A stretch of DNA of 64,000 bases from Spirochaeta africana DSM 8902 (lineage in GTDB: Bacteria; Spirochaetota; Spirochaetia; DSM-27196; DSM-8902). The notes below the pieces were generated by a model. The model had not been told where the DNA came from, did no database searches, and was given only the letters and a program-made list of their open reading frames with translations. The DNA is taken from the NCBI RefSeq assembly GCF_000242595.2, contig NC_017098.1, forward strand, positions 2,108,001 to 2,172,000. Direction: 5' to 3'. Positions 1-64,000 of the stretch are shown here, piece after piece. A program made the position numbers and the translations under genes. Within the stretch, counting starts at the first letter, position 1. Every line of letters begins with the position of its first letter.

Positions 1-768
1 TGCCAGCAACTGTGCTGCCATAGTGTCAACAATCCGGCCATAATGATGGAAACCATCCTCCAGGCTTGGCAGTGCCGCTGTTGCGGTACCAGGGATTCGC
101 CCGAAATGAGTCGGATACACCGCTGTGCACCCCAGGGCTGCTATCCGGCGAGCACTGGCAATCGAAAGCTCGGCATCAAAGTCGGCAGGAGGACTGGTGG
201 GAAGCACCAGCTGACCATTGCGCTGCAGCAGCGGGTAGGCAACTCCGAACGCATCTCCGGAGAACACACTTTTGCTGCTGCGCTCAGCAACAACCAGATG
301 ATGAGGAGCATGACCTGGGGTGTGATAGAACTCCAGCTGTGAACCATGCCACGCCACAACCTCGCCATCATCCACACTGCAAACCCGCTCAGCCGGAACC
401 GGGGTAAGTTCGCCATACAGCTCACGAAAGCGATCATCGCCATACACCGCTCTGGTTCTTTCTGACAGCCGTTCAGGACTGATCAGGTGGCGCGCTGCAC
501 GCGGGTGGCACAACAGCCGGGCCTGCGCGCAGGCATCCATCAGCGGCCCACTCCCCCCGGCATGATCAAGGTGCACATGAGTGACCACCACGTACTCTAC
601 ATCCTGCGGTGCAAGCCCCTGATCTTCCAGGGCCTGCAGCAGAAGCGGAATGGCATACCGGGTGTTGTTGTCTATGAATACTGCCTTGCCGTTGCGAACC
701 AGCAGATAGGCCGCCGCAACCTCGGGGGCAACATACCCGCAATCGATAGTGATAATCTGTGTTTCCAT
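1..768 (-). CDS. Metallo-beta-lactamase-fold hydrolase (3' end cut by the window)
   Basis: The reading frame is open from an ATG at 768 to the left edge (256 codons seen, stop outside). The zinc-binding signature THVHLDHAGG (HxHxDH) lies at residues 63-72, followed by a second metal-site region (FYHTPGHAPHH, about residue 155) and SGDAFG, in the order expected of the glyoxalase II-like branch of the superfamily. GGAG stands 6-7 bases before the ATG. It starts 24 bases after the stop of the aldo/keto reductase gene and is probably co-transcribed with it. The substrate cannot be told from sequence; lactonase, thioesterase and glyoxalase II-like activities are all possible. Confidence 0.85.
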   Translation of the reverse strand, partial: METQIITIDCGYVAPEVAAAYLLVRNGKAVFIDNNTRYAIPLLLQALEDQGLAPQDVEYVVVTHVHLDHAGGSGPLMDACAQARLLCHPRAARHLISPERLSERTRAVYGDDRFRELYGELTPVPAERVCSVDDGEVVAWHGSQLEFYHTPGHAPHHLVVAERSSKSVFSGDAFGVAYPLLQRNGQLVLPTSPPADFDAELSIASARRIAALGCTAVYPTHFGRIPGTATAALPSLEDGFHHYGRIVDTMAAQLLA

Positions 769-791
769 AGCAACTCCGCAGGATGGGGTGT

Positions 792-1766
792 TCAGCTGAT
801 GATATCCTGGATCTGCTGCATCTGGCTGGCTTGCAGCGGCCCGTGCGCCAGTGCGGCAGCGTTGTGACGGGCCTGCTCAACGGTTCGAATCCCGGGGATG
901 GGCACTGTCCACTCACTGCGTGCCCACAACCAGCCAATCGCTCCCTGCACCAGGGACCTGCCATCCTGGGTAAGAATCTCTCGTACCGCCTCAAGTTTTT
1001 TCAACCATTGTGGATCAGGTTTACCGTCGCGGAAGTACTTCATCCAGGCTGGCGAGTTGGCACCTCGCACATCATCATCCGCCAGGGTGCTTGATGCCGA
1101 ATATTTGCCACTGAGCAACCCCATAGCCAACGGACCGCGGTTCAGTCCTGCCAGCTGCAGCCTGTCGATCATCGCGATCATTTCGGGATTGTCGTCGAGT
1201 ACGTTTTCCTGAAACTGCACTGCAGCACAATGCCTGCCCCGTGCGAACAACTCTGCTCGCTCGGGGAAATCTGTGCTCCAGCCGTAGCTGCGAATCTTCC
1301 CTTGCTCCACCAGCCGTTCTAGTGCCTCAAGAACTGCATCGGCCTGTTCCACGGGAAAATCATTCAGGTGAAACTGATACAGATCGATGTAGTCGGTCTG
1401 CAGGCGGCGCAAGGATTCCTCACAGGCAGACTGGATGTAGTGTGGTTCCCCGCTGCTGCCGGTAATCTGCCGGGTTGTCTCGTCAAACTTGTTACCGAAC
1501 TTGGTAGCAACCACCACCCCGGCGCGCTTGCCCTGGAGGGCCTGTCCGACGACTCGCTCACCGTGACCGGCACCATACACATCGGCGGTATCAATCAGGT
1601 TGATGCCAGCATCGAGAGCGGCGTGGATCGCCGCAATGGATTCGCTGTCGTCCACCCGACCCCAGCCGACAGCTTCAGTGCCGTTCCAGAACGGACCCCC
1701 GATAGCCCAACCGCCAAATCCAAGACCACTGACGGTTATTCCGCTTTTTCCCAAAGATCGCTGCAT
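792..1766 (-). CDS. Aldo/keto reductase
   Basis: A 324-residue NAD(P)H-dependent oxidoreductase with a TIM-barrel fold. Seen in sequence: the N-terminal LGFGGWAIGG strand, the catalytic Asp/Tyr region DTADVYGAGHGE, the catalytic Lys in VVATKFGNK, the His in DLYQFHLNDF, and the C-terminal IPGIRTVEQA cofactor-binding stretch. An upstream in-frame start exists, but ATG 1766 is preceded by AAGGGGGATCAGT and gives the usual family N terminus, so it is preferred. It follows the cNMP-binding gene by about 20 bases and precedes the metallo-hydrolase by 24. It belongs to the YghZ/YajO-like general branch; the physiological carbonyl substrate is unknown. Confidence 0.9.
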   Translation of the reverse strand: MQRSLGKSGITVSGLGFGGWAIGGPFWNGTEAVGWGRVDDSESIAAIHAALDAGINLIDTADVYGAGHGERVVGQALQGKRAGVVVATKFGNKFDETTRQITGSSGEPHYIQSACEESLRRLQTDYIDLYQFHLNDFPVEQADAVLEALERLVEQGKIRSYGWSTDFPERAELFARGRHCAAVQFQENVLDDNPEMIAMIDRLQLAGLNRGPLAMGLLSGKYSASSTLADDDVRGANSPAWMKYFRDGKPDPQWLKKLEAVREILTQDGRSLVQGAIGWLWARSEWTVPIPGIRTVEQARHNAAALAHGPLQASQMQQIQDIIS

Positions 1767-1786
1767 ACTGATCCCCCTTGTCCCGA

Positions 1787-2353
1787 TCACTCGCTGAACG
1801 GTGAATGCTCCTCACCAATCAATTGATCCAGTGACGGAAACATCTCCTTGAGGCGATCCATATCTTCGTCAGTCACCATAGTCTCGCGCTCACGCGCCAG
1901 CTCGGCACCAGCAGCTGACAACTTGTTTAACAGGCTGTAGATGATGTGCGAGAAAATCTTGAGACCCGCATGCGGCTTCTCGTTACAGTAGGCAAACAGC
2001 TTTTCCCGTGTAGTAAACAGCAAGCGCACCGGCTTCTTGGCCGACACATTGGCAGTACGTGCCACATCAAGAAAGATACTGGCCTCGCCAAACACATCTC
2101 CCGCATTCAGCACGCTCACCGGGATGTCGGTCTTTCCGCCCGCCCGTTTCCGGATATCTACCGAGCCATGCAGAATAATATACAGCTCATGATCCATGCT
2201 GCCCTGCTCAAGAATTCGCTCGCCGGTATCGTACTCCCGACCGTCACAGATATCGATGAATGCACCAAGCTCCTGATCGGTGAAATACTGAAACATATCC
2301 ACCCGGCGCAGCTCAGAGAAAATTGAGGAATGATCAAGATCTAAATGTTTCAT
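1787..2353 (-). CDS. Cyclic nucleotide-binding domain protein without DNA-binding domain
   Basis: A protein of 188 residues from ATG 2353. Residues 15-135 form a cNMP-binding beta-roll: FQYFTDQELGAFIDIC, GERILEQGSMDHELYIILHGSVDI, and the phosphate-binding-cassette region GDVFGEASIFLDVARTANVSA. The C-terminal 55 residues are helical and show no helix-turn-helix, so it is not a CRP/FNR transcription factor. It heads an operon with the aldo/keto reductase and the hydrolase. Another ATG lies at 2362 but inside the -10 box; the promoter (TTGGTA, 18 bases, TATTAT) would begin transcription at about 2353, so the message appears leaderless. The ligand and output are unknown. Confidence 0.85.
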   Translation of the reverse strand: MKHLDLDHSSIFSELRRVDMFQYFTDQELGAFIDICDGREYDTGERILEQGSMDHELYIILHGSVDIRKRAGGKTDIPVSVLNAGDVFGEASIFLDVARTANVSAKKPVRLLFTTREKLFAYCNEKPHAGLKIFSHIIYSLLNKLSAAGAELARERETMVTDEDMDRLKEMFPSLDQLIGEEHSPFSE

Positions 2354-2360
2354 TGCCTTC

Positions 2361-2390
2361 ATAATAGCATCAACAACGCCAAGTTACCAA
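2361..2390 (-). promoter_or_regulatory. Promoter of the cNMP-binding gene, leaderless type
   Basis: Minus strand: -35 TTGGTA (2385-2390), an 18-base spacer, and -10 TATTAT (2361-2366). Only 7 bases separate the -10 box from ATG 2353. It is divergent from the ABC-transporter promoter 18 bases away. Confidence 0.55.
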
Positions 2391-2408
2391 TGATAATTCA
2401 AAAAGTTA

Positions 2409-2438
2409 TTGTGGCAGAGGGAGCTGGATTGGTATACT
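2409..2438 (+). promoter_or_regulatory. Promoter of the ABC importer operon, leaderless type
   Basis: Extended -10 TGGTATACT (2430-2438) with a weak -35 TTGTGG (2409-2414) at 18 bases. Six bases (GCGATC) separate the -10 box from ATG 2445. No Shine-Dalgarno is present. Confidence 0.55.
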
Positions 2439-2444
2439 GCGATC

Positions 2445-3377
2445 ATGCGACTACTCATTAAGACCATGCTGCTTGTGATACTGGCAGCAACCGTGCTGCT
2501 GACTGGCTGCAGCGATACCGAAACTCACACATTACGATTGGGCATGATGCCAGCTGTAGACATTGCCCCCTTTTACCACGCCAGCGAGTCCGGCATATTT
2601 GATGAGCACGGGCTGGAGGTAGAGCTGGTACTGTTTACCAACGCTCAGAACCGGCAGACCGCCCTGCAGACCAATCAAATTGACGGCGCCATGACCGACC
2701 TGGTTGCTCTGGCTACCAATGTCGCCGGAGACTTTCCCCTGCACGGGGTGCTCTCGACCGAGGGAATATTTCCACTGCTGGTTCGCGACCCCGCAGACCT
2801 TGCTGCCGATTCGTCAGCTGGAGATAATCGCCGTCCCACGATCGGGGTCATGGAGATCAGTATCACCAACTATGCTGCACAGATGTATCTGCGGCAACAT
2901 CACGGTGACATGCAGTTCGAACCGGTATTTATAAACGAGATACCGACTCGCCTGGCGGCCGTGTCGCAGGGACAGGTAACCGGCGGGATCTTCCCCGAGC
3001 CAGTGGCCAGCATCGGCGAGGCCAACGGTCTGCACAAGCTGGTGTACCCCGACATTCCGCGTGAGAGTCTGGATATTATTGCCGTTACCGATTCCGCCCT
3101 GCAGACCAAACCGGAAGCGATCCGGGCACTGACCGCGGCGTATTCGCAGGCGGCAGCAGAATTAAACACTGATCCCTCGCTCACCCTGGATATCCTGTAT
3201 CGGTATATTCCCAACCTGCCCCCTCAAGCGCGCGAGCTCATCAATCTGCCGGCATACCGTCCTGCACACCTGCCAAGTGACGGGTTTCTTGCCGAGATAA
3301 TAGAATGGACCGAGGGTGTCCGCGGCCAAAGCCTGGGAATCCAGCCAGCAGACCTGGTAGACCGTTCCTATCTCTAA
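2445..3377 (+). CDS. ABC transporter substrate-binding lipoprotein (SsuA/NMT1-THI5-like)
   Basis: A 310-residue lipoprotein from ATG 2445. The signal peptide ends in lipobox LLTGC (Cys22). The mature part follows the type-2 periplasmic-binding fold of sulfonate/nitrate/thiamine-precursor binders: LRLGMMPAVDIAPFYHASESG, GIFDEHGLEVELV, and QIDGAMTDLVA. It captures a small solute at the cell surface and passes it to the permease. The ATPase follows after 4 bases and the permease overlaps that, giving a complete three-gene importer. The start follows from the short basic n-region MRLLIK; a start further upstream would place the promoter inside the gene. The substrate cannot be named. Confidence 0.85.
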   Translation: MRLLIKTMLLVILAATVLLTGCSDTETHTLRLGMMPAVDIAPFYHASESGIFDEHGLEVELVLFTNAQNRQTALQTNQIDGAMTDLVALATNVAGDFPLHGVLSTEGIFPLLVRDPADLAADSSAGDNRRPTIGVMEISITNYAAQMYLRQHHGDMQFEPVFINEIPTRLAAVSQGQVTGGIFPEPVASIGEANGLHKLVYPDIPRESLDIIAVTDSALQTKPEAIRALTAAYSQAAAELNTDPSLTLDILYRYIPNLPPQARELINLPAYRPAHLPSDGFLAEIIEWTEGVRGQSLGIQPADLVDRSYL

Positions 3378-3381
3378 GCCG

Positions 3382-4128
3382 GTGAGTCGTCCACTGCTGA
3401 CTGTAGAAAACGCCTGTCTGCAGTACCCCGGAGAGTTCGCCCTGTCCGGGGTATCACTGGAACTGTGTGCGGGCGAAATGGCCAGTATCGTCGGGCATAG
3501 CGGCTGCGGCAAAACCAGTCTGCTGTACGCCATAGCCGGCCTGCGTCAGCTCGACAGTGGCACCATTCACCTGCATACTGATTCCGGGCGGTGCGGACTG
3601 ATGTTTCAGGACGATCGCCTGCTCCCCTGGTTAACAATCCAGGAAAACTGCCTGTTGGGATTGCCTGCCAGCCGCCAGAGGACAGACACTGCCGTCGGAC
3701 ACCAGGAGGACTGCACACGCCTGCTGCAGACACTGCGTTTGTCAGCACATGCCGGGAAGTACCCCGACCAGCTTAGTGGCGGACAGCGACAGCGAGCCGC
3801 ACTCGCACGCATGCTGATTCGCCGCCCGCAGCTGTTGCTGCTTGATGAACCCTTCGCTGCCCTGGACGAGCAAACCCGCGAACATCTGCAGGATGAACTA
3901 CTGAGCTACGTGGGCATCCACGGGATCACCCTGCTGCTGGTTACCCACAGTGTCACCGAAGCGGTATATCTTGGCAGCAGGATCATGATAATGGGGAAAT
4001 CCCGTTTCCACGCAGAATTGCGCAACCCGTGTCATCTGCATCCCGACGCCAGAGATCAGGCTGCATTTTTTGAAACCGTACGCCAGGTTCGCACCTGCCT
4101 GGCTGCCGCGGGGGGTGATGCATCATGA
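3382..4128 (+). CDS. ABC transporter ATP-binding protein (SsuB/TauB-like)
   Basis: A 248-residue nucleotide-binding subunit that energises the importer. Seen: Walker A GHSGCGKT (about residues 38-45), Q-loop MFQDDRLLPW, signature LSGGQRQR, Walker B LLLLDEPF, D-loop ALDE and H-loop VTHS. The FQDDRLLPW Q-loop and VTHSVTEAVYL tail are typical of the nitrate/sulfonate/taurine family. The start is GTG 3382, four bases after the lipoprotein stop. The 3' end overlaps the permease start by ATGA. Confidence 0.93.
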   Translation: MSRPLLTVENACLQYPGEFALSGVSLELCAGEMASIVGHSGCGKTSLLYAIAGLRQLDSGTIHLHTDSGRCGLMFQDDRLLPWLTIQENCLLGLPASRQRTDTAVGHQEDCTRLLQTLRLSAHAGKYPDQLSGGQRQRAALARMLIRRPQLLLLDEPFAALDEQTREHLQDELLSYVGIHGITLLLVTHSVTEAVYLGSRIMIMGKSRFHAELRNPCHLHPDARDQAAFFETVRQVRTCLAAAGGDAS

Positions 4129-4862
4129 AGCAATTCCGGATACTCCATGGTGTTGCGGTCCTGACGGCAGTCTGGTACGCCGCCGCCGTGCTGATTCGCT
4201 CACCGATCATTCCCCAACCGCATCTGGTGGCGCTGCAAACACTACAGGATCTTTCCCGACCGGCAACCATGCTGCATCTCGCCAGCAGCCTGTATCGCAT
4301 ACTGGCTGGCCTGGCGCTGGCATTGACCACCGGGGTCCCCACCGGGATTGCTGCTGCCCGCAGTCGGCTGTTCGGACGCAGCATTACCCCCTTGTTGTAT
4401 CTTTTATATCCGGTACCAAAGATTGCACTGCTACCGGTATTCATGGTCCTGCTCGGCATCGGGGATGCTGCCAAGATTGCCCTGATAGCAGTGATTATTT
4501 TCTTCCCGATCGCGGTGGCGGTACGTGACGGCGTACAGCGAATATCCGCCCGGTATATGGAGCTTGTCAGGGTTTTACATCTGACACAGCGAGAGATCCT
4601 CGGGAGAATTATTCTGCCGGGGATTCTGCCGGATATTTTTTCGGCCCTCAGAATCTCTTTGGGGATATCACTGTCGGTACTTTTTTTCAGTGAGAACATC
4701 GCTACCGGTTACGGCCTCGGATTCCTGATTATGAACAGCTGGATAATGGCTGATTATCTCGGTATGTACGCCGGGATTGTGCTCCTGAGCAGCCTCGGGG
4801 TGATGCTTTACCGCCTGCTTGATATCCTGCAAAACAAGCTCATGCCCTGGACCAGTTCCTGA
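4125..4862 (+). CDS. ABC transporter permease (SsuC/TauC-like)
   Basis: A 245-residue integral membrane protein with about six hydrophobic segments. The cytoplasmic EAA-like coupling loop is visible at VLHLTQREILGRIILP, which contacts the ATPase. Start ATG 4125 overlaps the ATPase stop (ATGA), indicating translational coupling. It ends the three-gene importer and converges on carB with about 80 bases between them, which hold a strong hairpin. Confidence 0.9.
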   Translation: MKQFRILHGVAVLTAVWYAAAVLIRSPIIPQPHLVALQTLQDLSRPATMLHLASSLYRILAGLALALTTGVPTGIAAARSRLFGRSITPLLYLLYPVPKIALLPVFMVLLGIGDAAKIALIAVIIFFPIAVAVRDGVQRISARYMELVRVLHLTQREILGRIILPGILPDIFSALRISLGISLSVLFFSENIATGYGLGFLIMNSWIMADYLGMYAGIVLLSSLGVMLYRLLDILQNKLMPWTSS

Positions 4863-4892
4863 ACACCAGCAAACCGACACTAACCAGCCGAT

Positions 4893-4934
4893 TGTCAGCG
4901 TGTCCCGGGCTTTCGCCCTCCGGACTCGCTGACA
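4893..4934. terminator. Long hairpin between convergent genes
   Basis: An inverted repeat in nested blocks: TGTCAGCG (4893-4900) pairs with CGCTGACA (4927-4934), and inside them GTCC/GGAC and GGGC/GCCC pair around a TTTC loop. It sits between the converging permease and carB ends and could stop transcription from both sides. It has no U-tract, so a classical intrinsic terminator is not proven. Confidence 0.5.
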
Positions 4935-4942
4935 GACAGCGG

Positions 4943-7900
4943 TCAGCCGCCGATTGCCGCATGCCGCTCCTGCACCGAAGCCACCGATGGCCCGACCTGA
5001 CGGTACATCGCAATACCCTGTGCAGCAGCAAGTGCTGCCTGGGTGGTGGTGATATAGGGAATGTTGCTGCGAATTGCTGCCTTGCGAATCTCCGAGTCAT
5101 CATGTTCGCTCCTGGATCCATGTGGGGTATTCACCAGCAGTTGAACCTCATTATTACGTATCACATCAACGATATTCGGACGTCCCTCATGGATTTTATG
5201 CACTACCTCACAGGCAAGCCCCTGCTCCTGTAAAAACTGTGCTGTTCCTGCAGTAGCCAGCAGGCGGAACCCCTGAGCAACAAATGCTTCGGCAGCCGGA
5301 AGCATACGTTCCTTGTCCCGTTTCGCTACCGTTATCAATACACTCCCTTGAGTAGGCAGCGGCTGCCCGGCAGCTTCCTGAGCCTTGAAAAAAGCCAGCG
5401 GGAATGTCTCGGCTGTCGCCAGCACCTCGCCGGTTGAGCGCATCTCGGGCCCCAGCAGAGGGTCCACCTCGGGAAACATGTTGAAGGGGAATACCGATTC
5501 CTTTACCCCGAAGTACGGGACCTGACGCTCCTTCAGCTGCAGATCCTCCAGGGACTGGCCCATAGCCAGGCGGGTTGCACTGTCGGCCATGGAAAAACCA
5601 CATACCTTGGAAACCAGCGGAACCGTGCGAGATGCTCGGGGATTGGCCTCCAGGATATAGACCTGATCATCTGCAATCGCATACTGGATGTTCAGCAACC
5701 CTACAACCCCGAAACGGACCGCGATATCACGGGTATACTTCCTGATGGTCTCCTGATGCTTTTCAGGAATACCAGCAGCCGGGATTACACAGGCCGAATC
5801 GCCGGAATGTATACCGGCAAACTCGATGTGCTGCATAACCGCTGGTACAAATGCACTGCGTCCATCGGCCAGGGCATCTGCCTCTGCTTCCACTGCATTC
5901 TCCAGGAAGCGATCGATCAATACCGGCCGATGCGGGGTTACCACGGCAGCCTTGGTTACATAGGTGCGCAGGCCATCCTCATCAAACACAATCTCCATGC
6001 CCCGACCGCCCAGTACATAAGAAGGACGCACGACAACCGGGTAGCCAACCTCGTCGGCTATACCCACCGCTTCTTCCAGAGACGAAGCAAAACCAGAAGC
6101 CGCCATCGGAATATTCAGATCACGCATGATACCCTCAAAACGCTCCCGATCCTCGGCAACATCAATTGTATCCGGTGAAGTGCCCAGGATTTTCGCCCCG
6201 GCCTGCTCCAGTTCACGTGCGATATTTAACGGCGTCTGCCCGCCAAACTGTATCAGGATCCCTTCCGGCTGTTCATGTTCATAGATGGCCAGCACATCCT
6301 CAACCGTCAACGGCTCGAAATACAAGGTATCCGATGTATCAAAGTCGGTACTCACGGTTTCCGGATTGCAGTTGATCATCACGGTTCGATAGCCCATCTC
6401 GCGCAGGGTAAACGCGGCGTGAACACAACAGTAGTCAAACTCGATACCCTGACCGATGCGATAGGGTCCACCCCCCAGCACGATTACCGTTGGTTTCTCT
6501 GTTTCCCCTTGACGACTCTCGGCGTTCGCAAGTGTGTGGTAGGTGGAATAATAATATGCAGCATTCTCAACACCGCTGACCGGGATAGCATCCCACTGAG
6601 CCGCCGCCCCGGCAGCCCTGCGACGCGCACGCACCCGGGATTCATCCAATCCAAGGATTTCTGCAAGATAGCGATCTGAGAAACCATCCTGTTTTGCCTG
6701 TACCAACAGATCGTCATTCAAGCTGCCGGCCGCAGCCTGCTGCAGAATCTGCTTTTCAAGCTGTACCAGTTCCTGCATCTGCTGCAAAAACCATCGGGTA
6801 ATATGGGTACGCTCATGCAGATCATCGACCGTAGCCCCCTTGCGGAAGGCTTCGTACAAAATAAACTGCCGCTCACTTGAAGGCTCTGCCAGAAGCTCGT
6901 ACAACTCTGACAATGACCGCTGATGAAAGTCTGCCGCGAACCCGAGTCCGGACCGACCGTTCTCCAGACTGCGTACGGCCTTATGAAAAGCCTCCTTGTA
7001 GGTTCGGCCGATGCTCATGACCTCCCCGACAGCCCGCATCTGCGTACCCAGCTTGTCCTCGACATTCTTGAATTTTTCGAATGCCCAGCGGGCAAACTTG
7101 ACCACCACATAGTCACCCGAAGGGGTGTAGCGTTCCAGTGTTCCATCCCGCCAGTAGGGTATTTCATCCAGGGTCAAACCGCAGGCCAGCAGCGCTGATA
7201 TCAGCGCAATCGGAAAACCGGTAGCCTTGCTCGCCAAGGCCGAGGATCTGGAAGTGCGCGGGTTGATCTCGATGATAACTATTCTCCCTGACTGCGGATC
7301 ACGTCCGAACTGAACGTTGGTCCCACCTATTACGCCGATTGATTCAACGATCCGGAAGGCATACTCCTGCAACTGCTGCTGTACCTCCGCGGATATTGTC
7401 AGCATCGGGGCAACACAGAACGAATCACCAGTGTGAACCCCCATTGGATCTACGTTCTCGATAAAACAGACCGCAACCATCTGGTTTTTAGCATCCCGGA
7501 CAACCTCAACCTCAAGCTCCTGCCAACCAATGACCGATTCTTCGATCAGAATCTGGTGTACCCTGCTGGCCTGCAGCCCGCGATAAGCTATTTCCCGGAA
7601 CTCATCAATATTGTATACATGACCTCCCCCGGTTCCACCCATGGTATAGGCAGGGCGAATAACCAGTGGGAAACCAAACTCTGTTGCAATGGCCTCAGCC
7701 TCTTCCAGGGTATCCGCTGCCGCACTGCGTGGCATACCGATCCCGAGCTGCTCCATTGTTTGCTTGAACTCGATCCGGTCTTCACCACGTTTGATTGCAT
7801 CAAGCTGAACTCCTAGGATCTCGACATTATAGCGTGACAGAATACCGGCCTCTGATAGCGCGGATGTCAGATTCAGTCCGGTCTGCCCCCCGAGGTTCGG

Positions 7901-8161
7901 CAGGATCGCATCCGGCCGCTCCTTGTCGATAATGCGGGCAAGTGTTTCCGTGTTCAGTGGTTCGATGTAGGTTGCATCGGCATAGCTCGGGTCGGTCATG
8001 ATGGTAGCCGGGTTTGAATTCACCAGAACAACGGTGTATCCAAGGCCGCGCAATGCTTTGCACGCCTGTGAACCGGAGTAGTCAAACTCCCCAGCCTGAC
8101 CAATAACGATAGGACCTGAACCAATAATCAGTACTTTTTGTATATCTGTTCGTGCGGGCAT
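4943..8161 (-). CDS. carB: Carbamoyl-phosphate synthase large subunit, first copy (solitary)
   Basis: 1072 residues, full family length. It makes carbamoyl phosphate from bicarbonate, ammonia (from glutamine via CarA) and two ATP, for pyrimidines and arginine. Both ATP-grasp halves are intact: [27 protein letters not shown] and [18 protein letters not shown] in the first; GGGPYRIGQGIEFDYCC, VLGGRGMEIV and [16 protein letters not shown] in the second. A complete MGS-like allosteric domain follows (KIHEGRPNIVDVIRNN). No carA lies beside it. A second carB at 59591-62815 is only moderately similar. The start at ATG 8161 has no Shine-Dalgarno; a promoter sits directly in front. The insertion sequence ends about 38 bases upstream. 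Confidence 0.95.
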   Translation of the reverse strand: MPARTDIQKVLIIGSGPIVIGQAGEFDYSGSQACKALRGLGYTVVLVNSNPATIMTDPSYADATYIEPLNTETLARIIDKERPDAILPNLGGQTGLNLTSALSEAGILSRYNVEILGVQLDAIKRGEDRIEFKQTMEQLGIGMPRSAAADTLEEAEAIATEFGFPLVIRPAYTMGGTGGGHVYNIDEFREIAYRGLQASRVHQILIEESVIGWQELEVEVVRDAKNQMVAVCFIENVDPMGVHTGDSFCVAPMLTISAEVQQQLQEYAFRIVESIGVIGGTNVQFGRDPQSGRIVIIEINPRTSRSSALASKATGFPIALISALLACGLTLDEIPYWRDGTLERYTPSGDYVVVKFARWAFEKFKNVEDKLGTQMRAVGEVMSIGRTYKEAFHKAVRSLENGRSGLGFAADFHQRSLSELYELLAEPSSERQFILYEAFRKGATVDDLHERTHITRWFLQQMQELVQLEKQILQQAAAGSLNDDLLVQAKQDGFSDRYLAEILGLDESRVRARRRAAGAAAQWDAIPVSGVENAAYYYSTYHTLANAESRQGETEKPTVIVLGGGPYRIGQGIEFDYCCVHAAFTLREMGYRTVMINCNPETVSTDFDTSDTLYFEPLTVEDVLAIYEHEQPEGILIQFGGQTPLNIARELEQAGAKILGTSPDTIDVAEDRERFEGIMRDLNIPMAASGFASSLEEAVGIADEVGYPVVVRPSYVLGGRGMEIVFDEDGLRTYVTKAAVVTPHRPVLIDRFLENAVEAEADALADGRSAFVPAVMQHIEFAGIHSGDSACVIPAAGIPEKHQETIRKYTRDIAVRFGVVGLLNIQYAIADDQVYILEANPRASRTVPLVSKVCGFSMADSATRLAMGQSLEDLQLKERQVPYFGVKESVFPFNMFPEVDPLLGPEMRSTGEVLATAETFPLAFFKAQEAAGQPLPTQGSVLITVAKRDKERMLPAAEAFVAQGFRLLATAGTAQFLQEQGLACEVVHKIHEGRPNIVDVIRNNEVQLLVNTPHGSRSEHDDSEIRKAAIRSNIPYITTTQAALAAAQGIAMYRQVGPSVASVQERHAAIGG

Positions 8162-8167
8162 GTCGCT

Positions 8168-8196
8168 ATTATGGGAGTATCGAGCTTTGATGTAAA
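8168..8196 (-). promoter_or_regulatory. Promoter of the solitary carB, leaderless type
   Basis: Minus strand: -35 TTTACA (8191-8196), a 17-base spacer, and -10 CATAAT (8168-8173), then 6 bases to ATG 8161. Transcription would start at or next to the start codon. The -35 box lies 2 bases outside the end of the insertion sequence, so the promoter survived the insertion. Confidence 0.6.
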
Positions 8197-8198
8197 TA

Positions 8199-8217
8199 TA
8201 CTGACGCCAATTTTATT
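8199..8217 (+). repeat. Left terminal inverted repeat of the insertion sequence
   Basis: TA plus CTGACGCCAATTTTATT, perfectly repeated in inverse at 9524-9542. This end lies on the 3' side of the transposase gene. Confidence 0.85.
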
Positions 8218-8227
8218 GTTACCCATC

Positions 8228-9463
8228 TCAGGCCAGCAGATGCGCCGCACGCCTGTCATTTCCAGGCATCCGTTTGGTAAGTACTTGCCCGGTAACAGAA
8301 TCCACTACCGGCGGGTTTTCGTACTGCTGCTGCCAGATGGCACTGATCCAGTCCGGACACCCGCGATGTACCGCATGACTGTGCAAAAATCGTCTGGTAT
8401 GTCTCAGTTTCAACATCCGTTGCGCTACTTGCGACTGACCGAACACGGCAGCCTGGGCATGCGTTGCGTCTCCTTCCGTCCTACAGCGACCGGTAATCCG
8501 CTCCGGCTTGGCAAAGGTATGCGCTCCAAGCTCAATGGTCACCCGCTGCATAGCCATATTCACCTCCCGCGCGAATCGCACTGTCTCACGCACATGATCT
8601 GCCATATCCTTGCGAATCTCCCGATCGATATAGTTCACCGGAAAGAGTGGATTCTGCCGGCTCCGTACAGCCCGGGACGATACGGTGCAATGGGTAAATC
8701 CGCCGGCATGCATCGCCTCACGAATCCAGGGAACCTTCTGTAGTGCCCTGGGATATGCGGTGTGTTGGTCGGTCCACAGCTTCCAGGGGGACGCAGGATT
8801 CGAGATGGGAATACGGTTGTACAGAGCATCAAACACCTGGGCACATGAAGCTACCAGTGATCCCCGAGCAGGTTTCCAGTGTATATCGATCATATGACGA
8901 AAAACACGCTGGGCAGCAGTCATGCGACCTTTGCGTCGCAGCACTGAGCCGGTAAATCCATATACCGAAAGACTTTCACACCCCACCAGGATGTTCAGGT
9001 GCAGCGGAAAATACTGAGACCGTACAAAAGATTCAAAACCATCAAAGGCGCAGTTCTCCCCAAGTAGATGGTCACGGCTTGCCTCCGCATAGAGTGCCAG
9101 GTAACTGCGCGCCAGTCGCTGGCACCGGTTCTTTACCAGGCGCCCGCTGGCCATGATTGCACGGCCAATCTGGCGCTGTCCTGAACTAGCTATCAGCATT
9201 GATTCGATACGATCATACTTGATCACTCGGTGCACCCAGTACTGCATCGAGAATGACTGGGTAGAAAAGGTTTTCCCGCATGCCTTACACCGAAATCTCT
9301 GTACCGTACCGTGGGCTTGGGCATAGTGGGTGCCGAACTTGATGTACCATCTATTGTTGTGCTGCTCTCCAGGGTGATGAAAAGTACAAGCAGGGTTGGT
9401 GCAGAATTCGGGGCTGCTTGTCTCCTCGGTTTCTGCCGATGCGGATACGACAAGGTTTTCCAT
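8228..9463 (-). CDS. DDE-type transposase with N-terminal zinc ribbon (IS1/IS1595-like)
   Basis: 411 residues. The N terminus has a Cys-rich DNA-binding ribbon (FCTNPACTFHH, then FRCKACGKTFST). Candidate catalytic acidic residues follow in order: Asp in FDGFESFVRS, Asp in LWTDQHTAYP, and Glu in YIDREIRKDM, with HTFAKPERITGR after it. This order resembles the IS1/IS1595 DDE superfamily; the family name is tentative. ATG 9463 has an excellent GGAGG 6 bases upstream, but this site is folded into an 8-bp hairpin. The gene fills the element, and no frameshift is visible. Confidence 0.85.
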   Translation of the reverse strand: MENLVVSASAETEETSSPEFCTNPACTFHHPGEQHNNRWYIKFGTHYAQAHGTVQRFRCKACGKTFSTQSFSMQYWVHRVIKYDRIESMLIASSGQRQIGRAIMASGRLVKNRCQRLARSYLALYAEASRDHLLGENCAFDGFESFVRSQYFPLHLNILVGCESLSVYGFTGSVLRRKGRMTAAQRVFRHMIDIHWKPARGSLVASCAQVFDALYNRIPISNPASPWKLWTDQHTAYPRALQKVPWIREAMHAGGFTHCTVSSRAVRSRQNPLFPVNYIDREIRKDMADHVRETVRFAREVNMAMQRVTIELGAHTFAKPERITGRCRTEGDATHAQAAVFGQSQVAQRMLKLRHTRRFLHSHAVHRGCPDWISAIWQQQYENPPVVDSVTGQVLTKRMPGNDRRAAHLLA

Positions 9464-9487
9464 GTATTACCTCCTATAAGGTAATAC
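9464..9487 (-). promoter_or_regulatory. Hairpin covering the transposase ribosome-binding site
   Basis: A perfect 8-bp stem, GTATTACC at 9480-9487 (minus strand reading) with GGTAATAC at 9464-9471, ends directly before ATG 9463. The GGAGG lies partly in the stem and partly in the 8-base loop. Such a fold would lower transposase translation. Confidence 0.55.
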
Positions 9488-9523
9488 AGGAAAAACCACC
9501 GTGAAAATTGGTGTAGCAAAAAA

Positions 9524-9542
9524 AATAAAATTGGCGTCAGTA
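9524..9542 (-). repeat. Right terminal inverted repeat of the insertion sequence
   Basis: Inverse of the left repeat, followed by TA. It is on the transposase 5' side and contains an A/T run (9518-9530) that the left end lacks. Confidence 0.85.
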
Positions 9543-9543
9543 A

Positions 9544-10101
9544 CTATCGATTACTGACCAAGGGGATATTGTGCCAATCAAACGCAAGCCACCGACTCTC
9601 ATCATATCGCTCGGCGAACGTACGGGCAACGGCACTCTGTCCGTAACTTCGGTAACGGGTAGAATTCGGTGTGCTCTCCCAGACCAGAATACCAATATTG
9701 TGCACACCTGGCTGGTCGGTGATGGTAAAGTTATAGCGTGGAACGTCAAATATTTCACGCCAGGCGCCGCTTTCGGTCTCGTCACGGTAGCGCACAACAA
9801 TAAAGGTATACTCACCCGGTTGGGCATTCTCCAAATATACATATCCATGCACCGGGACAGTTTCCAGCTGCAGGATCTCGCCTGAATCGTTATGGCGAAC
9901 CTCAACCTCAAAATTCGAGCGCCGGGTACCATTCACATTAATTCCATGCACCACTGGCCAATCAGAAAATTCAGCCTCAACCCTTCCCAGCAGCAGGATT
10001 TCCGATTCCTGCTCCGGCTCATACCGAAAGGTTGAAGCACAGCTGGCCAGAGCCATGACAAGCACCAACAACATAAATTTGGCAGACAAACCACTATTCA
10101 T
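9544..10101 (-). CDS. Lipoprotein of unknown function
   Basis: 185 residues from ATG 10101. The signal peptide ends in lipobox LASC (Cys21). The mature part looks like one beta-sandwich domain: NFEVEVRHNDSGEILQ and GYVYLENAQPGEYTFIVVRY resemble carboxypeptidase-regulatory or surface adhesion folds, but no named family is recognised. GGAGGA stands 4 bases before the ATG. An alternative TTG lies 12 bases further upstream. Its promoter at 10131-10159 is divergent from the PilZ gene promoter. The insertion sequence begins right after its stop codon, so the gene itself is intact, but any former read-through to carB is interrupted. Confidence 0.75.
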   Translation of the reverse strand: MNSGLSAKFMLLVLVMALASCASTFRYEPEQESEILLLGRVEAEFSDWPVVHGINVNGTRRSNFEVEVRHNDSGEILQLETVPVHGYVYLENAQPGEYTFIVVRYRDETESGAWREIFDVPRYNFTITDQPGVHNIGILVWESTPNSTRYRSYGQSAVARTFAERYDESRWLAFDWHNIPLVSNR

Positions 10102-10130
10102 ACATTCCTCCAACAGATGTTTGAAAATTC

Positions 10131-10159
10131 AGTATAGAGCCTTCTCACCATGCTGTAAA
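10131..10159 (-). promoter_or_regulatory. Promoter of the lipoprotein gene
   Basis: Minus strand: -35 TTTACA (10154-10159), 17 bases, -10 TATACT (10131-10136). It leaves a leader of about 23 bases carrying GGAGGA. Confidence 0.6.
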
Positions 10160-10177
10160 TCTGTGTGGATTATTCCA

Positions 10178-10206
10178 TTGGCATCTATCGATTTACGCGC
10201 TACAAT
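10178..10206 (+). promoter_or_regulatory. Promoter of the PilZ gene, leaderless type
   Basis: -35 TTGGCA (10178-10183), a 17-base spacer, -10 TACAAT (10201-10206), then 7 bases to ATG 10214. No Shine-Dalgarno is present. Confidence 0.65.
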
Positions 10207-10213
10207 GCGTGCA

Positions 10214-10975
10214 ATGGAGCGAATAGAGTCACGCCGTGTGTTTTTTCTGTACCCGCACTCGGTTTTCCAGGAACACTTGCTGGATGTACTGGTTCAGGCA
10301 GAGTTTGAGGTAGCAGTGGTTCGTGACCACAGCCGCATTCCCGCATTACTGGCCCGTTTTCCGGGTTCCATCCTGTTCATAAATATCGAGCAGCAGCTTG
10401 CGAATGGCGAAACATGGGAGGAATTTGTTCGCAGCCTGCGTGAACGATCAGAGCTCCAGTCAATCCGGATCGGAATTCTCGCCTACAACCCCGATCCCGA
10501 GCGTTCCAAGCATTTCATTGCGGATCTCGGAGTGGAATGTGGTTTTATAACGCTCAAGCTGGGAATAAAGCAGAGTGCCGCCATCCTGCTCAAATCACTG
10601 GCGGTAAACGAGGCCCGAGGGCGGCGGAAATATGTCCGTGCGACCTGCCCCCCGGAGAAGGCCCGAATCAACATTCGCCGTCTTGGCAGCACCACCGAAG
10701 GGCATATCAGGGACATCTCCAGTGCCGGATTTGCTGCTCAGCTGGACTCAACCGTAGAAAAAAACGAGCTGTGCGATGATATCCAGCTGAATCTCTGGGG
10801 GTCACGTCTTACCGTAGGTGCCCGCATGTACGGCACCCGCAAGCTGGAAACCGGACAGCTACTGCATATCTTTATGTTTGAACCTGAGCTCTACGGACAA
10901 ACCCGCTACAAGGTTCATCAGTTTATAAAGCGCGTTATACAGGCCGAGGTCGACGAAATTGTACAGACAAAATAA
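10214..10975 (+). CDS. PilZ-domain protein, probable c-di-GMP effector
   Basis: 253 residues from ATG 10214. The N-terminal half (about residues 5-130) has alternating strands and helices like a receiver-type fold, without a clear phospho-acceptor site. The C-terminal half is a PilZ domain carrying both c-di-GMP-binding motifs, RKYVR (RxxxR) and DISSAGF (DxSxxG). Such proteins bind c-di-GMP and act on motility or envelope processes in the cytoplasm. An ATG at 10205 overlaps the -10 box and is less likely. KDPG aldolase follows 27 bases later and may be co-transcribed. Confidence 0.85.
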   Translation: MERIESRRVFFLYPHSVFQEHLLDVLVQAEFEVAVVRDHSRIPALLARFPGSILFINIEQQLANGETWEEFVRSLRERSELQSIRIGILAYNPDPERSKHFIADLGVECGFITLKLGIKQSAAILLKSLAVNEARGRRKYVRATCPPEKARINIRRLGSTTEGHIRDISSAGFAAQLDSTVEKNELCDDIQLNLWGSRLTVGARMYGTRKLETGQLLHIFMFEPELYGQTRYKVHQFIKRVIQAEVDEIVQTK

Positions 10976-11002
10976 CAGTCCTCAGCTGACAGGAGCATAC
11001 CC

Positions 11003-11635
11003 ATGTCTACATCAGTTCTAGAGCGTATCGTGGCCAGTGGAATCGTACCAGTTATCAAGATAGACAGCCCGGAAAAGGTACTGGGATTGGGGCGCGCTCT
11101 GCAGGCCGGTGGGCTTGCGGTGGCCGAGATAACCTTCCGCACCGATAGTGCCGCGGCCAGCATTCAACGGATGGCAGCCGAACTCCCCGAGACCCTGGTT
11201 GGCGCCGGTACGGTAATCAATCGCAGCCAGGCTGAACAGGCTGTTGCAGCCGGAGCTTCGTTTATTGTCAGCCCGGGCTATACCGACGAGGTGGTTGAAT
11301 ATTGCCAGGAGCAGAACGTACTGGTGATTCCCGGCATCAACACCCCTACGGGTGTTCAGTACGGTATCAGTCGCGGCATCCAGCTGTTCAAGCTGTTCCC
11401 CGCCGAGATCTCCGGCGGGGTTCGGATGCTGGATGCATTGCGCGGGCCGTTCCCGCAAGCCAGTTTTCTGCCAACGGGCGGAATCAATATGGATAACGTG
11501 GCTGACTACATCCGGCGCCCCAATGTGGTGGCGGTTGGCGGCAGCTGGATGGTGCCGCCGGATCTGGTTGCTATCGAAGACTGGGACAGCATCACCCGCT
11601 TGTCACAACTCGCCGTTGCTGCTGCCGGGCGATAA
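11003..11635 (+). CDS. eda: KDPG/KHG aldolase
   Basis: 210 residues, the usual family length. It cleaves 2-keto-3-deoxy-6-phosphogluconate to pyruvate and glyceraldehyde 3-phosphate and/or 4-hydroxy-2-oxoglutarate, a class I (Schiff-base) aldolase. Seen: VPVIKID, AEITFRTD (Glu of the active site), LVGAGTV, FIVSPG, the Schiff-base region LFKLFPAE, and the phosphate loop PTGGI. AGGAG lies 7 bases before ATG 11003. No Entner-Doudoroff dehydratase gene is beside it, so uronate or amino-acid carbon flow is an alternative context. Confidence 0.93.
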   Translation: MSTSVLERIVASGIVPVIKIDSPEKVLGLGRALQAGGLAVAEITFRTDSAAASIQRMAAELPETLVGAGTVINRSQAEQAVAAGASFIVSPGYTDEVVEYCQEQNVLVIPGINTPTGVQYGISRGIQLFKLFPAEISGGVRMLDALRGPFPQASFLPTGGINMDNVADYIRRPNVVAVGGSWMVPPDLVAIEDWDSITRLSQLAVAAAGR

Positions 11636-11715
11636 TTCCGGACAGTCGTGGGTGACATGTGCACCAGATTTTCAGTTGGTTTTAGCGCACCAGTCCCAGA
11701 GGAACACCTTCCACC

Positions 11716-12678
11716 TTAGCGGTATTGGCCCGGATCAATATCCTGCAGAGCCGGCAGACCAGCCTCGATTTCAGCTCGATGCGGCTCATACCAGCTTGGC
11801 AGTACCAGGGCCTCACCGAGGTTCTCCATATTCTCATCAACACCGAAACCCGGGCCGTCAGTTGCAATCTCACAGAGTGCACCACCAGGTTCGCGTACAT
11901 ACACCGACACAAACCAGAAACGATCGATATGATCGGTGGGGCGCCCGCCAGCAGCTGAGATAGCCAGTCGTACCTGTTCCAGCTGATCAGGATCGGTTGC
12001 CCGCCAGGCAACATGATGAACCGCACCAACACCCCATTTTGCACGAGGAGCTGTGGGATCGACCAGGACATCGAAACGCTGTCCAGAGGCGCCTTCACCT
12101 ATCGTAAAGCGCTGCCATCCCCCCTCTTGCCTGGTTGCCGAAAACCCCATCGCATCGTGGAAAAAACGGGCCGTAGCATCTGAAGCTCTTACCGTCAACC
12201 GTACGCCGCCCAGGCCGCGGATCTGGTACTCTGCAGGCACCGGACTGTTTTCCCACGGGGTATACCCGAAACCTGAGTACAGTTCAGCCTCCAGCAGTGA
12301 AAGCTGCATGCCATGCGGATCGGAAAAAGGCAGAACCATCTCCCCGAATCGGGCATGTGGTTCACCAGTCTTGATTCCGAAGCGCGTGAGCCGCTCCTGC
12401 CAGTACGGGATACTGCCCGGGGGAACAGTCAGAGAAACCTCGCCCCAATTCCCTGCGCCGTGTTGTGCCGGCCCCATTTGCGGCCAGGGAAAAAAAGTGA
12501 TATCGGTACCCGGGTTGCCCTGATGATCGGCAAAAAACAGGTGGTAGGTATCCGGCGCGTCCTGGTTGATCGAGCGCTTTACCAGTCGCATCCCGAGGAC
12601 CCCCTGGTAAAACGCCAGATTTTCCTGCGGGTCACCAGAAATTGCGGTGATATGGTGCATGCCCGTTACATTCTGCAT
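11716..12678 (-). CDS. VOC-family ring-cleaving dioxygenase-like protein (MhqO/YkcA type)
   Basis: 320 residues with two vicinal-oxygen-chelate halves. The first begins GMHHITAISGDPQENLAFYQGVLGMRLV, with further metal-ligand candidates in the second half (VGAVHHVAWRA) and near the C terminus (GGALCEIATDGPGF). In this family a divalent metal activates oxygen or a quinone/thiol adduct. ATG 12678 has GGAGG 7 bases upstream and gives the standard N terminus; an in-frame ATG further upstream has no such site. It converges on KDPG aldolase. The substrate is unknown, and detoxification of quinones is only an analogy. Confidence 0.85.
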   Translation of the reverse strand: MQNVTGMHHITAISGDPQENLAFYQGVLGMRLVKRSINQDAPDTYHLFFADHQGNPGTDITFFPWPQMGPAQHGAGNWGEVSLTVPPGSIPYWQERLTRFGIKTGEPHARFGEMVLPFSDPHGMQLSLLEAELYSGFGYTPWENSPVPAEYQIRGLGGVRLTVRASDATARFFHDAMGFSATRQEGGWQRFTIGEGASGQRFDVLVDPTAPRAKWGVGAVHHVAWRATDPDQLEQVRLAISAAGGRPTDHIDRFWFVSVYVREPGGALCEIATDGPGFGVDENMENLGEALVLPSWYEPHRAEIEAGLPALQDIDPGQYR

Positions 12679-12747
12679 AGTAGCCTCCGGGTATATAACA
12701 TCCGAAAAACTACTCATGCAGTCAAGAATTATCTGGTAACGCGCTAC

Positions 12748-14004
12748 CTACCACAAACTGCTGCGCTCGGCATCAGGAAATATCCACTCCAACTCGTAGT
12801 CGACTGTATCCTGTGTTCCGTCCGGCTGGATAACCGCGAACTCACCGCGGGCTGCGCCACTCTGCATGAGTTCGTAATAGGCTTCAGGATCAGCGATCCG
12901 ACTGCCTACCTGCATGCCGCTGTGCTCGGCTTCCGAATCATGATACACCCGGATAATTTCGGCGGTATAAAGATTTGCCAGAAATCCATATGACATCAAT
13001 TCTTCAAAGGGTATTGCCGGGTAGCGATGAAACCCTACAACCCCATTCTGGGGATCAAACACGACATCAAAATGCAGCAAGAAACCAATGCCCATGGTGT
13101 CGGGCACCTTGTCTCCGCTCCACAACTCGATACCGGCGTTAACCAGTTCCTGGTTTCCCCAGGAAATTTGTGGTGGTACGACGTGATAGTGTGGTGATAT
13201 ATCGCTGTGACTGCCGTCCGGCAACTGCATGATCTCCTGAAAACCTCGAACCCGCTGTGGATATTTTTCCAGAAAATAGCCCGTATCGGCATTGGCTACG
13301 ACAATCCCGTCTTCGGAGGCAAAATCAATGATCAGCTCGCGCTGTAGCGCTGCCGTCTCGAATCCGGTAACCATCAACCCGAAATCCGTCAGATCAAGCC
13401 CTGCCTGGGCATACTCCCTGTCAGACACTGCGCCACTGGTGGACAACAGACCTTCCCGCAGATCCATTCGTACCGGCTGCTGCAACCAGAAAAGATTGCC
13501 GATCTCCATCATAAATCCTTCGGGGAACATCTCCTGTTCGCGATCATCCAGTACAAACACCGGCACATCACGAAACAACAGTCCGCCAAACCCGATCTCG
13601 GGAATTACCGCTGCCAGCGCCGATTCTATTCCGGACTGATGCTGCTGCAGGATGCCGGTAAAGCGGGCATTCTCGACATCAAGCCCATATTCAAAGACCT
13701 CAATATTGAGCTCCTCCAGAAACCGATAGCTTACCAGGGGCAGCAGGCGGCGGCTTGAAAGTCCCACGCGCACCTCTTCTCCCTGAACTACGAGACTGGT
13801 TTCCAGCAGCTCGGCGCGCAGGTGCAGCGGGAGCTGCGGACTGTTACCGGATTGCTCAACTGGTACGGCACGGCCTGCTTGCAGCAGGGTTTGGCCTGCC
13901 AGACCAAGCGGGTCGGATGATTCAGGCAGATCGGATACCGACGCGCAAGCGACCGCCAACAGGACAATTGTAAAGATAGCTATCACTGTTCGTACTTTGT
14001 TCAT
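12748..14004 (-). CDS. Lipoprotein with retropepsin-like halves and a PDZ-like C terminus
   Basis: 418 residues from ATG 14004, with lipobox LAVAC (Cys20). No family is certain. Two segments resemble the pattern of bacterial retropepsin-like aspartyl proteases: FGGLLFRDVPVFVLD in the first, and in the second a DTG triad (VVANADTGYF) followed by MGIGFLLHFDVVFDPQNG. The C terminus, VYHDSEAEHSGMQVGSRI, reads like a PDZ strand-loop. Only one DTG is present, so if it is a protease it is either dimeric or half-inactive. The promoter lies 6 bases before the ATG with no Shine-Dalgarno. It is divergent from cheY. The functional assignment is tentative. Confidence 0.6.
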   Translation of the reverse strand: MNKVRTVIAIFTIVLLAVACASVSDLPESSDPLGLAGQTLLQAGRAVPVEQSGNSPQLPLHLRAELLETSLVVQGEEVRVGLSSRRLLPLVSYRFLEELNIEVFEYGLDVENARFTGILQQHQSGIESALAAVIPEIGFGGLLFRDVPVFVLDDREQEMFPEGFMMEIGNLFWLQQPVRMDLREGLLSTSGAVSDREYAQAGLDLTDFGLMVTGFETAALQRELIIDFASEDGIVVANADTGYFLEKYPQRVRGFQEIMQLPDGSHSDISPHYHVVPPQISWGNQELVNAGIELWSGDKVPDTMGIGFLLHFDVVFDPQNGVVGFHRYPAIPFEELMSYGFLANLYTAEIIRVYHDSEAEHSGMQVGSRIADPEAYYELMQSGAARGEFAVIQPDGTQDTVDYELEWIFPDAERSSLW

Positions 14005-14010
14005 ACCGGC

Positions 14011-14039
14011 ATAGTAGCGCACTATTGCTCTACTGTCAG
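14011..14039 (-). promoter_or_regulatory. Promoter of the retropepsin-like lipoprotein gene, leaderless type
   Basis: Minus strand: -35 CTGACA (14034-14039), 17 bases, -10 TACTAT (14011-14016), then 6 bases to ATG 14004. Confidence 0.6.
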
Positions 14040-14072
14040 TCGAGGCCGGCTGGATTTTTTTTCCGGCAGCCG

Positions 14073-14100
14073 TTGCATTCCCTGCTGTAATCTCTACACT
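14073..14100 (+). promoter_or_regulatory. Promoter of the cheY-cheX-kinase operon
   Basis: -35 TTGCAT (14073-14078), 16 bases, -10 TACACT (14095-14100). ATG 14111 is 10 bases downstream, leaving a leader of only about 3-4 bases and no Shine-Dalgarno. Confidence 0.45.
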
Positions 14101-14110
14101 TTTAGATGAT

Positions 14111-14491
14111 ATGACTATTCTTGTGGTGGATGATTCTCGCATTATGCGCAATATAGTGAAAAACTCAGTGGCTTCACATCGTATCCTGCGAGATGCAGAT
14201 TTTCTAGAAGCAGCAGACGGCATCAGTGCGCTGGATCTGCTGGAGCATAATCAGGTTGATCTGCTGCTGCTTGACTGGAATATGCCGCGCCTGAACGGGA
14301 TCGAGCTTGTTCGGGAGATGCGCAGCCGGGCCGAGTTTGCAAAACTGCCAATCGTTATGATCACCAGTGAGGCTGCCAAGTACAATGTAATAGAAGCGGT
14401 CAAGGCCGGGGTATCGGACTATCTGATCAAACCTGTCTCGGAAAAATCGCTGATCGACAAAATCAAGCGGATATTTCCCGAAATTCCGTAA
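14111..14491 (+). CDS. cheY: CheY-like response regulator
   Basis: 126 residues, a single receiver domain. Acidic pocket DD at residues 7-8, phospho-acceptor Asp in LLLLDWNMP, Thr/Ser in VMITSEA, and Lys in YLIKPV. It carries the phosphoryl signal from a CheA-type kinase, most likely to the flagellar switch or to the neighbouring module. It is followed 20 bases later by cheX, a CheY phosphatase gene, and then by a membrane CheA-like kinase. A second stand-alone receiver is at 26015-26410. Confidence 0.9.
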   Translation: MTILVVDDSRIMRNIVKNSVASHRILRDADFLEAADGISALDLLEHNQVDLLLLDWNMPRLNGIELVREMRSRAEFAKLPIVMITSEAAKYNVIEAVKAGVSDYLIKPVSEKSLIDKIKRIFPEIP

Positions 14492-14511
14492 ACCTGCCGC
14501 AGGAGGGAACA

Positions 14512-15000
14512 GTGAGCATCCAGTACATTCAACCGTTTGTCGAGGCCGCATTGCGGGTATTCGAGGACTTCTTTGGCGAGGCTCCTCTGCCAGGCAAGCC
14601 TTATCTGTTTCATCGTGATGAGCATCACCGCTGGGATCTGTCTGCCTTGATCGGCATTGGGGGTGAATCCCGCGGGGTGGTGGCAGTTATGATGACTGGC
14701 GAGCTGGCGGTAAATCTTACCAATATTCTGACCGGGGGACAGTCAACCGAGGTTACCGATGATGCGGCTGACGCAATCGGCGAGGTGGTCAACATCATCG
14801 CCGGGAATGCCAAAAAAGGACTGGAGGAATATGTGCTGACTATTTCGCTGCCTTCAATAATCTGCGGGTCAGTCCATAATATCAGCTGGCCATCGAACAT
14901 TCCGATTATCGCCGTGCCGTGCGAGACATCGCATGGCGAGTTTGTACTGGCCGTCGGGCTGGAGGACATAATCCACGCCCGGGACGCATCGCAGTCATGA
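14512..15000 (+). CDS. cheX: CheX-family CheY-P phosphatase
   Basis: 162 residues. CheX dephosphorylates CheY-P and replaces CheZ in spirochaetes. The active-site helix with the ExxN pair is visible as IGEVVNIIAGNAK (about residues 88-100). The start is GTG 14512 with AGGAGG 6-7 bases upstream. It ends by ATGA overlap with the kinase gene. Its place between cheY and the kinase supports a role in switching off this receiver. Confidence 0.88.
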   Translation: MSIQYIQPFVEAALRVFEDFFGEAPLPGKPYLFHRDEHHRWDLSALIGIGGESRGVVAVMMTGELAVNLTNILTGGQSTEVTDDAADAIGEVVNIIAGNAKKGLEEYVLTISLPSIICGSVHNISWPSNIPIIAVPCETSHGEFVLAVGLEDIIHARDASQS

Positions 15001-16985
15001 GTAATCCAAGGAACACCGGTTCGCACGGTCTGCTGTACAACCTGCTGACCAGCGGAACCTTCGATAGTTACGAGATTTCCCAACGCAGCAGAATCATATT
15101 CTTGAACACCGTGATTTTTGTCGGGGTGTTCACCCTGACCCTTTTCTCTGCCATTTCGTTTTCCAACGGTAACCTCCCCCTGGGCCTTTCGACCACCAGC
15201 GTGGCGCTGGTCCTGATTTTCGGCTTTATCTTTATTCGGCTCACCCATCGTTTTGTGGTTGGCGACTACATCGCGTCCCAGTCGATTTTCCTGCTGTATT
15301 GTTATTTATATCTCTCGGGCGGTGAACAGGGTTCCGGGGTATTGTGGTTGTTCAGCTATCCTTTGATCGCGCTGTTTTTGCACCGCATCAGAACCGGAAG
15401 CCTGCTGTCTGGACTGTTGTTTGTGATCATGCTGCTCGGCCTGTTTCATCCAGGCATCGGCAGCTGGGATTTTCAGCTTCAGTACGGCATGCGCATAATT
15501 GGCAGCTATCTCTTCATCTACATTTTTGGCCTTATCTATGAAATGGTGCGCGAGGCAACCCAGCGCAGCCTGGCAGAAACCAATACGGAGCTCAGTCGGA
15601 TCGCCAGCGAGCTGTCGCAGGAGAAAATCCAGTCGGATGCTATATTCAAAAATGTACAGGAGGGCATCTTCGTAATGGATGATCAGTTCAGGGTGCTGCC
15701 CACCTACAGCAGTTTTCTGGAATCGCTGCTGGAAACCGACAGCATCGATGGTGAATCACTGCCAGATCTGATCGGTGGATACCTTACACCCAGGAATGCC
15801 GAGTCGTTGCGGGATTATCTGCCCATGCTGCTCAATGACAGCCTCAATCCTGACCTCATCCAGGATATCAATCCCCTGGAGGAGGTCCAGTTGGGTATAC
15901 CAGTCGGCGACGGGGATCTCAGGCAGAAAACCCTGCAGTTTCGATTTATCCCGATGAAAACAGGCGCTGATCAGCAGCAGATCCTGACAGTGGTCTACGA
16001 TGTTACCGCCCGGGCCGAACTTGCCGCCAGAATGTCTGCCGAGCAGCATCGTCATCAGCGAGATATGGAAACCTTGTTTCAGGTCCTGCATGTCGATCCG
16101 CAGCTGATGGCCGAGTTCATAGAGGATACCGAACAGGAGCTTGACTCAATCAATGCGCTGCTGCGCAACAAACAGCTTTCAATACCCGAAACCCTGACAG
16201 CGATTTTTCAATCCATGCACAGTATCAAGGGCAACGCTTTGCTGCTCGGGCTGGAGGAGCTTGGCATAACCCTGCATCACCTGGAGCAGCATATCAAGGA
16301 CATCCAGGAGCTTGCCAATCCGGACTGGCGGGATCTGCTGCAGCTTACGGCAGATCTGGGCGAGATCCAGCAGGCAATCGAGGACACCAGTGCCATTATC
16401 CAGAAACTGGTTACCTTTCAGACAGCCTCAGCCGAGGCCGGGTTGTCGCAGGCCGGGTTGCTGGAGCGGGCCATCCGCAGAATTGCGGAGCGGGAAAGCT
16501 CACTGGCTGGCTGTCCGGCCACTATCAGCTTTTTTGGCTTCGAACTGCTTACCGACAGACTGCGTCGGCCCATACGCGACATACTCATTCAACTGATCCG
16601 CAACTCCTTCGCTCATGGCCTGGAGTCGCCTGAAGAGCGGCAGCGGGTCGGGAAACCGGAAACAGCGGTGCTGCAGATCTCCCTGCAAAAAACCGGATCG
16701 GCGCTTACCCTGCGTTATCGGGATGACGGGAGGGGACTGGACCCCGACCGGATCAGGGCAAAAGCGACCCGGCTGCTGCCGGAAAAAGCCGGGCTGCCGG
16801 ATACCGAGATTATTCGGTTGGTGTTTCATCCCCGGTTTTCTACGGCAGAGGATACCGATCTGAGCGCCGGACAGGGGGTCGGGCTTGCGTTCGTGCATGC
16901 ACGAACAGCGGAACTGGGTGGGCATATCCGTATATACAACAAACCCGGCATCGGTTTTCAGTTGGTGATAACCGTGCCGGGTTGA
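14997..16985 (+). CDS. Membrane-anchored CheA-like histidine kinase with Hpt domain
   Basis: 662 residues. Residues 30-185 hold about five or six hydrophobic segments. A coiled linker (190-215) leads to a PAS-like domain (215-340, beginning AIFKNVQEGIFVMDDQF). An Hpt domain follows, with the phospho-accepting His408 in MHSIKGNALLLG. The CheA-type ATPase comes last: N-box LIRNSFAHG (Asn536), G1 DDGRGLD (576-582), G2 GQGVGLAFV. There is no CheW-like P5 domain, and the dimerisation helices are short. The gene overlaps cheX by ATGA. It looks like a receptor and CheA-type kinase in one chain. The signal sensed is unknown. Confidence 0.8.
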   Translation: MSNPRNTGSHGLLYNLLTSGTFDSYEISQRSRIIFLNTVIFVGVFTLTLFSAISFSNGNLPLGLSTTSVALVLIFGFIFIRLTHRFVVGDYIASQSIFLLYCYLYLSGGEQGSGVLWLFSYPLIALFLHRIRTGSLLSGLLFVIMLLGLFHPGIGSWDFQLQYGMRIIGSYLFIYIFGLIYEMVREATQRSLAETNTELSRIASELSQEKIQSDAIFKNVQEGIFVMDDQFRVLPTYSSFLESLLETDSIDGESLPDLIGGYLTPRNAESLRDYLPMLLNDSLNPDLIQDINPLEEVQLGIPVGDGDLRQKTLQFRFIPMKTGADQQQILTVVYDVTARAELAARMSAEQHRHQRDMETLFQVLHVDPQLMAEFIEDTEQELDSINALLRNKQLSIPETLTAIFQSMHSIKGNALLLGLEELGITLHHLEQHIKDIQELANPDWRDLLQLTADLGEIQQAIEDTSAIIQKLVTFQTASAEAGLSQAGLLERAIRRIAERESSLAGCPATISFFGFELLTDRLRRPIRDILIQLIRNSFAHGLESPEERQRVGKPETAVLQISLQKTGSALTLRYRDDGRGLDPDRIRAKATRLLPEKAGLPDTEIIRLVFHPRFSTAEDTDLSAGQGVGLAFVHARTAELGGHIRIYNKPGIGFQLVITVPG

Positions 16986-16995
16986 TGTTCATGCA

Positions 16996-17940
16996 TCAGC
17001 GGAATTCCTGGTACTCCCTGATGCGCTCGGCTGAACGCAGTTTCTGGATTGCCTTCTCCTGAATCTGCCGCACCCGTTCCCGGGTAATACCGAGGAAGCG
17101 ACCGGTTTCTTCCAGGGTATAAGGTCCCTGCCCCTCCAGCCCGTAACGGAGGGTGATTATCCGTTTCTCGCGCTCGGTCAGCTCATGGAGAACATGTTTA
17201 AGGGTGTCTTGCAGCGACATATAAAACACCGACTCGAATGGCGGCTCGCTATGTTCATCCTCAATCAGTTCAGACAGTGAGGTACTGCTGTCGTCATCTA
17301 CGGTGGTATCAAGCGATGTTGTATCCTGACTCAGTCGCATGATCTCCTTTACTTTCTCTTCGGGAAGATCCATGTACTCGGAAATTTCGCGATTGTTGGG
17401 ATCCCGCCCCAGCTCCTGGGTTAGATGCTTGGCCACAAAGAAACATTTCTTGATGGTATTCAGCATATGAATCGGAATCCGGATGATCCGTCCCTTGTCG
17501 GCCAGTGATTTGATGATTGCCTGACGAATCCACCAGGTACCATAGGTAGAAAACCTGCAGCCCCTGGTATAATCAAAACGTTCGACTGCCTCGATCAGTC
17601 CGATATTGCCTTCATCAATCAGATCCAGCAGATTCAACCCTCGATGCTGATACTTTTTGGCAATCGATACCACCAGTCTCAGGTTGGCGTTGATCATCCG
17701 CGATTTCTGTTCGCGCAGTTCGCGCTCCACTGTACTGCTGCGCTGCATGTAGTCATGTGCATCTCCTCCATGCACCTGATACTCACTGGTAACGCGCTCC
17801 AGTTCGTCGCGCAGCTCGACAATCCTGCGCCCGATCTCCAGCTCCTGTTCAACTGTCAACAGCTTATACTTCGCTATCTGTTTTAAATACAGGGAGAGCG
17901 AATCACTGTCTCCAACCGCTATCCGGGAATCTTTACCCAC
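16996..17940 (-). CDS. rpoS: RNA polymerase sigma factor, RpoS-like group 2
   Basis: 314 residues, close to RpoS length. Region 1.2: DSLSLYLKQIAKYKLLT. Region 2: NLRLVVSIAKKYQHRGLNLL, DLIDEGNIGLIEAVERFDY, and the -10-binding RFSTYGTWWIRQAI. Region 4: LRYGLEGQ, TLEETGRFLGITRERVRQI. Region 1.1 is absent, as in group 2 factors. About 25 extra residues lie between regions 1.2 and 2.1. The start is GTG 17940 with GGAG 7 bases upstream. It lies directly downstream of an NlpD-like gene, the same order as nlpD-rpoS in enterobacteria. A general stress or stationary-phase role is inferred. It converges on the kinase gene with a 10-base gap. Confidence 0.85.
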   Translation of the reverse strand: MGKDSRIAVGDSDSLSLYLKQIAKYKLLTVEQELEIGRRIVELRDELERVTSEYQVHGGDAHDYMQRSSTVERELREQKSRMINANLRLVVSIAKKYQHRGLNLLDLIDEGNIGLIEAVERFDYTRGCRFSTYGTWWIRQAIIKSLADKGRIIRIPIHMLNTIKKCFFVAKHLTQELGRDPNNREISEYMDLPEEKVKEIMRLSQDTTSLDTTVDDDSSTSLSELIEDEHSEPPFESVFYMSLQDTLKHVLHELTEREKRIITLRYGLEGQGPYTLEETGRFLGITRERVRQIQEKAIQKLRSAERIREYQEFR

Positions 17941-17990
17941 GTAGTCACTCCATACACCAAGTTTACCGAAATAGCCCTCTCCTCAGGTCT

Positions 17991-18019
17991 AACCTATCGC
18001 GCATTTTCCAACCCGTCAA
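17991..18019 (-). promoter_or_regulatory. Promoter of the sigma-factor gene
   Basis: Minus strand: -35 TTGACG (18014-18019), 17 bases, -10 TAGGTT (17991-17996), leaving a leader of about 45 bases before GTG 17940. The 124-base gap from 17941 to 18064 holds nothing else that I recognise. Confidence 0.5.
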
Positions 18020-18064
18020 ATTTAATTTCTCAAATACGGCACGATTCTTGCATAAACAGCGCTA

Positions 18065-18922
18065 TCATGAACGTGGTGAGTTCTCCGGCTCAACAAACTG
18101 ATCATCCTTCCAGATGCTGAAAAACACGGTGTTGCGCCGGGTTAACTGTCCTCCGCCGACGGTTCCTATCCGGGCGCCGGGGGTCACTTGCTGGCCGACA
18201 CTCACCTCTGGCTGATCGTTTCCGCCATATACATAAATATATCCCTGAGATGAACGCACAAAAATTACATGCCCGAATACCGCATGTGGTCCGCTGTAGA
18301 TCACCCTGCCGCTGCTGACGCTTACCACCGGGTCGCCAGGATTCCCGGATATGTACACCCCGGGAAACTTGCCGTCAGCTGTGGAACGCTCGCCGTCATG
18401 CGGCCAGTGGTAGTCTCCCCCGGTACGGCTGCTTTCACGGCCTGTTTGCAGGCGAGAGCCGTCAAACTGAGGATCTCCAAGAGGCTGAAGATCCGGTGGG
18501 TCTGAAGGTTCAACGGCTATACGCTGCTGATCGTCAGAGGATGATTCTTTCTCCGGCAGTCTGAGTTTCTGACCTATCCGCAGTACATCGGATTCGTCGA
18601 GCTGGTTCAGCTGTCGAATCGTTGCAACCGTAGTGTTGTGCCGGCGAGCCAGACCAAACAGGGTATCGCCACGCTCTACTGTGTAGGTCTGATAGTCTGA
18701 CGGGAGCTTCAGCTGCTGTCCGGCAAATATGCGGGCTTCTTCATCCAGTCCGTTCAGTTCACGCAGTGCATCGACAGTCACATCATACCTGCGGGATATG
18801 CTGTACAACGTATCACCACGGCGCACCTCATGAACCGGAGCATCGTCGGCATGCAACGATAGAGTCGTGAGCAGCAGAAAAATGCACAGAACGCCTGAAC
18901 TGGAATGTAGATTTTTTCTCAT
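18065..18922 (-). CDS. NlpD-like protein: two LysM domains and a degenerate LytM/M23 domain
   Basis: 285 residues from ATG 18922. Signal peptide residues 1-25 (cleavage near LHADD), then two LysM peptidoglycan-binding domains: HEVRRGDTLYSISRRY and YTVERGDTLFGLARRH. A C-terminal M23-like domain follows. Its zinc ligands are gone: the Asp of GxDI is Tyr (PGVYISG), the usual YAH is YGG (IYVYGGND), and HLHFE is TVFFSI. It is therefore unlikely to cut peptidoglycan. It resembles E. coli NlpD/EnvC, which activate cell-separation amidases. A GAAGGTG site lies before the ATG. It lies upstream of the RpoS-like gene. Confidence 0.85.
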   Translation of the reverse strand: MRKNLHSSSGVLCIFLLLTTLSLHADDAPVHEVRRGDTLYSISRRYDVTVDALRELNGLDEEARIFAGQQLKLPSDYQTYTVERGDTLFGLARRHNTTVATIRQLNQLDESDVLRIGQKLRLPEKESSSDDQQRIAVEPSDPPDLQPLGDPQFDGSRLQTGRESSRTGGDYHWPHDGERSTADGKFPGVYISGNPGDPVVSVSSGRVIYSGPHAVFGHVIFVRSSQGYIYVYGGNDQPEVSVGQQVTPGARIGTVGGGQLTRRNTVFFSIWKDDQFVEPENSPRS

Positions 18923-19021
18923 GAGCACACCTTCTGTGTGAATGATCGACAGAAACAGTGCCTGGCATAAGAGGGAGTAGCTGGTTTGGAAAGGAAAGAT
19001 ACACCGGAATGATAGAAAAAA

Positions 19022-19094
19022 TCGGGCTGAGTGGATTCGAACCACCGACCTGATCGTCCCGAACGACCCGCGCTAGCCCCTGCGCTACAGCCCG
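19022..19094 (-). tRNA. tRNA-Pro (anticodon CGG)
   Basis: 73 bases. The acceptor arms CGGGCTG / CAGCCCG pair fully, discriminator A. Anticodon stem GGTCG/CGATC with loop TTCGGGA gives anticodon CGG and G37, as usual for proline. T-arm GGTGG TTCGAAT CCACT. CCA is not encoded. A terminator lies between it and tRNA-Asp, and no clear promoter of its own is visible. Confidence 0.93.
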
Positions 19095-19113
19095 ATTTGT
19101 GATGTAGGAAAAA

Positions 19114-19135
19114 AAACCCCGCCTGAGCGGGGTTT
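19114..19135 (-). terminator. Intrinsic terminator after tRNA-Asp
   Basis: Minus strand: a 9-bp stem AAACCCCGC / GCGGGGTTT with a 4-base TCAG loop, followed by an eight-T run (19109-19116 on the plus strand as A). It lies between tRNA-Asp and tRNA-Pro. Confidence 0.8.
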
Positions 19136-19136
19136 A

Positions 19137-19210
19137 CGGGAGCGACGGGACTTGAACCCGCGATCTCCGGCTTGACAGGCCGGCGTGTTAACCGACTACA
19201 CCACGCCCCC
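19137..19210 (-). tRNA. tRNA-Asp (anticodon GTC)
   Basis: 74 bases. Acceptor GGGGGCG / CGCTCCC (one G-T pair), discriminator G. Anticodon stem GCCGG/CCGGA-type with loop CTGTCAA gives GTC. T-arm GCGGG TTCAAGT CCCGT. CCA is not encoded. A near-consensus promoter lies 14-42 bases upstream. Confidence 0.95.
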
Positions 19211-19223
19211 TCAACGAGTACGG

Positions 19224-19252
19224 AATATACCAGAGTCGTGATTAGGTGTCAA
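19224..19252 (-). promoter_or_regulatory. Promoter of tRNA-Asp
   Basis: Minus strand: -35 TTGACA (19247-19252), exactly 17 bases, -10 TATATT (19224-19229). The start would be about 19217, seven bases before the tRNA. Confidence 0.85.
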
Positions 19253-19284
19253 TCGGCTGGTGATATTTTTTTTGAAAACTTGCG

Positions 19285-19367
19285 TAGTGACGCCAGTTTT
19301 GTTGTTTCCCCTCTGAGAAAGCGACAGGAGGCCGTGGTGGCCCCAAACAACAAAACTGGCATCAGTA
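19285..19367. mobile_element. Miniature inverted-repeat element (MITE) related to the insertion sequence
   Basis: 83 bases bounded by TA. The ends are 23-base inverted repeats with two mismatches: TAGTGACGCCAGTTTTGTTG at the left, and inverted at the right TACTGATGCCAGTTTTGTTG, both followed by TTT. The outer 17 bases match the ends of the insertion sequence (CTGACGCCAATTTTATT) with three or four changes. About 37 internal bases code for nothing. It lies in the 290-base gap between tRNA-Asp and the chaperone gene, outside both promoters. Confidence 0.75.
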
Positions 19368-19428
19368 AGAAAATCACACACAGCTCTTCGGATATCCTTA
19401 CGGGCTTGCCGGCACAGTCCCGGTTTCG

Positions 19429-19457
19429 TTGACAAACGCCCTTGGCCGTGCTACCGT
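19429..19457 (+). promoter_or_regulatory. Promoter of the PpiD/SurA-like gene
   Basis: -35 TTGACA (19429-19434), 17 bases, -10 TACCGT (19452-19457). A leader of about 38 bases carries AAGGAA before ATG 19502. Confidence 0.55.
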
Positions 19458-19501
19458 TTGAACGATCTAAATCCATATCATACCGCAAGGAACACACTCG
19501 T

Positions 19502-21040
19502 ATGGCCTCAAAAAAAGATAGCAATATTTCACGATTCCCGGAAAAGGAACCTGGCAAAAAAACCGGCTCCCGCCGCACCGGTCTGTATATTTTCAGTGTC
19601 ACCGTACTGGTAATTATCGTTGTCACCTTTATTGGCGGTCCGTTGATCGGCAGTATTGGCGGTCCCCAGGCTGGCGGACGCCTGATTTTCGGGTATTACC
19701 GCCGCACGCCGATTGAGTATGCTCCCGGCAACTATTTCGCCCGGCAGCTGCAGATGCTGGAGCGCCAGTTTGCGCAAAGTGGCATGGAACAGCAGGACAC
19801 CCAGATGCAGGTGTTCCAAATCTGGCGCGGTGCGTATGACCGTACCCTGCTGCATACTGCGGTGTTGCACCAGGCTGAGCGCAGCAACATCCCGGTTAGC
19901 AGCGAACAGGTTGATCAGGCGATTGCCCGTAATCCGGAGTTTCAGGAGGATGGCCGCTTCAGCCTGCGTCGCTATGAGCGCCTGAGCCCCCAGCAGCAGT
20001 ATCAGCTGCGAGAGATAACCAGAGAAAACCTGCTGCATGAGCGGTATCTGAACGATATGTTGCAGCACAACCTTGCCGCCGACAATGAGACGGCACATTT
20101 TGCCGGCATGGCATCCCCGGAGCGACGCATCAGCTATGTTTCGTTCCGATACAATCAGTACCCTGAGGGTGAGCTCCAGGCCTTTGTCCAGGAACGACCT
20201 GAGCTTTTCCAGTCAATCGAAGCAGCCAGCATCACCCTTCGCCGTGATCAGCATAGCCGGGAGGATGCCGAGGCAATCCGTGATCGGATCCTGGCCGATG
20301 AAATCAGCTTTGGGGAAGCGGCACGCACGTACTCGGCAGACATGTTCGCCGAGATCGGTGGTGATGCCGGGGAGCTGTATTTTTATGATCTGCTGCCTGA
20401 CTACCCGTCCGAGCAGCCGCTGGAATCGGTGTTTACCACCGCAGAGGGCGAAATCGCCCCGGTGGTCGAGTCCAACTTCGGCTATGTGATCTATCGCATC
20501 AATCGGGCAGCACGTGATGCATCCCCTGATGATCAGAACATCCTGAACGAAGCCCGCAGCTATCTGCAGGATTTTGAGCGCGGCCGCATTGCAGACTACT
20601 TTGCCGGGCTCGCACAGGAGTTCGCAACCGATGCTCGCGACAACGGATTTACTGCTGCTGCATCGACCCGAGATATCGAGGTACACGAAACCGATTTCTT
20701 TGCAATCAACTATGGCGAGCTGCCCTACTTCTCTGCCCCGGCACGGAACACCGAGCTGGGCAACGTTAGCACCAACCGCAATTTCTTTGAGGCAAGTTTT
20801 GGCACCCCGCTGGACGCCGTTACCGAGCCGGTTGCGTTGCAGGACAGGGTGATTGTCCTTACCCCGGTCGAGGAGCGGGATGCTGAGTCCAGCCGCCAGG
20901 AAATGCTGTCAGGTTTTTATCCAAGTTTCGTACAGCAATCTGCGGGCACCCGGCTTGAGAATATTTTGCTTAACCCTGATCACATCGATGATCGTTTTAT
21001 GGACACCCTGTTCACACATGTACTGAATTTAGAAGGCTGA
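19502..21040 (+). CDS. Membrane-anchored PpiD/SurA-like periplasmic chaperone
   Basis: 512 residues from ATG 19502. A basic N terminus is followed by one membrane anchor (about residues 27-45), then a SurA-N/PpiD-like helical chaperone region with VDQAIARNPEFQEDGRFSLR (about 130-215). A parvulin-like domain follows (about 240-345): SFGEAARTYSADMFAEIGGD, ESVFTTAEGEIAPVVESNFG, YVIYRI. It would assist folding of exported or outer-membrane proteins. Whether the parvulin site is active is unclear. The DUF115 gene follows with a 2-base gap. Confidence 0.82.
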   Translation: MASKKDSNISRFPEKEPGKKTGSRRTGLYIFSVTVLVIIVVTFIGGPLIGSIGGPQAGGRLIFGYYRRTPIEYAPGNYFARQLQMLERQFAQSGMEQQDTQMQVFQIWRGAYDRTLLHTAVLHQAERSNIPVSSEQVDQAIARNPEFQEDGRFSLRRYERLSPQQQYQLREITRENLLHERYLNDMLQHNLAADNETAHFAGMASPERRISYVSFRYNQYPEGELQAFVQERPELFQSIEAASITLRRDQHSREDAEAIRDRILADEISFGEAARTYSADMFAEIGGDAGELYFYDLLPDYPSEQPLESVFTTAEGEIAPVVESNFGYVIYRINRAARDASPDDQNILNEARSYLQDFERGRIADYFAGLAQEFATDARDNGFTAAASTRDIEVHETDFFAINYGELPYFSAPARNTELGNVSTNRNFFEASFGTPLDAVTEPVALQDRVIVLTPVEERDAESSRQEMLSGFYPSFVQQSAGTRLENILLNPDHIDDRFMDTLFTHVLNLEG

Positions 21041-21042
21041 TC

Positions 21043-22590
21043 ATGCCTGATCAGCGCCGCGAGATTGCTGCAGCGGGCGACCAGGTCACTATCGATGGTC
21101 GCCCGATGTACACCGCGCCGCCTGCCGCCGGGATTACGCGCCGTCTTTCGGCCGTCCCGGTCCAGGACGATACCCTGTATATCGTATGCAGTCCGCTGCG
21201 GGGTTTCGGGATAGCCGAGCTGCAGCAAATGCTGCCGGAATCGTCATTGATATGTGCCCTGGAACTGGATTCCCGGGTACATGCCGAGTTTGGTGCTGCC
21301 GGCTGCCCTGCGGGGATAGCATACTATTCAGCGAACGATCTGGGAAAGCTTGAGCAGCTGTTGCGGGAAGCGACCTCACGGGGTGTGCGTCGAGTGCAGT
21401 GCGTATCCCTGAATGGGGGCTATCGCCTGCATGCCGAACGCTACCGGAAAATAGAACGCAGCCTGCTCACCATTCTGCGGGAAGAATATCAGAACCGCGC
21501 TACTGCACTGCACCTCGGCCGACTGTGGATCCGCAACTCTATTCGCAACTTCCCTGCTGCAATCAGCACCCCGCAGCTGCTGACCGGCAACACCAGCCTC
21601 CCTGCGGTAGTACTGGGAGCCGGTCCCTCAACCGACCTGATCCTGCCATATCTCGAAGCAATGGCAGAGTCTGCCATCCTTATTGCAGTAGACACAGTGC
21701 TGCCATCGCTGCTGTCTGCCGGCGTTGTACCGGACATCGTACTGGCGCTGGAATCTCAATTCGTTAATATCTATGATTTTGTCCCGGGGATACCCGACTC
21801 AGCCTTGTATGTACTGGACACCAGTTCCTATCCGGGACTGGCGCATGTGCTGCCCGAGGATTTGCTGTGCTGGGTACACACGCCCTTTGCCCGGCTGTCG
21901 CTATTGAATCGTTTGTATGCATCACTGCCCGGTTTGACGCCACTTGGCAGCGTCGGTCCTGCGGCCTTGCAGCTGGCTCAACAGCTGTGCCGGGGCGCGA
22001 CTATCTGTGCCGGAATCGATTTCGCGTATACGGTAGAAAAAAGCCATTGCCGCGACAGCGCACCGGTTCTGAACGACCGTCTTGCCCGGGATCGGCAGAG
22101 TTGCCCGGTATGGTACCGCCAGGCTGCTGCACGCAGCCCTCGGCTGCAGCAGGCACGTGACGGCAGTGTGGTGTATACCGACCTGGTGCTGCAGCGCTAT
22201 CAGGAGACCCTTCAGGCGCATGCGCGAGGGTTTTCTGTCCGCACCATAGCTGGTCCCGGTCTGCCTATCGGGCTATCAGTTCAGGAGGCCGGAGCGTTTC
22301 TGAGCAGCAGTGCTGGGGGTGAAAAAATCGGTCAGCCCGGATCCCGCAGTCGACAGCGGATGCTGCGCAGGGCACTGACCAGACAGAACCTTGCTCCAGC
22401 CGGGGCTGCTGCACCGCATATTCAGCGGGAGCTGGCATATCTGGCGTCTGCCCGCACGGCTATTGCCAGCCGAAAGGATATCCATCCGGAAACCGACTAC
22501 ATCGCTTACGGCCTCGGCCCTCAGCCGACTGCAGCCCAACTTGACCTGATGGCACGCTATTACCAGGATCGATGGTCACAACTGGGCTGA
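21043..22590 (+). CDS. DUF115 (6-hydroxymethylpterin pyrophosphokinase MptE-like / Maf-type) protein
   Basis: 515 residues. The central part carries the DUF115 pattern: VVLGAGPSTDLILPYLEAM, then ILIAVDTVLPSLLSAGVVPDIVLALE, and later TICAGIDFAYTVEKSHCRDS. This Rossmann-like domain occurs in motility-associated (Maf) flagellin-modifying proteins and in MptE pterin kinases. In a flagellated spirochaete a flagellin-modification role is plausible but inferred. It is probably co-transcribed with the chaperone. Start ATG 21043. It converges on lepA with a 75-base gap in which no hairpin was seen. Confidence 0.75.
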   Translation: MPDQRREIAAAGDQVTIDGRPMYTAPPAAGITRRLSAVPVQDDTLYIVCSPLRGFGIAELQQMLPESSLICALELDSRVHAEFGAAGCPAGIAYYSANDLGKLEQLLREATSRGVRRVQCVSLNGGYRLHAERYRKIERSLLTILREEYQNRATALHLGRLWIRNSIRNFPAAISTPQLLTGNTSLPAVVLGAGPSTDLILPYLEAMAESAILIAVDTVLPSLLSAGVVPDIVLALESQFVNIYDFVPGIPDSALYVLDTSSYPGLAHVLPEDLLCWVHTPFARLSLLNRLYASLPGLTPLGSVGPAALQLAQQLCRGATICAGIDFAYTVEKSHCRDSAPVLNDRLARDRQSCPVWYRQAAARSPRLQQARDGSVVYTDLVLQRYQETLQAHARGFSVRTIAGPGLPIGLSVQEAGAFLSSSAGGEKIGQPGSRSRQRMLRRALTRQNLAPAGAAAPHIQRELAYLASARTAIASRKDIHPETDYIAYGLGPQPTAAQLDLMARYYQDRWSQLG

Positions 22591-22665
22591 TCACAGCTCG
22601 ACTTTGCTGATCACACCCCGGTGCCGTCCTGCCCGGTGCCACAGTCGTACGGATCGGCAGCTTCC

Positions 22666-24474
22666 CTAGTCGTCACCACCAGACTTGAGTACAGACAGGA
22701 ATGCCTTCTGCGGCAGCTCTACATTGCCAACCATCTTCATGCGCTTCTTGCCTTCTTTCTGTTTTTCCAGCAGCTTGCGTTTACGCGAGATATCCCCACC
22801 GTAACATTTTGCCGTTACATCCTTGCGAAGGGCCGATATGGTTTCGCGCGCAACAATCGTACTGCCAACGGCGCCCTGGATGGGTATCTTGAACTGATGA
22901 CGCGGGATTTCCTCACGCAGTTTTTTGCACACAGCCCGAGCCCGGAAGGCGGCGTTCGGACGGTATACCAGCATCGACAAGGCGTCTACGGGTTGTCCAT
23001 TCAAGAGGATATCCAGGCGAACCAGATCAGTTTCACGGACGTCAATCACCTCATAATCAAAAGAGGCGTATCCCCGGCTCAGGGACTTCAGCCGGTCATA
23101 GAAGTCGTACAGCACCTCGGACAGCGGCATCTCGTATACCAGCTCTACTCGCTTACTGTCAAGGTAGATCATATCCAGCTGGTTCCCGCGTTTCTCGGTG
23201 CAGAGACTGATGAGATTACCTACATACTCGCTGGGGGTAATCAAGGTGGCCTTGATGAACGGCTCATAGGTCCGCTCTATCTCGGTCTGGGCCGGAAAAT
23301 CCTGCGGATTGGTAACGGTGATCGATTCACCATTGGACAGATCGATCCGGTAGCTGACCGAGGGGGCCGTAAACACGATTGAAAGCCCGAACTCACGCTC
23401 CAGGCGTTCCTGGATAACCTCAAGATGCAACAGTCCGAGAAAGCCACAGCGAAAACCAAAGCCCAGTGCCGCCGAGGAGTCCTTCTCGAAAAACAGCGAG
23501 GCATCGTTCAGCTGGAGCTTTTCCATGGCAGCCGATAATTCATTGTAATCGTTAGCATCAACCGGAAAAATCGATGAAAACACTACCGACTTAACCTCGC
23601 GGAATCCCGGCAGGGCCTCGGCACAGGGGCGGTCCCGGTGGGTGACTGTCTCACCTACCCGTATATCGGTAATGGTGCGGATACCGGCTACAATATAACC
23701 GACCTGGCCGGCCTGCAGTTCTTCGCATGCTTCAAATCCGATCCGAAAGCGCCCGACCTCTTCCACATTGAAAACGCGATCGGTGGCCAGCATGTGAATA
23801 TCATCACCAGGGCGGATAACACCGTCGAACAGGCGACAGTGCATAATCCCGCCACGAAAGGTGTTGTAGTGGGAATCAAAAATGAGGGCCTTGAGCGGTG
23901 CATCATAATCCCCGGTGGGAGCCGGAATCCGCTCTACCACAGTCTCCAGCAGTTCATCTATGCCGATGGCATTCTTGGCCGAAATCTTGACCGCGTCCTC
24001 GGCAGGGAGTCCCAGGTCATGCTCGATCTGTTCCAGTACCCCCTCTACATCTGCACTCGGCAGATCAATCTTGTTGATAACCGGAATAATTTCCAGATCA
24101 TGCTCAATTGCCATGTACAGATTTGCCAGGGTCTGCGCCTCGACCCCCTGGCTGGCATCAATCAGCAGCAGAGCCCCTTCACAGGAAGAGATCGCGCGGG
24201 ATACCTCGTAGGAGAAGTCAACATGACCGGGTGTATCGACCAGATTCAGGTGATACAGCTGTCCGTCCTTGGATTCAAAAGGCACCGTGACCGCCTGCGA
24301 TTTGATGGTTATCCCGCGTTCACGCTCGATATCCATACTGTCCAGGATCTGATCCTGGAACAGGCGATCCTCAACCACCCGTGCCCGCTGGATAAAACGA
24401 TCGGCAAGGGTGGATTTTCCGTGATCAATATGCGCAATAATACAGAAGTTGCGAATGAGTTTTTGTGGAATCAT
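22666..24474 (-). CDS. lepA: Elongation factor 4 (LepA)
   Basis: 602 residues, standard length. A ribosome-bound GTPase that promotes back-translocation and ribosome biogenesis. G1 HIDHGKST, G3 DTPGHVDF, G4 NKIDLPSAD, and the LepA C-terminal domain are all present (REEIPRHQFKIPIQ, AKCYGGDISRKRKLLEKQKEGKKRMK). The start ATG 24474 has no Shine-Dalgarno; a strong promoter sits 8 bases in front and overlaps the stop codon of the upstream kinase gene. Confidence 0.97.
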   Translation of the reverse strand: MIPQKLIRNFCIIAHIDHGKSTLADRFIQRARVVEDRLFQDQILDSMDIERERGITIKSQAVTVPFESKDGQLYHLNLVDTPGHVDFSYEVSRAISSCEGALLLIDASQGVEAQTLANLYMAIEHDLEIIPVINKIDLPSADVEGVLEQIEHDLGLPAEDAVKISAKNAIGIDELLETVVERIPAPTGDYDAPLKALIFDSHYNTFRGGIMHCRLFDGVIRPGDDIHMLATDRVFNVEEVGRFRIGFEACEELQAGQVGYIVAGIRTITDIRVGETVTHRDRPCAEALPGFREVKSVVFSSIFPVDANDYNELSAAMEKLQLNDASLFFEKDSSAALGFGFRCGFLGLLHLEVIQERLEREFGLSIVFTAPSVSYRIDLSNGESITVTNPQDFPAQTEIERTYEPFIKATLITPSEYVGNLISLCTEKRGNQLDMIYLDSKRVELVYEMPLSEVLYDFYDRLKSLSRGYASFDYEVIDVRETDLVRLDILLNGQPVDALSMLVYRPNAAFRARAVCKKLREEIPRHQFKIPIQGAVGSTIVARETISALRKDVTAKCYGGDISRKRKLLEKQKEGKKRMKMVGNVELPQKAFLSVLKSGGDD

Positions 24475-24482
24475 GTGGCTCG

Positions 24483-24511
24483 ACTATACCTGATTGAACA
24501 ATCTGATTCAA
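24483..24511 (-). promoter_or_regulatory. Promoter of lepA, leaderless type
   Basis: Minus strand: -35 TTGAAT (24506-24511), 17 bases, -10 TATAGT (24483-24488), 8 bases to ATG 24474. The -35 box overlaps the stop of the preceding gene. Confidence 0.65.
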
Positions 24512-26013
24512 GCTGGCGCGATCGCTGCCGGTTTCAGTACCGGAAGATACAGGTCGAACCTGGTGCCGCCGGCATCAGGAGCCACCGGGGATACAACCTC
24601 GATGTACCCCCTGCTTTGCTTTACGATCCCGTACACGATGGAAAGCCCCAGCCCGAAACCGGAGGACTCGGCTTTGGTAGAGAAGAATGGTTCAAAAATA
24701 TGTTCCAGCGCCTCAGCCGGGATGCCAGGCCCCTGATCCTGCACAGTAATCACCACATAAGAGCCTGGCGGCAGGGTGTCCAGCGCCAGCTGCGCCTGTT
24801 CGTGCACATCTGCCAGCCGGCTCCTTATCAAGACGGTACCCCCGTCCGGCATGGCATCGCGGGCGTTCAGGACCAGGTTGATCACCGCCTGTTCGAGCAG
24901 ACCGGCATCGGCATGGATCAGGCAGCTGCCGTCAAGCTCGGCAACAACGGCATAGTTACCGATCAGCAGCCGCTGTAGAATCGGTTGAATGCTGTGCAGC
25001 AAAGCATCGGGATCGATCCGGTCCAGTACCATATGCCGGTTTCGACTAAAGGTGAGCAGCTGCCGGATCAGAGCACCGGATTTATGTGCCGCAGTATTGA
25101 TTCCCTCGATGCTGGCCTGCATCCGTTCGGCCGCGTCGGCCGGTACCCCGGATGCGATATCCTCTACCTGCTGCTGCAGTACCGTGGCATGTCCGGATAC
25201 AATTGCCAGCAGGTTATTAAAATCATGGGCTATGCCTTCGGACATGCGACCAAGAGCCTCCATCTTTGCCGTATAGCGCAGACGCAACTGGGTAGCAGCC
25301 AGCTGCTGCTCGGTCTCTATCTGATCGGTAATGTTGCGAAACACCAGCAGGCTGCCAGCCGATCCCTCCTGCAGCCGGTTGGTAAACACCTGTACCCACA
25401 TCACCGATGGCACCTCGATACGGCATGGGACACCGTACTGTTCGATACCATATCGCTGCAGGAGGTCGGGGAGACTCTTCCCGATCAGTTCTTCCCGCGA
25501 CAGCTGGAAAATATCCAGCAGCTGCTGATTGACCTGCACCACCGTTTCACGGGCATCGCACATCAGCACCCCGTCAGGAAGGCCCTGCAGGGCTGCATAC
25601 AACTGCGAGCGACTGCGCGCAACCGCAGCTTCCTGCCGGTGGCGCTGCAACGCGATTGTTATGGCGGTCTTCAGTTCCCGTTCATCGAACGGCTTCAGCA
25701 GATATCCGTACGGGCTTGCAGACAGGGCATCTCCGATGGTCTCGGGATCTGCATATGCAGTAAGAATAATCACCGGCAGGGAAAACCGCTCGGTAACGGT
25801 GCGTGCTGCCTGGATACCGGTTACTTCACCGGCGAGATGGATATCCATTACCACCAGATCCGGGGTGCAGGAACCGGATTCAAGGGCCGCCAGCACTGCC
25901 TCCCCGGTAGAGAATTCACCAGCAGAGCAGAATCCGTTACGCTCGATGTTCATGCGGATATCCAGCGCGACGATATGTTCGTCCTCAACGATTGCGATAG
26001 ATGTCATGGCCAT
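24508..26013 (-). CDS. Receiver-PAS-histidine kinase
   Basis: 501 residues, cytosolic, no membrane segment. Order: receiver domain (residues 3-125; phospho-acceptor in LVVMDIHLAG, Lys in YLLKPF), PAS domain (about 140-250), HisKA with H-box GIAHDFNNLL, and HATPase with N-box INLVLNARDAM, G1 DQGPGIP and G2 GFGLGLSIV. Because the receiver is N-terminal, it probably is switched by an upstream phosphodonor. It follows the cheY-like gene and overlaps its 3' end (start ATG 26013 or 26007). Its target is unknown. Confidence 0.88.
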   Translation of the reverse strand: MAMTSIAIVEDEHIVALDIRMNIERNGFCSAGEFSTGEAVLAALESGSCTPDLVVMDIHLAGEVTGIQAARTVTERFSLPVIILTAYADPETIGDALSASPYGYLLKPFDERELKTAITIALQRHRQEAAVARSRSQLYAALQGLPDGVLMCDARETVVQVNQQLLDIFQLSREELIGKSLPDLLQRYGIEQYGVPCRIEVPSVMWVQVFTNRLQEGSAGSLLVFRNITDQIETEQQLAATQLRLRYTAKMEALGRMSEGIAHDFNNLLAIVSGHATVLQQQVEDIASGVPADAAERMQASIEGINTAAHKSGALIRQLLTFSRNRHMVLDRIDPDALLHSIQPILQRLLIGNYAVVAELDGSCLIHADAGLLEQAVINLVLNARDAMPDGGTVLIRSRLADVHEQAQLALDTLPPGSYVVITVQDQGPGIPAEALEHIFEPFFSTKAESSGFGLGLSIVYGIVKQSRGYIEVVSPVAPDAGGTRFDLYLPVLKPAAIAPA

Positions 26014-26014
26014 C

Positions 26015-26410
26015 TTACAGCATTCCGAGTTTGCGCAGCTCCTCGGCAATCTTTTCGGCCTTGATGGGCTTTACCAGATACCCGGTAGCCTCACCATCAT
26101 AATATGCCTTGACTACGGTACGCGGATCCTCGAGTGCGGTTGTCATGATTACCTTTACCTCTTTACCCGGGGCAATACCCAGTTCCTTTTCGTGGGCCCG
26201 AATCTCGGTCAGGGCCTCAAGGCCGTCTTTTTCCGGCATCATGATATCCAGAAAAATCACATCATAGGGCTTCTGTTCCTGCCAGGCCAACTGGAATGCC
26301 TCCACTGCCTCGCTGCCATTCACTGCCACATTGGCAGCGCCATACCGGCGGCTGATCGCCTCCAGCAGCCGTCGACTGCCCAGATCATCCTCTACTATCA
26401 GAAACCTCAT
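26015..26410 (-). CDS. cheY: CheY-like response regulator
   Basis: 131 residues, a single receiver. Acidic pair EDD (residues 7-9), phospho-Asp in VIFLDIMMP, Thr in VIMTTALED, Lys in YLVKPI. The insertion KELGIAPGKEVKV before strand 4 is typical of stand-alone regulators of spirochaetes and delta-proteobacteria. GGAGGAAGA precedes ATG 26410. It lies 46 bases after cheB and before the receiver-PAS kinase, so it could be partner to either CheA or that kinase. Confidence 0.9.
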   Translation of the reverse strand: MRFLIVEDDLGSRRLLEAISRRYGAANVAVNGSEAVEAFQLAWQEQKPYDVIFLDIMMPEKDGLEALTEIRAHEKELGIAPGKEVKVIMTTALEDPRTVVKAYYDGEATGYLVKPIKAEKIAEELRKLGML

Positions 26411-26456
26411 TCTTCCTCCTGACGATTAACCGTAACCCTCGACCAGCTTTCCCGGG

Positions 26457-27617
26457 TTATTTTTCCGCACTGCGAACACCCGAAGCCTGCAGAACCTCCG
26501 CCGCAATCTTCTCCAGCGGCAGTTGCACGTCGACCGCACCGATTTTAAATGCCTCATGCGGCATGCCGTAGACGACACAGGTGCTTTCGTCCTGGCCGAT
26601 GGTATATGCCCCGGTTTGCTTGAGTTCAAGCATCCCCCGGGCACCGTCATCGCCCATACCGGTCAGTATAACCGCAACCGCATTCTTCCCGGCGTACCGG
26701 GCAGCCGAGCGAAACAGTACATCCACCGAGGGTCGATGCCTGCTGACCAGCGGTCCCTCACGTACCTCTACATAGTAGCGGGCGCCGGAACGCTTCACCA
26801 GGGTATGCTTGTTGCCTGGGGCAATCAGTGCACGTCCGCGGATAATGGTGTCATTATGCTCAGCCTCTTTTACCGAGATACGGCATAATCCATCCAGGCG
26901 TTTGGCAAAGGCCGCGGTAAACTTTTCGGGCATATGCTGGACGATCACGATCCCCGGGGCATCAGGCGGCAGCTCCTCCAGAAACACCCGCAAGGCCTCG
27001 GTGCCGCCGGTAGAGGCGCCAATAACCGCAATCCGTTCTGTTGTCTCGATAACATGGGTGGATTTCGGCAGAGAAAGGATGGCATCTGCGGTCAGTTTTG
27101 GCTGGGTACCGAACGGCGCTGCCCTGCGGGCCGGGGCAGACTCAGCAGCGACTGCCGGATCTGCGGTGCGCGGCTTCCGGGGTGATGGTGCCACCGAGAC
27201 CGAACGCAGCTTGGAAAGCCGGGCCGAGGCAGCCGCCTTTACCACATCGCTTATCTGAGTGCTGGACTCAAGCAGGAACTGTTTGGTGCCAATCTTGGGC
27301 TTCTCTATAATATCAACAGCGCCGTATTCGAGCGCCTTGAGCGCATTTCCGGAACCATCCTCGGCCTTGCTGGAGCAGATAACTACCGGCAGGGGATGCT
27401 GGGCCATCAATTTCCGTAAAAAGGTCAGCCCATCCATGCGCGGCATCTCGATATCCAGGGTGATCACATCCGGCAGCAGTGTCTGCAGCTTGCGGGCGGC
27501 GATATACGGGTCGGCTGCTGTTCCTATCACCTCTATATCGGGATCATCGGACAGGACCTGCTGGAGGGTTTCCCGTACCACAGCTGAATCATCGATTATC
27601 ATCACCTTGATGGCCAT
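26457..27617 (-). CDS. cheB: Chemotaxis protein-glutamate methylesterase CheB
   Basis: 386 residues. An N-terminal receiver (DDSAVVRE, phospho-Asp in [13 protein letters not shown]) is linked by an Ala/Pro-rich stretch to the methylesterase domain. Its Ser-His-Asp triad is visible: GASTGG, QHMPEKF and [11 protein letters not shown]. It removes methyl groups from chemoreceptors and so sets adaptation. It follows cheR by 6 bases in the STAS-cheA-cheR-cheB operon. Confidence 0.96.
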
Positions 27618-27622
27618 ATACC

Positions 27623-28495
27623 CTACTCCTTTCGATACACCGTTGGTGCTACCGTTCTGAACGGCACATCCATCCCCGCCAGGGTCTCTGAATGGCCAAG
27701 GAACAGATATCCGCCGGGAGCAAGCTGTGCATGCAGCTTGTGCATCAGCTGCACCTGACGTTCCCGGTCAAAGTAGATAATTACGTTGCGACAAAAGATT
27801 ATCTGAAATGTATCCCGGATGCCAAAATCGCCGTCCATCAGATTTACCCGATGAAACTGTACCCGGGAGCGCAGTTCAGGTCGAATCTTGACCAGTCCGG
27901 CAGTGCGGTCCTTGCTGCGCAGCAGATACCGTTTGCGCAGCGATTCGGGAACCGGCTCAATGCGCTCAGCCGGATAGACTGCAGCCCGACAACGCTCCAG
28001 CATGCGGGTGGAGATATCTGTTCCGAGAATACGGTAGGTATAGGGAGAATTATTCCGGGCAAACTCCTCAAGCGTCATCGCCAGGGAATATACCTCTTCG
28101 CCGCTGGAACTTGCACATGACCAGACCTTGAGCATGTTGTCCCGCCCCCATTCATCGATGCGCAACCGCTCGGGGAGCAGAATGCTGGAAAGATACCGGA
28201 AGTGCTCATTTTCCCGGAAGAAATCGGTTTTATTGGTGGTAACGGCATCTATCATGTGTACCAGCTCTGTCTGCGCACTGGCAGGATCGAACACAATCTC
28301 CAGATACTCACCGAATGACCCGATCCCCAGGACACGCAGCCGTTTCAACAAACGTGACTCCAGCATTACCCGCTTTGCAGGCGGCATTTTGATGCCGATC
28401 TGCCCCTCGATGTATTTCTGGAATACCTGAAACTCTTTTTCAGCGAGTCGCGGCGGGCCTCCGGCTGTTGTTCGCTCAATATCATTATGTGTCAC
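27623..28495 (-). CDS. cheR: Chemotaxis methyltransferase CheR
   Basis: 290 residues. It methylates receptor glutamates with S-adenosylmethionine. N-terminal helical domain with [16 protein letters not shown]-binding motif [33 protein letters not shown]. The start is taken as GTG 28495, inside the end of cheA (11-base overlap), preceded by AGGAAGGGAAG; the longer frame upstream has no site and would overlap cheA much more. Confidence 0.95.
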
Positions 28496-30665
28496 GCAGC
28501 TTCCCTTCCTGATGCTCAATCTCGGCTGACAACCGCTGTATATCAAGTACCAGCGCGACAGATCCGTCACCCAGTATGGTCGCACCGCTTATGCCGGGTA
28601 TATCCCGGTACAGCAGACCCAGATTTTTCATGACGGTCTGGTGGCTGCCAACAACCTGATCCACCACCAGGCCAATCTGCCCGGCACGGTGCTTGACTAC
28701 TACCACCTGCTGCAGGGCCGGAGCCGGATTGGCCACGCCGAAATAGTGCCGCAGCTGCACCACCGACAACAATGAACCGCGATTTGCCATAACCTGTTGT
28801 CCGGCATCTGATTTTCGGGATCGATCAGCATCTTCCTCGCGGTATTCAAGGCACTCATCAACTGCCGAAAGCGGAATTACATAGTGATCGTTGCCCACCC
28901 GCGTCAACAATCCGTCTATAATGGCAAGGGTAAGCGGGAGTACCAGGGTGACCCGTGTCCCGCCACTATCGCTGTCTCCGATATCAAAAGATCCACCCAG
29001 CTGCTCTACCTGCTGACGTACGACATCCATCCCGACACCGCGTCCCGATAGTTCGGTAACCTCAGCGGCGGTCGAAAACCCCGGCAGGGTCAGCAATCCG
29101 GCAATATCGGCATCGCTGAGTCGGGATCCTGGCGCTACCAGTTCCCGGTCGATAGCCTTGGCCAGAATCGCCTCGCGATCCAGTCCCTTGCCGTCATCGG
29201 TTACCGAAATGATCACATTGGCACCAGCATGTTCGGCCGACAGGGTAACGGTCCCCTCCGATGGTTTCCCGCTGGCAGCTCGCTGAGCTGGCTGTTCGAT
29301 ACCATGATCAACGGCATTGCGGATTATGTGCATCAACGGATCGGTAAGCTTTTCGAGTACGGTTTTATCGAGCTCGGTATCGCCGCCGACCGTGACCAGA
29401 TCAACCTCTTTATCCAGCTGCCGACAGAGATCCCTGACCAGTCGCCGGAACTTGGCGTAGGCAGCGCCGATCGGGAGCATCCGTACATTCAAGGTACTGT
29501 CACGCAGCTCGGTGGTAATTCTCTGGAGATTTTCCGATAAACTGACAAGGGTTGGGTGCTCCAGCTGCAGTGCGGTCTGCTGCAAGCGGGACTGCAGGGT
29601 GACCAACTCGCCTACCAGATCAACCAGGACATCGAGTTTGTCCGAGGACACCCGGACACTCTGCTGGGCAGAATCGTCCTGAAGCTTTTTCCGGCTGCGC
29701 CGGATATGCTGCTGTTCCTCCAGCGCAGACTGGATCTCATAGGCATCGACCCCCTGGGACTGCAGCACCTGCCCGAGTCGCAGCTGCGCGGCGACCGCCG
29801 CCTCTATCTCCTGCTGGGTAACCACCCCTCGCTCTATCAGGATTTGCCCGAGGCGTTTTGATGGTTCAAGCTCCTCGAACGACAGGTCATCTACCGGATC
29901 AATCTGCAGCTGGCAATCGCCCTGCACGAACAGAAACACATCCTCGATCTCTGTACGTGCCGCCGCCGTAGTCAGGATGATATCCCAGCGCAGATAACAG
30001 TCTTCCGGATCAAATTCTGCCAGAGCCGGCATCGACGATACATACGGCACACAGGTACAGTCCCCGAGCACATGCAGTTCCTTCAGCAGAGCCAGGGGAT
30101 TGGTGCCGTTGCGGAACAACCCCCGCTCTGGTACAAAGCGTATACGGTAGGTGATCAGGGGTCGCTCGTGCACCTCCCCCGGTTTCCCTCCCGTTGCCGA
30201 CCCGTTCGCCCCACGGCCGGCCTGAACGCCGGAGGCGCCCCCGGCAGCAGCAGCCGGGGATACCGCCGAGACTCCCCGATCCGGATCGTTGCCGGAAACC
30301 CCGCGAACCAGGTCGATTATGCGGGCGGACGTATCCTGAAGCGACTGTGGTGGTGGATCGGGCGTCTCAAGCAGAACACTGATGTGATCGCGGGACTGCA
30401 GCAGGATATCGATCAGTTCGGGGACAACCTGCATCTTTCCCTGGCGTATCCGGTCCATAAAGGTTTCAAGCTCATGAGTGAAATGCGAGATATGCTGATA
30501 ACCGAACATCGCACCGGAGCCCTTGATGGTGTGCATAACCCGGAACACCGAGGCTATCGAGGTTGTGTCGGCCGCATCGTTCTCCAGATCCAGCAGAGTC
30601 GACTCGAGCGTCTGTAACAGCTCAAGCGCCTCCGCCTTGAAGGTCTCCCGGAACTTATCCTGCAT
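28485..30665 (-). CDS. cheA: Chemotaxis histidine kinase CheA with an MshEN-like insert
   Basis: 726 residues. P1/Hpt with His45 in VMHTIKGSG; a P2-like region about 168-260 after a Gly/Ala-rich linker; an unusual insert at 271-318; P3 dimerisation (about 337-400); P4 ATPase with N-box IIRNAVDHG, G1 DDGKGLD and G2 GRGVGMDVV; P5 CheW-like C terminus. The insert contains RLGQILIERGVV and TQQEIEAAVAAQ, a full match to the 24-residue MshEN c-di-GMP-binding motif, then a shortened second copy. It overlaps the STAS gene by 11 bases and cheR by 11. No cheW is seen in the window. Confidence 0.96.
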   Translation of the reverse strand: MQDKFRETFKAEALELLQTLESTLLDLENDAADTTSIASVFRVMHTIKGSGAMFGYQHISHFTHELETFMDRIRQGKMQVVPELIDILLQSRDHISVLLETPDPPPQSLQDTSARIIDLVRGVSGNDPDRGVSAVSPAAAAGGASGVQAGRGANGSATGGKPGEVHERPLITYRIRFVPERGLFRNGTNPLALLKELHVLGDCTCVPYVSSMPALAEFDPEDCYLRWDIILTTAAARTEIEDVFLFVQGDCQLQIDPVDDLSFEELEPSKRLGQILIERGVVTQQEIEAAVAAQLRLGQVLQSQGVDAYEIQSALEEQQHIRRSRKKLQDDSAQQSVRVSSDKLDVLVDLVGELVTLQSRLQQTALQLEHPTLVSLSENLQRITTELRDSTLNVRMLPIGAAYAKFRRLVRDLCRQLDKEVDLVTVGGDTELDKTVLEKLTDPLMHIIRNAVDHGIEQPAQRAASGKPSEGTVTLSAEHAGANVIISVTDDGKGLDREAILAKAIDRELVAPGSRLSDADIAGLLTLPGFSTAAEVTELSGRGVGMDVVRQQVEQLGGSFDIGDSDSGGTRVTLVLPLTLAIIDGLLTRVGNDHYVIPLSAVDECLEYREEDADRSRKSDAGQQVMANRGSLLSVVQLRHYFGVANPAPALQQVVVVKHRAGQIGLVVDQVVGSHQTVMKNLGLLYRDIPGISGATILGDGSVALVLDIQRLSAEIEHQEGKLRDT

Positions 30666-30993
30666 ACTTACCGCCTACTGTGGATAAAAGGTATGATCGC
30701 AGCTGCTGCCCTTCGGATGGGACCTCCCGACAAAAACCGGCCGAAAGCAGAGCTATCTCCAGCGGCGCGGTCACCGCCCCGGAAAACTCAACCTGCAGAT
30801 TGTGCTGTCTGCCCCACTGCAGTACGGCAGCAATCAGCTGCAGCCCGGCAGCGTCGACCGTGTCGACCTCCCCGATCTGCAGTATAATGATGTGCTGTTT
30901 CTTCGGATTGGCCGGCAATTCCTGCCATACCCGTGAGACATGCTCGATCGTAAGATCCTTCGGAAGATTCACTACCTTCATGGTTTTGCTCAT
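30655..30993 (-). CDS. STAS-domain protein
   Basis: 112 residues, one STAS domain, the fold of anti-sigma-factor antagonists. Seen: IILQIGEVDTVDAAGLQLIAAVL, where the usual phospho-Ser position before AGLQ is Asp-Ala (VDAAG), so regulation by phosphorylation at that site is unlikely. It is the first gene of the cheA operon; cheA begins inside its last codons. It may act as an adaptor in the chemotaxis complex; that is inferred from position only. ATG 30993 with GTGAGG upstream. Confidence 0.8.
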   Translation of the reverse strand: MSKTMKVVNLPKDLTIEHVSRVWQELPANPKKQHIIILQIGEVDTVDAAGLQLIAAVLQWGRQHNLQVEFSGAVTAPLEIALLSAGFCREVPSEGQQLRSYLLSTVGGKYAG

Positions 30994-31024
30994 GCTGGCC
31001 TCACCGTCTGCATACTATCGTAAC

Positions 31025-31054
31025 AGTATAGGGGGTTCAGCAGGCATTTGCCAA
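31025..31054 (-). promoter_or_regulatory. Promoter of the STAS-cheA-cheR-cheB operon
   Basis: Minus strand: -35 TTGGCA (31049-31054), 18 bases, -10 TATACT (31025-31030), leader of about 25 bases. Confidence 0.65.
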
Positions 31055-31082
31055 TAAATCTGTCTGGGACAGCGATCCCGGT

Positions 31083-32909
31083 TTACAAAACATTGGTGGT
31101 TTCAATAAATACCGGCAGCATAACCGCACCATCCATGTAGCCCGACTGCCGTTTCCTGACCCTGAGCACCACCGCTGCTATACCACGATCCTCGTCATAC
31201 TCCCAGCGCTGCAGGGTCACCGGATCTTGAGGGGACAACCCCGCTTCATCTGCAATAGAACCGGGCAGTACTCGCTCTACAGTGTAGTCACTGGAGAACC
31301 AGCCCGTGCGTACCGGCTGCAGGAACACCCCGTACAACGGTGCAAACAAGGATTCAGGGAAGGAAGAGGTGCCGCGCAGATTGGCCTCGAGAGGACGCTG
31401 CGGACGGCTCCCGGTTACCAGCCGCTGCTGATCCTGCCGACGTCCATCATCACCCTCCCGGAGAATACTCAGACGCACCAGGCTGTCCGGGCCCGCAACC
31501 TGTAACATCCTGTTGGCGTCCTTTAGCGTGGTGACCGCCTCCCCGTTGATTCCGGTAACCACATCCCCGACAGTCAGCTGGGCCCTGTCAGCCGGCGAAC
31601 CGAGGATTACATGTACTACCTCCAGCCCACGATGGGTTTCGTGTACCGAGATACCCAGATACGGATGCTGAACCCGTCCCTCCTCATACAACTGCGGAAG
31701 AATTCCACGCAGCCAGAAAGAGGGAACCGCAAAACTTATCCCGTCAAACTGCGGTATACCGGCGTACACCACTCCCACCAGGTTACCATCCTCATCCAGG
31801 ATCGGCCCGCCGCTGTTGCCCGGATTTAACGGGGCATCCACCTGCACCGCCTCTCCGAGTTGAAAAAACCGGCGACCTGCTGCCGAGATAATCCCCGATG
31901 TAATGGTGTTCGAAAGCCCGCCGGGGCTCCCTATGGCATAGACCCTGCTGCCGGGACTGCGCTCGCGAACACCACTGACCGGAAAGACATAGTCCGGGGT
32001 ATACGGAACCTTGAGCAAGGCGAGATCCAGAACCGGATCAAACCCGACCACCTTGGCAGGAATACGGCTATCCGGGGCATCATGCGGGCGGATATAGGCG
32101 CGAGAAAACCCCCGATAGGCTGGATCCACCTCGCTCTGGATTACATGATAGTTGGTAACCAGGTAACCGCGTTCATCAATAAAAAAACCGCTGCCGATCA
32201 TACGGTCGGGGCGGCCAACCCCATCTTCCAGCCGGATGCCTTTGTTCACCCAGATAGTAGCGACCCCGGGTACCTGATCGGCGGTCGGACGCGGACTCAC
32301 CGGCAGTTCATCGATAAAATCCGCCACCGATAGCCCCTGCTGCTGCAGGCGTTCGCTCGCAGTTTCATAGGCGAATGCATCCCGCTGGTCGGCAATCAGC
32401 TCCATCCCCTGAACCAGGAGTGCAGTATGGTCTGTCAGCTGCCCTACATCATGCTGCAGCAGCTGCAGAAAGGCGGCAATCGCCAGGGGAAAGCGCTCCT
32501 CCTGGTACTCGGTTTCAAACGCCATTCTGGCAAGCTGAAGCTGATACTCTCCGGCATCCACGTAGTCAGGGTCGGCAAGCTTGAGCCCCCGCAACAGCCG
32601 TCCGGCGGTGCGATGGTCCCCCGAGTCGAACGCCTCCTCGAAGAGCTCCCGCAGCTGCTCTGCAGCAGCCAACTCAAGTTCATCCTGCCACGGATAGTCC
32701 CAGGCAGTACGAACCCGATAACTGTCCAGATACATAAGCGCCAGCTGCGGTTCCCGGTCCTCAAGCAATTCACGAACCGATTGTTCGGCACGGCTGGCAC
32801 GCGGCAGGGGTTCACTGTGTTCAGCAACCGTAGCGCATCCAATACCTGCAACAGCTATCAGCAGTAGCAGGAGTTTATTCGAACGTCGGAAAAGAGTCAG
32901 ATGTATCAT
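31083..32909 (-). CDS. DegP/HtrA-like serine protease lipoprotein with PDZ domain
   Basis: 608 residues from ATG 32909. Lipobox GIGC (Cys25) anchors it to a membrane. Residues 40-200 are helical repeats. The trypsin-like domain has His255 (VTNYHVI), Asp295 (LDLALL) and Ser366 (NPGNSGGP). PDZ follows (GISVHETHRGLEVVHVILGSPADRAQLTVGD as a pattern, with GITGIN-type end), and a second PDZ-like part near the C terminus (VLPGSIADEAGL). It would degrade or sense misfolded envelope proteins. It overlaps the upstream TPR gene by 35 bases. The ribosome-binding site is weak, so the start is moderately sure. Confidence 0.88.
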   Translation of the reverse strand: MIHLTLFRRSNKLLLLLIAVAGIGCATVAEHSEPLPRASRAEQSVRELLEDREPQLALMYLDSYRVRTAWDYPWQDELELAAAEQLRELFEEAFDSGDHRTAGRLLRGLKLADPDYVDAGEYQLQLARMAFETEYQEERFPLAIAAFLQLLQHDVGQLTDHTALLVQGMELIADQRDAFAYETASERLQQQGLSVADFIDELPVSPRPTADQVPGVATIWVNKGIRLEDGVGRPDRMIGSGFFIDERGYLVTNYHVIQSEVDPAYRGFSRAYIRPHDAPDSRIPAKVVGFDPVLDLALLKVPYTPDYVFPVSGVRERSPGSRVYAIGSPGGLSNTITSGIISAAGRRFFQLGEAVQVDAPLNPGNSGGPILDEDGNLVGVVYAGIPQFDGISFAVPSFWLRGILPQLYEEGRVQHPYLGISVHETHRGLEVVHVILGSPADRAQLTVGDVVTGINGEAVTTLKDANRMLQVAGPDSLVRLSILREGDDGRRQDQQRLVTGSRPQRPLEANLRGTSSFPESLFAPLYGVFLQPVRTGWFSSDYTVERVLPGSIADEAGLSPQDPVTLQRWEYDEDRGIAAVVLRVRKRQSGYMDGAVMLPVFIETTNVL

Positions 32910-34569
32910 CACCGTAGAATATATCAATTTCCGGCAGCGGGGCAAACGGGTCATGCAGCACCGCCCCGATCAGCGGCTGTGATCCAAGTTTCCAGATCTG
33001 CGTGCGTCGCTCATCAAACCGCTCCCAGACATCCGCCTGCCCGTCACGATTGGTATCAAAGGCCCGCGCTATCAGATCATCCTGATCATACAGCTCGGCC
33101 ATGTCGAAGTACCCGTCGTGCGAGAGCGACTCGCTGCCTCGGTGACGGGCTCCTTGGCGATACTCTACCAAACGAATCAGTACATCTTCTTCGGTGCGGT
33201 ACTCGTCACGTACCGTGATTCCGTCGCGGTACCAGCGGGTACGTACCCGCCCGTCATCCAGTTCCTTACGGCTGTAGCGATACTGCTGCCGGTCTGCCGT
33301 AATCTGCGGCCAGCGATCACCAGCGCGAATTCTCTGTGCTGCCCAGGACTGGCCATCGCCCACCGGTAATTGCTCGAACATTGGCAGCTCCAGGGTAAAC
33401 GGTATCATCGAGTAATAGATGGCGTCCTCCGGCAGGGTCTGCTGGATGCCGATCACCCAGGGATAAAAATGATAGTTGTAGAGATATTCCTGTTCTCCCG
33501 TGCGCAGCACTGCCTGATGCGGCATCCCCTCCACAAAACCGATCTCGAGGTTTGCCTGTCCATCCGCGGTTTGATCCAGGTACCAGCGCACCGGGTTGCC
33601 GTTTCTGAGCTGGAGCCACTGCTCAGGCATGGAGTGATAGGGCTGATACCAGTAGATACGCCCGGTGTAATCCCGCAGCCGGGCATCAATACTTTCCAGC
33701 AGATAATCCGGCAGTTCTGTCTGCAACAGTTCGTACACGAGATCCCAGCGGCGCATGCCGCCATCATCCATAAAGCGCTGAAACCGGGTCTCCAGTTCAG
33801 ACCGTTCCAGCTGCTGACTGACTGCATCCAAAAGCCGCAGCCAGGATGCTCTGGCAGATTGCCCGCCCAGGGCATAGTAGCGTTGCAGCAACTGCTCCCG
33901 ATCGGCATAGCTGTTGCGTGTCTCGGCCATACGCAGGACTGCCCGGCGATAGAGCGGAGACTGCTGAAGCCCATGCTCGATATAAGCCCGGGTAAAGAAA
34001 TGCGGTACGGGATCACGCTGCAGCAGGATATCGATCAGCTCCGGGCTGTCCGGATACAGGCGCAGGCCTTCCTGCAGCAGATCGTCCCCACGTCGATAAT
34101 CGCTGCTGGCATACGCCAGCATAACCTGCGCGGTCAGTACATCGCGTCTGGGCAAACCTACATCCGACACGGGCGGCAGTATGCGGGCAGCATCCTCGAC
34201 ACGATCCATCCGCAGCAGCAGTCTACCTAACAGCAGCTGGAGTTCGATGCGTGAAATCCGATGCGGCCCCGGATCCTCCAGAGCCTGGTACAGATGCTGC
34301 ACAATCCGCAGGGTCTGATCGCTGTCCGGGTCGAAGCTCAAGGCGATTACTGCGTGTGCATCAGGCTTGGCCGGATTATACCGCAGTGCCCGCTCAGCAA
34401 GATCGCGGGCGCCCGCAGGCTCTCCGTCCAGCAGCAGCTGATAGGCATGATCGGTAAAGGTAGCGGCAGCGGCAGCGCTGCCGGGATCCGGCTCGGCCTG
34501 CAGCGGGTGCAACAGACCGAACAGCAGCAACCCCACCCCGGCACAACAGTACATGCGCCGATGTATCAT
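32875..34569 (-). CDS. Exported protein with TPR-like N terminus, function unknown
   Basis: 564 residues. A signal peptide (residues 1-25, cleavage near LQAEP) is followed by TPR-like repeats at about 35-190 (LLLDGEPAGARDLAERALRY and others). The rest is rich in aromatic and acidic residues. Near the C terminus, DTNRDGQADVWE looks like a single calcium-binding EF-hand-type loop. Start ATG 34569 overlaps the ftsH stop (ATGA). The DegP-like gene begins inside its 3' end, which suggests a joint role in envelope quality control. No family is recognised. Confidence 0.75.
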   Translation of the reverse strand: MIHRRMYCCAGVGLLLFGLLHPLQAEPDPGSAAAAATFTDHAYQLLLDGEPAGARDLAERALRYNPAKPDAHAVIALSFDPDSDQTLRIVQHLYQALEDPGPHRISRIELQLLLGRLLLRMDRVEDAARILPPVSDVGLPRRDVLTAQVMLAYASSDYRRGDDLLQEGLRLYPDSPELIDILLQRDPVPHFFTRAYIEHGLQQSPLYRRAVLRMAETRNSYADREQLLQRYYALGGQSARASWLRLLDAVSQQLERSELETRFQRFMDDGGMRRWDLVYELLQTELPDYLLESIDARLRDYTGRIYWYQPYHSMPEQWLQLRNGNPVRWYLDQTADGQANLEIGFVEGMPHQAVLRTGEQEYLYNYHFYPWVIGIQQTLPEDAIYYSMIPFTLELPMFEQLPVGDGQSWAAQRIRAGDRWPQITADRQQYRYSRKELDDGRVRTRWYRDGITVRDEYRTEEDVLIRLVEYRQGARHRGSESLSHDGYFDMAELYDQDDLIARAFDTNRDGQADVWERFDERRTQIWKLGSQPLIGAVLHDPFAPLPEIDIFYGDDTSDSFPTFE

Positions 34570-36404
34570 CGGGACTCATCCTGGGTGCGCGGCGGAATCT
34601 GCAGCAGCTCACGAACCTCGCTTTCGTGCAGGGTTTCCTGTTCCATCAGTGCCTGCACCATGGTATGCAGCATATCTACATGATCTTCCATAAGCTTGCG
34701 GGCCTCCTGGTAACATTCTCGGAGGATTTTACGCATCTCTTCATCAATTGCAGCTGCGGTAGCCTCACTGTAGTCCTGATGAGCGGCTATCTCGCGTCCC
34801 AGAAAGATCGGGGTCTCATCCTGGCCAAAGGCAACCGGGCCCAACCCGCTCATCCCCCAGCGAGTGACCATCTTGCGGGCAAGCTCGGTTGCCTGCTGCA
34901 GATCGTTCTGTACACCGGTCGTGGTCTGTCCATACACAATCTGCTCGGCAAGCATGCCGCCATAGGTGATCTTGATACGATCCCGCAACCAGGGGGCACC
35001 ATAGGTATACACATCCTCTTCCGGCAAAGACATCGCCACGCCCAACGCACGACCGCGCGGTACAATGGTAACCTTGTGCAGCGGATCGGCGTGAGGCAGC
35101 AGCAGATGCAGTAGCGCATGTCCAGCCTCGTGATAGGCGGTCGATTCCCGTTCCGATGGCGACACCATCCGGGTTCGCCGCGCTGTCCCCATCAAAACCT
35201 TGTCGCGGGCTTCCTCGAAATCTGCTGCAGTAACCACCAACCGGTTATGACGGGCTGCATGCAGTGCCGCCTCGTTTACCAGATTTGCCAGGTCGGCTCC
35301 GCTGGAACCGGTTGTGCCCCGCGACAGCAAATCAAGGTCGACCTCGGGCGCCACCGGTATACCGCGGATATGGATCTTGAGAATCTCCAGACGTTCGCGG
35401 GCGTCGGGCATGTCCACCACAATCTGCCGGTCGAACCGCCCCGGACGCAGCAGCGCCGGATCAAGCACATCCGGCCGGTTGGTTGCCGCGATAATTATCA
35501 CCCCGTCCTGGGTTGAGAACCCGTCCATCTCCACCAGCATCTGGTTCAGGGTTTGCTCCCGTTCATCATGACCACCGCCATACCCCGCTCCACGGCTGCG
35601 GCCTACCGCATCGAGCTCATCAATAAAAATGATGCACGGTGCATGTCGCCGCCCGGTTTCGAAAAGGTCGCGCACCCGACTCGCGCCAACCCCGACAAAC
35701 ATCTCTACGAAATCCGATCCGGAAATGTGAAAGAAAGCTACCCCGGCCTCACCGGCAACCGCCTTGGCCAGGAGGGTTTTGCCGGTCCCTGGCATTCCGG
35801 TCAGCAGCACCCCTTTGGGTATACGGGCACCAATCTGGCTGAAACGCTGCGGGTGCCGCAGAAACTCGACAACCTCCTGCAGATCCTGCTTGGCCTCATG
35901 TTGCCCGGCTACCCCGGCAAAATCGACCGTAACTGCATGCTCGGCAGAGAAACGCTTGACCCGGCTCTTGCCAAATGCTGACATCCCCCCGCCGCTGCTG
36001 TTCATACGCATCATCAGGAAATACAGTACGGCAACCGCGATAACCCATGGCAGGAAACTGAGCAGCACCGCACCTATCCGTAGAGGCTCAGGACGCCCGA
36101 CTACCTCAACCTCTGCCGCCAGCAGCAGGTTCATCAGACCGTCATCAAGATAGGGAATCCGGGAATGAAAGGAGACTGCCGGACCTCCCGGACGTTGAAT
36201 TGTTCCCCGTAGTTCCTGCTCCCCGATAATCTCGATGGCATCGATCCAGCCAGCCTCGACCGCACGCCTGACCTGGCTGTAGGTAAGCTCCTGGGAACCG
36301 GCACGCCCCCCTGCCAGCAGCCCGTACAGGGTAAAGATTGCCAGTCCGGTAACTATCCCCCAGAAAATGCGTCGTCTGCGCACGGTATGCAGATCAGCAC
36401 TCAT
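34566..36404 (-). CDS. ftsH: ATP-dependent zinc metalloprotease FtsH
   Basis: 612 residues from ATG 36404. Two membrane segments (about 10-30 and 110-130) enclose a small periplasmic domain. The AAA+ module has Walker A GMPGTGKT, Walker B CIIFIDE and the second region of homology [18 protein letters not shown]. The zinc protease motif is HEAGH. It removes misassembled membrane proteins and short-lived regulators. GGGGGAG lies 4 bases upstream, and the ATG overlaps the tilS stop by ATGA. An in-frame start 27 bases upstream is less likely. Confidence 0.97.
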
Positions 36405-37780
36405 GACTCCCCCTCGTCCCGGTCCGCCCAAAGCAGCCGACCCTCGGGGTCAAGTATAACAGATATCTCCCCGCTGCGGGTTTCCAGAACGATGCAGCGT
36501 GAACGCAGAAAGGCAGGAACGGCGCGGCGCTGAAACACACGCTTCAGGCTGGTGCCTGATGGCAGTCTGTCGCCGGATACCGGACTGCGCAGAAGATATG
36601 GCGGGCTTATACCCCGCTGCCGCAGATCATCAGCTATCCGGTCACACAGCGGTTGGTCACACAGCTGCCGGTCAGCTCCGTGCGGCTGGCCTGACGGCAC
36701 ATCCCCGGCTTCGACCGGCACCCATTGCGACCAGTAGCTGTGCACGTGATCTCTGCGAAACACAAAAAGTCGCCCCTGGTCGGTATAGATCTCGATCCCG
36801 GCGGCTGTGGCAACATGCCGGGCGACTGCTGTCCCCCGGTTTCCCGGTGAGACACCGTCTTTCTGGCCAAGTTGTTCTACCGGTGCAAACAGGGTCCGCG
36901 GAACACGGCCGGTTGATTCCGGAACAAGCTGGTTGCGCAGCCGCTGCAGGCAGCCAACCCGTAAAACCCCGGGCAGCTGTAGCAGACGCTCCAGATCGAG
37001 CGAGAATCCCCCCCCGTACACAGGGGTTTGTTCCAGATGCAGCGGCAGAAAATCCTCCAGCCATCCCGTCACATCGCGAATATCCCGGGCCAGTCGCACA
37101 GCCGATCGACTGGCCTCCGGGTAGAGCTGCTGCAGCTGTGGCACCACCATGTGGCGAATATTGTTCCGGATAATACGGATATCGGTATTGGTAGAATCGG
37201 TATGATAGCTCAGATCAGCAGCCGCGGCGGCAATCTCTGCCTGCTCTGCCGCAAGCAGCGGCCGGATTATCGCCACCTCCGAGGTACCACCCCGGGAACG
37301 TACCGGCGCAATACCGCCAAGGCCCTCAATCCCGCTGCCGCCGCACAGCCGCATCAGCATGGTCTCAAGCTGATCACCGGCGTGATGCGCCACCGCCAAC
37401 AGGTCAGCGGTACATTCCTGGCAGACGCCCTCCAGAAACTGGTAGCGCAACTGCCGGGCGGCGGCCTCCATGCCGAGATCAGCGCACAGCTGTGCTATTT
37501 CCCGACTGTCAGCGCGCCCCTGATACAGCGGGACGCCCAGATCCTGGCAGCTGTTTTCGATGAGCTGCCTTTCCCTGTCAATCTCGTCGGGTTCACGCAG
37601 CGCATGATCGTACCAGGCAGCAGAGACCGGGCCGATTCGCTGCCGGTTCCGGAGTTCACACAGCAGGTGCAATAGGAGCATACTGTCACGGCCACCGGAG
37701 CAGGCAGCCACCACCGGAGCGTGACGGGGCAGCCGTTGATCATCCCACCAGGAATCAATCTGTTGCAGGAGCGTTTGCAT
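36401..37780 (-). CDS. tilS: tRNA(Ile)-lysidine synthase
   Basis: 459 residues from ATG 37780. It converts C34 of tRNA-Ile(CAU) to lysidine using ATP. The PP-loop SGGRDS and the later HHAGDQLETMLMRLCGGSG are present, followed by TilS substrate-binding domains and a C-terminal domain. Start ATG 37780 lies inside the end of pth (26-base overlap). It is followed by ftsH, a common bacterial pairing (tilS-hpt-ftsH), here without hpt. Confidence 0.92.
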   Translation of the reverse strand: MQTLLQQIDSWWDDQRLPRHAPVVAACSGGRDSMLLLHLLCELRNRQRIGPVSAAWYDHALREPDEIDRERQLIENSCQDLGVPLYQGRADSREIAQLCADLGMEAAARQLRYQFLEGVCQECTADLLAVAHHAGDQLETMLMRLCGGSGIEGLGGIAPVRSRGGTSEVAIIRPLLAAEQAEIAAAAADLSYHTDSTNTDIRIIRNNIRHMVVPQLQQLYPEASRSAVRLARDIRDVTGWLEDFLPLHLEQTPVYGGGFSLDLERLLQLPGVLRVGCLQRLRNQLVPESTGRVPRTLFAPVEQLGQKDGVSPGNRGTAVARHVATAAGIEIYTDQGRLFVFRRDHVHSYWSQWVPVEAGDVPSGQPHGADRQLCDQPLCDRIADDLRQRGISPPYLLRSPVSGDRLPSGTSLKRVFQRRAVPAFLRSRCIVLETRSGEISVILDPEGRLLWADRDEGES

Positions 37781-38348
37781 GGTACGCCACCAGGTGATCA
37801 CCTGCAGCTGCAGTACCGGACTCGGCCCACAGCAATGCTGTTTCGGCTGCCGCCACAATAGCCGGCTGGAGCAGACGGCTCTCTGCATCGGAGGGAACCC
37901 CGAGCACATGCTCGACCACACTGCGCTGCGGTTCCTGCTGTCGAGGATGGCCGATACCGATATACAACCGGGAAAAGTTCCCGCCGGGAAGCCATGCCAG
38001 CAGGCTTTTTATACCGTTATGTCCGGCGCTGGAACCCCCATTCTTGAGTCGCAGCCGACCGGGGGCCAGGTCGAGGTTATCGACAATAGTCAGGATCTCC
38101 GTCGGATTGACTTTCCAACGCTTCAGCACATACGGCAGTACCACCCCGCTGCGATTCATGTAGGTGCATGGTTTCACCAGAACCAGACCCCGGCGGCGAT
38201 CCTCGCAAAATAAAAAAGGCCGCAGAAAAGCTTTTTTCCAGCGACCTTTGATCAGTGTACAGATAGTGTCGAGCGTCAGAAACCCGACATTATGCCGGGT
38301 CTGCTCGTATTTAACCCCGGGGTTGCCGAGGCCGATTACAATCCGCAT
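37755..38348 (-). CDS. pth: Peptidyl-tRNA hydrolase
   Basis: 197 residues from ATG 38348. It releases tRNA from peptidyl-tRNA that drops off ribosomes. Seen: VIGLGNPGVKYEQTRHNVGF (catalytic His in HNVGF), KPCTYMNRSG, and VDNLDLAPGRLRLKNGGSSAGHNGIKS. The ATG is 7 bases after the rplY stop. The pair rplY-pth is a conserved arrangement. Confidence 0.97.
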   Translation of the reverse strand: MRIVIGLGNPGVKYEQTRHNVGFLTLDTICTLIKGRWKKAFLRPFLFCEDRRRGLVLVKPCTYMNRSGVVLPYVLKRWKVNPTEILTIVDNLDLAPGRLRLKNGGSSAGHNGIKSLLAWLPGGNFSRLYIGIGHPRQQEPQRSVVEHVLGVPSDAESRLLQPAIVAAAETALLWAESGTAAAGDHLVAYHANAPATD

Positions 38349-38355
38349 CGGTGCC

Positions 38356-38961
38356 CTACTCGGCAGGAGTTTCGGTGGCGCCCTCTTCTGCCTCGTCTTC
38401 CTCACCGGCTGCTTCGGCACGCTGATGCACAACCGCAGCAACAACTGCGTCGCTGTTAGTCACAATCCTGATGCCAGTCGGCGGTGTGATATCACCGACA
38501 TGCAATGCGTGAGCACTGGTCAGGTTTTCGATCGGAATATCGATGGCCTCAACCAGATCCTTTGGCAGACACTCGATCTCGACCTCATGCAGCGGGTTTT
38601 CCAGGATACCACCCTCACGAACCTCGTTCGGGGTTCCTACCAGATGCAGGGCTACATGGGTTCGCAGTTTCTTGCCAGCCTCAACCTCGTAGAAATCAAC
38701 ATGCAGAACGCGTCCGGTGATGACATCTTCCTGATAGTCCTTGATAAGCACATCGCGCTTCTCTTTGCCGACCTTGAGATTCAGAATGGTACTCTCGGAT
38801 ACTACCTTGAACTCGCGCATAAAATCACGCTCATCCATGCTGACGCTGAAAGCGTCATCGTGTCCATACACTACCGCGGGGATACGCCCGGCAGCACGCA
38901 GTCGATTATTAGGTCCTTTTCCAACCTCGGTACGCTTTTCAGCGACAATTACATGTTCCAT
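38356..38961 (-). CDS. rplY: 50S ribosomal protein L25 (CTC family)
   Basis: 201 residues, the longer CTC/TL5 form. It binds 5S rRNA. Seen: VGKGPNNRLRAAGRIPAVVYG, FYEVEAGKKLRTHVALHLVGTPNEVREGG, and an acidic C-terminal tail. ATG 38961 has AAGGAG 10 bases upstream. It follows tRNA-Gln by 28 bases and leads rplY-pth-tilS-ftsH. Confidence 0.95.
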   Translation of the reverse strand: MEHVIVAEKRTEVGKGPNNRLRAAGRIPAVVYGHDDAFSVSMDERDFMREFKVVSESTILNLKVGKEKRDVLIKDYQEDVITGRVLHVDFYEVEAGKKLRTHVALHLVGTPNEVREGGILENPLHEVEIECLPKDLVEAIDIPIENLTSAHALHVGDITPPTGIRIVTNSDAVVAAVVHQRAEAAGEEDEAEEGATETPAE

Positions 38962-38989
38962 GAAAGATCGTCTCCTTATGTGATCGGTA

Positions 38990-39061
38990 CTGGGACGGCA
39001 GGATTCGAACCTGCGCATGACGGGACCAAAACCCGTTGACTTACCACTTGTCCACGTCCCA
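38990..39061 (-). tRNA. tRNA-Gln (anticodon TTG)
   Basis: 72 bases. Acceptor TGGGACG / CGTCCCA, discriminator G. Anticodon stem ACGGG/CCCGT with loop TTTTGGT gives TTG. T-arm GCAGG TTCGAAT CCTGC. CCA is not encoded. It lies just upstream of rplY in the same direction and is probably part of the same transcript. Confidence 0.95.
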
Positions 39062-39075
39062 AAGCAACGGGGGGG

Positions 39076-39104
39076 ATTGTACGTAATTTCAAAAAAAAAA
39101 TCAA
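39076..39104 (-). promoter_or_regulatory. Promoter of tRNA-Gln and the rplY operon
   Basis: Minus strand: -35 TTGATT (39099-39104), 17 bases, -10 TACAAT (39076-39081). Most of the spacer is the poly-T run that follows spoVG. Confidence 0.55.
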
Positions 39105-39112
39105 TCGACGAG

Positions 39113-39135
39113 CCGGAAATTATACGACTTTCCGG
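39113..39135 (-). terminator. Hairpin after spoVG
   Basis: Minus strand: 7-bp stem CCGGAAA / TTTCCGG with a 9-base loop, and about 12 bases later a run of ten T (39091-39100 as A). An imperfect intrinsic terminator for the rplU-spoVG operon; the palindrome CCGGTACCGG (39132-39141) offers an alternative fold. Confidence 0.45.
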
Positions 39136-39144
39136 TACCGGCAG

Positions 39145-39444
39145 CTATTCCAGAGAGTCATCGGGATGCGATTCTTCATCTCCCCCGTTCTCAAGGTGCT
39201 CCTCGTAGGCCTTCAGGATCTGATCCTGCAGTGAAGCCCGAAAATCAGCATGAATCGGATGAGCGACATCCTTGAATTCACCGGATTTGGTCTTGCGACT
39301 TGGCATCGCAATGAATACCCCGGTTTTCCCTTCGATAATCTTCAGGTTGTGAACCACAAAACTATCGTCAAATGTTACCGTTACATATGCTTTCAGTTTC
39401 CCGCCGGACGACACATTACGGATTCTGATGTCGGTAATTTCCAT
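39145..39444 (-). CDS. spoVG: SpoVG family RNA/DNA-binding regulator
   Basis: 99 residues from ATG 39444. The conserved core is visible: [29 protein letters not shown], the substrate-like loop [18 protein letters not shown]. In Borrelia and Bacillus SpoVG binds nucleic acids and acts as a site-specific regulator. GGAGGAG lies 6 bases before the ATG. It is the last gene of the rplU-rsfS operon, or has its own promoter in the 98-base gap after rsfS, which contains an inverted repeat (39480-39503). Confidence 0.95.
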
Positions 39445-39479
39445 GTCCCACTCCTCCAAGCTGATGCAGGGATGCATTC

Positions 39480-39503
39480 ATTACCATTAGCATACATGGT
39501 AAT
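39480..39503. repeat. Perfect inverted repeat upstream of spoVG
   Basis: ATTACCAT, 8-base loop, ATGGTAAT. It lies 36-59 bases before the spoVG start and has no T-run after it, so an operator or mRNA hairpin is more likely than a terminator. Confidence 0.5.
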
Positions 39504-39542
39504 AGAGGAGAATGCCAGAAAAAAAGCAGAATCAGGGTAAAA

Positions 39543-39905
39543 TCAGGCGTCTGCCGACTGTGAGTACACCACCTCGGCCTCGTGCCACAAGCGTTCCAGT
39601 TCATAAAAGGTACGCGCCTCGGGCCGCATGATGTGGATTACGAAATCGCCGCAGTCGACATACGCCCATTGATCATCCTTGGGACGCTTGGTGGGATTGC
39701 GGGTCTGCACATCATGGGCTGCCAGAAAATCATCCAGCATATTCATCAGCCCCTGCAGCTGGGCATGACTCTGTACCGTGGTAATAATCAAATAATCAGT
39801 ATAGCCGGAAATTGCACTGACATTCAGTGCCACGGTCTTCTTGCCAGCCTGCTCGGCGATCTTTTCGGCAGCCTCTGTAACAATTTTTTGTGTATCGTAC
39901 TTCAT
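39543..39905 (-). CDS. rsfS: Ribosomal silencing factor RsfS
   Basis: 120 residues from ATG 39905. It binds L14 of the 50S subunit and blocks subunit joining in poor nutrition. Seen: KKTVALNVSAISGYTDYLIITTVQSHAQLQGL as a pattern, and DQWAYVDCGDFVIHIMRPEARTFYELERLW. The start overlaps the stop of the LCP gene (TGATG), preceded by AAGGTGAG. Confidence 0.95.
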   Translation of the reverse strand: MKYDTQKIVTEAAEKIAEQAGKKTVALNVSAISGYTDYLIITTVQSHAQLQGLMNMLDDFLAAHDVQTRNPTKRPKDDQWAYVDCGDFVIHIMRPEARTFYELERLWHEAEVVYSQSADA

Positions 39906-41086
39906 CAGTTTCTCACCTTCCATCCATCAAAATCTGCACCGAGAATTACTGTTACATCGGTGACTACATCTGTTTCGTAATCAGGTCGTGTCTCAATCAG
40001 CTGGGCGTCGATTACATCCGCCACAGACTGGGCTTTTTCCATCGAGCCCTGGCGATCATACACCAGGGTTTGTGCATAGTCCGAGGTATCGGCATTTCCG
40101 ACCGAAATAACCTGAAAACCATAGCCCTCGAACAGCTCCTGGGTACGTGCAGCCAGACCGGAACGCCGGGTGCCATTGAGCAGTTCAATTCGCACCACCT
40201 CTCCCCGAGCCACGGGATCGCCCTGTGACAGGGTTTGTACAACCTGGCGCACGGTATCCTTTAACAGGTCTCCCTCGAAATGCGGGAACAGCAGCTGGCG
40301 GGTTTCACCCTGGATATCCACCGTTCGCATCGTGCCGAGGACCCGCTGCTGGATCATGTTGTCGGTGTCGGCATCATACAGCATCCCGATTATCGAAGCC
40401 ATCTCCCGACGATCCAGATCGGTCTGCATACGGCGTAACACCGCTCCCGGCTGCTGTTCGAAAATGCGGCGTTCACGCCCCATGCTGAACAATAGCTGCG
40501 CGGCAATCTCCTGGTTTCGCGCCATAAGCTCCTGAGGGGTCAGAAGCTCGCGCTCATAGATCAAATAGTCAACCAGCTTGGGGCCATCCAGACGCACATT
40601 CCCGCCCGGCAGCAATATGCTGCTTTCGGTATCGCGCACCGGATCGGGAATAAAAACTGTCAGACCGCCCAGGATATCCACCAGTTCGCTCAGCTGATCA
40701 AGATCAATCTTGAGGTGATAGTCGATATCCACACCGATCTGTTCGGATATCTTGCTGCGATAGGGCCCGATCCCCTCCAACTCGAACAGACTGCCGATCC
40801 GGTCAACCCTGTTCAGGCGGGAAATAATAGCGCCCATATCATCCGGAATGTCAAGCATCCCGATGCGGCGAGAATTGGGGTGAGCAAACACTACCTGGGT
40901 CGAGACCAGGCGCCCTTCATCATGCAAAACCGTCAACAGGGCTAGCGGTTCACCGTCCCGGATACGGGCCGACACCGGGTCAACCCGCGTTTGCTGAACC
41001 AGAAATATGGTAACTGTACCAAGTACGATTACGATGATCGCGATCAGAATCGCTACTATTACTGTAGAAGACCCAGTCCTTTGCAT
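39905..41086 (-). CDS. LytR-CpsA-Psr (LCP) family protein with LytR C-terminal domain
   Basis: 393 residues from ATG 41086. An N-terminal membrane anchor (about residues 8-31) is followed by an LCP domain: RRIGMLDIPDDMGAI, GPYRSKISEQIGVDIDYHLKIDLDQLSELVDILGG as a pattern, and LDGPKLVDYLIYERE. The C-terminal LytR_C domain has RIELLNGTRRSGLAARTQ. LCP proteins transfer glycopolymers to peptidoglycan in Gram-positives; the acceptor or polymer in a spirochaete is unknown. The start overlaps the nadD-yqeK stop by one base. Confidence 0.88.
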   Translation of the reverse strand: MQRTGSSTVIVAILIAIIVIVLGTVTIFLVQQTRVDPVSARIRDGEPLALLTVLHDEGRLVSTQVVFAHPNSRRIGMLDIPDDMGAIISRLNRVDRIGSLFELEGIGPYRSKISEQIGVDIDYHLKIDLDQLSELVDILGGLTVFIPDPVRDTESSILLPGGNVRLDGPKLVDYLIYERELLTPQELMARNQEIAAQLLFSMGRERRIFEQQPGAVLRRMQTDLDRREMASIIGMLYDADTDNMIQQRVLGTMRTVDIQGETRQLLFPHFEGDLLKDTVRQVVQTLSQGDPVARGEVVRIELLNGTRRSGLAARTQELFEGYGFQVISVGNADTSDYAQTLVYDRQGSMEKAQSVADVIDAQLIETRPDYETDVVTDVTVILGADFDGWKVRN

Positions 41087-42249
41087 TATCTCCCTTTCAG
41101 CCATTCATAAAACAGCCGGGTGTCAGGTGACAGCTCGCCAAATCGTGAGCGCTGATCCTCCAGAACCATGGCACATGATTCAGATAAATCAGCGTTTTGT
41201 AAAGCCTGTCGCAGCCGCGGATCCGGCAGCCGGCGTCCGGGTTCGGCATAATCAGCCACAAACAGCACCTTGCCGATATCATCCATCCCCCGCTGTCCGA
41301 GGGTATGGTGGGCAACCGCCCGCAGCACCGACTCATGCAAAATGCCATACTCACGATGCAGCAGATCAGCCGCACATAGCCCGTGCAGCAATACCGGGGT
41401 GGCCAGCTGCTGATCGCTGACCGCCAGCCCGAACTGCCTGGCATAGGATAAAAGTCGTTGCGGTGACCACTCCCGAACCAGATCATGGGCAATCGCTGCC
41501 AGCCGGACCGGCCAGATCGGTACGCGGTGTCTCTCGGCAAGGTGCATCGCGGTTGTTTCGACCCGCAGACTGTGCGCAAAACGCTGCTGGCTCATTTCCT
41601 GCTCAGCCCGAGCGCAAATATCCGGGTAGACCTCGGGTATCCCGGTATACAGTGCTTCGTGCACGATACAGTCCGCCACCACCGCCGGAACCAGCTGGTA
41701 GATATCCTGTCCACGGCGGGCTCGCATGCGGATTTCGGTAGAGGATACATCGATCGGATCGATCTCGATACGACGCAGCCGCACCCCGTCTGCCTGCAAT
41801 CGCTGTTCCAGCAGCAGGCGCTCCGACTCCGCATCGCTATCACCGCTACGCGTACAAACCAGAAAGCTGCATCGCTTGACAAGCTCGGAATACCCGTGCC
41901 AGTCAGGCAGTCCGGCCATGGCATCTTCCCCCAGCAAAAACCAGGGCTCCGCAAGGTCATGCTCACTTACAAGCTGCTTGATTGTTTCCAGGGTGTAGGA
42001 TCTGCCGCCACGGCGTATCTCAATATCCGAAACACTGCTCCAGGGCAGATCCTCAACGGCGCGGCGCAGCATCTGCAACCGCAGCTCATCGGCGGCCTGC
42101 GGCCCCGAATGTTTATGCGGATTACGGGCGGCTGGGATCCAGATAACCCGGCGACAGTATCCACGGGAAACCGCCTCCCGGGCAATCGCCAGGTGGCCAT
42201 TGTGTAGCGGGTCAAAGCTGCCGCCGAACACCGCTGTTGACTCACGCAT
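41086..42249 (-). CDS. nadD: NadD-YqeK fusion: nicotinate-nucleotide adenylyltransferase with HD hydrolase
   Basis: 387 residues from ATG 42249. N-terminal half (1-190): NadD, with FGGSFDPLHNGHL and the KMSKS-like DVSSTEIRMR; it makes deamido-NAD from nicotinate mononucleotide and ATP. C-terminal half (200-387): YqeK-type HD domain, with HSLRVE, AAIAHDLV, LLHG, AHHT and VLFVADYAEPGRR, all the metal ligands of the Ap4A-cleaving family. In most bacteria these are two neighbouring genes; here one frame runs through with no break. It overlaps the obg stop by 8 bases. Confidence 0.92.
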   Translation of the reverse strand: MRESTAVFGGSFDPLHNGHLAIAREAVSRGYCRRVIWIPAARNPHKHSGPQAADELRLQMLRRAVEDLPWSSVSDIEIRRGGRSYTLETIKQLVSEHDLAEPWFLLGEDAMAGLPDWHGYSELVKRCSFLVCTRSGDSDAESERLLLEQRLQADGVRLRRIEIDPIDVSSTEIRMRARRGQDIYQLVPAVVADCIVHEALYTGIPEVYPDICARAEQEMSQQRFAHSLRVETTAMHLAERHRVPIWPVRLAAIAHDLVREWSPQRLLSYARQFGLAVSDQQLATPVLLHGLCAADLLHREYGILHESVLRAVAHHTLGQRGMDDIGKVLFVADYAEPGRRLPDPRLRQALQNADLSESCAMVLEDQRSRFGELSPDTRLFYEWLKGR

Positions 42250-43348
42250 CCTGTGCGTCGTCCTCCTCCTGGGCCCAGTCCGGCACATAATCCACGGCTG
42301 GAGACTGCATAAAATCCGGCACCGCATCATCCTGTCGCTGTTGCTGTTCCTCGGCCTGCTGTTCGGTTGCGTAGATATCTCGTATCGCCCGGATCACCTC
42401 CTCGAGTCCTTGACGCGAGAAGTTGGACAGCGCCAGCACGGTCTCATCTGCGGGGATCTCCTCGCGAAAGCGCGCCAGATACTCGCCATCAGGATCCAGA
42501 TCGACCTTGTTGGCAATCACCATCCGCGGCAGCTCGACAAGCTCCTCGGCATAGCTGCGCAGCTCATCCAGCAGCATCCGGAAAACCTCGCCGGGATTCG
42601 GCTTGGTAACATCCAGCAGAAACACCAGCCCGCGGGTGCGCGCAATGTGGCGCAAGAATCGCAGCCCCAACCCGTGGCCCTCGGCCGCGCCCTCGATTAT
42701 CCCGGGGATATCGGCGATAACAATATCGGTATACCCTACCTGCAGGACCCCCAGATTAGGGATCTTGGTGGTAAAGGGATAGGCTCCGATCTTGGGATGG
42801 GCATTGGTCAACACATCAAGCAGACTGGACTTGCCGGCATTCGGCAGCCCGACCAGCCCCATGTCGGCTATTATTCGCAGCTCTACCCGCACGCGGAATC
42901 GTTCACCATCCTCGCCGGGCTGTGCAAACCGCGGGGCCTGGTGTCGCGAGGTGGCAAAATGGGCATTCCCCTTGCCGCCGCGACCGCCGCGCAACACGAT
43001 CCGCTCCTCACCGACCTCGGTAAAATCGCCGATCACCTCGCCGGTATCGAGGTTGGTTACCACTGTACCGGGCGGCACCTCGACGATTGCCGGAGAGCCA
43101 TCGGATCCGTGGCGGTTCCGTTTTGATCCGGGATGCCCGTTTTCGGCATGGTATGCGTGCCGCATAGTAAGGTGGGTAAGGGTTTTCAGGTTTTCGCGTA
43201 CACGGAAAATCACATCCCCGCCGCGACCGCCATCACCACCATCCGGGCCGCCGCGCGGAACATACTTCTCGCGCCGAAATGAAACCGCCCCGTGGCCGCC
43301 GGACCCCGAGGCGATATCAATCGTAATCTGGTCTACAAATCGTTCCAC
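42242..43348 (-). CDS. obg: GTPase Obg
   Basis: 368 residues. Gly-rich OBG domain at residues 1-158 (SGSGGHGAVSFRREKYVPRG, then GGDGGRGGDVIF), then the G domain: GLPNAGKSS, DIPGIIEGA, NKVD. It monitors 50S assembly and stress. The start is GTG 43348, 12 bases after the rpmA stop. The C-terminal tail is short and rich in Gln/Asp/Glu. The rplU-prp-rpmA-obg order is widely conserved. Confidence 0.97.
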   Translation of the reverse strand: MERFVDQITIDIASGSGGHGAVSFRREKYVPRGGPDGGDGGRGGDVIFRVRENLKTLTHLTMRHAYHAENGHPGSKRNRHGSDGSPAIVEVPPGTVVTNLDTGEVIGDFTEVGEERIVLRGGRGGKGNAHFATSRHQAPRFAQPGEDGERFRVRVELRIIADMGLVGLPNAGKSSLLDVLTNAHPKIGAYPFTTKIPNLGVLQVGYTDIVIADIPGIIEGAAEGHGLGLRFLRHIARTRGLVFLLDVTKPNPGEVFRMLLDELRSYAEELVELPRMVIANKVDLDPDGEYLARFREEIPADETVLALSNFSRQGLEEVIRAIRDIYATEQQAEEQQQRQDDAVPDFMQSPAVDYVPDWAQEEDDAQDA

Positions 43349-43359
43349 AGAGGGTAGGC

Positions 43360-43614
43360 CTACGCCTGAGCCTCGATCGAAACGGTTTTCTTGCCGCGCC
43401 GAACACCGAACACAACAGTACCGGCTTCTTTGGCGAACAGGGTGTGGTCGGTACCACAGCCAACATTCGCGCCGGGATGGAATCGGGTGCCGCGCTGTCG
43501 AACCAGAATCTCGCCAGCCTTGACCAGCTGACCGCCGAAGCGTTTCACGCCGAGGCGTTTACTTTCTGAATCGCGACCGTTCTTGGAGCTTCCTCCACCT
43601 TTTTTATGTGCCAT
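43360..43614 (-). CDS. rpmA: 50S ribosomal protein L27
   Basis: 84 residues, starting directly with [19 protein letters not shown], the mature N terminus that reaches the peptidyl-transferase centre. In the same frame a TAG stop (43618-43620) lies one codon before the ATG, so no N-terminal extension is possible. This matters because the L27-processing protease Prp is encoded next door. Confidence 0.98.
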
Positions 43615-43622
43615 CGTCTACC

Positions 43623-43961
43623 TCACTTTCCCAGTGTATAGTTTACTATCTCGATAACTGCATGATCGGGCTGATCGGCCTGGATGCTTTCCAGCCCGTT
43701 CAACAACACACGACCTGCAGCCTGTGCATGCCCCCGATCGCCAATCGACTCGATCTCCAGGAGAAACTCTCCCGGTCGATCGATCCGACCAGTCACCCGG
43801 TGTTCCGGGTGCTCGGTAAGCGTCAGGGCATATGCCTTTGCGAGCACACTCACTGCAGCACAGACCGGATCACCCCCGGACTGCAGCATACCGGCATGAC
43901 CGCGGATCTCTACCCGACGAACACACCCGTCGCTCTCGGCCGCAATGCTCGCCCGCACCAT
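43623..43961 (-). CDS. prp: Ribosomal-processing cysteine protease Prp (YsxB)
   Basis: 112 residues. The active-site segment RGHAGMLQSGGDPVCAAVSVL gives His22 and Cys34, the same positions as in the Staphylococcus aureus enzyme. In Firmicutes Prp trims an N-terminal extension from L27. It lies between rplU and rpmA as usual. The L27 encoded here lacks an extension, so the substrate in this organism is open. ATG 43961 is one codon after the rplU stop and probably relies on coupling. Confidence 0.9.
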   Translation of the reverse strand: MVRASIAAESDGCVRRVEIRGHAGMLQSGGDPVCAAVSVLAKAYALTLTEHPEHRVTGRIDRPGEFLLEIESIGDRGHAQAAGRVLLNGLESIQADQPDHAVIEIVNYTLGK

Positions 43962-43964
43962 TGC

Positions 43965-44276
43965 CTACGCGCTGATGTCGGTAATGCGCAGGCGGGTAAA
44001 GGTCGGTCGGCTGCCCTGCTTGCGGGAGTAATTCTTGCGGCGCTTGTACTTGTACACCGTAATCTTGCTTCCCTTGTAGGTATCCTCGACCGTAGCAGTA
44101 ACCTTGGCGCCCTTTACGTACGGGGTTCCCCAGGTTGCCTTCTTGTCATCGCGCAGCATAACAACGCTGTCGATGGTCAGGCTGCTGCCGGACTCCTGCT
44201 GAAGCTTGTCCACCTCCAGCACCTTTCCCTTTTCAGCCTTGTACTGTCTTCCGTTAAATTCAACTATTGCGTACAT
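43965..44276 (-). CDS. rplU: 50S ribosomal protein L21
   Basis: 103 residues, standard length. Seen: MYAIVEFNGRQYKAEKG, KVTATVEDTYKGSKITVYKY, KRRKNYSRKQGSRPTFTRL. First gene of a long operon (rplU-prp-rpmA-obg-nadD-LCP-rsfS-spoVG). AAGGGA precedes ATG 44276 by 6 bases. Confidence 0.97.
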   Translation of the reverse strand: MYAIVEFNGRQYKAEKGKVLEVDKLQQESGSSLTIDSVVMLRDDKKATWGTPYVKGAKVTATVEDTYKGSKITVYKYKRRKNYSRKQGSRPTFTRLRITDISA

Positions 44277-44315
44277 ACGTATCCCTTATATTTGTTCGTA
44301 GAATGCGAGTACCGG

Positions 44316-44345
44316 ACTATAGCACGACGCCCCCCGCATGGTCAA
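44316..44345 (-). promoter_or_regulatory. Promoter of the rplU operon
   Basis: Minus strand: -35 TTGACC (44340-44345), 18 bases, -10 TATAGT (44316-44321), leader of about 35 bases. Confidence 0.7.
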
Positions 44346-44404
44346 CTCGATTCGGGACTGCACCAGTGTAGATATGCAGCCATTCCCGTAGTATATTACT
44401 ATAT

Positions 44405-45091
44405 ATGTCACCTATCACCCGCCAGTACAGACCTGCCCCCGCCCCGCTCCTTCGCGCAGGATTACCGGTCACCATACTGCTGGCGGCACTTCTGGTTGTG
44501 CCTGGTATTCTGGCTGCCGCCGTGACTCCCACCAGGGATCACACCACACGGACTGAGCCCGAAAACTCCCGGGAGCGCGGGCATGAACGCAACGACGAGC
44601 ACAGAACCGCCATGCTGATGGGTATTCACGCCGGTTTACTGTATACCGGAGGTAACGACAATGTGCCCCGCGGCATCGCACCCGAGGCGGCAGCTGCCAT
44701 CACTACATTCAGTTTTCCGCCCTCCAATTGGCTGTTTACCAGCGCTCGCCTCGGTATCACCCCGTTTCACAACGCCTCGTATCTTGACCGATACGCCTAC
44801 GACGATGAAGCCATCTGCCGCGAGCGCGAATCTGGCTCCGAGGCATATTCCTCCCGCTGTAACTATATCTTTAATCAGCCCGAGATCTTTGGCACCTTTG
44901 AAGGCGGAATATACCTGACCGGACTGCATCCGCGACTGCATGTCGGAGTCGGTGCCGGTTACCGGATTCCGGGCAGCCTGTCGGGCTTCTACGCCACCGT
45001 AACCCTGTTAAACGGTCTGGTACAGGTTCGGGGTAACCATGAATATCTCTCGGCCGGGATTTCGATTCCCGTTGGCATCAGCTATCACTAA
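44405..45091 (+). CDS. Exported protein, possible small outer-membrane barrel, function unknown
   Basis: 228 residues. An N-terminal signal-like segment (about residues 18-40, ending ILAAAV) and then stretches of alternating polar and apolar residues rich in Gly, Tyr and Phe: AMLMGIHAGLLYTGG, GTFEGGIYLTG, LHVGVGAGYRI, LSAGISIPVGISYH. This fits a small beta-barrel or an outer-membrane-exposed protein. Two Cys (in DDEAICRE and SSRCNY) could form a disulphide. An AT-rich TATATT (44392-44397) lies 7 bases before the ATG, without Shine-Dalgarno. It converges on the thioredoxin-like gene. Confidence 0.65.
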   Translation: MSPITRQYRPAPAPLLRAGLPVTILLAALLVVPGILAAAVTPTRDHTTRTEPENSRERGHERNDEHRTAMLMGIHAGLLYTGGNDNVPRGIAPEAAAAITTFSFPPSNWLFTSARLGITPFHNASYLDRYAYDDEAICRERESGSEAYSSRCNYIFNQPEIFGTFEGGIYLTGLHPRLHVGVGAGYRIPGSLSGFYATVTLLNGLVQVRGNHEYLSAGISIPVGISYH

Positions 45092-45106
45092 CCCGCCCCC
45101 CTGTCG

Positions 45107-45430
45107 CTACCCCGCCAGCTCAAGCACCCTGGCAATCCGCTGCTCCAGCTCGGTCAGCGAGAAATAGCGGGCCTCGCGCAACTGCTCACGCCCATCATAA
45201 AAAAACAGCACAGCAGGAATGGTAAATATCGACAGCTGTGCCGCCGGCTTAGGATGGTGATGAGCATTTACCTCCACCCCGTACAAAGCGGGATAGCGTG
45301 CCAGCAGTGCCGCGATTCTGGGCTTGATGGCGCTGCAGACCCCGCAGTTGTCTCCCGTAACATATACCAGGACAAAGCGATGCCCCTGTAAAATCCGCCT
45401 CAGCTCATCCTGGGTACGCACCTCAGTCAT
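45107..45430 (-). CDS. Thioredoxin-like protein
   Basis: 107 residues. A thioredoxin fold with redox motif CGVC ([14 protein letters not shown]) and cis-Pro region [13 protein letters not shown]. It resembles the YbbN/YusE type of small thioredoxins rather than TrxA (no WCGPC). No signal peptide, so cytosolic. GGAGG is part of the recQ 3' end; the second of two adjacent ATGs (45430) has the better spacing. It overlaps recQ by 8 bases. Confidence 0.85.
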
Positions 45431-47399
45431 CATTACCTCCGATTACATCCAGCAGATCTCGCCCGTAGCGCTCCAGCTTGGACTCGCCGATCCCGGTGAC
45501 CGCAGCCAGTTCGGACAAGGAGCACGGGCGTTGCCGCACCAGCTCGCGCAGGGTACGATCATGCAGGATCACGTAGGATGGCACCCCCTGCTCGCGCGCC
45601 AGCTGCAGGCGCCACCCGCGCAGCACCTGCCACAGCTGCTCATCAGCCTCGCTGTATTGCGGTGCGTTGTCAGCGGTGGCAGCACCGCTGCCCGCCTGGT
45701 GAGATCCCCCGATACCACCACCGGCGCCCGTCACACCGCGCCGCCGACCGGCACGCCCGTTCACCGCCGCCTGCCTCAGCTGCAGCGACACCTCGCCCCG
45801 CAGCAGTGGCCGCGCTGCCTCGGTCAGCAGCAGCGAACCATGATTCTCGACATCCACCGTCAGGTACCCCAGCGCGATCAGCTGCCGGAACAACACCCGC
45901 CAGGCCGGCGCCGCCAGCTCGCCCCCGATCCCGAAGGTAGACAGCCGGTCATGCCCGTAGCGGGCCACCCGCGAATCGCTGTCCTTACCCAGCAGCACAT
46001 CGATCACATAACTCACCCCGAACCGCTGCCCGGTACGGTACACACACGACAGCGCCTTCTGCGCCGCCTCGGTAGCATCCCAGGTGGGCGCCGGATCCAG
46101 GCAGCTGTCACAGTTGCCGCAGGGCGGGTGCCCCGGCTCTCCCAGATACTCCAGCAGGGCCTGACGCCGGCAGCCATTGCCCTCGCACAGCGCCAGCATT
46201 GCATCCAGTTTCTGCCGCTCCACCCGCTGCTGCTGCTCGCTCGCCCCCGAATCGGCCATCATCCGCCGCAGGGTAATCGCCTCCTGCAGCCCGTAGGCCA
46301 TCCAGGCGCTGGCCGGCTCACCGTCGCGCCCCGCCCGTCCGGTCTCCTGGTAGTAGGCCTCGATGCTTTTCGGCAAGCTCAGGTGCGCCACAAACCGGAC
46401 ATCCGGCTTGTCGATCCCCATCCCGAAGGCGATGGTCGCCACGATTATTACCCCGTCCTCGCGCAGGAACCGCTCCTGATGCATTCGACGGGTCTCCGCA
46501 TCCAGCCCGGCATGATACGGCAGGGCCACCCGCCCACGCGCACTGAGCCACTCGGCGGTCTGCTCGACCTTCTTGCGCGACAGACAGTACACGATCCCGG
46601 CATCCTGCGGATGATTCTGCAGCAGAAAAGCCCACAACCGCTGACGCGCCTCCCCGCCCTCGGTAATGCTGTAACGGATATTCGGCCGGTCAAAACTAGT
46701 GATAAAGGTATCAGCCTGAGCCAGCTGCAGCTGCTCCACAATCTCGGCCCGGGTGCGCTGGTCGGCAGTAGCCGTAAGCGCCAGCCGCGGCACCTGCGGG
46801 AACCGCTCGGCCAAAAGCGACAGCCGCCGGTACTCCGGGCGGAAATCATGCCCCCACTGGGAGACACAGTGCGCCTCATCGATCGCAAACAGGGCGATCC
46901 CGGGGGTCCCAGTCGCCACAGCTGCGCCTGACACACCGGCACCACCGGCCACCCCGCTCGGTCCGGCATCACCAGCCGCTGCGCTGGACCCAGCTGATCC
47001 GGCACCAGCAGCCAGCTCATCCAGCAGCCCCAGCATACGCTCGCTGAACAGCCGCTCCGGGGCCAGATACAGCAGATCCAGCTCTCCCCGCAGCAGCTCC
47101 TGCTCGACCCGCCGCGCCTCGGCCGCCTGCAGGCTCGAGTTCAGAAACGCCGCCCGCACCCCGTTCTGCCGCAGCGCCGCCACCTGATCCTGCATCAGGG
47201 CAATCAACGGCGACACCACCACCCCGATACCCGGCCGCACCATCGCCGGTATCTGATAACACAGCGACTTGCCCCCGCCGGTCGGCATCAGCACAAAGGC
47301 ATCCCGCCCCGCCAGCAGCGCTGCAATCACCTCGCGCTGCTGCAGGCGAAAATCCTCATAGCCGTAAATTTTTTCCAGAATTGCATAGGCTTCCTGCAT
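45423..47399 (-). CDS. recQ: ATP-dependent DNA helicase RecQ
   Basis: 658 residues from ATG 47399. A 3'-5' helicase in recombination and fork repair. Walker [25 protein letters not shown], and motif [12 protein letters not shown] are present, then the zinc-binding RQC part ([27 protein letters not shown]) and the HRDC domain near the C terminus. Residues 130-165, directly before DEAH, are a Gly/Ala/Ser-rich insert absent from usual RecQ; a second such linker precedes HRDC. The start has an extended -10 promoter 6 bases upstream and no Shine-Dalgarno. Confidence 0.95.
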
Positions 47400-47405
47400 G
47401 CAGTC

Positions 47406-47414
47406 ACTATAGCA
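47406..47414 (-). promoter_or_regulatory. Extended -10 promoter of recQ, leaderless type
   Basis: Minus strand: TGCTATAGT (TGn plus TATAGT), no clear -35. Six bases (GACTGC) separate it from ATG 47399. Confidence 0.5.
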
Positions 47415-47441
47415 GGAAGCAGGATTCAGATCGAGAGAGAG

Positions 47442-47475
47442 CGGGCGGACGCCCGTGCCGGAGACTGCCGGCACG
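47442..47475. terminator. Tandem hairpins between gltD and recQ
   Basis: Perfect 8-bp stem CGTGCCGG / CCGGCACG (47454-47461 and 47468-47475) with a 6-base loop, next to a smaller stem GGGCG/CGCCC (47442-47453). They lie about 65 bases after the gltD stop and before the recQ promoter. No T-run, so termination is only probable. Confidence 0.45.
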
Positions 47476-47538
47476 ACAGCGCGCTGCGCTCTGCCGGCCC
47501 GCAGATACCGGGGACAGCCGCAACCGCAGCCGCACAGG

Positions 47539-49002
47539 CTACGGCAGCTCGGTCACGCCCATCAGGGCCCGGTCGATCTCGCGGGCAGCTGCCCGCCCCT
47601 CGTTGATCGCCCAGACCACCAGCGACTGCCCGCGACGGGCATCACCGGCAGCAAACACCTTGGGGTGGGTGGTTACAAACCTCCCGTACTCGGCGGCCAC
47701 ATTGCTGCGGGCATCGGTCTCCAGCTCCAGCTGCTCGATCAGCTGCTGCTCCGGGCCCAGAAACCCCAGCGCCAGAAACACCAGATCTGCCTCCCAGACC
47801 TCCTCGCTGCCCGGCACCTCCTCGAAGCGCGGCCGCTCGCCTGGCTCCTTGATCCATTTCACCCGCACTGTTTTTACCCCGGTCAGCTCACCCTGCTCGT
47901 TACCCAGAAATTCCTTGGTCAGGATGCTGAACTCGCGGGGATCACTGCCAAACACCGCCTCGCTCTCCTCGTGTCCGTAGTCGTTTTTCAGCAGCCGCGG
48001 ATAGGTAGGCCAGGGCTGATCAGCGGTGCGCTCACGTGCCGGTTTCGGCAGCAGCTCGAAGTTCACCATTGCCGCACAGCCGTGGCGCATACTGGTGCCG
48101 ATACAGTCATTCCCGGTATCCCCGCCGCCAATCACAATCACTTTTTTACCGGCCGCATCGATAAAGCTGCCGTCGGCCAGACCGCTGTCCAGCAGGCTTT
48201 TGGTGTTGGACTTCAGGAATTCCATCGCAAAATGAACCCCCTTCAGCTCCCGGCCGGGGACCGGCAGGTCCCGCGGCAGGGTTGCCCCGGTGGCCACCAG
48301 CACCGCATCATGGTCGTCAACCAGCTGCTGTACAGGTACATCCACCCCGACGTTGCTGTTGGTGCGGAAGGAAATACCCTCCTCGGCCATAAGGCTGTTG
48401 CGTCGCTCCACCAGCTCCTTGTCGAGTTTCATGTTGGGGATGCCGTACATCAGCAGGCCCCCGATCCGGTCATCACGCTCGTACACGGTAACCTCGTGCC
48501 CGGCCTGGTTCAGCTGATCAGCCGCAGAAAGCCCGGCCGGCCCTGAACCGATTACCGCCACCCGTTTGCCGGTGCGGCTCTGCGGGATGCGCGGCTGCAT
48601 CAGGCCGGCATCGTAGGCCCGGTCGATAATGGTGCACTCGTTGTCCTTGATGGTTACCGCCGGCTCATTTATCCCGAGCACACAGGCGGTTTCGCACGGG
48701 GCAGGACAGACCCGACCGGTGTACTCCGGGAAGTTGTTGGTTTTCATCAGCCTCAGAAAGGCCTCTTCCCATTTCCCCTGGTAAACCAGGTCGTTCCACT
48801 CCGGGATCAGGTTATCCACCGGGCAGCCGTAGCTGGACTGGCAGAAGGGAATCCCGCAGTCCATACAGCGCGCCCCCTGGTCGCGTCGCTTCTGCTCATC
48901 CAGATGCTGATGAAACTCCTTGAAGTCACCGATACGCTCCCTGGGCGGGCGATCGATCACGGTCTGACGTGTATATTCCATAAATCCGGTTGGCTTACCC
49001 AT
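47539..49002 (-). CDS. gltD: Glutamate synthase (NADPH) small subunit
   Basis: 487 residues from ATG 49002. It feeds electrons from NADPH through FAD and iron-sulphur clusters to GltB. Seen: cluster-binding [19 protein letters not shown] and [13 protein letters not shown], the FAD motif [13 protein letters not shown], and the NADPH motif [17 protein letters not shown] stands 7 bases before the ATG, inside the end of gltB (8-base overlap). Confidence 0.97.
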
Positions 49003-52000
49003 GTACACTCTCCTTTCCCTCGCCGACACTGCTGTCGGGGGCTGCTGCCCCTACACCGTCGCGCTCGCGCTGCAGCTCCAGCACGCGCCGGTAGGCCGGG
49101 CTGATAACCTTCACAAACTGGCTGCGGGCGGTTTCCCAGTCACCCAGTATCCGTTCGGCCGGCTGCGAACCGGTCAGATCCCGGTGCTCACGCAGCATCG
49201 ACTGCAGGTATCCATCATCAACCGCATCCAGCGGCAGCAGCTCCACCATTCCCGGGTTCACCCGTTCGGGCAGACGCCCCTCAGGGTCCCAGACATAGCC
49301 GATACCCCCGGACATACCGGCAGCAAAATTGCGCCCGGTACGCCCCAGGATGATAGCGCGGCCGCCGGTCATGTACTCAAGACCGTGGTCACCGACACCC
49401 TCTACCACTACCTCGGCCCCGGAGTTGCGTACACAGAAGCGCTCGGCAGCTATCCCGCGAAAGAACCCGCGGCCGGAAACCGCCCCGTACAGGGCTACAT
49501 TCCCGATAATAATGTTGTCCTCGGCAGCAAACCCGCTGCGACGCGGGGGGTATACCACGATGGTGCCCCCCGACAGCCCCTTGCCGACATAGTCGTTGGC
49601 GTCGCCCTCCAGCTCGAAGGTGACCCCGCGCGACAGCCAGGCCCCGAAGCTCTGCCCGGCACTGCCGGTAAAGCGCACCCGCAGGCCCTCACCCAGCGGT
49701 CCGGCGGCGGCCTCGGCCGGCAGCCCCTCCAGTCCGCGCGCTGATGCAATAACATGACTGGTCATGGTACCGACGGCACGATCGGTATTTACCACCGGCA
49801 GCTCCAGTTCTCGACGCTTGCCGTCCGCAAGGATCTTTTCGGCTACCGGTATGAGCCGCCGGTCCAGCACCTGCGCCAACCCGTGGTCCTGGGGGATGCA
49901 GCAGATCACCGGGGCATCTCCGTTCAGCTGATTCACCGGCTTCTGCAAGATCGCACTCAGATCCACATGCCGCGACTTCCAGTTCAGCACATCGGGATCG
50001 GCCTCCAGAACATCGCTCTGCCCGACCATCTCATCGAAACGGCGAAACCCGAGCTCGGCCATGATCTGGCGCACGTCCTCGGCAATAAAGCGCATGTAGT
50101 TCACCACATGCTCGGCCTGTCCGGTAAACTTGGCACGCAGTTTCTCGTCCTGGGTGGCAATCCCGACCGGGCAGGTATTCTTCTCGCACTTGCGCATCAT
50201 GATACAGCCCATGGTGATCAGGGCGCTGGTGGCAAAACCGCACTCCTCGGCGCCCAGCAGGGCGGCGATAACCACATCGCGACCGGTCTTGAGCTGCCCG
50301 TCGGTCTGCACCATCACCCGGCTGCGCAGATCATTCATCACCAGGGTCTGATGGGCCTCGGCCAGCCCCAGCTCCCAGGGAAGCCCGGCGTTCTTGATAC
50401 CGGTCAAGGCCGATGCTCCGGTGCCTCCGTCGTGGCCGCTGATCAGGATATGATCGGCATGCCCCTTGGCAACACCGGCCGCTACCGTACCAACCCCGAC
50501 CTCTGACACCAGCTTCACACTGATGCGGGCCTGGGGATTGGCATTCTTGAGGTCATAGATCAGCTGAGCCAGATCCTCGATCGAGTAGATATCATGGTGC
50601 GGCGGCGGGCTGATCAGCCCGACCCCGGCAGTGGAGTGCCTGGTTTTGGCAATGACATCGAATACCTTGTGCCCGGGCAGCTCACCGCCCTCACCCGGCT
50701 TGGCCCCCTGGGCCATCTTGATCTGGATCTCATCGGCATTGGTCAGATAATCAATAGTCACCCCGAAGCGACCCGAGGCCACCTGTTTGATGGCACTGCG
50801 CTTACTGTCGCCGTTCGCCAGGAGCTGAAACCGCTCCGGCATCTCGCCGCCCTCGCCGGTGTTGCTCTTGCCACCGATGCGGTTCATGGCCAGCGCCAGG
50901 GTTTCATGCGCCTCCTGACTGATAGAGCCAAAGCTCATCGCCCCGGTTACAAACCGGCGCATGATGTTCTCGACCGGCTCGACCTCATCCAGCGGGATCG
51001 CGGTGCGCGGCTTGAACCGCAGCAGCCCGCGAATAGTAGCCTGAATAGTAGAGCGGGCGTTCTGGCGCTCGGCAAAACGCCGGTAGGCCGCGGCGTCGTT
51101 GCTTCGGGCGGCGATCTGCAGATCGGCGACCGACTCTGGATCCCACATATGCTTTTCGCCGTTAAAGCGGTACTGATAATCCCCGCCCGGCAGATAGTCA
51201 CTGCCGATCTGGCGATTGCGGCGCGGATAGGCCAGCTCATGCCGCATATAGGCCTCGCGCTCGATCTCGGCAAACCCGATCCCCTGAATACGGCTGGCGG
51301 TACCGGTGAAACAGCGATCCATCACCGCTGGTGACACCCCGACCGCCTCGAAGATCTGGGCTCCCTTGTAGGACTCCAGGGTGGAGATGCCCATCTTGCC
51401 AAAGACCTTGCGCATCCCGTAGGCCATGGCGTTGTGATACCGCTCGACAATTTCGTCATCGCACATTTCGGCCGGCAGGGCCCCGGTCTCGCGCAGGTGA
51501 ATCATGGCCTCGTAGGCCAGATACGGATTGACCGCGTCAGCACCGAACCCGACCAGGGTACAGAAGTGATGCACCTCGCGCGGCTCGCCGGATTCCAGCA
51601 CGATTCCGATCTGGGTGCGCTTTGCCTGGCTCACCAGATACTGATGCACCGCCCCGACCGCCGGCAGGGCTCCGATCGCTACCCGATCCGGGCCAGCTGC
51701 CCGGTCACTCAGTACCACCAGGGCATAGTCATCGGCAATGGCCTGCTCCGCCTCGCGACTGATGCGATCAAGCTCCGCCTCCAGACGACCCTCACTCTCG
51801 CCATAGCGATACCCCGGATCCACCGGATAGGTAATATCGATGGTTCTGGTTTTCCAGCCGCGGTAATCAAGATTTTTGATCGATGCAAGCTCGGCATTGG
51901 TGATAAACGGGGTCGGCATGTACAACCGGTGGGCATGCTCGGGGGTAGCCTCCAGGAGGTTCTGTTCCGGGCCGATGTAGCTGGCCAGGCTCATTACGAT

Positions 52001-53617
52001 ATTCTCGCGAATCGAGTCGATCGGCGGATTGGTCACCTGGGCAAAGAGCTGCTTGAAATACTCATACATCAGTCGCGGACGATCCGAGAGACATGCCAGC
52101 GGGGCATCGTTACCCATCGAACCCAAAGGCTCCTTCCCGGACTCGGCCATCGGCTTGAGGATCAGATTCAGATGCTCCAGGGTAATCCCGAACAGGCGCA
52201 GATGGGCCAGCAGATCCTCGCCGGGGATGCAGGAGGCGGGCTCAGCCTTTGGCAGCTCGTCCAGGGTGATCCGCTGCTCGTCCAGCCATTCCCGATACGG
52301 ATGGCGGGCGGCATACCCGTCCTTCAGCTCCTCATCGCCGATAATGCGCCCCTGCTCGAAATCTACCAGGAACATCCGTCCCGGCTGCAGCCGCCCCTTC
52401 TCGACCACATCGGCAGGGTCTATATCCAGCACCCCGACCTCACTGGCCATAATTACCCTGTCATCCCGGGTAAGATAATACCGGCTCGGGCGCAGCCCGT
52501 TGCGATCCAGTGTGGCACCGATGTAATGCCCGTCGGTGAATACAATCGAGGCCGGCCCGTCCCAGGGCTCCATCATGGCGCTCAGGTATTCATACATCGC
52601 CTTGCCGGCATCCGGCATCAGGGTATGATTCTGCCAGGCTTCAGGCACCATCATCATGACTGCCTCTGGCAGCTCAACCCCGGACATCAGCAGCAGCTCG
52701 AGTACATTGTCAAAACTCCCCGAGTCGCTCAGATCCGGCTCGATAACCGGCCGCAGCTTGTCAATGGCTTCGCCGAATACCGGGCTGGCCAGCTTGCCCT
52801 CCCGGGCACGCATCTTGTTTACATTCCCCCGCAGGGTATTGATCTCACCATTATGGCTCATGAACCGCAGCGGCTGCGCGCGGTCCCAGCTGGGAAAGGT
52901 GTTGGTAGAGAACCGTGAATGCACCATCGCCAGATGGCTCTTGTAGCGGGGGTTGCGCAGATCGGAAAAATAGGCGGTCAGCTGCTCGGGCATCAGCATG
53001 CCCTTGTACACCATCACCCGGGTGGAGAGGGAACAGATATAAAAGAAGTGATCACTGTCGATTTCTGAGCCGCGGATCTCGTTGGTACAGCGCTTGCGCA
53101 CCAGGTACAGGGTACGCTCAAATGCCGATTGCTCCATCGCGCCGCCAGCCTTGACGAACATCTGCTCCATACGCGGCTCGGATGCCAAGGCGGTCGGACC
53201 GATCATCGAGTTGTCGACCGGCACACTGCGCCAGCCCATCACCTCGGCGCCCTCGTCGCGAACGATCCGCTCACAGGCAGCCTTGACGGCGGCATACTCT
53301 GCATCCTGCCGCGGCAGGAACACCAGCCCGGCACTGAAGCTGCCGCGCGGCGGCAGCTCTGCCTGCAGCTCTTCCCGGGCGATATCCTCAAGGAAATCCC
53401 AGGGCAGCGAGGTCATCATGCCGGCACCATCACCGGTATTGCGATCGCTGCCCACCGCACCGCGATGGGTCATGCGCACCAGTATCTCGCGTGCATCATC
53501 TATAATCTGGTGACTCTGCTCACCCTTGATGTGAGCCACAAAGCCCACACCACAGTTATCCCGTTCAAACTGGGGATCGTAGAGACCCTGTTTCTCAGGC
53601 CTTCGAATCAAACTCAT
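48995..53617 (-). CDS. gltB: Glutamate synthase large subunit
   Basis: 1540 residues. It makes two glutamates from 2-oxoglutarate and glutamine. A short propeptide precedes the catalytic Cys22 in [11 protein letters not shown] (N-terminal nucleophile amidotransferase). A central domain and an FMN/2-oxoglutarate barrel follow, then the 3Fe-4S ligands [19 protein letters not shown], and the GXGXG C-terminal repeats. GGGGGGAGC precedes ATG 53617. The 148-base gap to argS holds two palindromes. Confidence 0.98.
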
Positions 53618-53710
53618 GCTCCCCCCTTACTGTGCATCGTGTATTAATATGCATCAGTATACACACAGATCAAGAGGAAGGCGAGTTTTTTACGACATAA
53701 TTGTATTACC

Positions 53711-53722
53711 TACATATATGTA
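53711..53722. repeat. 12-bp palindrome upstream of gltB
   Basis: TACATATATGTA, perfectly palindromic, about 95 bases before the gltB start. A possible operator; nothing else supports it. Confidence 0.3.
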
Positions 53723-53739
53723 TGGTGCATGTGCGTAAT

Positions 53740-53759
53740 TTGCTACATTTTTGTAGCAA
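53740..53759. repeat. Perfect hairpin between argS and gltB
   Basis: TTGCTACA, TTTT loop, TGTAGCAA; it begins 6 bases after the argS stop. There is no T-run on the minus strand, so it is either a weak terminator or an operator for gltBD. Confidence 0.5.
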
Positions 53760-53765
53760 TTGGTC

Positions 53766-55526
53766 TTACATCCTGTCCAGGAACGGTATCCCCAGTAGAT
53801 CAAAGCCCTGCCGCATTACCGCCAGCACGAATCCGCACAATGCGAGACGGGCCTGCGCTGTAGCCGGTTCAACCCCCTGAAAAACCGGGGTGTCATGGTA
53901 GTAGCGGCTGAACGATTTCCCCAGGTCATACAGGTATCCGGCCAGCTCGGAGGGGGCATACCCCTCGGCAGACCGCTCGACAACCTCGGGAAACCGGCCA
54001 ATTGCCTTGATCAGGTCCCATTCGCTGTCCATGTTCAGCAGATCATAATCGATGCTGGCGGCGGAAGCCATATCAAAGCCGGCTTTGCGCATCATACTCG
54101 AAATCCGCGCCCCTACGTACTGCAGATAGGGCCCGGTATTGCCGGTAAACGACAGCGACTCGGATGGATCAAACACCATATCCTTGTTGGGGGTGACCAT
54201 AAGGAGATAATAATGCAGTGCGCCCAGTGCAATAGCATGAGCAGTGGCCTGGGGATCATCCACCTCACTGTCTCTGCCCCGCTCCTCCAGCTCGGCTAGA
54301 GCCAGGCTGGTCAGCTGCGACAGCAGATCATCGGCGTCAACCACCGTACCCTCACGGGATTTCATTCGTCCGTCGGGAAGATTTACCATGCCGTATGATA
54401 GATGATACAGGTTCTCCGCCCAGGTATATCCCAGTTTCTTCAGCACATGGAACAGCACATGAAAATGGTACTGCTGCTCGGAACCGACTACATACACCAT
54501 CTGCTCAAACGGCCAGTCGCGGTGGCGGGCAATCGCGGTACCGATATCCTGGGTCAGATACAGGCTGGTCCCGTCCTTGCGCAGCAGCACCTTGGTGTCC
54601 AGACCAATCTCGGCCAGGTCCACCATAATTGCGCCGTCCTCGGCAGTATAGAATATTCCGCGTTCCAGCCCCTCCATGATCTCGGTGCGCCCCGACAGAT
54701 AGGTTTCACTCTCGTAATAGACCCGGTCGAACTCGATGCCGGTACGCAGGTAGGTCTGGTTTATTCCGTCGATGGTCCAGCGATTCATGGTGCGCCAGAG
54801 CTCCATTACCTCGGGATCACCGGCCTCCCACTGCTGCAGCATCTCGGCAGCCCGCTGCTCGGCCGACGGGTCCTCCTTTGCCCACTGAGCGAACCTCACG
54901 TACCAGGAGCCGACAAAATGATCGGACTTCATCCCTGCGGATTCAGGGGTGGCTCCGTTGCCGAATTCCCGGTATGCCAGCATCGATTTACAGATATGCA
55001 CCCCGCGGTCATTGATCAGATTGACGCGCTCGACCTCTGCCCCGGCGGCGGCATACAACCGGGCAACCGAGGAACCCAGGGCATTGTTGCGCAGGTGCCC
55101 CAGATGCAACGGCTTGTTGGTGTTGGGGCAGGAGAATTCCACCATCACCTTACGTCCCTCGTAGCGACTGGTGCGCCCGAACTTCTCCGGCGCACTGGTC
55201 AAATCACTGGCAATCAGCTCGGTATAGCGACTGCGGTGCAGGAACACATTTACGTATGGGCCGGCAGCACGCGCATCGGCAATCCAGATACAGTTGCCGG
55301 ACGCCAGCAGAGCGGCAACAGCTGTAGCAATAGCCGGCGGCGCGCTGCGAAACCCTCGCGCCAGCGGAAACATCGGGAATGCCAGATCCCCGAGATCACT
55401 TGAGGGCGGCAGCGATACAATCACCTGACTCAGGTCGATACTGTCCTGATCTACCCCGGCCTCGGCGGCTGCCTGGACAATCGCCGTCGACACCGCATCC
55501 TGGACTGCCTGCTTGATATTTACCAT
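53766..55526 (-). CDS. argS: Arginyl-tRNA synthetase
   Basis: 586 residues from ATG 55526. A class I synthetase charging tRNA-Arg. HIGH-like motif HLGHLRN in CPNTNKPLHLGHLRNNALGS; KMSKS-like MKSREG; anticodon-binding DALR domain at the C terminus. AAGGA lies 8 bases before the ATG, 2 bases after the pgeF stop. Internal upstream starts would overlap pgeF and are not supported. Confidence 0.96.
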   Translation of the reverse strand: MVNIKQAVQDAVSTAIVQAAAEAGVDQDSIDLSQVIVSLPPSSDLGDLAFPMFPLARGFRSAPPAIATAVAALLASGNCIWIADARAAGPYVNVFLHRSRYTELIASDLTSAPEKFGRTSRYEGRKVMVEFSCPNTNKPLHLGHLRNNALGSSVARLYAAAGAEVERVNLINDRGVHICKSMLAYREFGNGATPESAGMKSDHFVGSWYVRFAQWAKEDPSAEQRAAEMLQQWEAGDPEVMELWRTMNRWTIDGINQTYLRTGIEFDRVYYESETYLSGRTEIMEGLERGIFYTAEDGAIMVDLAEIGLDTKVLLRKDGTSLYLTQDIGTAIARHRDWPFEQMVYVVGSEQQYHFHVLFHVLKKLGYTWAENLYHLSYGMVNLPDGRMKSREGTVVDADDLLSQLTSLALAELEERGRDSEVDDPQATAHAIALGALHYYLLMVTPNKDMVFDPSESLSFTGNTGPYLQYVGARISSMMRKAGFDMASAASIDYDLLNMDSEWDLIKAIGRFPEVVERSAEGYAPSELAGYLYDLGKSFSRYYHDTPVFQGVEPATAQARLALCGFVLAVMRQGFDLLGIPFLDRM

Positions 55527-55528
55527 GT

Positions 55529-56305
55529 CTAATCCTTTTGTATAAGCGCCAGCATGCGCCGAAAATTTCCAGATCCCTCGGCCCGATACGAGCCAAGCTC
55601 GGGATGCTCGTAGGTACAATCCCGATACACATACGCGGTTTCCACACCCAACTCCTCGGCTATACCCAGGTTAGCCGCCCGCAAATCGATTGCCGTTCCG
55701 CCGGGAGTCTCGACCACACAGCGGTCACCCCACTCCCGGGCAAAATCCCCGGCGGTGCGGGAATCAACCTGGTACCGTGCTGTCCCGATACAGGGACCAA
55801 AGGTCACCGTAAACCGCCCCGAACTGGCGATGCGGCGACGAATCTCGCCGATTGCCGTCGTCAGTATGCCGGTACCGCGGCGCCCCGAGTGCAGTATTGC
55901 CCAGAAACCACTGCCATGCTCATACACCCCGATCGGCATGCAGTCAGCAACGGTTACCGCGGCACAGCCGGGCCCCAGCACAACAATACCATCGGCAATA
56001 CAGTCGCTGCCCTGGGCATCATCCAGGGTAACCACCTGCCGGGTATGCTGCTGCTGAACCAGGACACACTCCCCGGGGGCTATACCCAGGCGCTGCAGCA
56101 CTGCAGCACGAACCGGGTGGTCATCATCACCGGCAGGTCCCATATCCCCTTCGGCAGCCAGCGTCAGATAGAAGGCAGCAGGGAACTCCAGGCGTGCGGC
56201 AGGGGCAGCTGTTGTCAGGGAACGATACTGAACATCCACGCCAAACACTACCCGATTTCCCGGCCAAGGGTCAATTTCCCGAAGCCCGGCAGCACGGCAT
56301 CTCAA
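55529..56305 (-). CDS. pgeF: Polyphenol oxidase / peptidoglycan-editing factor PgeF (YfiH)
   Basis: 258 residues. Family motifs: QQQHTRQVV, VTVADCMPIGVY, ILHSGRRGT (usually HAGWRG) and FGPCIG, giving the Cys-His zinc/copper site. YfiH-type proteins act as purine nucleosidases/phosphorylases or correct wrongly built muropeptides. The start is unsure: TTG 56305 overlaps the preceding stop (TTGA) and gives full length, but no Shine-Dalgarno is present. It lies in an operon with argS. Confidence 0.85.
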   Translation of the reverse strand: MRCRAAGLREIDPWPGNRVVFGVDVQYRSLTTAAPAARLEFPAAFYLTLAAEGDMGPAGDDDHPVRAAVLQRLGIAPGECVLVQQQHTRQVVTLDDAQGSDCIADGIVVLGPGCAAVTVADCMPIGVYEHGSGFWAILHSGRRGTGILTTAIGEIRRRIASSGRFTVTFGPCIGTARYQVDSRTAGDFAREWGDRCVVETPGGTAIDLRAANLGIAEELGVETAYVYRDCTYEHPELGSYRAEGSGNFRRMLALIQKD

Positions 56306-57954
56306 ACGCGACGCTTGGTCTGTTCAAGATCAATTGCTTCCATAAGATAGTCTTTTGCCCGGGTAATCTCGTTCAACACCGCCTCAAGCTGTTTCAGATA
56401 CTTCTGATTCGAACGCCCGTTTATCTGCCCGAGGTTGGCGATGGTGTCGAAACGGCCGCCTACTTCACCAAAGAGGATTCCATCGATCACATCTGTCAGC
56501 AGCCGCAGACTGCCCACCAGGTCATCGAGAATACGCCGCACCTGCTTGTCGACATTCTGCAAAAAACCCTGCATCTCGGCATGCTGCTGCTTGCTGCTGC
56601 GCGGCAGATTGCCTAAGAGTTCGGTTATCCGCTCTTCCATCTCCTCCAGGGCCTGATAGGCGTCGTTATACTCCTTGCGATTATTGTCCTTGTAGAACTC
56701 GCCATCTATCAAGAGTACCTTCAGGGGAGACAGCCAGCGAGCCGGAAACAGACGCTGCACCACAAACAAGGCAATGCTTAATGAGAGATGAAACCGACAG
56801 CCGACGTACAGCTGCTCACTGCTGTACGGAACGGCATCAGGCAACGTGGTACTTCCGGTAATCTGCATCAAGTCCGAGAGAATCTCGGTACGTCGTCGCG
56901 AAAAGGTGTAACTGTCTACCCGCCGATCAATAATATCGCCAACATGCTCACGAAAAAGACTGAACCAGTCCTCGCCTCCTGAAAGCTCAAGGGGTGCATA
57001 GCGGATATCCCCGCTGCAGAATGCCACGATATCGCGCAGCGGCACCTCACGGACAAAGGAGCGCAGTACCCCGATTGCCTCATAGGCCTGTTTCAGCTGC
57101 TTGTCCAGGCGCTGTTTTAGCTCATCGCCGTTTTGCTGCTCCCGCTCCAGAAACACAAACACCAGGTGCAGCACATTGGACGAGGGGATCTCGGTAGTAG
57201 AATGGATCTGGGAATCCAGTCGCCGCAGCACCCCCTCAAGACCGGTAAACTGGGCCGGCACCAGCTTGCTGTCTCCAGCCCCCTGAAACTCCTGTAGAAT
57301 CTGGGTATACGGAAAGGAGGCCAGCTGCAGCAAATGATACAGAAACCGGTAGTTCATATAAATCTGGGTGCGCTGATCGCTTTGCAGGGACTCAAGGATA
57401 TCCTGAAACGAGCGGCTCAAGCGACGCTTGAGCTCCCGGTCATTCAGCTCCGGGGCAGCCTGGGCAGCTGCAGCCGGATCGGTCTCCTGACGAATCAGAT
57501 CATAGGTGGTCGGGGCGATCATGCTGAACATAAAGCCGATAAACTGCTTGCGGGATTCCCCCAGCACCGTACTCAGCGGGCCGGCAAGTCGCTGAATATA
57601 GCCGCGCAGCTCGTCTACCCGGTAGGCGAACCCCTCCAGCAGCATGGTGCCGTTCGGCTCGACAAAACCGGGGTTGGCAGCAATAATCCGGCGGCCAAGC
57701 TGATTCAGCAGGTGCTGCTCCACCAGCTGAAAATGGTCCTTGCCGGTAAACAGCTTGCGAAAAAACATGAGTATCTTCTGCAGCAGAGACATCTGGTGAT
57801 AAGCCGCCTGCAGATCAATATTTCCCGGATCACCGCCGTCGTATACGATAGGATCGGGTTCAAGACCGGCATCGCTTTGAATGCGATCCAGCATCTCGAT
57901 CCGTTCCTCGCGCGACATTCCCTGCACTAATGTATCGAATACCGATTCAGCCAT
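56302..57954 (-). CDS. Spirochaete-type cytosolic protein of unknown function
   Basis: 550 residues, rich in helices, no signal peptide. It starts MAESVFDTLVQGMSREER. It has a basic patch at about 60-72 (LMFFRKLFTGKDHF), helical stretches with heptad-like Leu (LKQRLDKQLKQAYEAIGVL), and a basic C terminus (EQTKRRV). From memory it resembles a family found mainly in spirochaetes (DUF5312), which needs a search to confirm. Two short hydrophobic segments (VGESRKQFIGFMFSMIAPT; LSLSIALFVVQRLF) do not look like clear membrane spans. First gene of the operon with pgeF and argS. ATG 57954 with GAGAGAGAC upstream. Confidence 0.75.
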   Translation of the reverse strand: MAESVFDTLVQGMSREERIEMLDRIQSDAGLEPDPIVYDGGDPGNIDLQAAYHQMSLLQKILMFFRKLFTGKDHFQLVEQHLLNQLGRRIIAANPGFVEPNGTMLLEGFAYRVDELRGYIQRLAGPLSTVLGESRKQFIGFMFSMIAPTTYDLIRQETDPAAAAQAAPELNDRELKRRLSRSFQDILESLQSDQRTQIYMNYRFLYHLLQLASFPYTQILQEFQGAGDSKLVPAQFTGLEGVLRRLDSQIHSTTEIPSSNVLHLVFVFLEREQQNGDELKQRLDKQLKQAYEAIGVLRSFVREVPLRDIVAFCSGDIRYAPLELSGGEDWFSLFREHVGDIIDRRVDSYTFSRRRTEILSDLMQITGSTTLPDAVPYSSEQLYVGCRFHLSLSIALFVVQRLFPARWLSPLKVLLIDGEFYKDNNRKEYNDAYQALEEMEERITELLGNLPRSSKQQHAEMQGFLQNVDKQVRRILDDLVGSLRLLTDVIDGILFGEVGGRFDTIANLGQINGRSNQKYLKQLEAVLNEITRAKDYLMEAIDLEQTKRRV

Positions 57955-57995
57955 AGTCTCTCTCTGTATTGTACACGAACACCACCCCTATGTCC

Positions 57996-58025
57996 TTGAC
58001 ACATCGGCATATTTTTCCTGATTAT
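57996..58025 (+). promoter_or_regulatory. Promoter of the citramalate synthase gene, leaderless type
   Basis: -35 TTGACA (57996-58001), 18 bases, -10 GATTAT (58020-58025), 6 bases to ATG 58032. Confidence 0.55.
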
Positions 58026-58031
58026 CAAGGC

Positions 58032-59648
58032 ATGAGCCGATCATCCAGTTCCTCTCCGGTGGTATTTTACGACACAACCCTGCGTGACGGCATGCAGGGT
58101 ATCGAGATCAACTTTACCCTGGACGACAAGCTCGCCATTGCCCGAATGCTCGACGAGCTGCGCATCGATTACATCGAGGGCGGCTTTCCCCTTGCAAACG
58201 AGCTTGAGGCCGAGTTTTTTCGTCGCATCCAGCGCGAGAAACTGCAGCACTCGCGCATCGTTGCATTCGGATCTACCCGTCGCCCCGGACATCGGGCTGC
58301 CAGCGATCCGCATATCACCGCACTGATCGAGGCCGAAACACCAACCGTGATTGTTGTTGGCAAAAGCTGGTCCGAGCACGTTACCAGTGTTCTCGGCACC
58401 TCTCTCGAGGAGAACCTCGAGATGATTCATGACTCTATCTATACCCTCAAGCAGGCCGGTCGCGAGGTGTTCTTCGATCTGGAGCATTTCTTCGACGGCT
58501 ACAAGCATGACCCGGGCTATGCCCTGAAGGCACTGGAGGCCGGCACCCAGGCCGGCGCAGACTGCCTGGTGCTTTGCGATACCAACGGGGGCACCCTTCC
58601 CCATGAGGTGCGCCGGATAATCGGCGAGTTGCCGCAGGACACCCTTGCACCCCTGGGTGGGCACTTTCATAATGATTGCGGCACCGCCGTGGCAAACTCA
58701 CTGGATGCCATTCTGGCTGGCGCCCGGCATGTCCAGGGCACCATTAACGGCTGGGGTGAACGCTGCGGCAATGCCAACCTCTGCGGGCTTATCCCCAATG
58801 TCCAGCTCAAGCTGGGCCTGCCCAACAGCGTTGGCGACCGGGTGTCCGAACTCACCACCGTAAGCCGGTTTATCGCCGCCCAGGCAAACATTATTCCGGA
58901 CAAACGCCAGCCGTTCGTCGGCAGCGCCGCCTTCAGCCACAAAGCCGGGCAGCATGCGGATGTAGTACAGAAGGCCCCCCATCTGATGGAACACATGGAT
59001 GCCGGCGAGGTGGGCAATGAACGCCAGATCCTGCTGTCGGCACTGGCCGGCAAGGGCACTATCCTGGCAAAACTGCAGGAATACGGCAATTTCTCGAAAA
59101 ACTCCCCCGAGGTAGCCTGCCTGCTGGATCTGCTCAAGAAAAAGGAAGCCGCCGGCTACGAATACGAAGCGGCAGAGGCCAGTTTTGACCTGATAATCCG
59201 CCAGGCAATCGGCAGCTACACCCCGCTGTTCGGGCTCAAGAACTATCACCTCGAGTCCTTCAAGGCCGGCGACACCGCCTCCAAGACCGTAGGGCGGATC
59301 TTCCTTAACCTGGAGGAGCATGACATCATGGGCGCCGCTGTCGGGATCGGCCCGGTAGAGACCCTGGATCATGCCCTGCGCGATGCACTCACCCCGCACT
59401 TTCCCGAACTTGCCGCGGTAGAGCTGGTAGACTATCGGGTACGGGTCCTGAATCCGGAAAGCCACGCCGCTGCCAAGGTCCGGGTTTTTATTACCTCAAC
59501 CAACGGCGAGGACAACTGGAATACAGTCGGGGTGCACGAGAACATTGTCGAGGCATCCTACCAGGCGCTTGTCGACAGCCTGGAGTATTACTACAACGCC
59601 TGCGTGCTTGGCAGAGGGCGGGCTACCACCTCCCCCTTCTGCAGGTGA
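58032..59648 (+). CDS. cimA: Citramalate synthase (LeuA-like)
   Basis: 538 residues from ATG 58032. It condenses acetyl-CoA with pyruvate to (R)-citramalate, a threonine-independent route to isoleucine. Seen: [43 protein letters not shown], the metal-binding [11 protein letters not shown], the [11 protein letters not shown] loop, and a C-terminal LeuA-type allosteric domain. The DTTLRDGxQG and CGNANL patterns match CimA better than isopropylmalate synthase. Start ATG 58032 lies 6 bases after the -10 box. The 3' end overlaps that of carB, on the other strand, by 58 bases. Confidence 0.9.
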
Positions 59649-62600
59649 CGAATCCCCTCCAGCGCAGCCCGGGCAGCCGAGGTGGTGGTGGTATACGGCA
59701 CCTTTCGGCGCACCGATTCGATACGTAACGCACTGTCATCCATCTGGGTAAACCGACCCTTGGGGGTGTTGATCAGCAGATCCACCCGCCCCGAGCGCAT
59801 ATGATCAATAATATTGGGATGCCCCTCATGCACCTTCAGGATAACCTCGCTGAAAACCCCGTGCTGAAACAGAAAGTCTGCGGTGCCGCGCGTAGCACAG
59901 ATCTCGAAACCGATCTCCTGAAAGCCGCGCACGATATCCAGAATACCATCCTTGTCATCCTCGTGCACCGACACAAAAACCCGCCCGGAGACCGGCAGCC
60001 GGGTACCGGTTGCCTGGGTCGCCTTGGCAAAGGCCTCGCCAAAATCAGCACCGATGCCGATAACCTCGCCGGTTGATTTCATCTCCGGCCCCAGCAGCGG
60101 ATCCTGGTCCCGGAAGCGGTCAAAGCTGAACATGGCTTCCTTCACCGCCCAGCCCACTACACATTCACCTACAGCAACGAGGTGCGGCGCATCTGCCGGC
60201 ACCAGTCCCTGGGCAACCAGATCCTGGCCCAGCCACAGCTTTACGGCGGCATCTACCATGTCTACCCCGGAGGCTTTCGACAGAAACGGGACGGTACGCG
60301 AGGCTCGCGGATTGACCTCAAGGACATACAGTACATCGTTCTGGACCGCAAACTGGATATTCAGAAAACCTCGCACTCCCAGATCTCTGGCAATCTCGGC
60401 GGTGGCAATCTTCATGCGTTCCAGCACCTCCGGGTTGGATTTATACGGCGGAAAAACGCAGGCCGAGTCCCCGGAATGCACCCCGGCAGCCTCGATGTGC
60501 TGCATGATGCCGCCAATATATACGTTGGCACCATCACTGATGGCGTCAATGTCGTACTCAAAGGCATCCTCCAGGAACTGATCCACCAGCACCGGCTGAT
60601 CCTCGCGAATCACTACCCCCTGGGCAAGAAACTTTTCCAGCTCCTGCCGGGTGTAGGCAATCACCATACTGCGCCCGCCCAGTACAAACGAAGGCCGCAG
60701 CAGCACCGGATACCCGATCTCCTCAGCACTGTGATATACATCCTCGACGGTACCGGCCATTCGGTTGACTGGCTGCTCAAGCCCCAGCCGATTGATCAGG
60801 CTGGAGAACAAGCCGCGATCCTCTACCCCCTGGATCGACTCGACCGATGTACCAACAATCGAGACACCAGCCTGCTGCAGATCCTCGGCCATGTTCAGCG
60901 GGGTCTGCCCGCCAAGCTGTACCACCACGTCACGAACCTTCTCCTTGCGGACTATCGACAGCACATCCTCGGGGGTCAGCGGCTCCAGATACAGGCGGTC
61001 ACTGACGTTAAAATCGGTGGATACGGTCTCCGGGTTGGAGTTCACAATTATGGTTTTTACCCCCTGGCGTCGATAGGCCATCGATGACAGGGTACAACAG
61101 GTATCAAACTCCAGACCCTGGCCGATGCGGTTCGGACCGCTGGCAAGAATCATGACCGCCGGCTGCTCGGACGAGCCACCCTCGTCGAGCTCCCCGTAGG
61201 TACTGTAGAAATACGGGGTGTCGGCAGCGAACTCCCCACTGCAGGTGTCCACGAAATGGTACACGGCGTGGATATCGTGGCGCTCACGCAACGCCGTGAT
61301 CTCACTCACGGTTTCATTGCGCAGAACCGCGATTCGCTGATCGGTCAGCCCGCTGCGCTTGGCCTCAAGCAGCAATGAGCGCGTCAGTTCCTCTCCGGCG
61401 ATCCGTTTCTCAAGCTCGGCCAACTCGGCAAATGCATGCAAAAACCAGGGATCATACCCGGTATCCTGCTGCAGCTGATCCAGCACTGCCCGGCCGCCCG
61501 CAACTATCCGGCTATAGGCAGCAAAAATCCGCCGCGGGTGCAGGGTTCGGGTCATGCGCAGTATTTCCTCCTCCGGGAGGTCCATCTGCTCAAGGCCGTC
61601 AAACCCGAACTCGCCGGCGCGAATAGCCTTGTTGAGCGCCTCGGGGAAGGTCCGTCCGATGGCCAGGGTCTCGCCGACCGATTTCATTTGGGTACCGAGC
61701 TCGGCATAACCGGCAGGGAACTTCTCCAGTTCGAACCGGGGAACCTTGACCGCAACATAATCCAGCGACGGCTCGAAACAGCTTACCGTCTTGCCGGTTA
61801 TGTCGTTCACGATCTCGTCCAGGGTAAAACCGACCGCCAGGCGGGCTGCGCAGCGGGCAATCGGGAACCCGGTTGCCTTGCTGGCCAGCGCCGAGCTGCG
61901 TGAAACACGCGGGTTCATCTCGATTATTACCATGCGCCCGTCTTCCGGGTTGACCGCGAACTGGACATTCGACCCGCCGCACTCAACCCCTACCGCCTGC
62001 AGGATCCGGATAGCGGCGGTACGCATATGCTGATACTCACGATCGCTCAGGGTCTGTATCGGCGCCACCGTGATACTGTCACCGGTATGCACCCCCATCG
62101 GGTCGACGTTCTCGATGGAACAGACCACAACAGCATTATCCGCCTGATCCCGCATGACCTCCAGCTCGAACTCCTTCCAGCCAAGCAGCGACTCGTCGAG
62201 CAGAACCTGGTGAACCGGACTCTCGGCCAGGGCCCACTCGATGAACTCATCGAACTGATCCTCTGAATAGGCGATGCTGCCGCCTCGTCCACCCAGGGTA
62301 TAGCTGGGGCGAATAATAATCGGCACCCCGACCTTGTCCAGGAAGGCTCGCGCCTCTTCCAGCGAGGTTACCAGGGTAGAGTTGGGATTCTCCAGTCCGA
62401 TACTGGTCATCAGTTCCTTGAACTTGCCGCGATCCTCGGCAATCTGGATAGCATCGATGCCGGCCCCCAGCAGCTCTACCCCGTATTTCTCGAAAATTCC
62501 GGCTTCTGCCAGATCGAGGGTCAGATTGAGTGCCGTCTGTCCACCCATGGTTGGCAGTACTGCATCGGGGCGCTCCTTGCGGATAATGTCCTCGACGTAG

Positions 62601-62815
62601 GGAACCTCCAGGGGATCCATGTAGATCGCATCGGCGGTACCCGGGGTGGTCATAATCGTGGCAGGGTTCGGGTTCACCAGAATCACCCGGTACCCCTCTT
62701 CCTTCAGTGCCCGCACCGCCTGGTTGCCGGAGTAGTCAAACTCACAGGCCTGGCCGATTACGATCGGACCGGAGCCGAAAATCAGTATGCTGGAAATATC
62801 CCGTCGAGCTGGCAT
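59591..62815 (-). CDS. carB: Carbamoyl-phosphate synthase large subunit, second copy (with carA)
   Basis: 1074 residues, full length. First half: [47 protein letters not shown]. Second half: [45 protein letters not shown]-like C-terminal domain [14 protein letters not shown]. It differs from the copy at 4943-8161 in many positions (for example the central region and C terminus), so it is an old paralogue or an acquired gene. AAGGAG lies 10 bases before ATG 62815. It follows carA by 27 bases, which marks it as the partner of that subunit. Confidence 0.96.
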
Positions 62816-62842
62816 GAGCCTCTCCTTTTCGTGTATGCAGGG

Positions 62843-64000
62843 TTATGCGTGAACCGTTGTTGGGGCGAGTTCTATAAATCGATCAAATATCCACTTGGCA
62901 TCATCCGGACCGGGTGAGCTCTCGGGATGAAACTGGGCCGTACGCAGGTTGCGCGAATCATCCTTTATTCCCTCGACAGTGCCGTCGTTGGCATTGCGAA
63001 ACCACACCGAAACCCCTTCTGGCAGGCTGTCTTCAAGTACGGTGAATCCGTGGTTTTGCGAGGTCACAAATACCTTCCCGGTTTCTTCGTCCCGTACCGG
63101 GTGATTCACCCCGTGATGACCGAACTTCATCTTGGCGGTTTTTGCGCCAGCCGCCAGCGAGATCAGCTGATGGCCAAGGCAGATGCCAAACACACCGGTC
63201 TTGCCGATCAGCCCCTGTACCGCTGATATCTGCTGCTCCAGAACGGCCGGATCACCGGGGCCGTTGGATATCAGCACTGCCTGCGGTTCATAGGCAAGTA
63301 TCTCCTCGGCACTGCTCAGGCTTGGCATCAGTACGACCTTGCAGCCGCGAGCGGTGAGTTCCCGCACAATATTGGCCTTGCTGCCGCAGTCCAGCAGTAC
63401 GAATCGCGGGCTTCCGGTCGGATTAAAGATTGCCGGCACGCTGCAGCCGACATCGGCAAGCAGATTGCGTCCCTCCATATCCGGGAAGCCCCGCAGGTAC
63501 GCCAGTACTGTCTCTCTGTCTTTGTCGGAGAGTTCATCGCCAGCTGCGTCCACCAGCATCCCGCGCATGCTGCCATGATCGCGCAGCATCAAGGTCAGGC
63601 CGCGGGTATCAACCTCGGTAATCCCGGGGATGCTGTGGTTTTTCAGGAACTCATCCAGCCCGATGCGACCAGCCGGAACCGGCCCACGATACAGGGAGCG
63701 TACAATCAGTGCCGCCGCCTTGATGCCGCGAATATCATCGCGATTCTCCGGGCCGCTTTCTCCCCATTCGTCCATATCGCCGTAGTTACCTGCGTGCGGA
63801 TAGGTAAGCACCACCAGTTGCCCGGTATACGACGGGTCGGTCAACACCTCGTGGTATCCGCTCATAGCGGTGTTAAACACCACCTCGCCAGCCCCGCTGT
63901 ATCCAGCCGGTGCCAGCCCTTTCAGATCGGCAACCGATGCTGCGGCACCGCCAAACCCCTTCCCGTAAAATACCTGTCCGTTTTCCAGGACCAGGAATCT
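62843..64000 (-). CDS. carA: Carbamoyl-phosphate synthase small subunit (5' end cut by the window)
   Basis: The frame is open to the right edge (385 codons plus stop seen; the start lies outside). It begins in the window with RFLVLENGQVFYGKGFG, near the family N terminus. It hydrolyses glutamine and passes ammonia to CarB. Class I amidotransferase triad: Cys in FGICLGHQL, His and Glu in AQFHPESSPGP. It is followed by carB (27-base gap). Confidence 0.97.
   Translation of the reverse strand, partial: RFLVLENGQVFYGKGFGGAAASVADLKGLAPAGYSGAGEVVFNTAMSGYHEVLTDPSYTGQLVVLTYPHAGNYGDMDEWGESGPENRDDIRGIKAAALIVRSLYRGPVPAGRIGLDEFLKNHSIPGITEVDTRGLTLMLRDHGSMRGMLVDAAGDELSDKDRETVLAYLRGFPDMEGRNLLADVGCSVPAIFNPTGSPRFVLLDCGSKANIVRELTARGCKVVLMPSLSSAEEILAYEPQAVLISNGPGDPAVLEQQISAVQGLIGKTGVFGICLGHQLISLAAGAKTAKMKFGHHGVNHPVRDEETGKVFVTSQNHGFTVLEDSLPEGVSVWFRNANDGTVEGIKDDSRNLRTAQFHPESSPGPDDAKWIFDRFIELAPTTVHA

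Follow-up and report, generated by a model that had tools for sequence, protein, structure and literature searches.

A probable MITE family with ends like those of a resident insertion sequence in Spirochaeta africana

The element and its surroundings

The window analysed here is a 64,000-nt stretch covering positions 2108001-2172000 of the 3,285,855-bp single-contig genome of Spirochaeta africana. It carries a short inverted-repeat element located between a tRNA-Asp gene and a SurA-like gene, which lies downstream of the element, and a resident insertion sequence (IS) with its transposase gene (Table 1). The initial annotation had placed an 83-bp element with 23-bp near-perfect terminal repeats at this position, 33 bases from the -35 box of the tRNA promoter, and all of this was borne out; the -35 box of tRNA-Asp starts at 19252. 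A TTGACA seen by eye near 19429, where the promoter scan gave no report, may be the promoter of the SurA-like gene. We saw no evidence of a regulatory role for the element, which is probably a functionless insertion beside a tRNA promoter.

Table 1. Coordinates of the features discussed, in window positions
Feature	Position	Strand	Basis or remark
Resident IS, 1344 bp, one of 4 copies	8199..9542	-	other three copies 97.8-99.3% identical in DNA
Transposase gene, 411 aa, zinc-finger-like N-terminus and RNase-H fold (predicted)	8228..9463	-	
tRNA-Asp gene, downstream of promoter-like site 19252-19224	19137..19210	-	neighbour only
Probable MITE, 83-bp miniature inverted-repeat element	19285..19367	.	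8 genome copies; end-pattern search
Left terminal inverted repeat TAGTGACGCCAGTTTTGTTGTTT	19285..19307	+	21/23 against right repeat; first 24 bases 20/24 against IS left end
Element interior	19308..19344	.	74.5% pairwise identity, 8 copies
Right terminal inverted repeat TACTGATGCCAGTTTTGTTGTTT, read inward	19345..19367	-	end comparison
Element end, TGACGCCAGTTTTGTTGTT			
SurA-like / PPIC-type chaperone gene	19502..21040	+	neighbour only

The ends of the element resemble those of the resident IS. The left element end matches the left IS end at 20 of 24 positions, in agreement with the figure noticed originally, and the right element end matches it at 19 of 24; the right IS end matches either element end at 19 of 24. 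The further claim that both element ends resemble the 3' side of the transposase gene is borne out weakly: in a 22-bp comparison, the eight genomic copies described below have 16 ends that agree with the 3' end at 16-19 positions and with the 5' end at 16-18. A blastn match extends the left end of the window copy to 33 bp of the 3' side at 82% identity, and past these 33 bp the interior of the element matches the IS weakly. No open reading frame is confined to the 83 bp, consistent with the view that the element holds no gene, and frames of at least 100 aa overlap no part of four of the eight copies. Putative minus-strand frames overlap the window copy (125 aa) and one further copy, L005 (192 aa). 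At two of the eight copies, the TGA of the element end closes a frame that comes in from upstream, of 374 aa in L006 (L006:1502-1504) and of 233 aa in L007 (L007:1501-1503); another frame, of 137 aa, also overlaps L006.

Copies of the element in the genome

We searched the genome with the 83-bp sequence and placed eight copies with E-values of 3.1e-9 or better, a ninth row being one of the eight in reverse reading and left out of the count. The copies span 78-93 bp, and the other seven are 73-89% identical to the one in the window. A covariance model built from the eight recovers the same set and, with an E-value of 1.8e-8, one more copy, decayed, at 2459078; of two poorer matches, the one at 2896942 (E 2.5) resembles a worn copy by eye, and the one at 2075809 (E 5) bears no such resemblance. 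The genome-wide search for the terminal sequence proposed in the initial annotation, run with a 22-bp end and up to three mismatches, returned 19 matches against none in the reversed control, indicating that the end match is not due to chance. These are 14 element ends and five IS ends, the left ends of the IS being found at two mismatches.

Conservation is concentrated at the termini. Pairwise comparison of the eight copies gives an identity of 93.8% for one 20-bp end and 95.4% for the other, while the near flanks are 36% and 28% identical. The element thus combines a short length and the lack of a gene with terminal repeats common to a resident IS and with copies at unrelated sites, as is typical of miniature inverted-repeat elements (MITEs). 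Outside this genome, the search finds no match in the 40 other genomes of the order, none of which belongs to the same family, so that the search says little about age. The presence of further copies and the lack of matches in those genomes are the opposite of the picture the initial annotation had set against mobility, that of a lone hairpin fixed in distant relatives.

The partner insertion sequence and the origin of the element

The four copies of the IS are intact, and the proteins encoded by the other three are 98-100% identical to the one in the window. The transposase escapes the curated protein libraries, and annotators are likely to leave this IS group unnamed. The 411-aa protein reaches no cut-off in Pfam, and in NCBIfam none of the IS256, IS1, IS1595 and ISL3 models reaches its curated cut-off for the window protein. 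Matches below the cut-offs are to IS1, ISL3, and the IS256 and IS1/IS1595 zinc-domain models; the window protein scores 27.3 bits against the IS1 model (cut-off 100) and 16.7 against ISL3 (cut-off 180). Among 19 members of the group, with E-values up to 0.01, IS1 is matched by 16, ISL3 by 15 and the IS1/IS1595 zinc domain by eight. The AlphaFold model of the transposase has a mean pLDDT of 79. Its first structural match is to the transposase of ISCth4, which we take to be an IS256-family element. This match (PDB 6xgx, 6xg8) covers 251 residues with a Z of 12.5, an rmsd of 9.2 and a sequence identity of about 9%, and is followed by retroviral integrases and the Hermes and Tn5 transposases. Two aspartates, D141 and D232, are invariant in all 19 members, and D286 or E282 is the candidate third acidic residue. 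The predicted RNase-H fold and the conserved acidic residues together point to a DDE-type transposase.

A second group of insertion sequences in the same genome (ten copies, L013-L022) encodes transposases with 31-32% identity to that of the window IS. Its ends are of a different kind, like TTGAGT[C/G]ATAACAAAACGACACC, and their sub-terminal bases differ between near-identical copies.

A repeated regulatory RNA hairpin or terminator, fixed and held by selection on RNA structure, would account for the stable fold (z -4.2) and for the position between two divergently oriented genes. Rfam finds nothing in the window besides two tRNAs and no family in the element, and the terminator scan makes no call there. 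In the terminal stem (paired columns 12-30), all four departing cells break the pair and none compensates, so that it is the end sequence that is held rather than the hairpin. With the same ends bounding a transposase-bearing IS and the copies set in unrelated flanks, we consider selection on an RNA very unlikely. The GTAG and CGTC tetramers near the element ends raise another prospect, that the element is a palindrome of the REP type and that a tyrosine (RAYT) transposase moved it, the more so as CGTC-tagged repeats are reported from Spirochaetes (PMC3733652). Like REP palindromes, the element is a dispersed palindromic repeat. REP elements are, however, given there as 20-40 bp long and tagged at one end, whereas the copies described here measure 78-93 bp and have repeats at both ends; the tetramers are part of the IS ends themselves, and the transposase of the IS that has these end repeats in common with the element shows a predicted RNase-H fold. 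We consider a REP origin very unlikely as well.

A more serious alternative is that the element is a relic, moved long ago by an extinct IS with other ends and beyond the reach of the resident IS. Each of the 16 element ends has 3 to 6 mismatches over 22 positions to the present IS end closest to it. Divergence is also much greater among the element copies (73-89% identity to the one in the window) than among those of the IS (97.8-99.3%), which means that the mover need not have been the present IS copies. The end differences are nonetheless confined to few positions, and three of the four IS copies already have, at their left end, the G that occurs in TTTTGTT. We regard a relic of this kind as a real possibility, yet one that we lean against.

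The conserved ends, variable interiors, unrelated flanks and hairpin-breaking changes argue for a MITE with ends read by a transposase and against a fixed RNA hairpin. We are confident that the 83 bp are a non-autonomous element carrying no part of an IS of the 8199-9542 type except the ends to which the transposase would bind, and that a transposase acting in trans probably copied it to at least eight places. This enzyme would come from the IS now present or from a former version with ends reading CAGTTTTGTTGTT, and the resident enzyme would act on the ends of the element. The initial annotation had the element derived from, or mobilised by, the resident IS; mobilisation, by that IS or by a close predecessor, agrees with a dispersed gene-less family that has IS-like ends and unrelated flanks. 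Straightforward derivation from the IS copies now in the genome does not find support, because the interior ceases to align with the IS after about 33 bp. The element may instead have arisen from a related IS by internal loss or by duplication of an end.

Bacterial MITEs are described (PMC10969869) as gene-less sequences of 50-500 bp with IS-type terminal repeats, present in several copies and thought to be mobilised in trans. The element resembles them in size, in the repeats shared with an IS, in the lack of a gene and in its copy number, and differs in that its partner IS reaches no curated family cut-off and that no target duplication is visible. The element is an ordinary kind of genomic parasite, and the more interesting part is its helper, an IS from a little-described, mostly spirochaete group. 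In the open-licence literature, including PMC4511686, PMC10969869 and PMC3733652, we found no description of this IS or of the MITE family tied to it in this spirochaete lineage.

Target sites and relatives in other spirochaetes

The initial annotation described the element as TA-bounded and expected alignment of the copies to reveal a TA duplication. The window copy does have TA at both ends; as a general rule this fails, for both outer ends are TA in only four of the 12 element and IS copies of the genome, and no duplication stands out. No target duplication geometry is prominent for the elements of this genome or for the other relatives. In the second IS group of the genome, the duplication signal comes from the conserved repeats themselves. 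In this comparison, two loci, L002 and L004, had their right end placed one base out. Judged by eye at element junctions, a 4-bp nTAS duplication fails as well. In another spirochaete genus, g75, 131 distinct ends have T at 93% and A at 96%, values biased upward by a fetch pattern that mostly included TA. The TA may be duplicated or may belong to the repeat.

Relatives of the transposase were found in 21 of 392 genomes of the phylum, the present one included. A pattern scan of a species-genome collection gave 79 matches, of which 73 were confirmed as loci, 72 of them with spirochaete titles; the single motif scanned for was taken from an alignment restricted to spirochaetes, and other phyla may be under-sampled. 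The single other title belongs to a 3-kb contig of a 'Bacteroidetes' MAG (L132:2001-2684), possibly a binning error. The plasmid and phage collections contained no relative of the transposase. Several relatives have IS ends starting with TA[C/G]TG; those of one genome, G001, differ, and its 16 ends form no short pair.

The 41 genomes of the order that were searched, the present one included, hold no other member of the same family, and the search for empty sites was made in g75. Two syntenic blocks and four flank searches yielded no clean empty site. Across 260 kb compared between G404 and G410 in the two blocks, no gap of 25 bases or more occurs within aligned segments. One of 11 segment breakpoints corresponds to an element of the window-IS family present in one genome alone, and G410 differs there by about 14 bp, without a clear duplication. 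The four flank searches in G410 returned one rearranged site (about 258 bp extra), two with an IS end and one deletion derivative.

Genomes of g75 contain their own version of the IS, the ends of which are matched 236 times in G404 and 169 times in G410, against 1 and 4 in the control, offering many copies for studying target choice and end chemistry. A short inverted pair, allowing up to five mismatches, is found in 28 of 40 stretches fetched around listed ends and is absent from the other 12, and 23 of the 28 pairs span 147-149 bp. The 260 kb of G404 hold nine short pairs, against none in the reversed control. Several of the 149-bp interiors, at first sight unrelated though constant in length, look by eye like diverged relatives in both orientations. 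One site is occupied in G404 by a full 1239-bp IS and in its sister species G410 by a 129-bp internal-deletion derivative (hand count), with flanks 97% identical and 69 bp of the IS retained at 93%; the simplest reading is a deletion in place. Three 2.5-kb elements of G404 (L271, L272, L273) had looked like one transposase-dead copy moved in trans three times. Their alignment reveals three IS copies, each split by an element that we take from its two-ORF layout to be IS3-like and that sits at another place or in another orientation in each (474, 467 and about 1170); they are therefore independent insertions and no proof of trans action.

We put forward only tentatively, and think it somewhat doubtful, that the group of the window IS is a separate, largely spirochaete-restricted family without a curated model or an ordinary target duplication, that its ends have TA followed by a C or G varying among near-identical copies, that large populations of MITEs stem from it (in one genus, more than a hundred ends in each genome), and that the third base may be exchanged or rewritten at each transposition. 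Of the 131 g75 ends, 42% have a C after the TA and 57% a G. In G404 and G410 (for example L200-L239 and L266-L285) this third base alternates between C and G at both ends of otherwise similar copies. The flanks preferred in g75 are AT-rich and roughly palindromic across the insertion.

Follow-up and report, generated by a model that had tools for sequence, protein, structure and literature searches.

c-di-GMP and chemotaxis usually meet through separate adaptors, such as MapZ acting on a CheR, PilZ-bearing receptors and the CheY-like Cle proteins. A CheA kinase of Spirochaeta africana DSM 8902 raises the question of whether c-di-GMP can be sensed within the kinase itself. Its gene lies in a stretch of 64,000 nucleotides (NC_017098.1, positions 2,108,001 to 2,172,000), referred to here as the window, and coordinates below count from the first letter of this stretch. 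An earlier interpretation made from the letters of the DNA alone, referred to here as the sequence-only reading, had proposed that this CheA carries an MshEN-like insert. Residues 271-318 are considered here to be a compact c-di-GMP receptor (MshEN, the N-subdomain of GSPII) that sits in the chain of an accessory CheA, between P2 and P3, and tunes the kinase, with a probability of about 0.62. This reading draws on observed sequence, homology and conservation, on a predicted fold, and on binding rules taken from PilF and MshE.

The cheA cluster and the position of the insert

The genes around cheA form a compact cluster of STAS, cheA, cheR, cheB, receiver and REC-PAS kinase, including:

30655..30993, (-) strand, STAS-domain protein, first gene of the cluster, overlapping the start of cheA (Pfam STAS_2, 28.7 bits, just under cut-off)
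28485..30665, (-) strand, CheA, 726 aa (Pfam Hpt, H-kinase_dim, HATPase_c and CheW, all above cut-off)
27623..28585, (-) strand, CheR methyltransferase, overlapping the end of cheA (Pfam CheR, 3e-58)
26457..27617, (-) strand, CheB methylesterase (Pfam CheB_methylest, 2e-66)
26015..26410, (-) strand, CheY-like single-domain receiver (Pfam Response_reg, 2e-20)

The features of the CheA class are present, namely Hpt, dimerisation, HATPase and CheW-like domains, the phospho-acceptor His45 of P1 (in HTIKGSG) and the N and G boxes of P4, the last two read as intact from the translation. The domains follow the order P1, P2, MshEN insert, P3, P4 kinase and P5, and the insert is flanked by:

29880..30155, (-) strand, P2-like ferredoxin-fold domain, CheA residues 171-262, upstream of the insert (AlphaFold2 model)
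29664..29711, (-) strand, basic helix towards P3, CheA residues 319-334 (AlphaFold2; continuation of the last MshEN helix)
29481..29663, (-) strand, P3 dimerisation domain, CheA residues about 335-395 (Pfam H-kinase_dim)

The location between P2 and P3 given by the sequence-only reading is upheld by Pfam, by AlphaFold2 and by structure matches of both flanks. VIA-align matched residues 171-262 to the P2 domain of T. maritima CheA (1u0s, Z 5.7) among other ferredoxin folds, and matched P3 to residues 294-354 of 1b3q (Z 7.8, rmsd 1.9). This P3 is of ordinary length, not the extended P3 of the spirochaete F2 CheA. Within the basic helix just after motif II (29664-29711), the pattern [EQ]H[VIA]xR[ST]R is strongly conserved across the clade of the window CheA.

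The tandem motif and its family

The MshEN consensus used here comprises two tandem copies of (R/K/L)LGxx[LVI][LVI]xxG[LVI][LVI]xxxxLxxxLxxQ. The corresponding parts of CheA are:

29784..29855, (-) strand, MshEN motif I, CheA residues 271-294, RLGQILIERGVVTQQEIEAAVAAQ (strict consensus, NCBIfam NF053729, kept in relatives)
29781..29783, (-) strand, linker Leu295, one residue compared with the canonical five (alignments with relatives and PilB domains)
29712..29780, (-) strand, MshEN motif II, CheA residues 296-318, 23 residues, RLGQVLQSQGVDAYEIQSALEEQ (alignment to PilF GSPII-B)

Translation and a pattern scan bear out, exactly to the base, the earlier claim that residues 271-294 fit the 24-residue MshEN motif, and agreement with the consensus is exact when Ile17 and Val21 are counted as aliphatic residues. 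The translation likewise agrees with the earlier description of a second copy (296-318) that is one residue short and follows a one-residue linker; the shortening lies after Gly305 and leaves the contact positions intact. The strict 24-residue pattern occurs once in the approximately 70,000 amino acids of window reading frames, namely in CheA, and its expected chance count in one protein of CheA composition is about 1e-6.

The expectation that an MshEN profile would find the insert held for NF053729, for hhalign and for a profile search of the PDB, and failed for Pfam PF05157. NCBIfam NF053729 (c-di-GMP motif, MshE-related) aligns over its full model, 1-53 of 53, to CheA 271-318 with an E value of 3.7e-5. 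Its scores of 23.4 bits in whole CheA and 30.2 bits for the fragment are both under the curated cut-off of 38, which is a naming threshold and not a biological feature. The orthologue in genome G008 reaches 39.7 bits, and several other orthologues pass with neighbouring matches. A profile of 32 orthologous spirochaete CheA inserts (alignment A1), searched against all PDB sequences, returned PilF, PilB and MshE first, with E values from 1e-24 to 1e-8. When CheA inserts were compared with true PilB MshEN domains in hhalign, the probability was 99.4, the E value 1.3e-21 and the identity 40%, with one gap in the linker (four residues) and another in motif II (one residue). The reference set for this comparison consisted of PilB-type ATPases with five-residue linkers from other classes, because the spirochaete GspE/PilB-like proteins that PF05157 matches yielded no tandem motifs when scanned for them.

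PF05157 had no match in the window CheA in scans of the protein, the genome and 148 genomes of the class. The N-subdomains of 12 PilB-type MshEN domains go unmatched as well, and PF05157 is thus uninformative on this half of the domain; the C-terminal MshEN subdomain is absent from CheA. The insert almost certainly has MshEN fold and ancestry. As a separate matter of database naming, PF05157, though called MshEN, misses the motif-bearing half, and DUF4388 weakly matches that half in both CheA and PilB. An identity as DUF4388 (PF14332) or FumaraseC_C was considered and rejected, since these matches are weak and common to PilB-type MshEN domains too.

Predicted fold

Folding as an unrelated part of P2 or P3, which the sequence-only reading had allowed for, is not what structure prediction gives; the insert is modelled as an MshEN-type four-helix bundle. 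A Foldseek search with a model of CheA 171-415 returned PII-like and ferredoxin folds only, with P2 dominating the ranks, and the insert was then modelled alone. The AlphaFold2 model of the insert, built from CheA sequences only, has four helices and a pLDDT of 86.7, and ranks 1-13 of its Foldseek search against the PDB are all MshEN/GSPII structures. It superposes on c-di-GMP-bound PilF-GSPII-B crystal structures at 0.8-1.1 A over 52-54 columns and on MshE at 1.4 A over 56 columns, and the apo PilF form is a poorer match than the c-di-GMP-bound form. With VIA-align the Z of the insert model is 8.5, at the edge of the range common to helical bundles, and unrelated rows are clearly lower.

In the model of CheA 171-415, P2, the insert and P3 (on 1b3q) are each recovered separately, the insert at 269-321 on PilF with an rmsd of 1.3 over 53 residues. 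The last MshEN helix is one continuous helix, 308-334, that ends just before P3. The fold is a prediction, and tight helical bundles can look alike; the rows other than MshEN are far weaker.

Relatives and linker length

The survey of homologues that the sequence-only reading had suggested found the tandem insert in related spirochaete CheAs, both in alignments and with NF053729, which matches all 44 related CheA inserts in alignment A3. The tandem is kept between P2 and P3 across spirochaete classes and other phyla. In CheAs of the window type throughout the class its linker has a single residue; a second CheA family has two and a third has four. CheAs of similar size from other spirochaete classes have five or close to five, and CheAs of other phyla have 4-8 or more. 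The linkers of related CheAs thus span 1-8 residues and more, and a one-residue linker does not alter the predicted fold; linker length appears to be variable within the MshEN family rather than required. Judging from the alignments, the one-residue linker looks like a derived shortening. Insert-bearing CheAs of other spirochaete classes, Proteobacteria, Nitrospirota and Acidobacteriota (L198-L208; L002, L041, L064, L069) share the P2-P3 site, whereas they differ from the window CheA in a linker of usually 4-8 residues and a motif II of 24 residues.

A paralogous CheA family has the same insert (L125 at G000:C1:2689567-2691639, with L110, L133-L137, L139, L145 and L149). In this group Gln24 of motif I is replaced by Arg or Lys in 9/10 members and Arg1 of motif II by Phe or Tyr in all ten, and none of the ten has a full motif fit. 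Going by these substitutions, its insert is probably folded but probably unable to bind c-di-GMP. The third tandem-bearing CheA of the genome (L126, G000:C1:179450-181165) has a four-residue linker and all contact residues; it has a Cache-domain chemoreceptor upstream and scores 44 bits with NF053729, above the cut-off. A longer CheA family of about 820-1030 aa (L111-L121, L124, L191, L193, L196) has a two-residue linker, and its motif I carries Pro, Ala, Thr or Glu in place of Arg. The tree places one CheA from a genome of ~1.2 Mb (L140, G064) within the insert-bearing CheAs, yet its P2-P3 linker is motif-free. This is an apparent loss of the insert motifs, perhaps in a Borrelia-like genome. 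Borrelia burgdorferi CheA1 resembles the window CheA in being an accessory CheA with an ordinary-length P3, and its P2-P3 linker of 73 residues has been described as extended (PMC10703414). L140, a possible Borrelia-like relative, is unlike the window CheA in its missing motifs.

Probable ability of the insert to bind c-di-GMP

The window CheA keeps Arg, Leu, Gly and Gln in both motifs. Across its clade, position 1 is Arg or Lys in both motifs in 21/21 members, and Gly3 and Gln24 are equally invariant (21/21 in both motifs). An automated count of full fits gave 17/21, which is too low, as motif II was misregistered by one in four proteins that end in EEQQ; the per-column table corrects this. 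The contact positions of the insert are more conserved than its remaining positions in this clade (permutation p 0.0025). The equivalent of MshE Leu29, which stacks on guanine 1, is Val291 in the window CheA and Ala in 12 of the 21 clade members, so affinity for c-di-GMP may be low. To our knowledge, no c-di-GMP-binding protein has a one-residue linker.

Mutagenesis of PilF defined what such a motif needs: both motifs require a Gln24 and a suitable first residue (Arg, or Lys or Leu), high affinity depends on Gly3, and exchanging Leu for Ile at positions 17 and 21 has a cost of only 2.4-fold (PMC12002112). PilF GSPII-B, in which motif II is also one residue short, binds c-di-GMP at 6 nM (PMC11731258), and the CheA motif shows this gap too when aligned, so the short motif should be no obstacle. 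According to Wang et al. 2016, isolated MshE 1-62 binds c-di-GMP without the C-terminal subdomain (PMC5013675). By analogy with these proteins, and because Gln24 and Arg/Lys1 are kept in the window clade and lost in the paralogue group, the CheA insert probably binds c-di-GMP.

The insert could also have retained the MshEN fold without useful affinity and act as a rigid spacer fixing the arrangement of P2 and P3. The paralogue group around L125 points this way, as it keeps the hydrophobic pattern in spite of its lost motif residues, and so does PilF GSPII-A, a well-folded MshEN-like domain that fails to bind (PMC12002112). The Val or Ala in the guanine-1 pocket and a linker four residues shorter than in the binders examined are also consistent with it. 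However, Gln24 and Arg/Lys1 lie outside the core in MshE; that they are kept in both motifs of all 21 clade members therefore suggests a ligand, and a mere spacer is considered unlikely. It is quite improbable that, instead of receiving a nucleotide, the insert docks a partner protein, be it a PilZ-type adaptor, CheW or the operon's STAS protein. The N-terminal domain of Xanthomonas citri PilB, which binds a PilZ protein, is among the structural matches (7lkm, 7lkn), and the STAS gene overlaps cheA; however, the X. citri PilB matches are weaker than those of c-di-GMP-bound PilF and MshE, and the positions that do not vary correspond to the nucleotide contacts of MshE. Chance resemblance in an ordinary helical P2-P3 linker, for which the lack of any domain at the insert in a single-sequence Pfam scan might speak, is ruled out by the concordant PDB profile search, hhalign, Foldseek and NF053729 results and by the retention of the tandem across classes and phyla.

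c-di-GMP in the genome and a possible link to swimming

The statement of the sequence-only reading that c-di-GMP signalling exists in this organism is well founded, as a whole-genome scan gave 27 GGDEF matches, which can supply c-di-GMP, and 7 PilZ matches. The PilZ protein of the window has intact motifs:

10055..10975, (+) strand, PilZ protein with RxxxR (RKYVR) and DxSxxG (DISSAG) (Pfam PilZ, 22.1 bits against a cut-off of 22.5)

This protein scores 24.2 bits in the whole-genome scan and is, from its motifs, likely a second c-di-GMP receptor, not linked to cheA.

The suggestion of a compact link from c-di-GMP to swimming fares less well. Three CheAs of the genome carry the tandem and at least one lacks it. 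The latter is an F2-like CheA of 806 residues (at about G000:C1:1887905-1890325) that lies beside a CheW-CheR fusion, a hallmark of the spirochaete F2 chemotaxis system (PMC7666581), and is therefore the probable chemotaxis kinase of the genome. An extended P3 characterises the spirochaete CheAs that have been connected with chemotaxis (PMC10703414). The window CheA has neither F2 mark, since its P3 is short and its neighbours are a separate CheR and CheB. It is thus taken as an accessory CheA, for which an accessory pathway is at least as likely as a role in swimming. Because the probable chemotaxis kinase lacks the insert and the P3 of the window CheA is short, a link to swimming is a possibility only.

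Proposed mechanism

Each motif would form a helix-turn-helix, and the two halves would pack as a four-helix bundle with one c-di-GMP lying across it. Arg271 and Arg296 would stack on the guanines, the backbones of Gly273 and Gly298 would bind their Hoogsteen edges, aliphatic side chains of opposite faces would sandwich them, and Gln294 and Gln318 would hold the ribose-phosphate. Binding may stiffen the bundle and draw it closed, the latter as in MshE and PilF. Through the last helix (308-334), which runs towards P3, this would shift the placement of P1-P2 with respect to the dimer and the partner's P4, and the outcome would be changed autophosphorylation or changed transfer to a response regulator. 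For E. coli CheA there is a proposal that the P2-P3 linker guides P1-P2 to the kinase domain of the partner (PMC6746300); given this and the helix leading to P3, trans-phosphorylation is the likeliest target. If c-di-GMP binds, regulation of kinase output is very likely to follow, in either direction.

A broader scheme can be offered tentatively. c-di-GMP input into CheA would be widespread, and in Spirochaetia a one-residue linker and a last helix joined to the P3 helix would make the domain a clamp on the P2-P3 joint that gates trans-phosphorylation, with one paralogue in the cell deaf and another able to bind.

Comparison with known systems

Vibrio cholerae MshE (5htl) shares with the CheA insert the tandem motifs, the four-helix bundle and the Arg/Leu/Gly/Gln contacts, at 36% identity, whereas it differs in its ATPase context, five-residue linker, 24-residue motif II and C-terminal subdomain. 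Thermus thermophilus PilF GSPII-B (8pdk, 8pfa) is the best structural match and has the same one-residue-short motif II, although its motifs start with Lys and Leu in place of Arg, its linker is four residues longer and it belongs to a traffic ATPase. The thought that a link between MshEN and CheA might be undescribed has to be given up, since Wang et al. 2016 listed CheA and CheX among MshEN partners (PMC5013675). These are the same two modules; the main text of that paper names the associations, not position, linker or binding (PMC5013675). The MshEN-CheA fusion is already known, then, and the compact linker is the special feature of the window CheA. No experimental work on a CheA with MshEN, or on direct binding of c-di-GMP to CheA, was found in the open-licence literature.

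A receptor module within the kinase would set the gain of the whole chemosensory pathway by the c-di-GMP level. As a fragment of 75 residues with four predicted contact residues, the insert is amenable to expression, which puts the question raised by the domain list of 2016 within reach of bench work. The negative result with PF05157 hides this class of receptor in databases. Many Spirochaetia genomes also contain short reading frames, 66-100 aa long, made up of little more than an MshEN match (e.g. G019:C223:4418-4573, G013:C284:6844-6999 and G044:C101:5114-5269), which are possible stand-alone c-di-GMP receptors.
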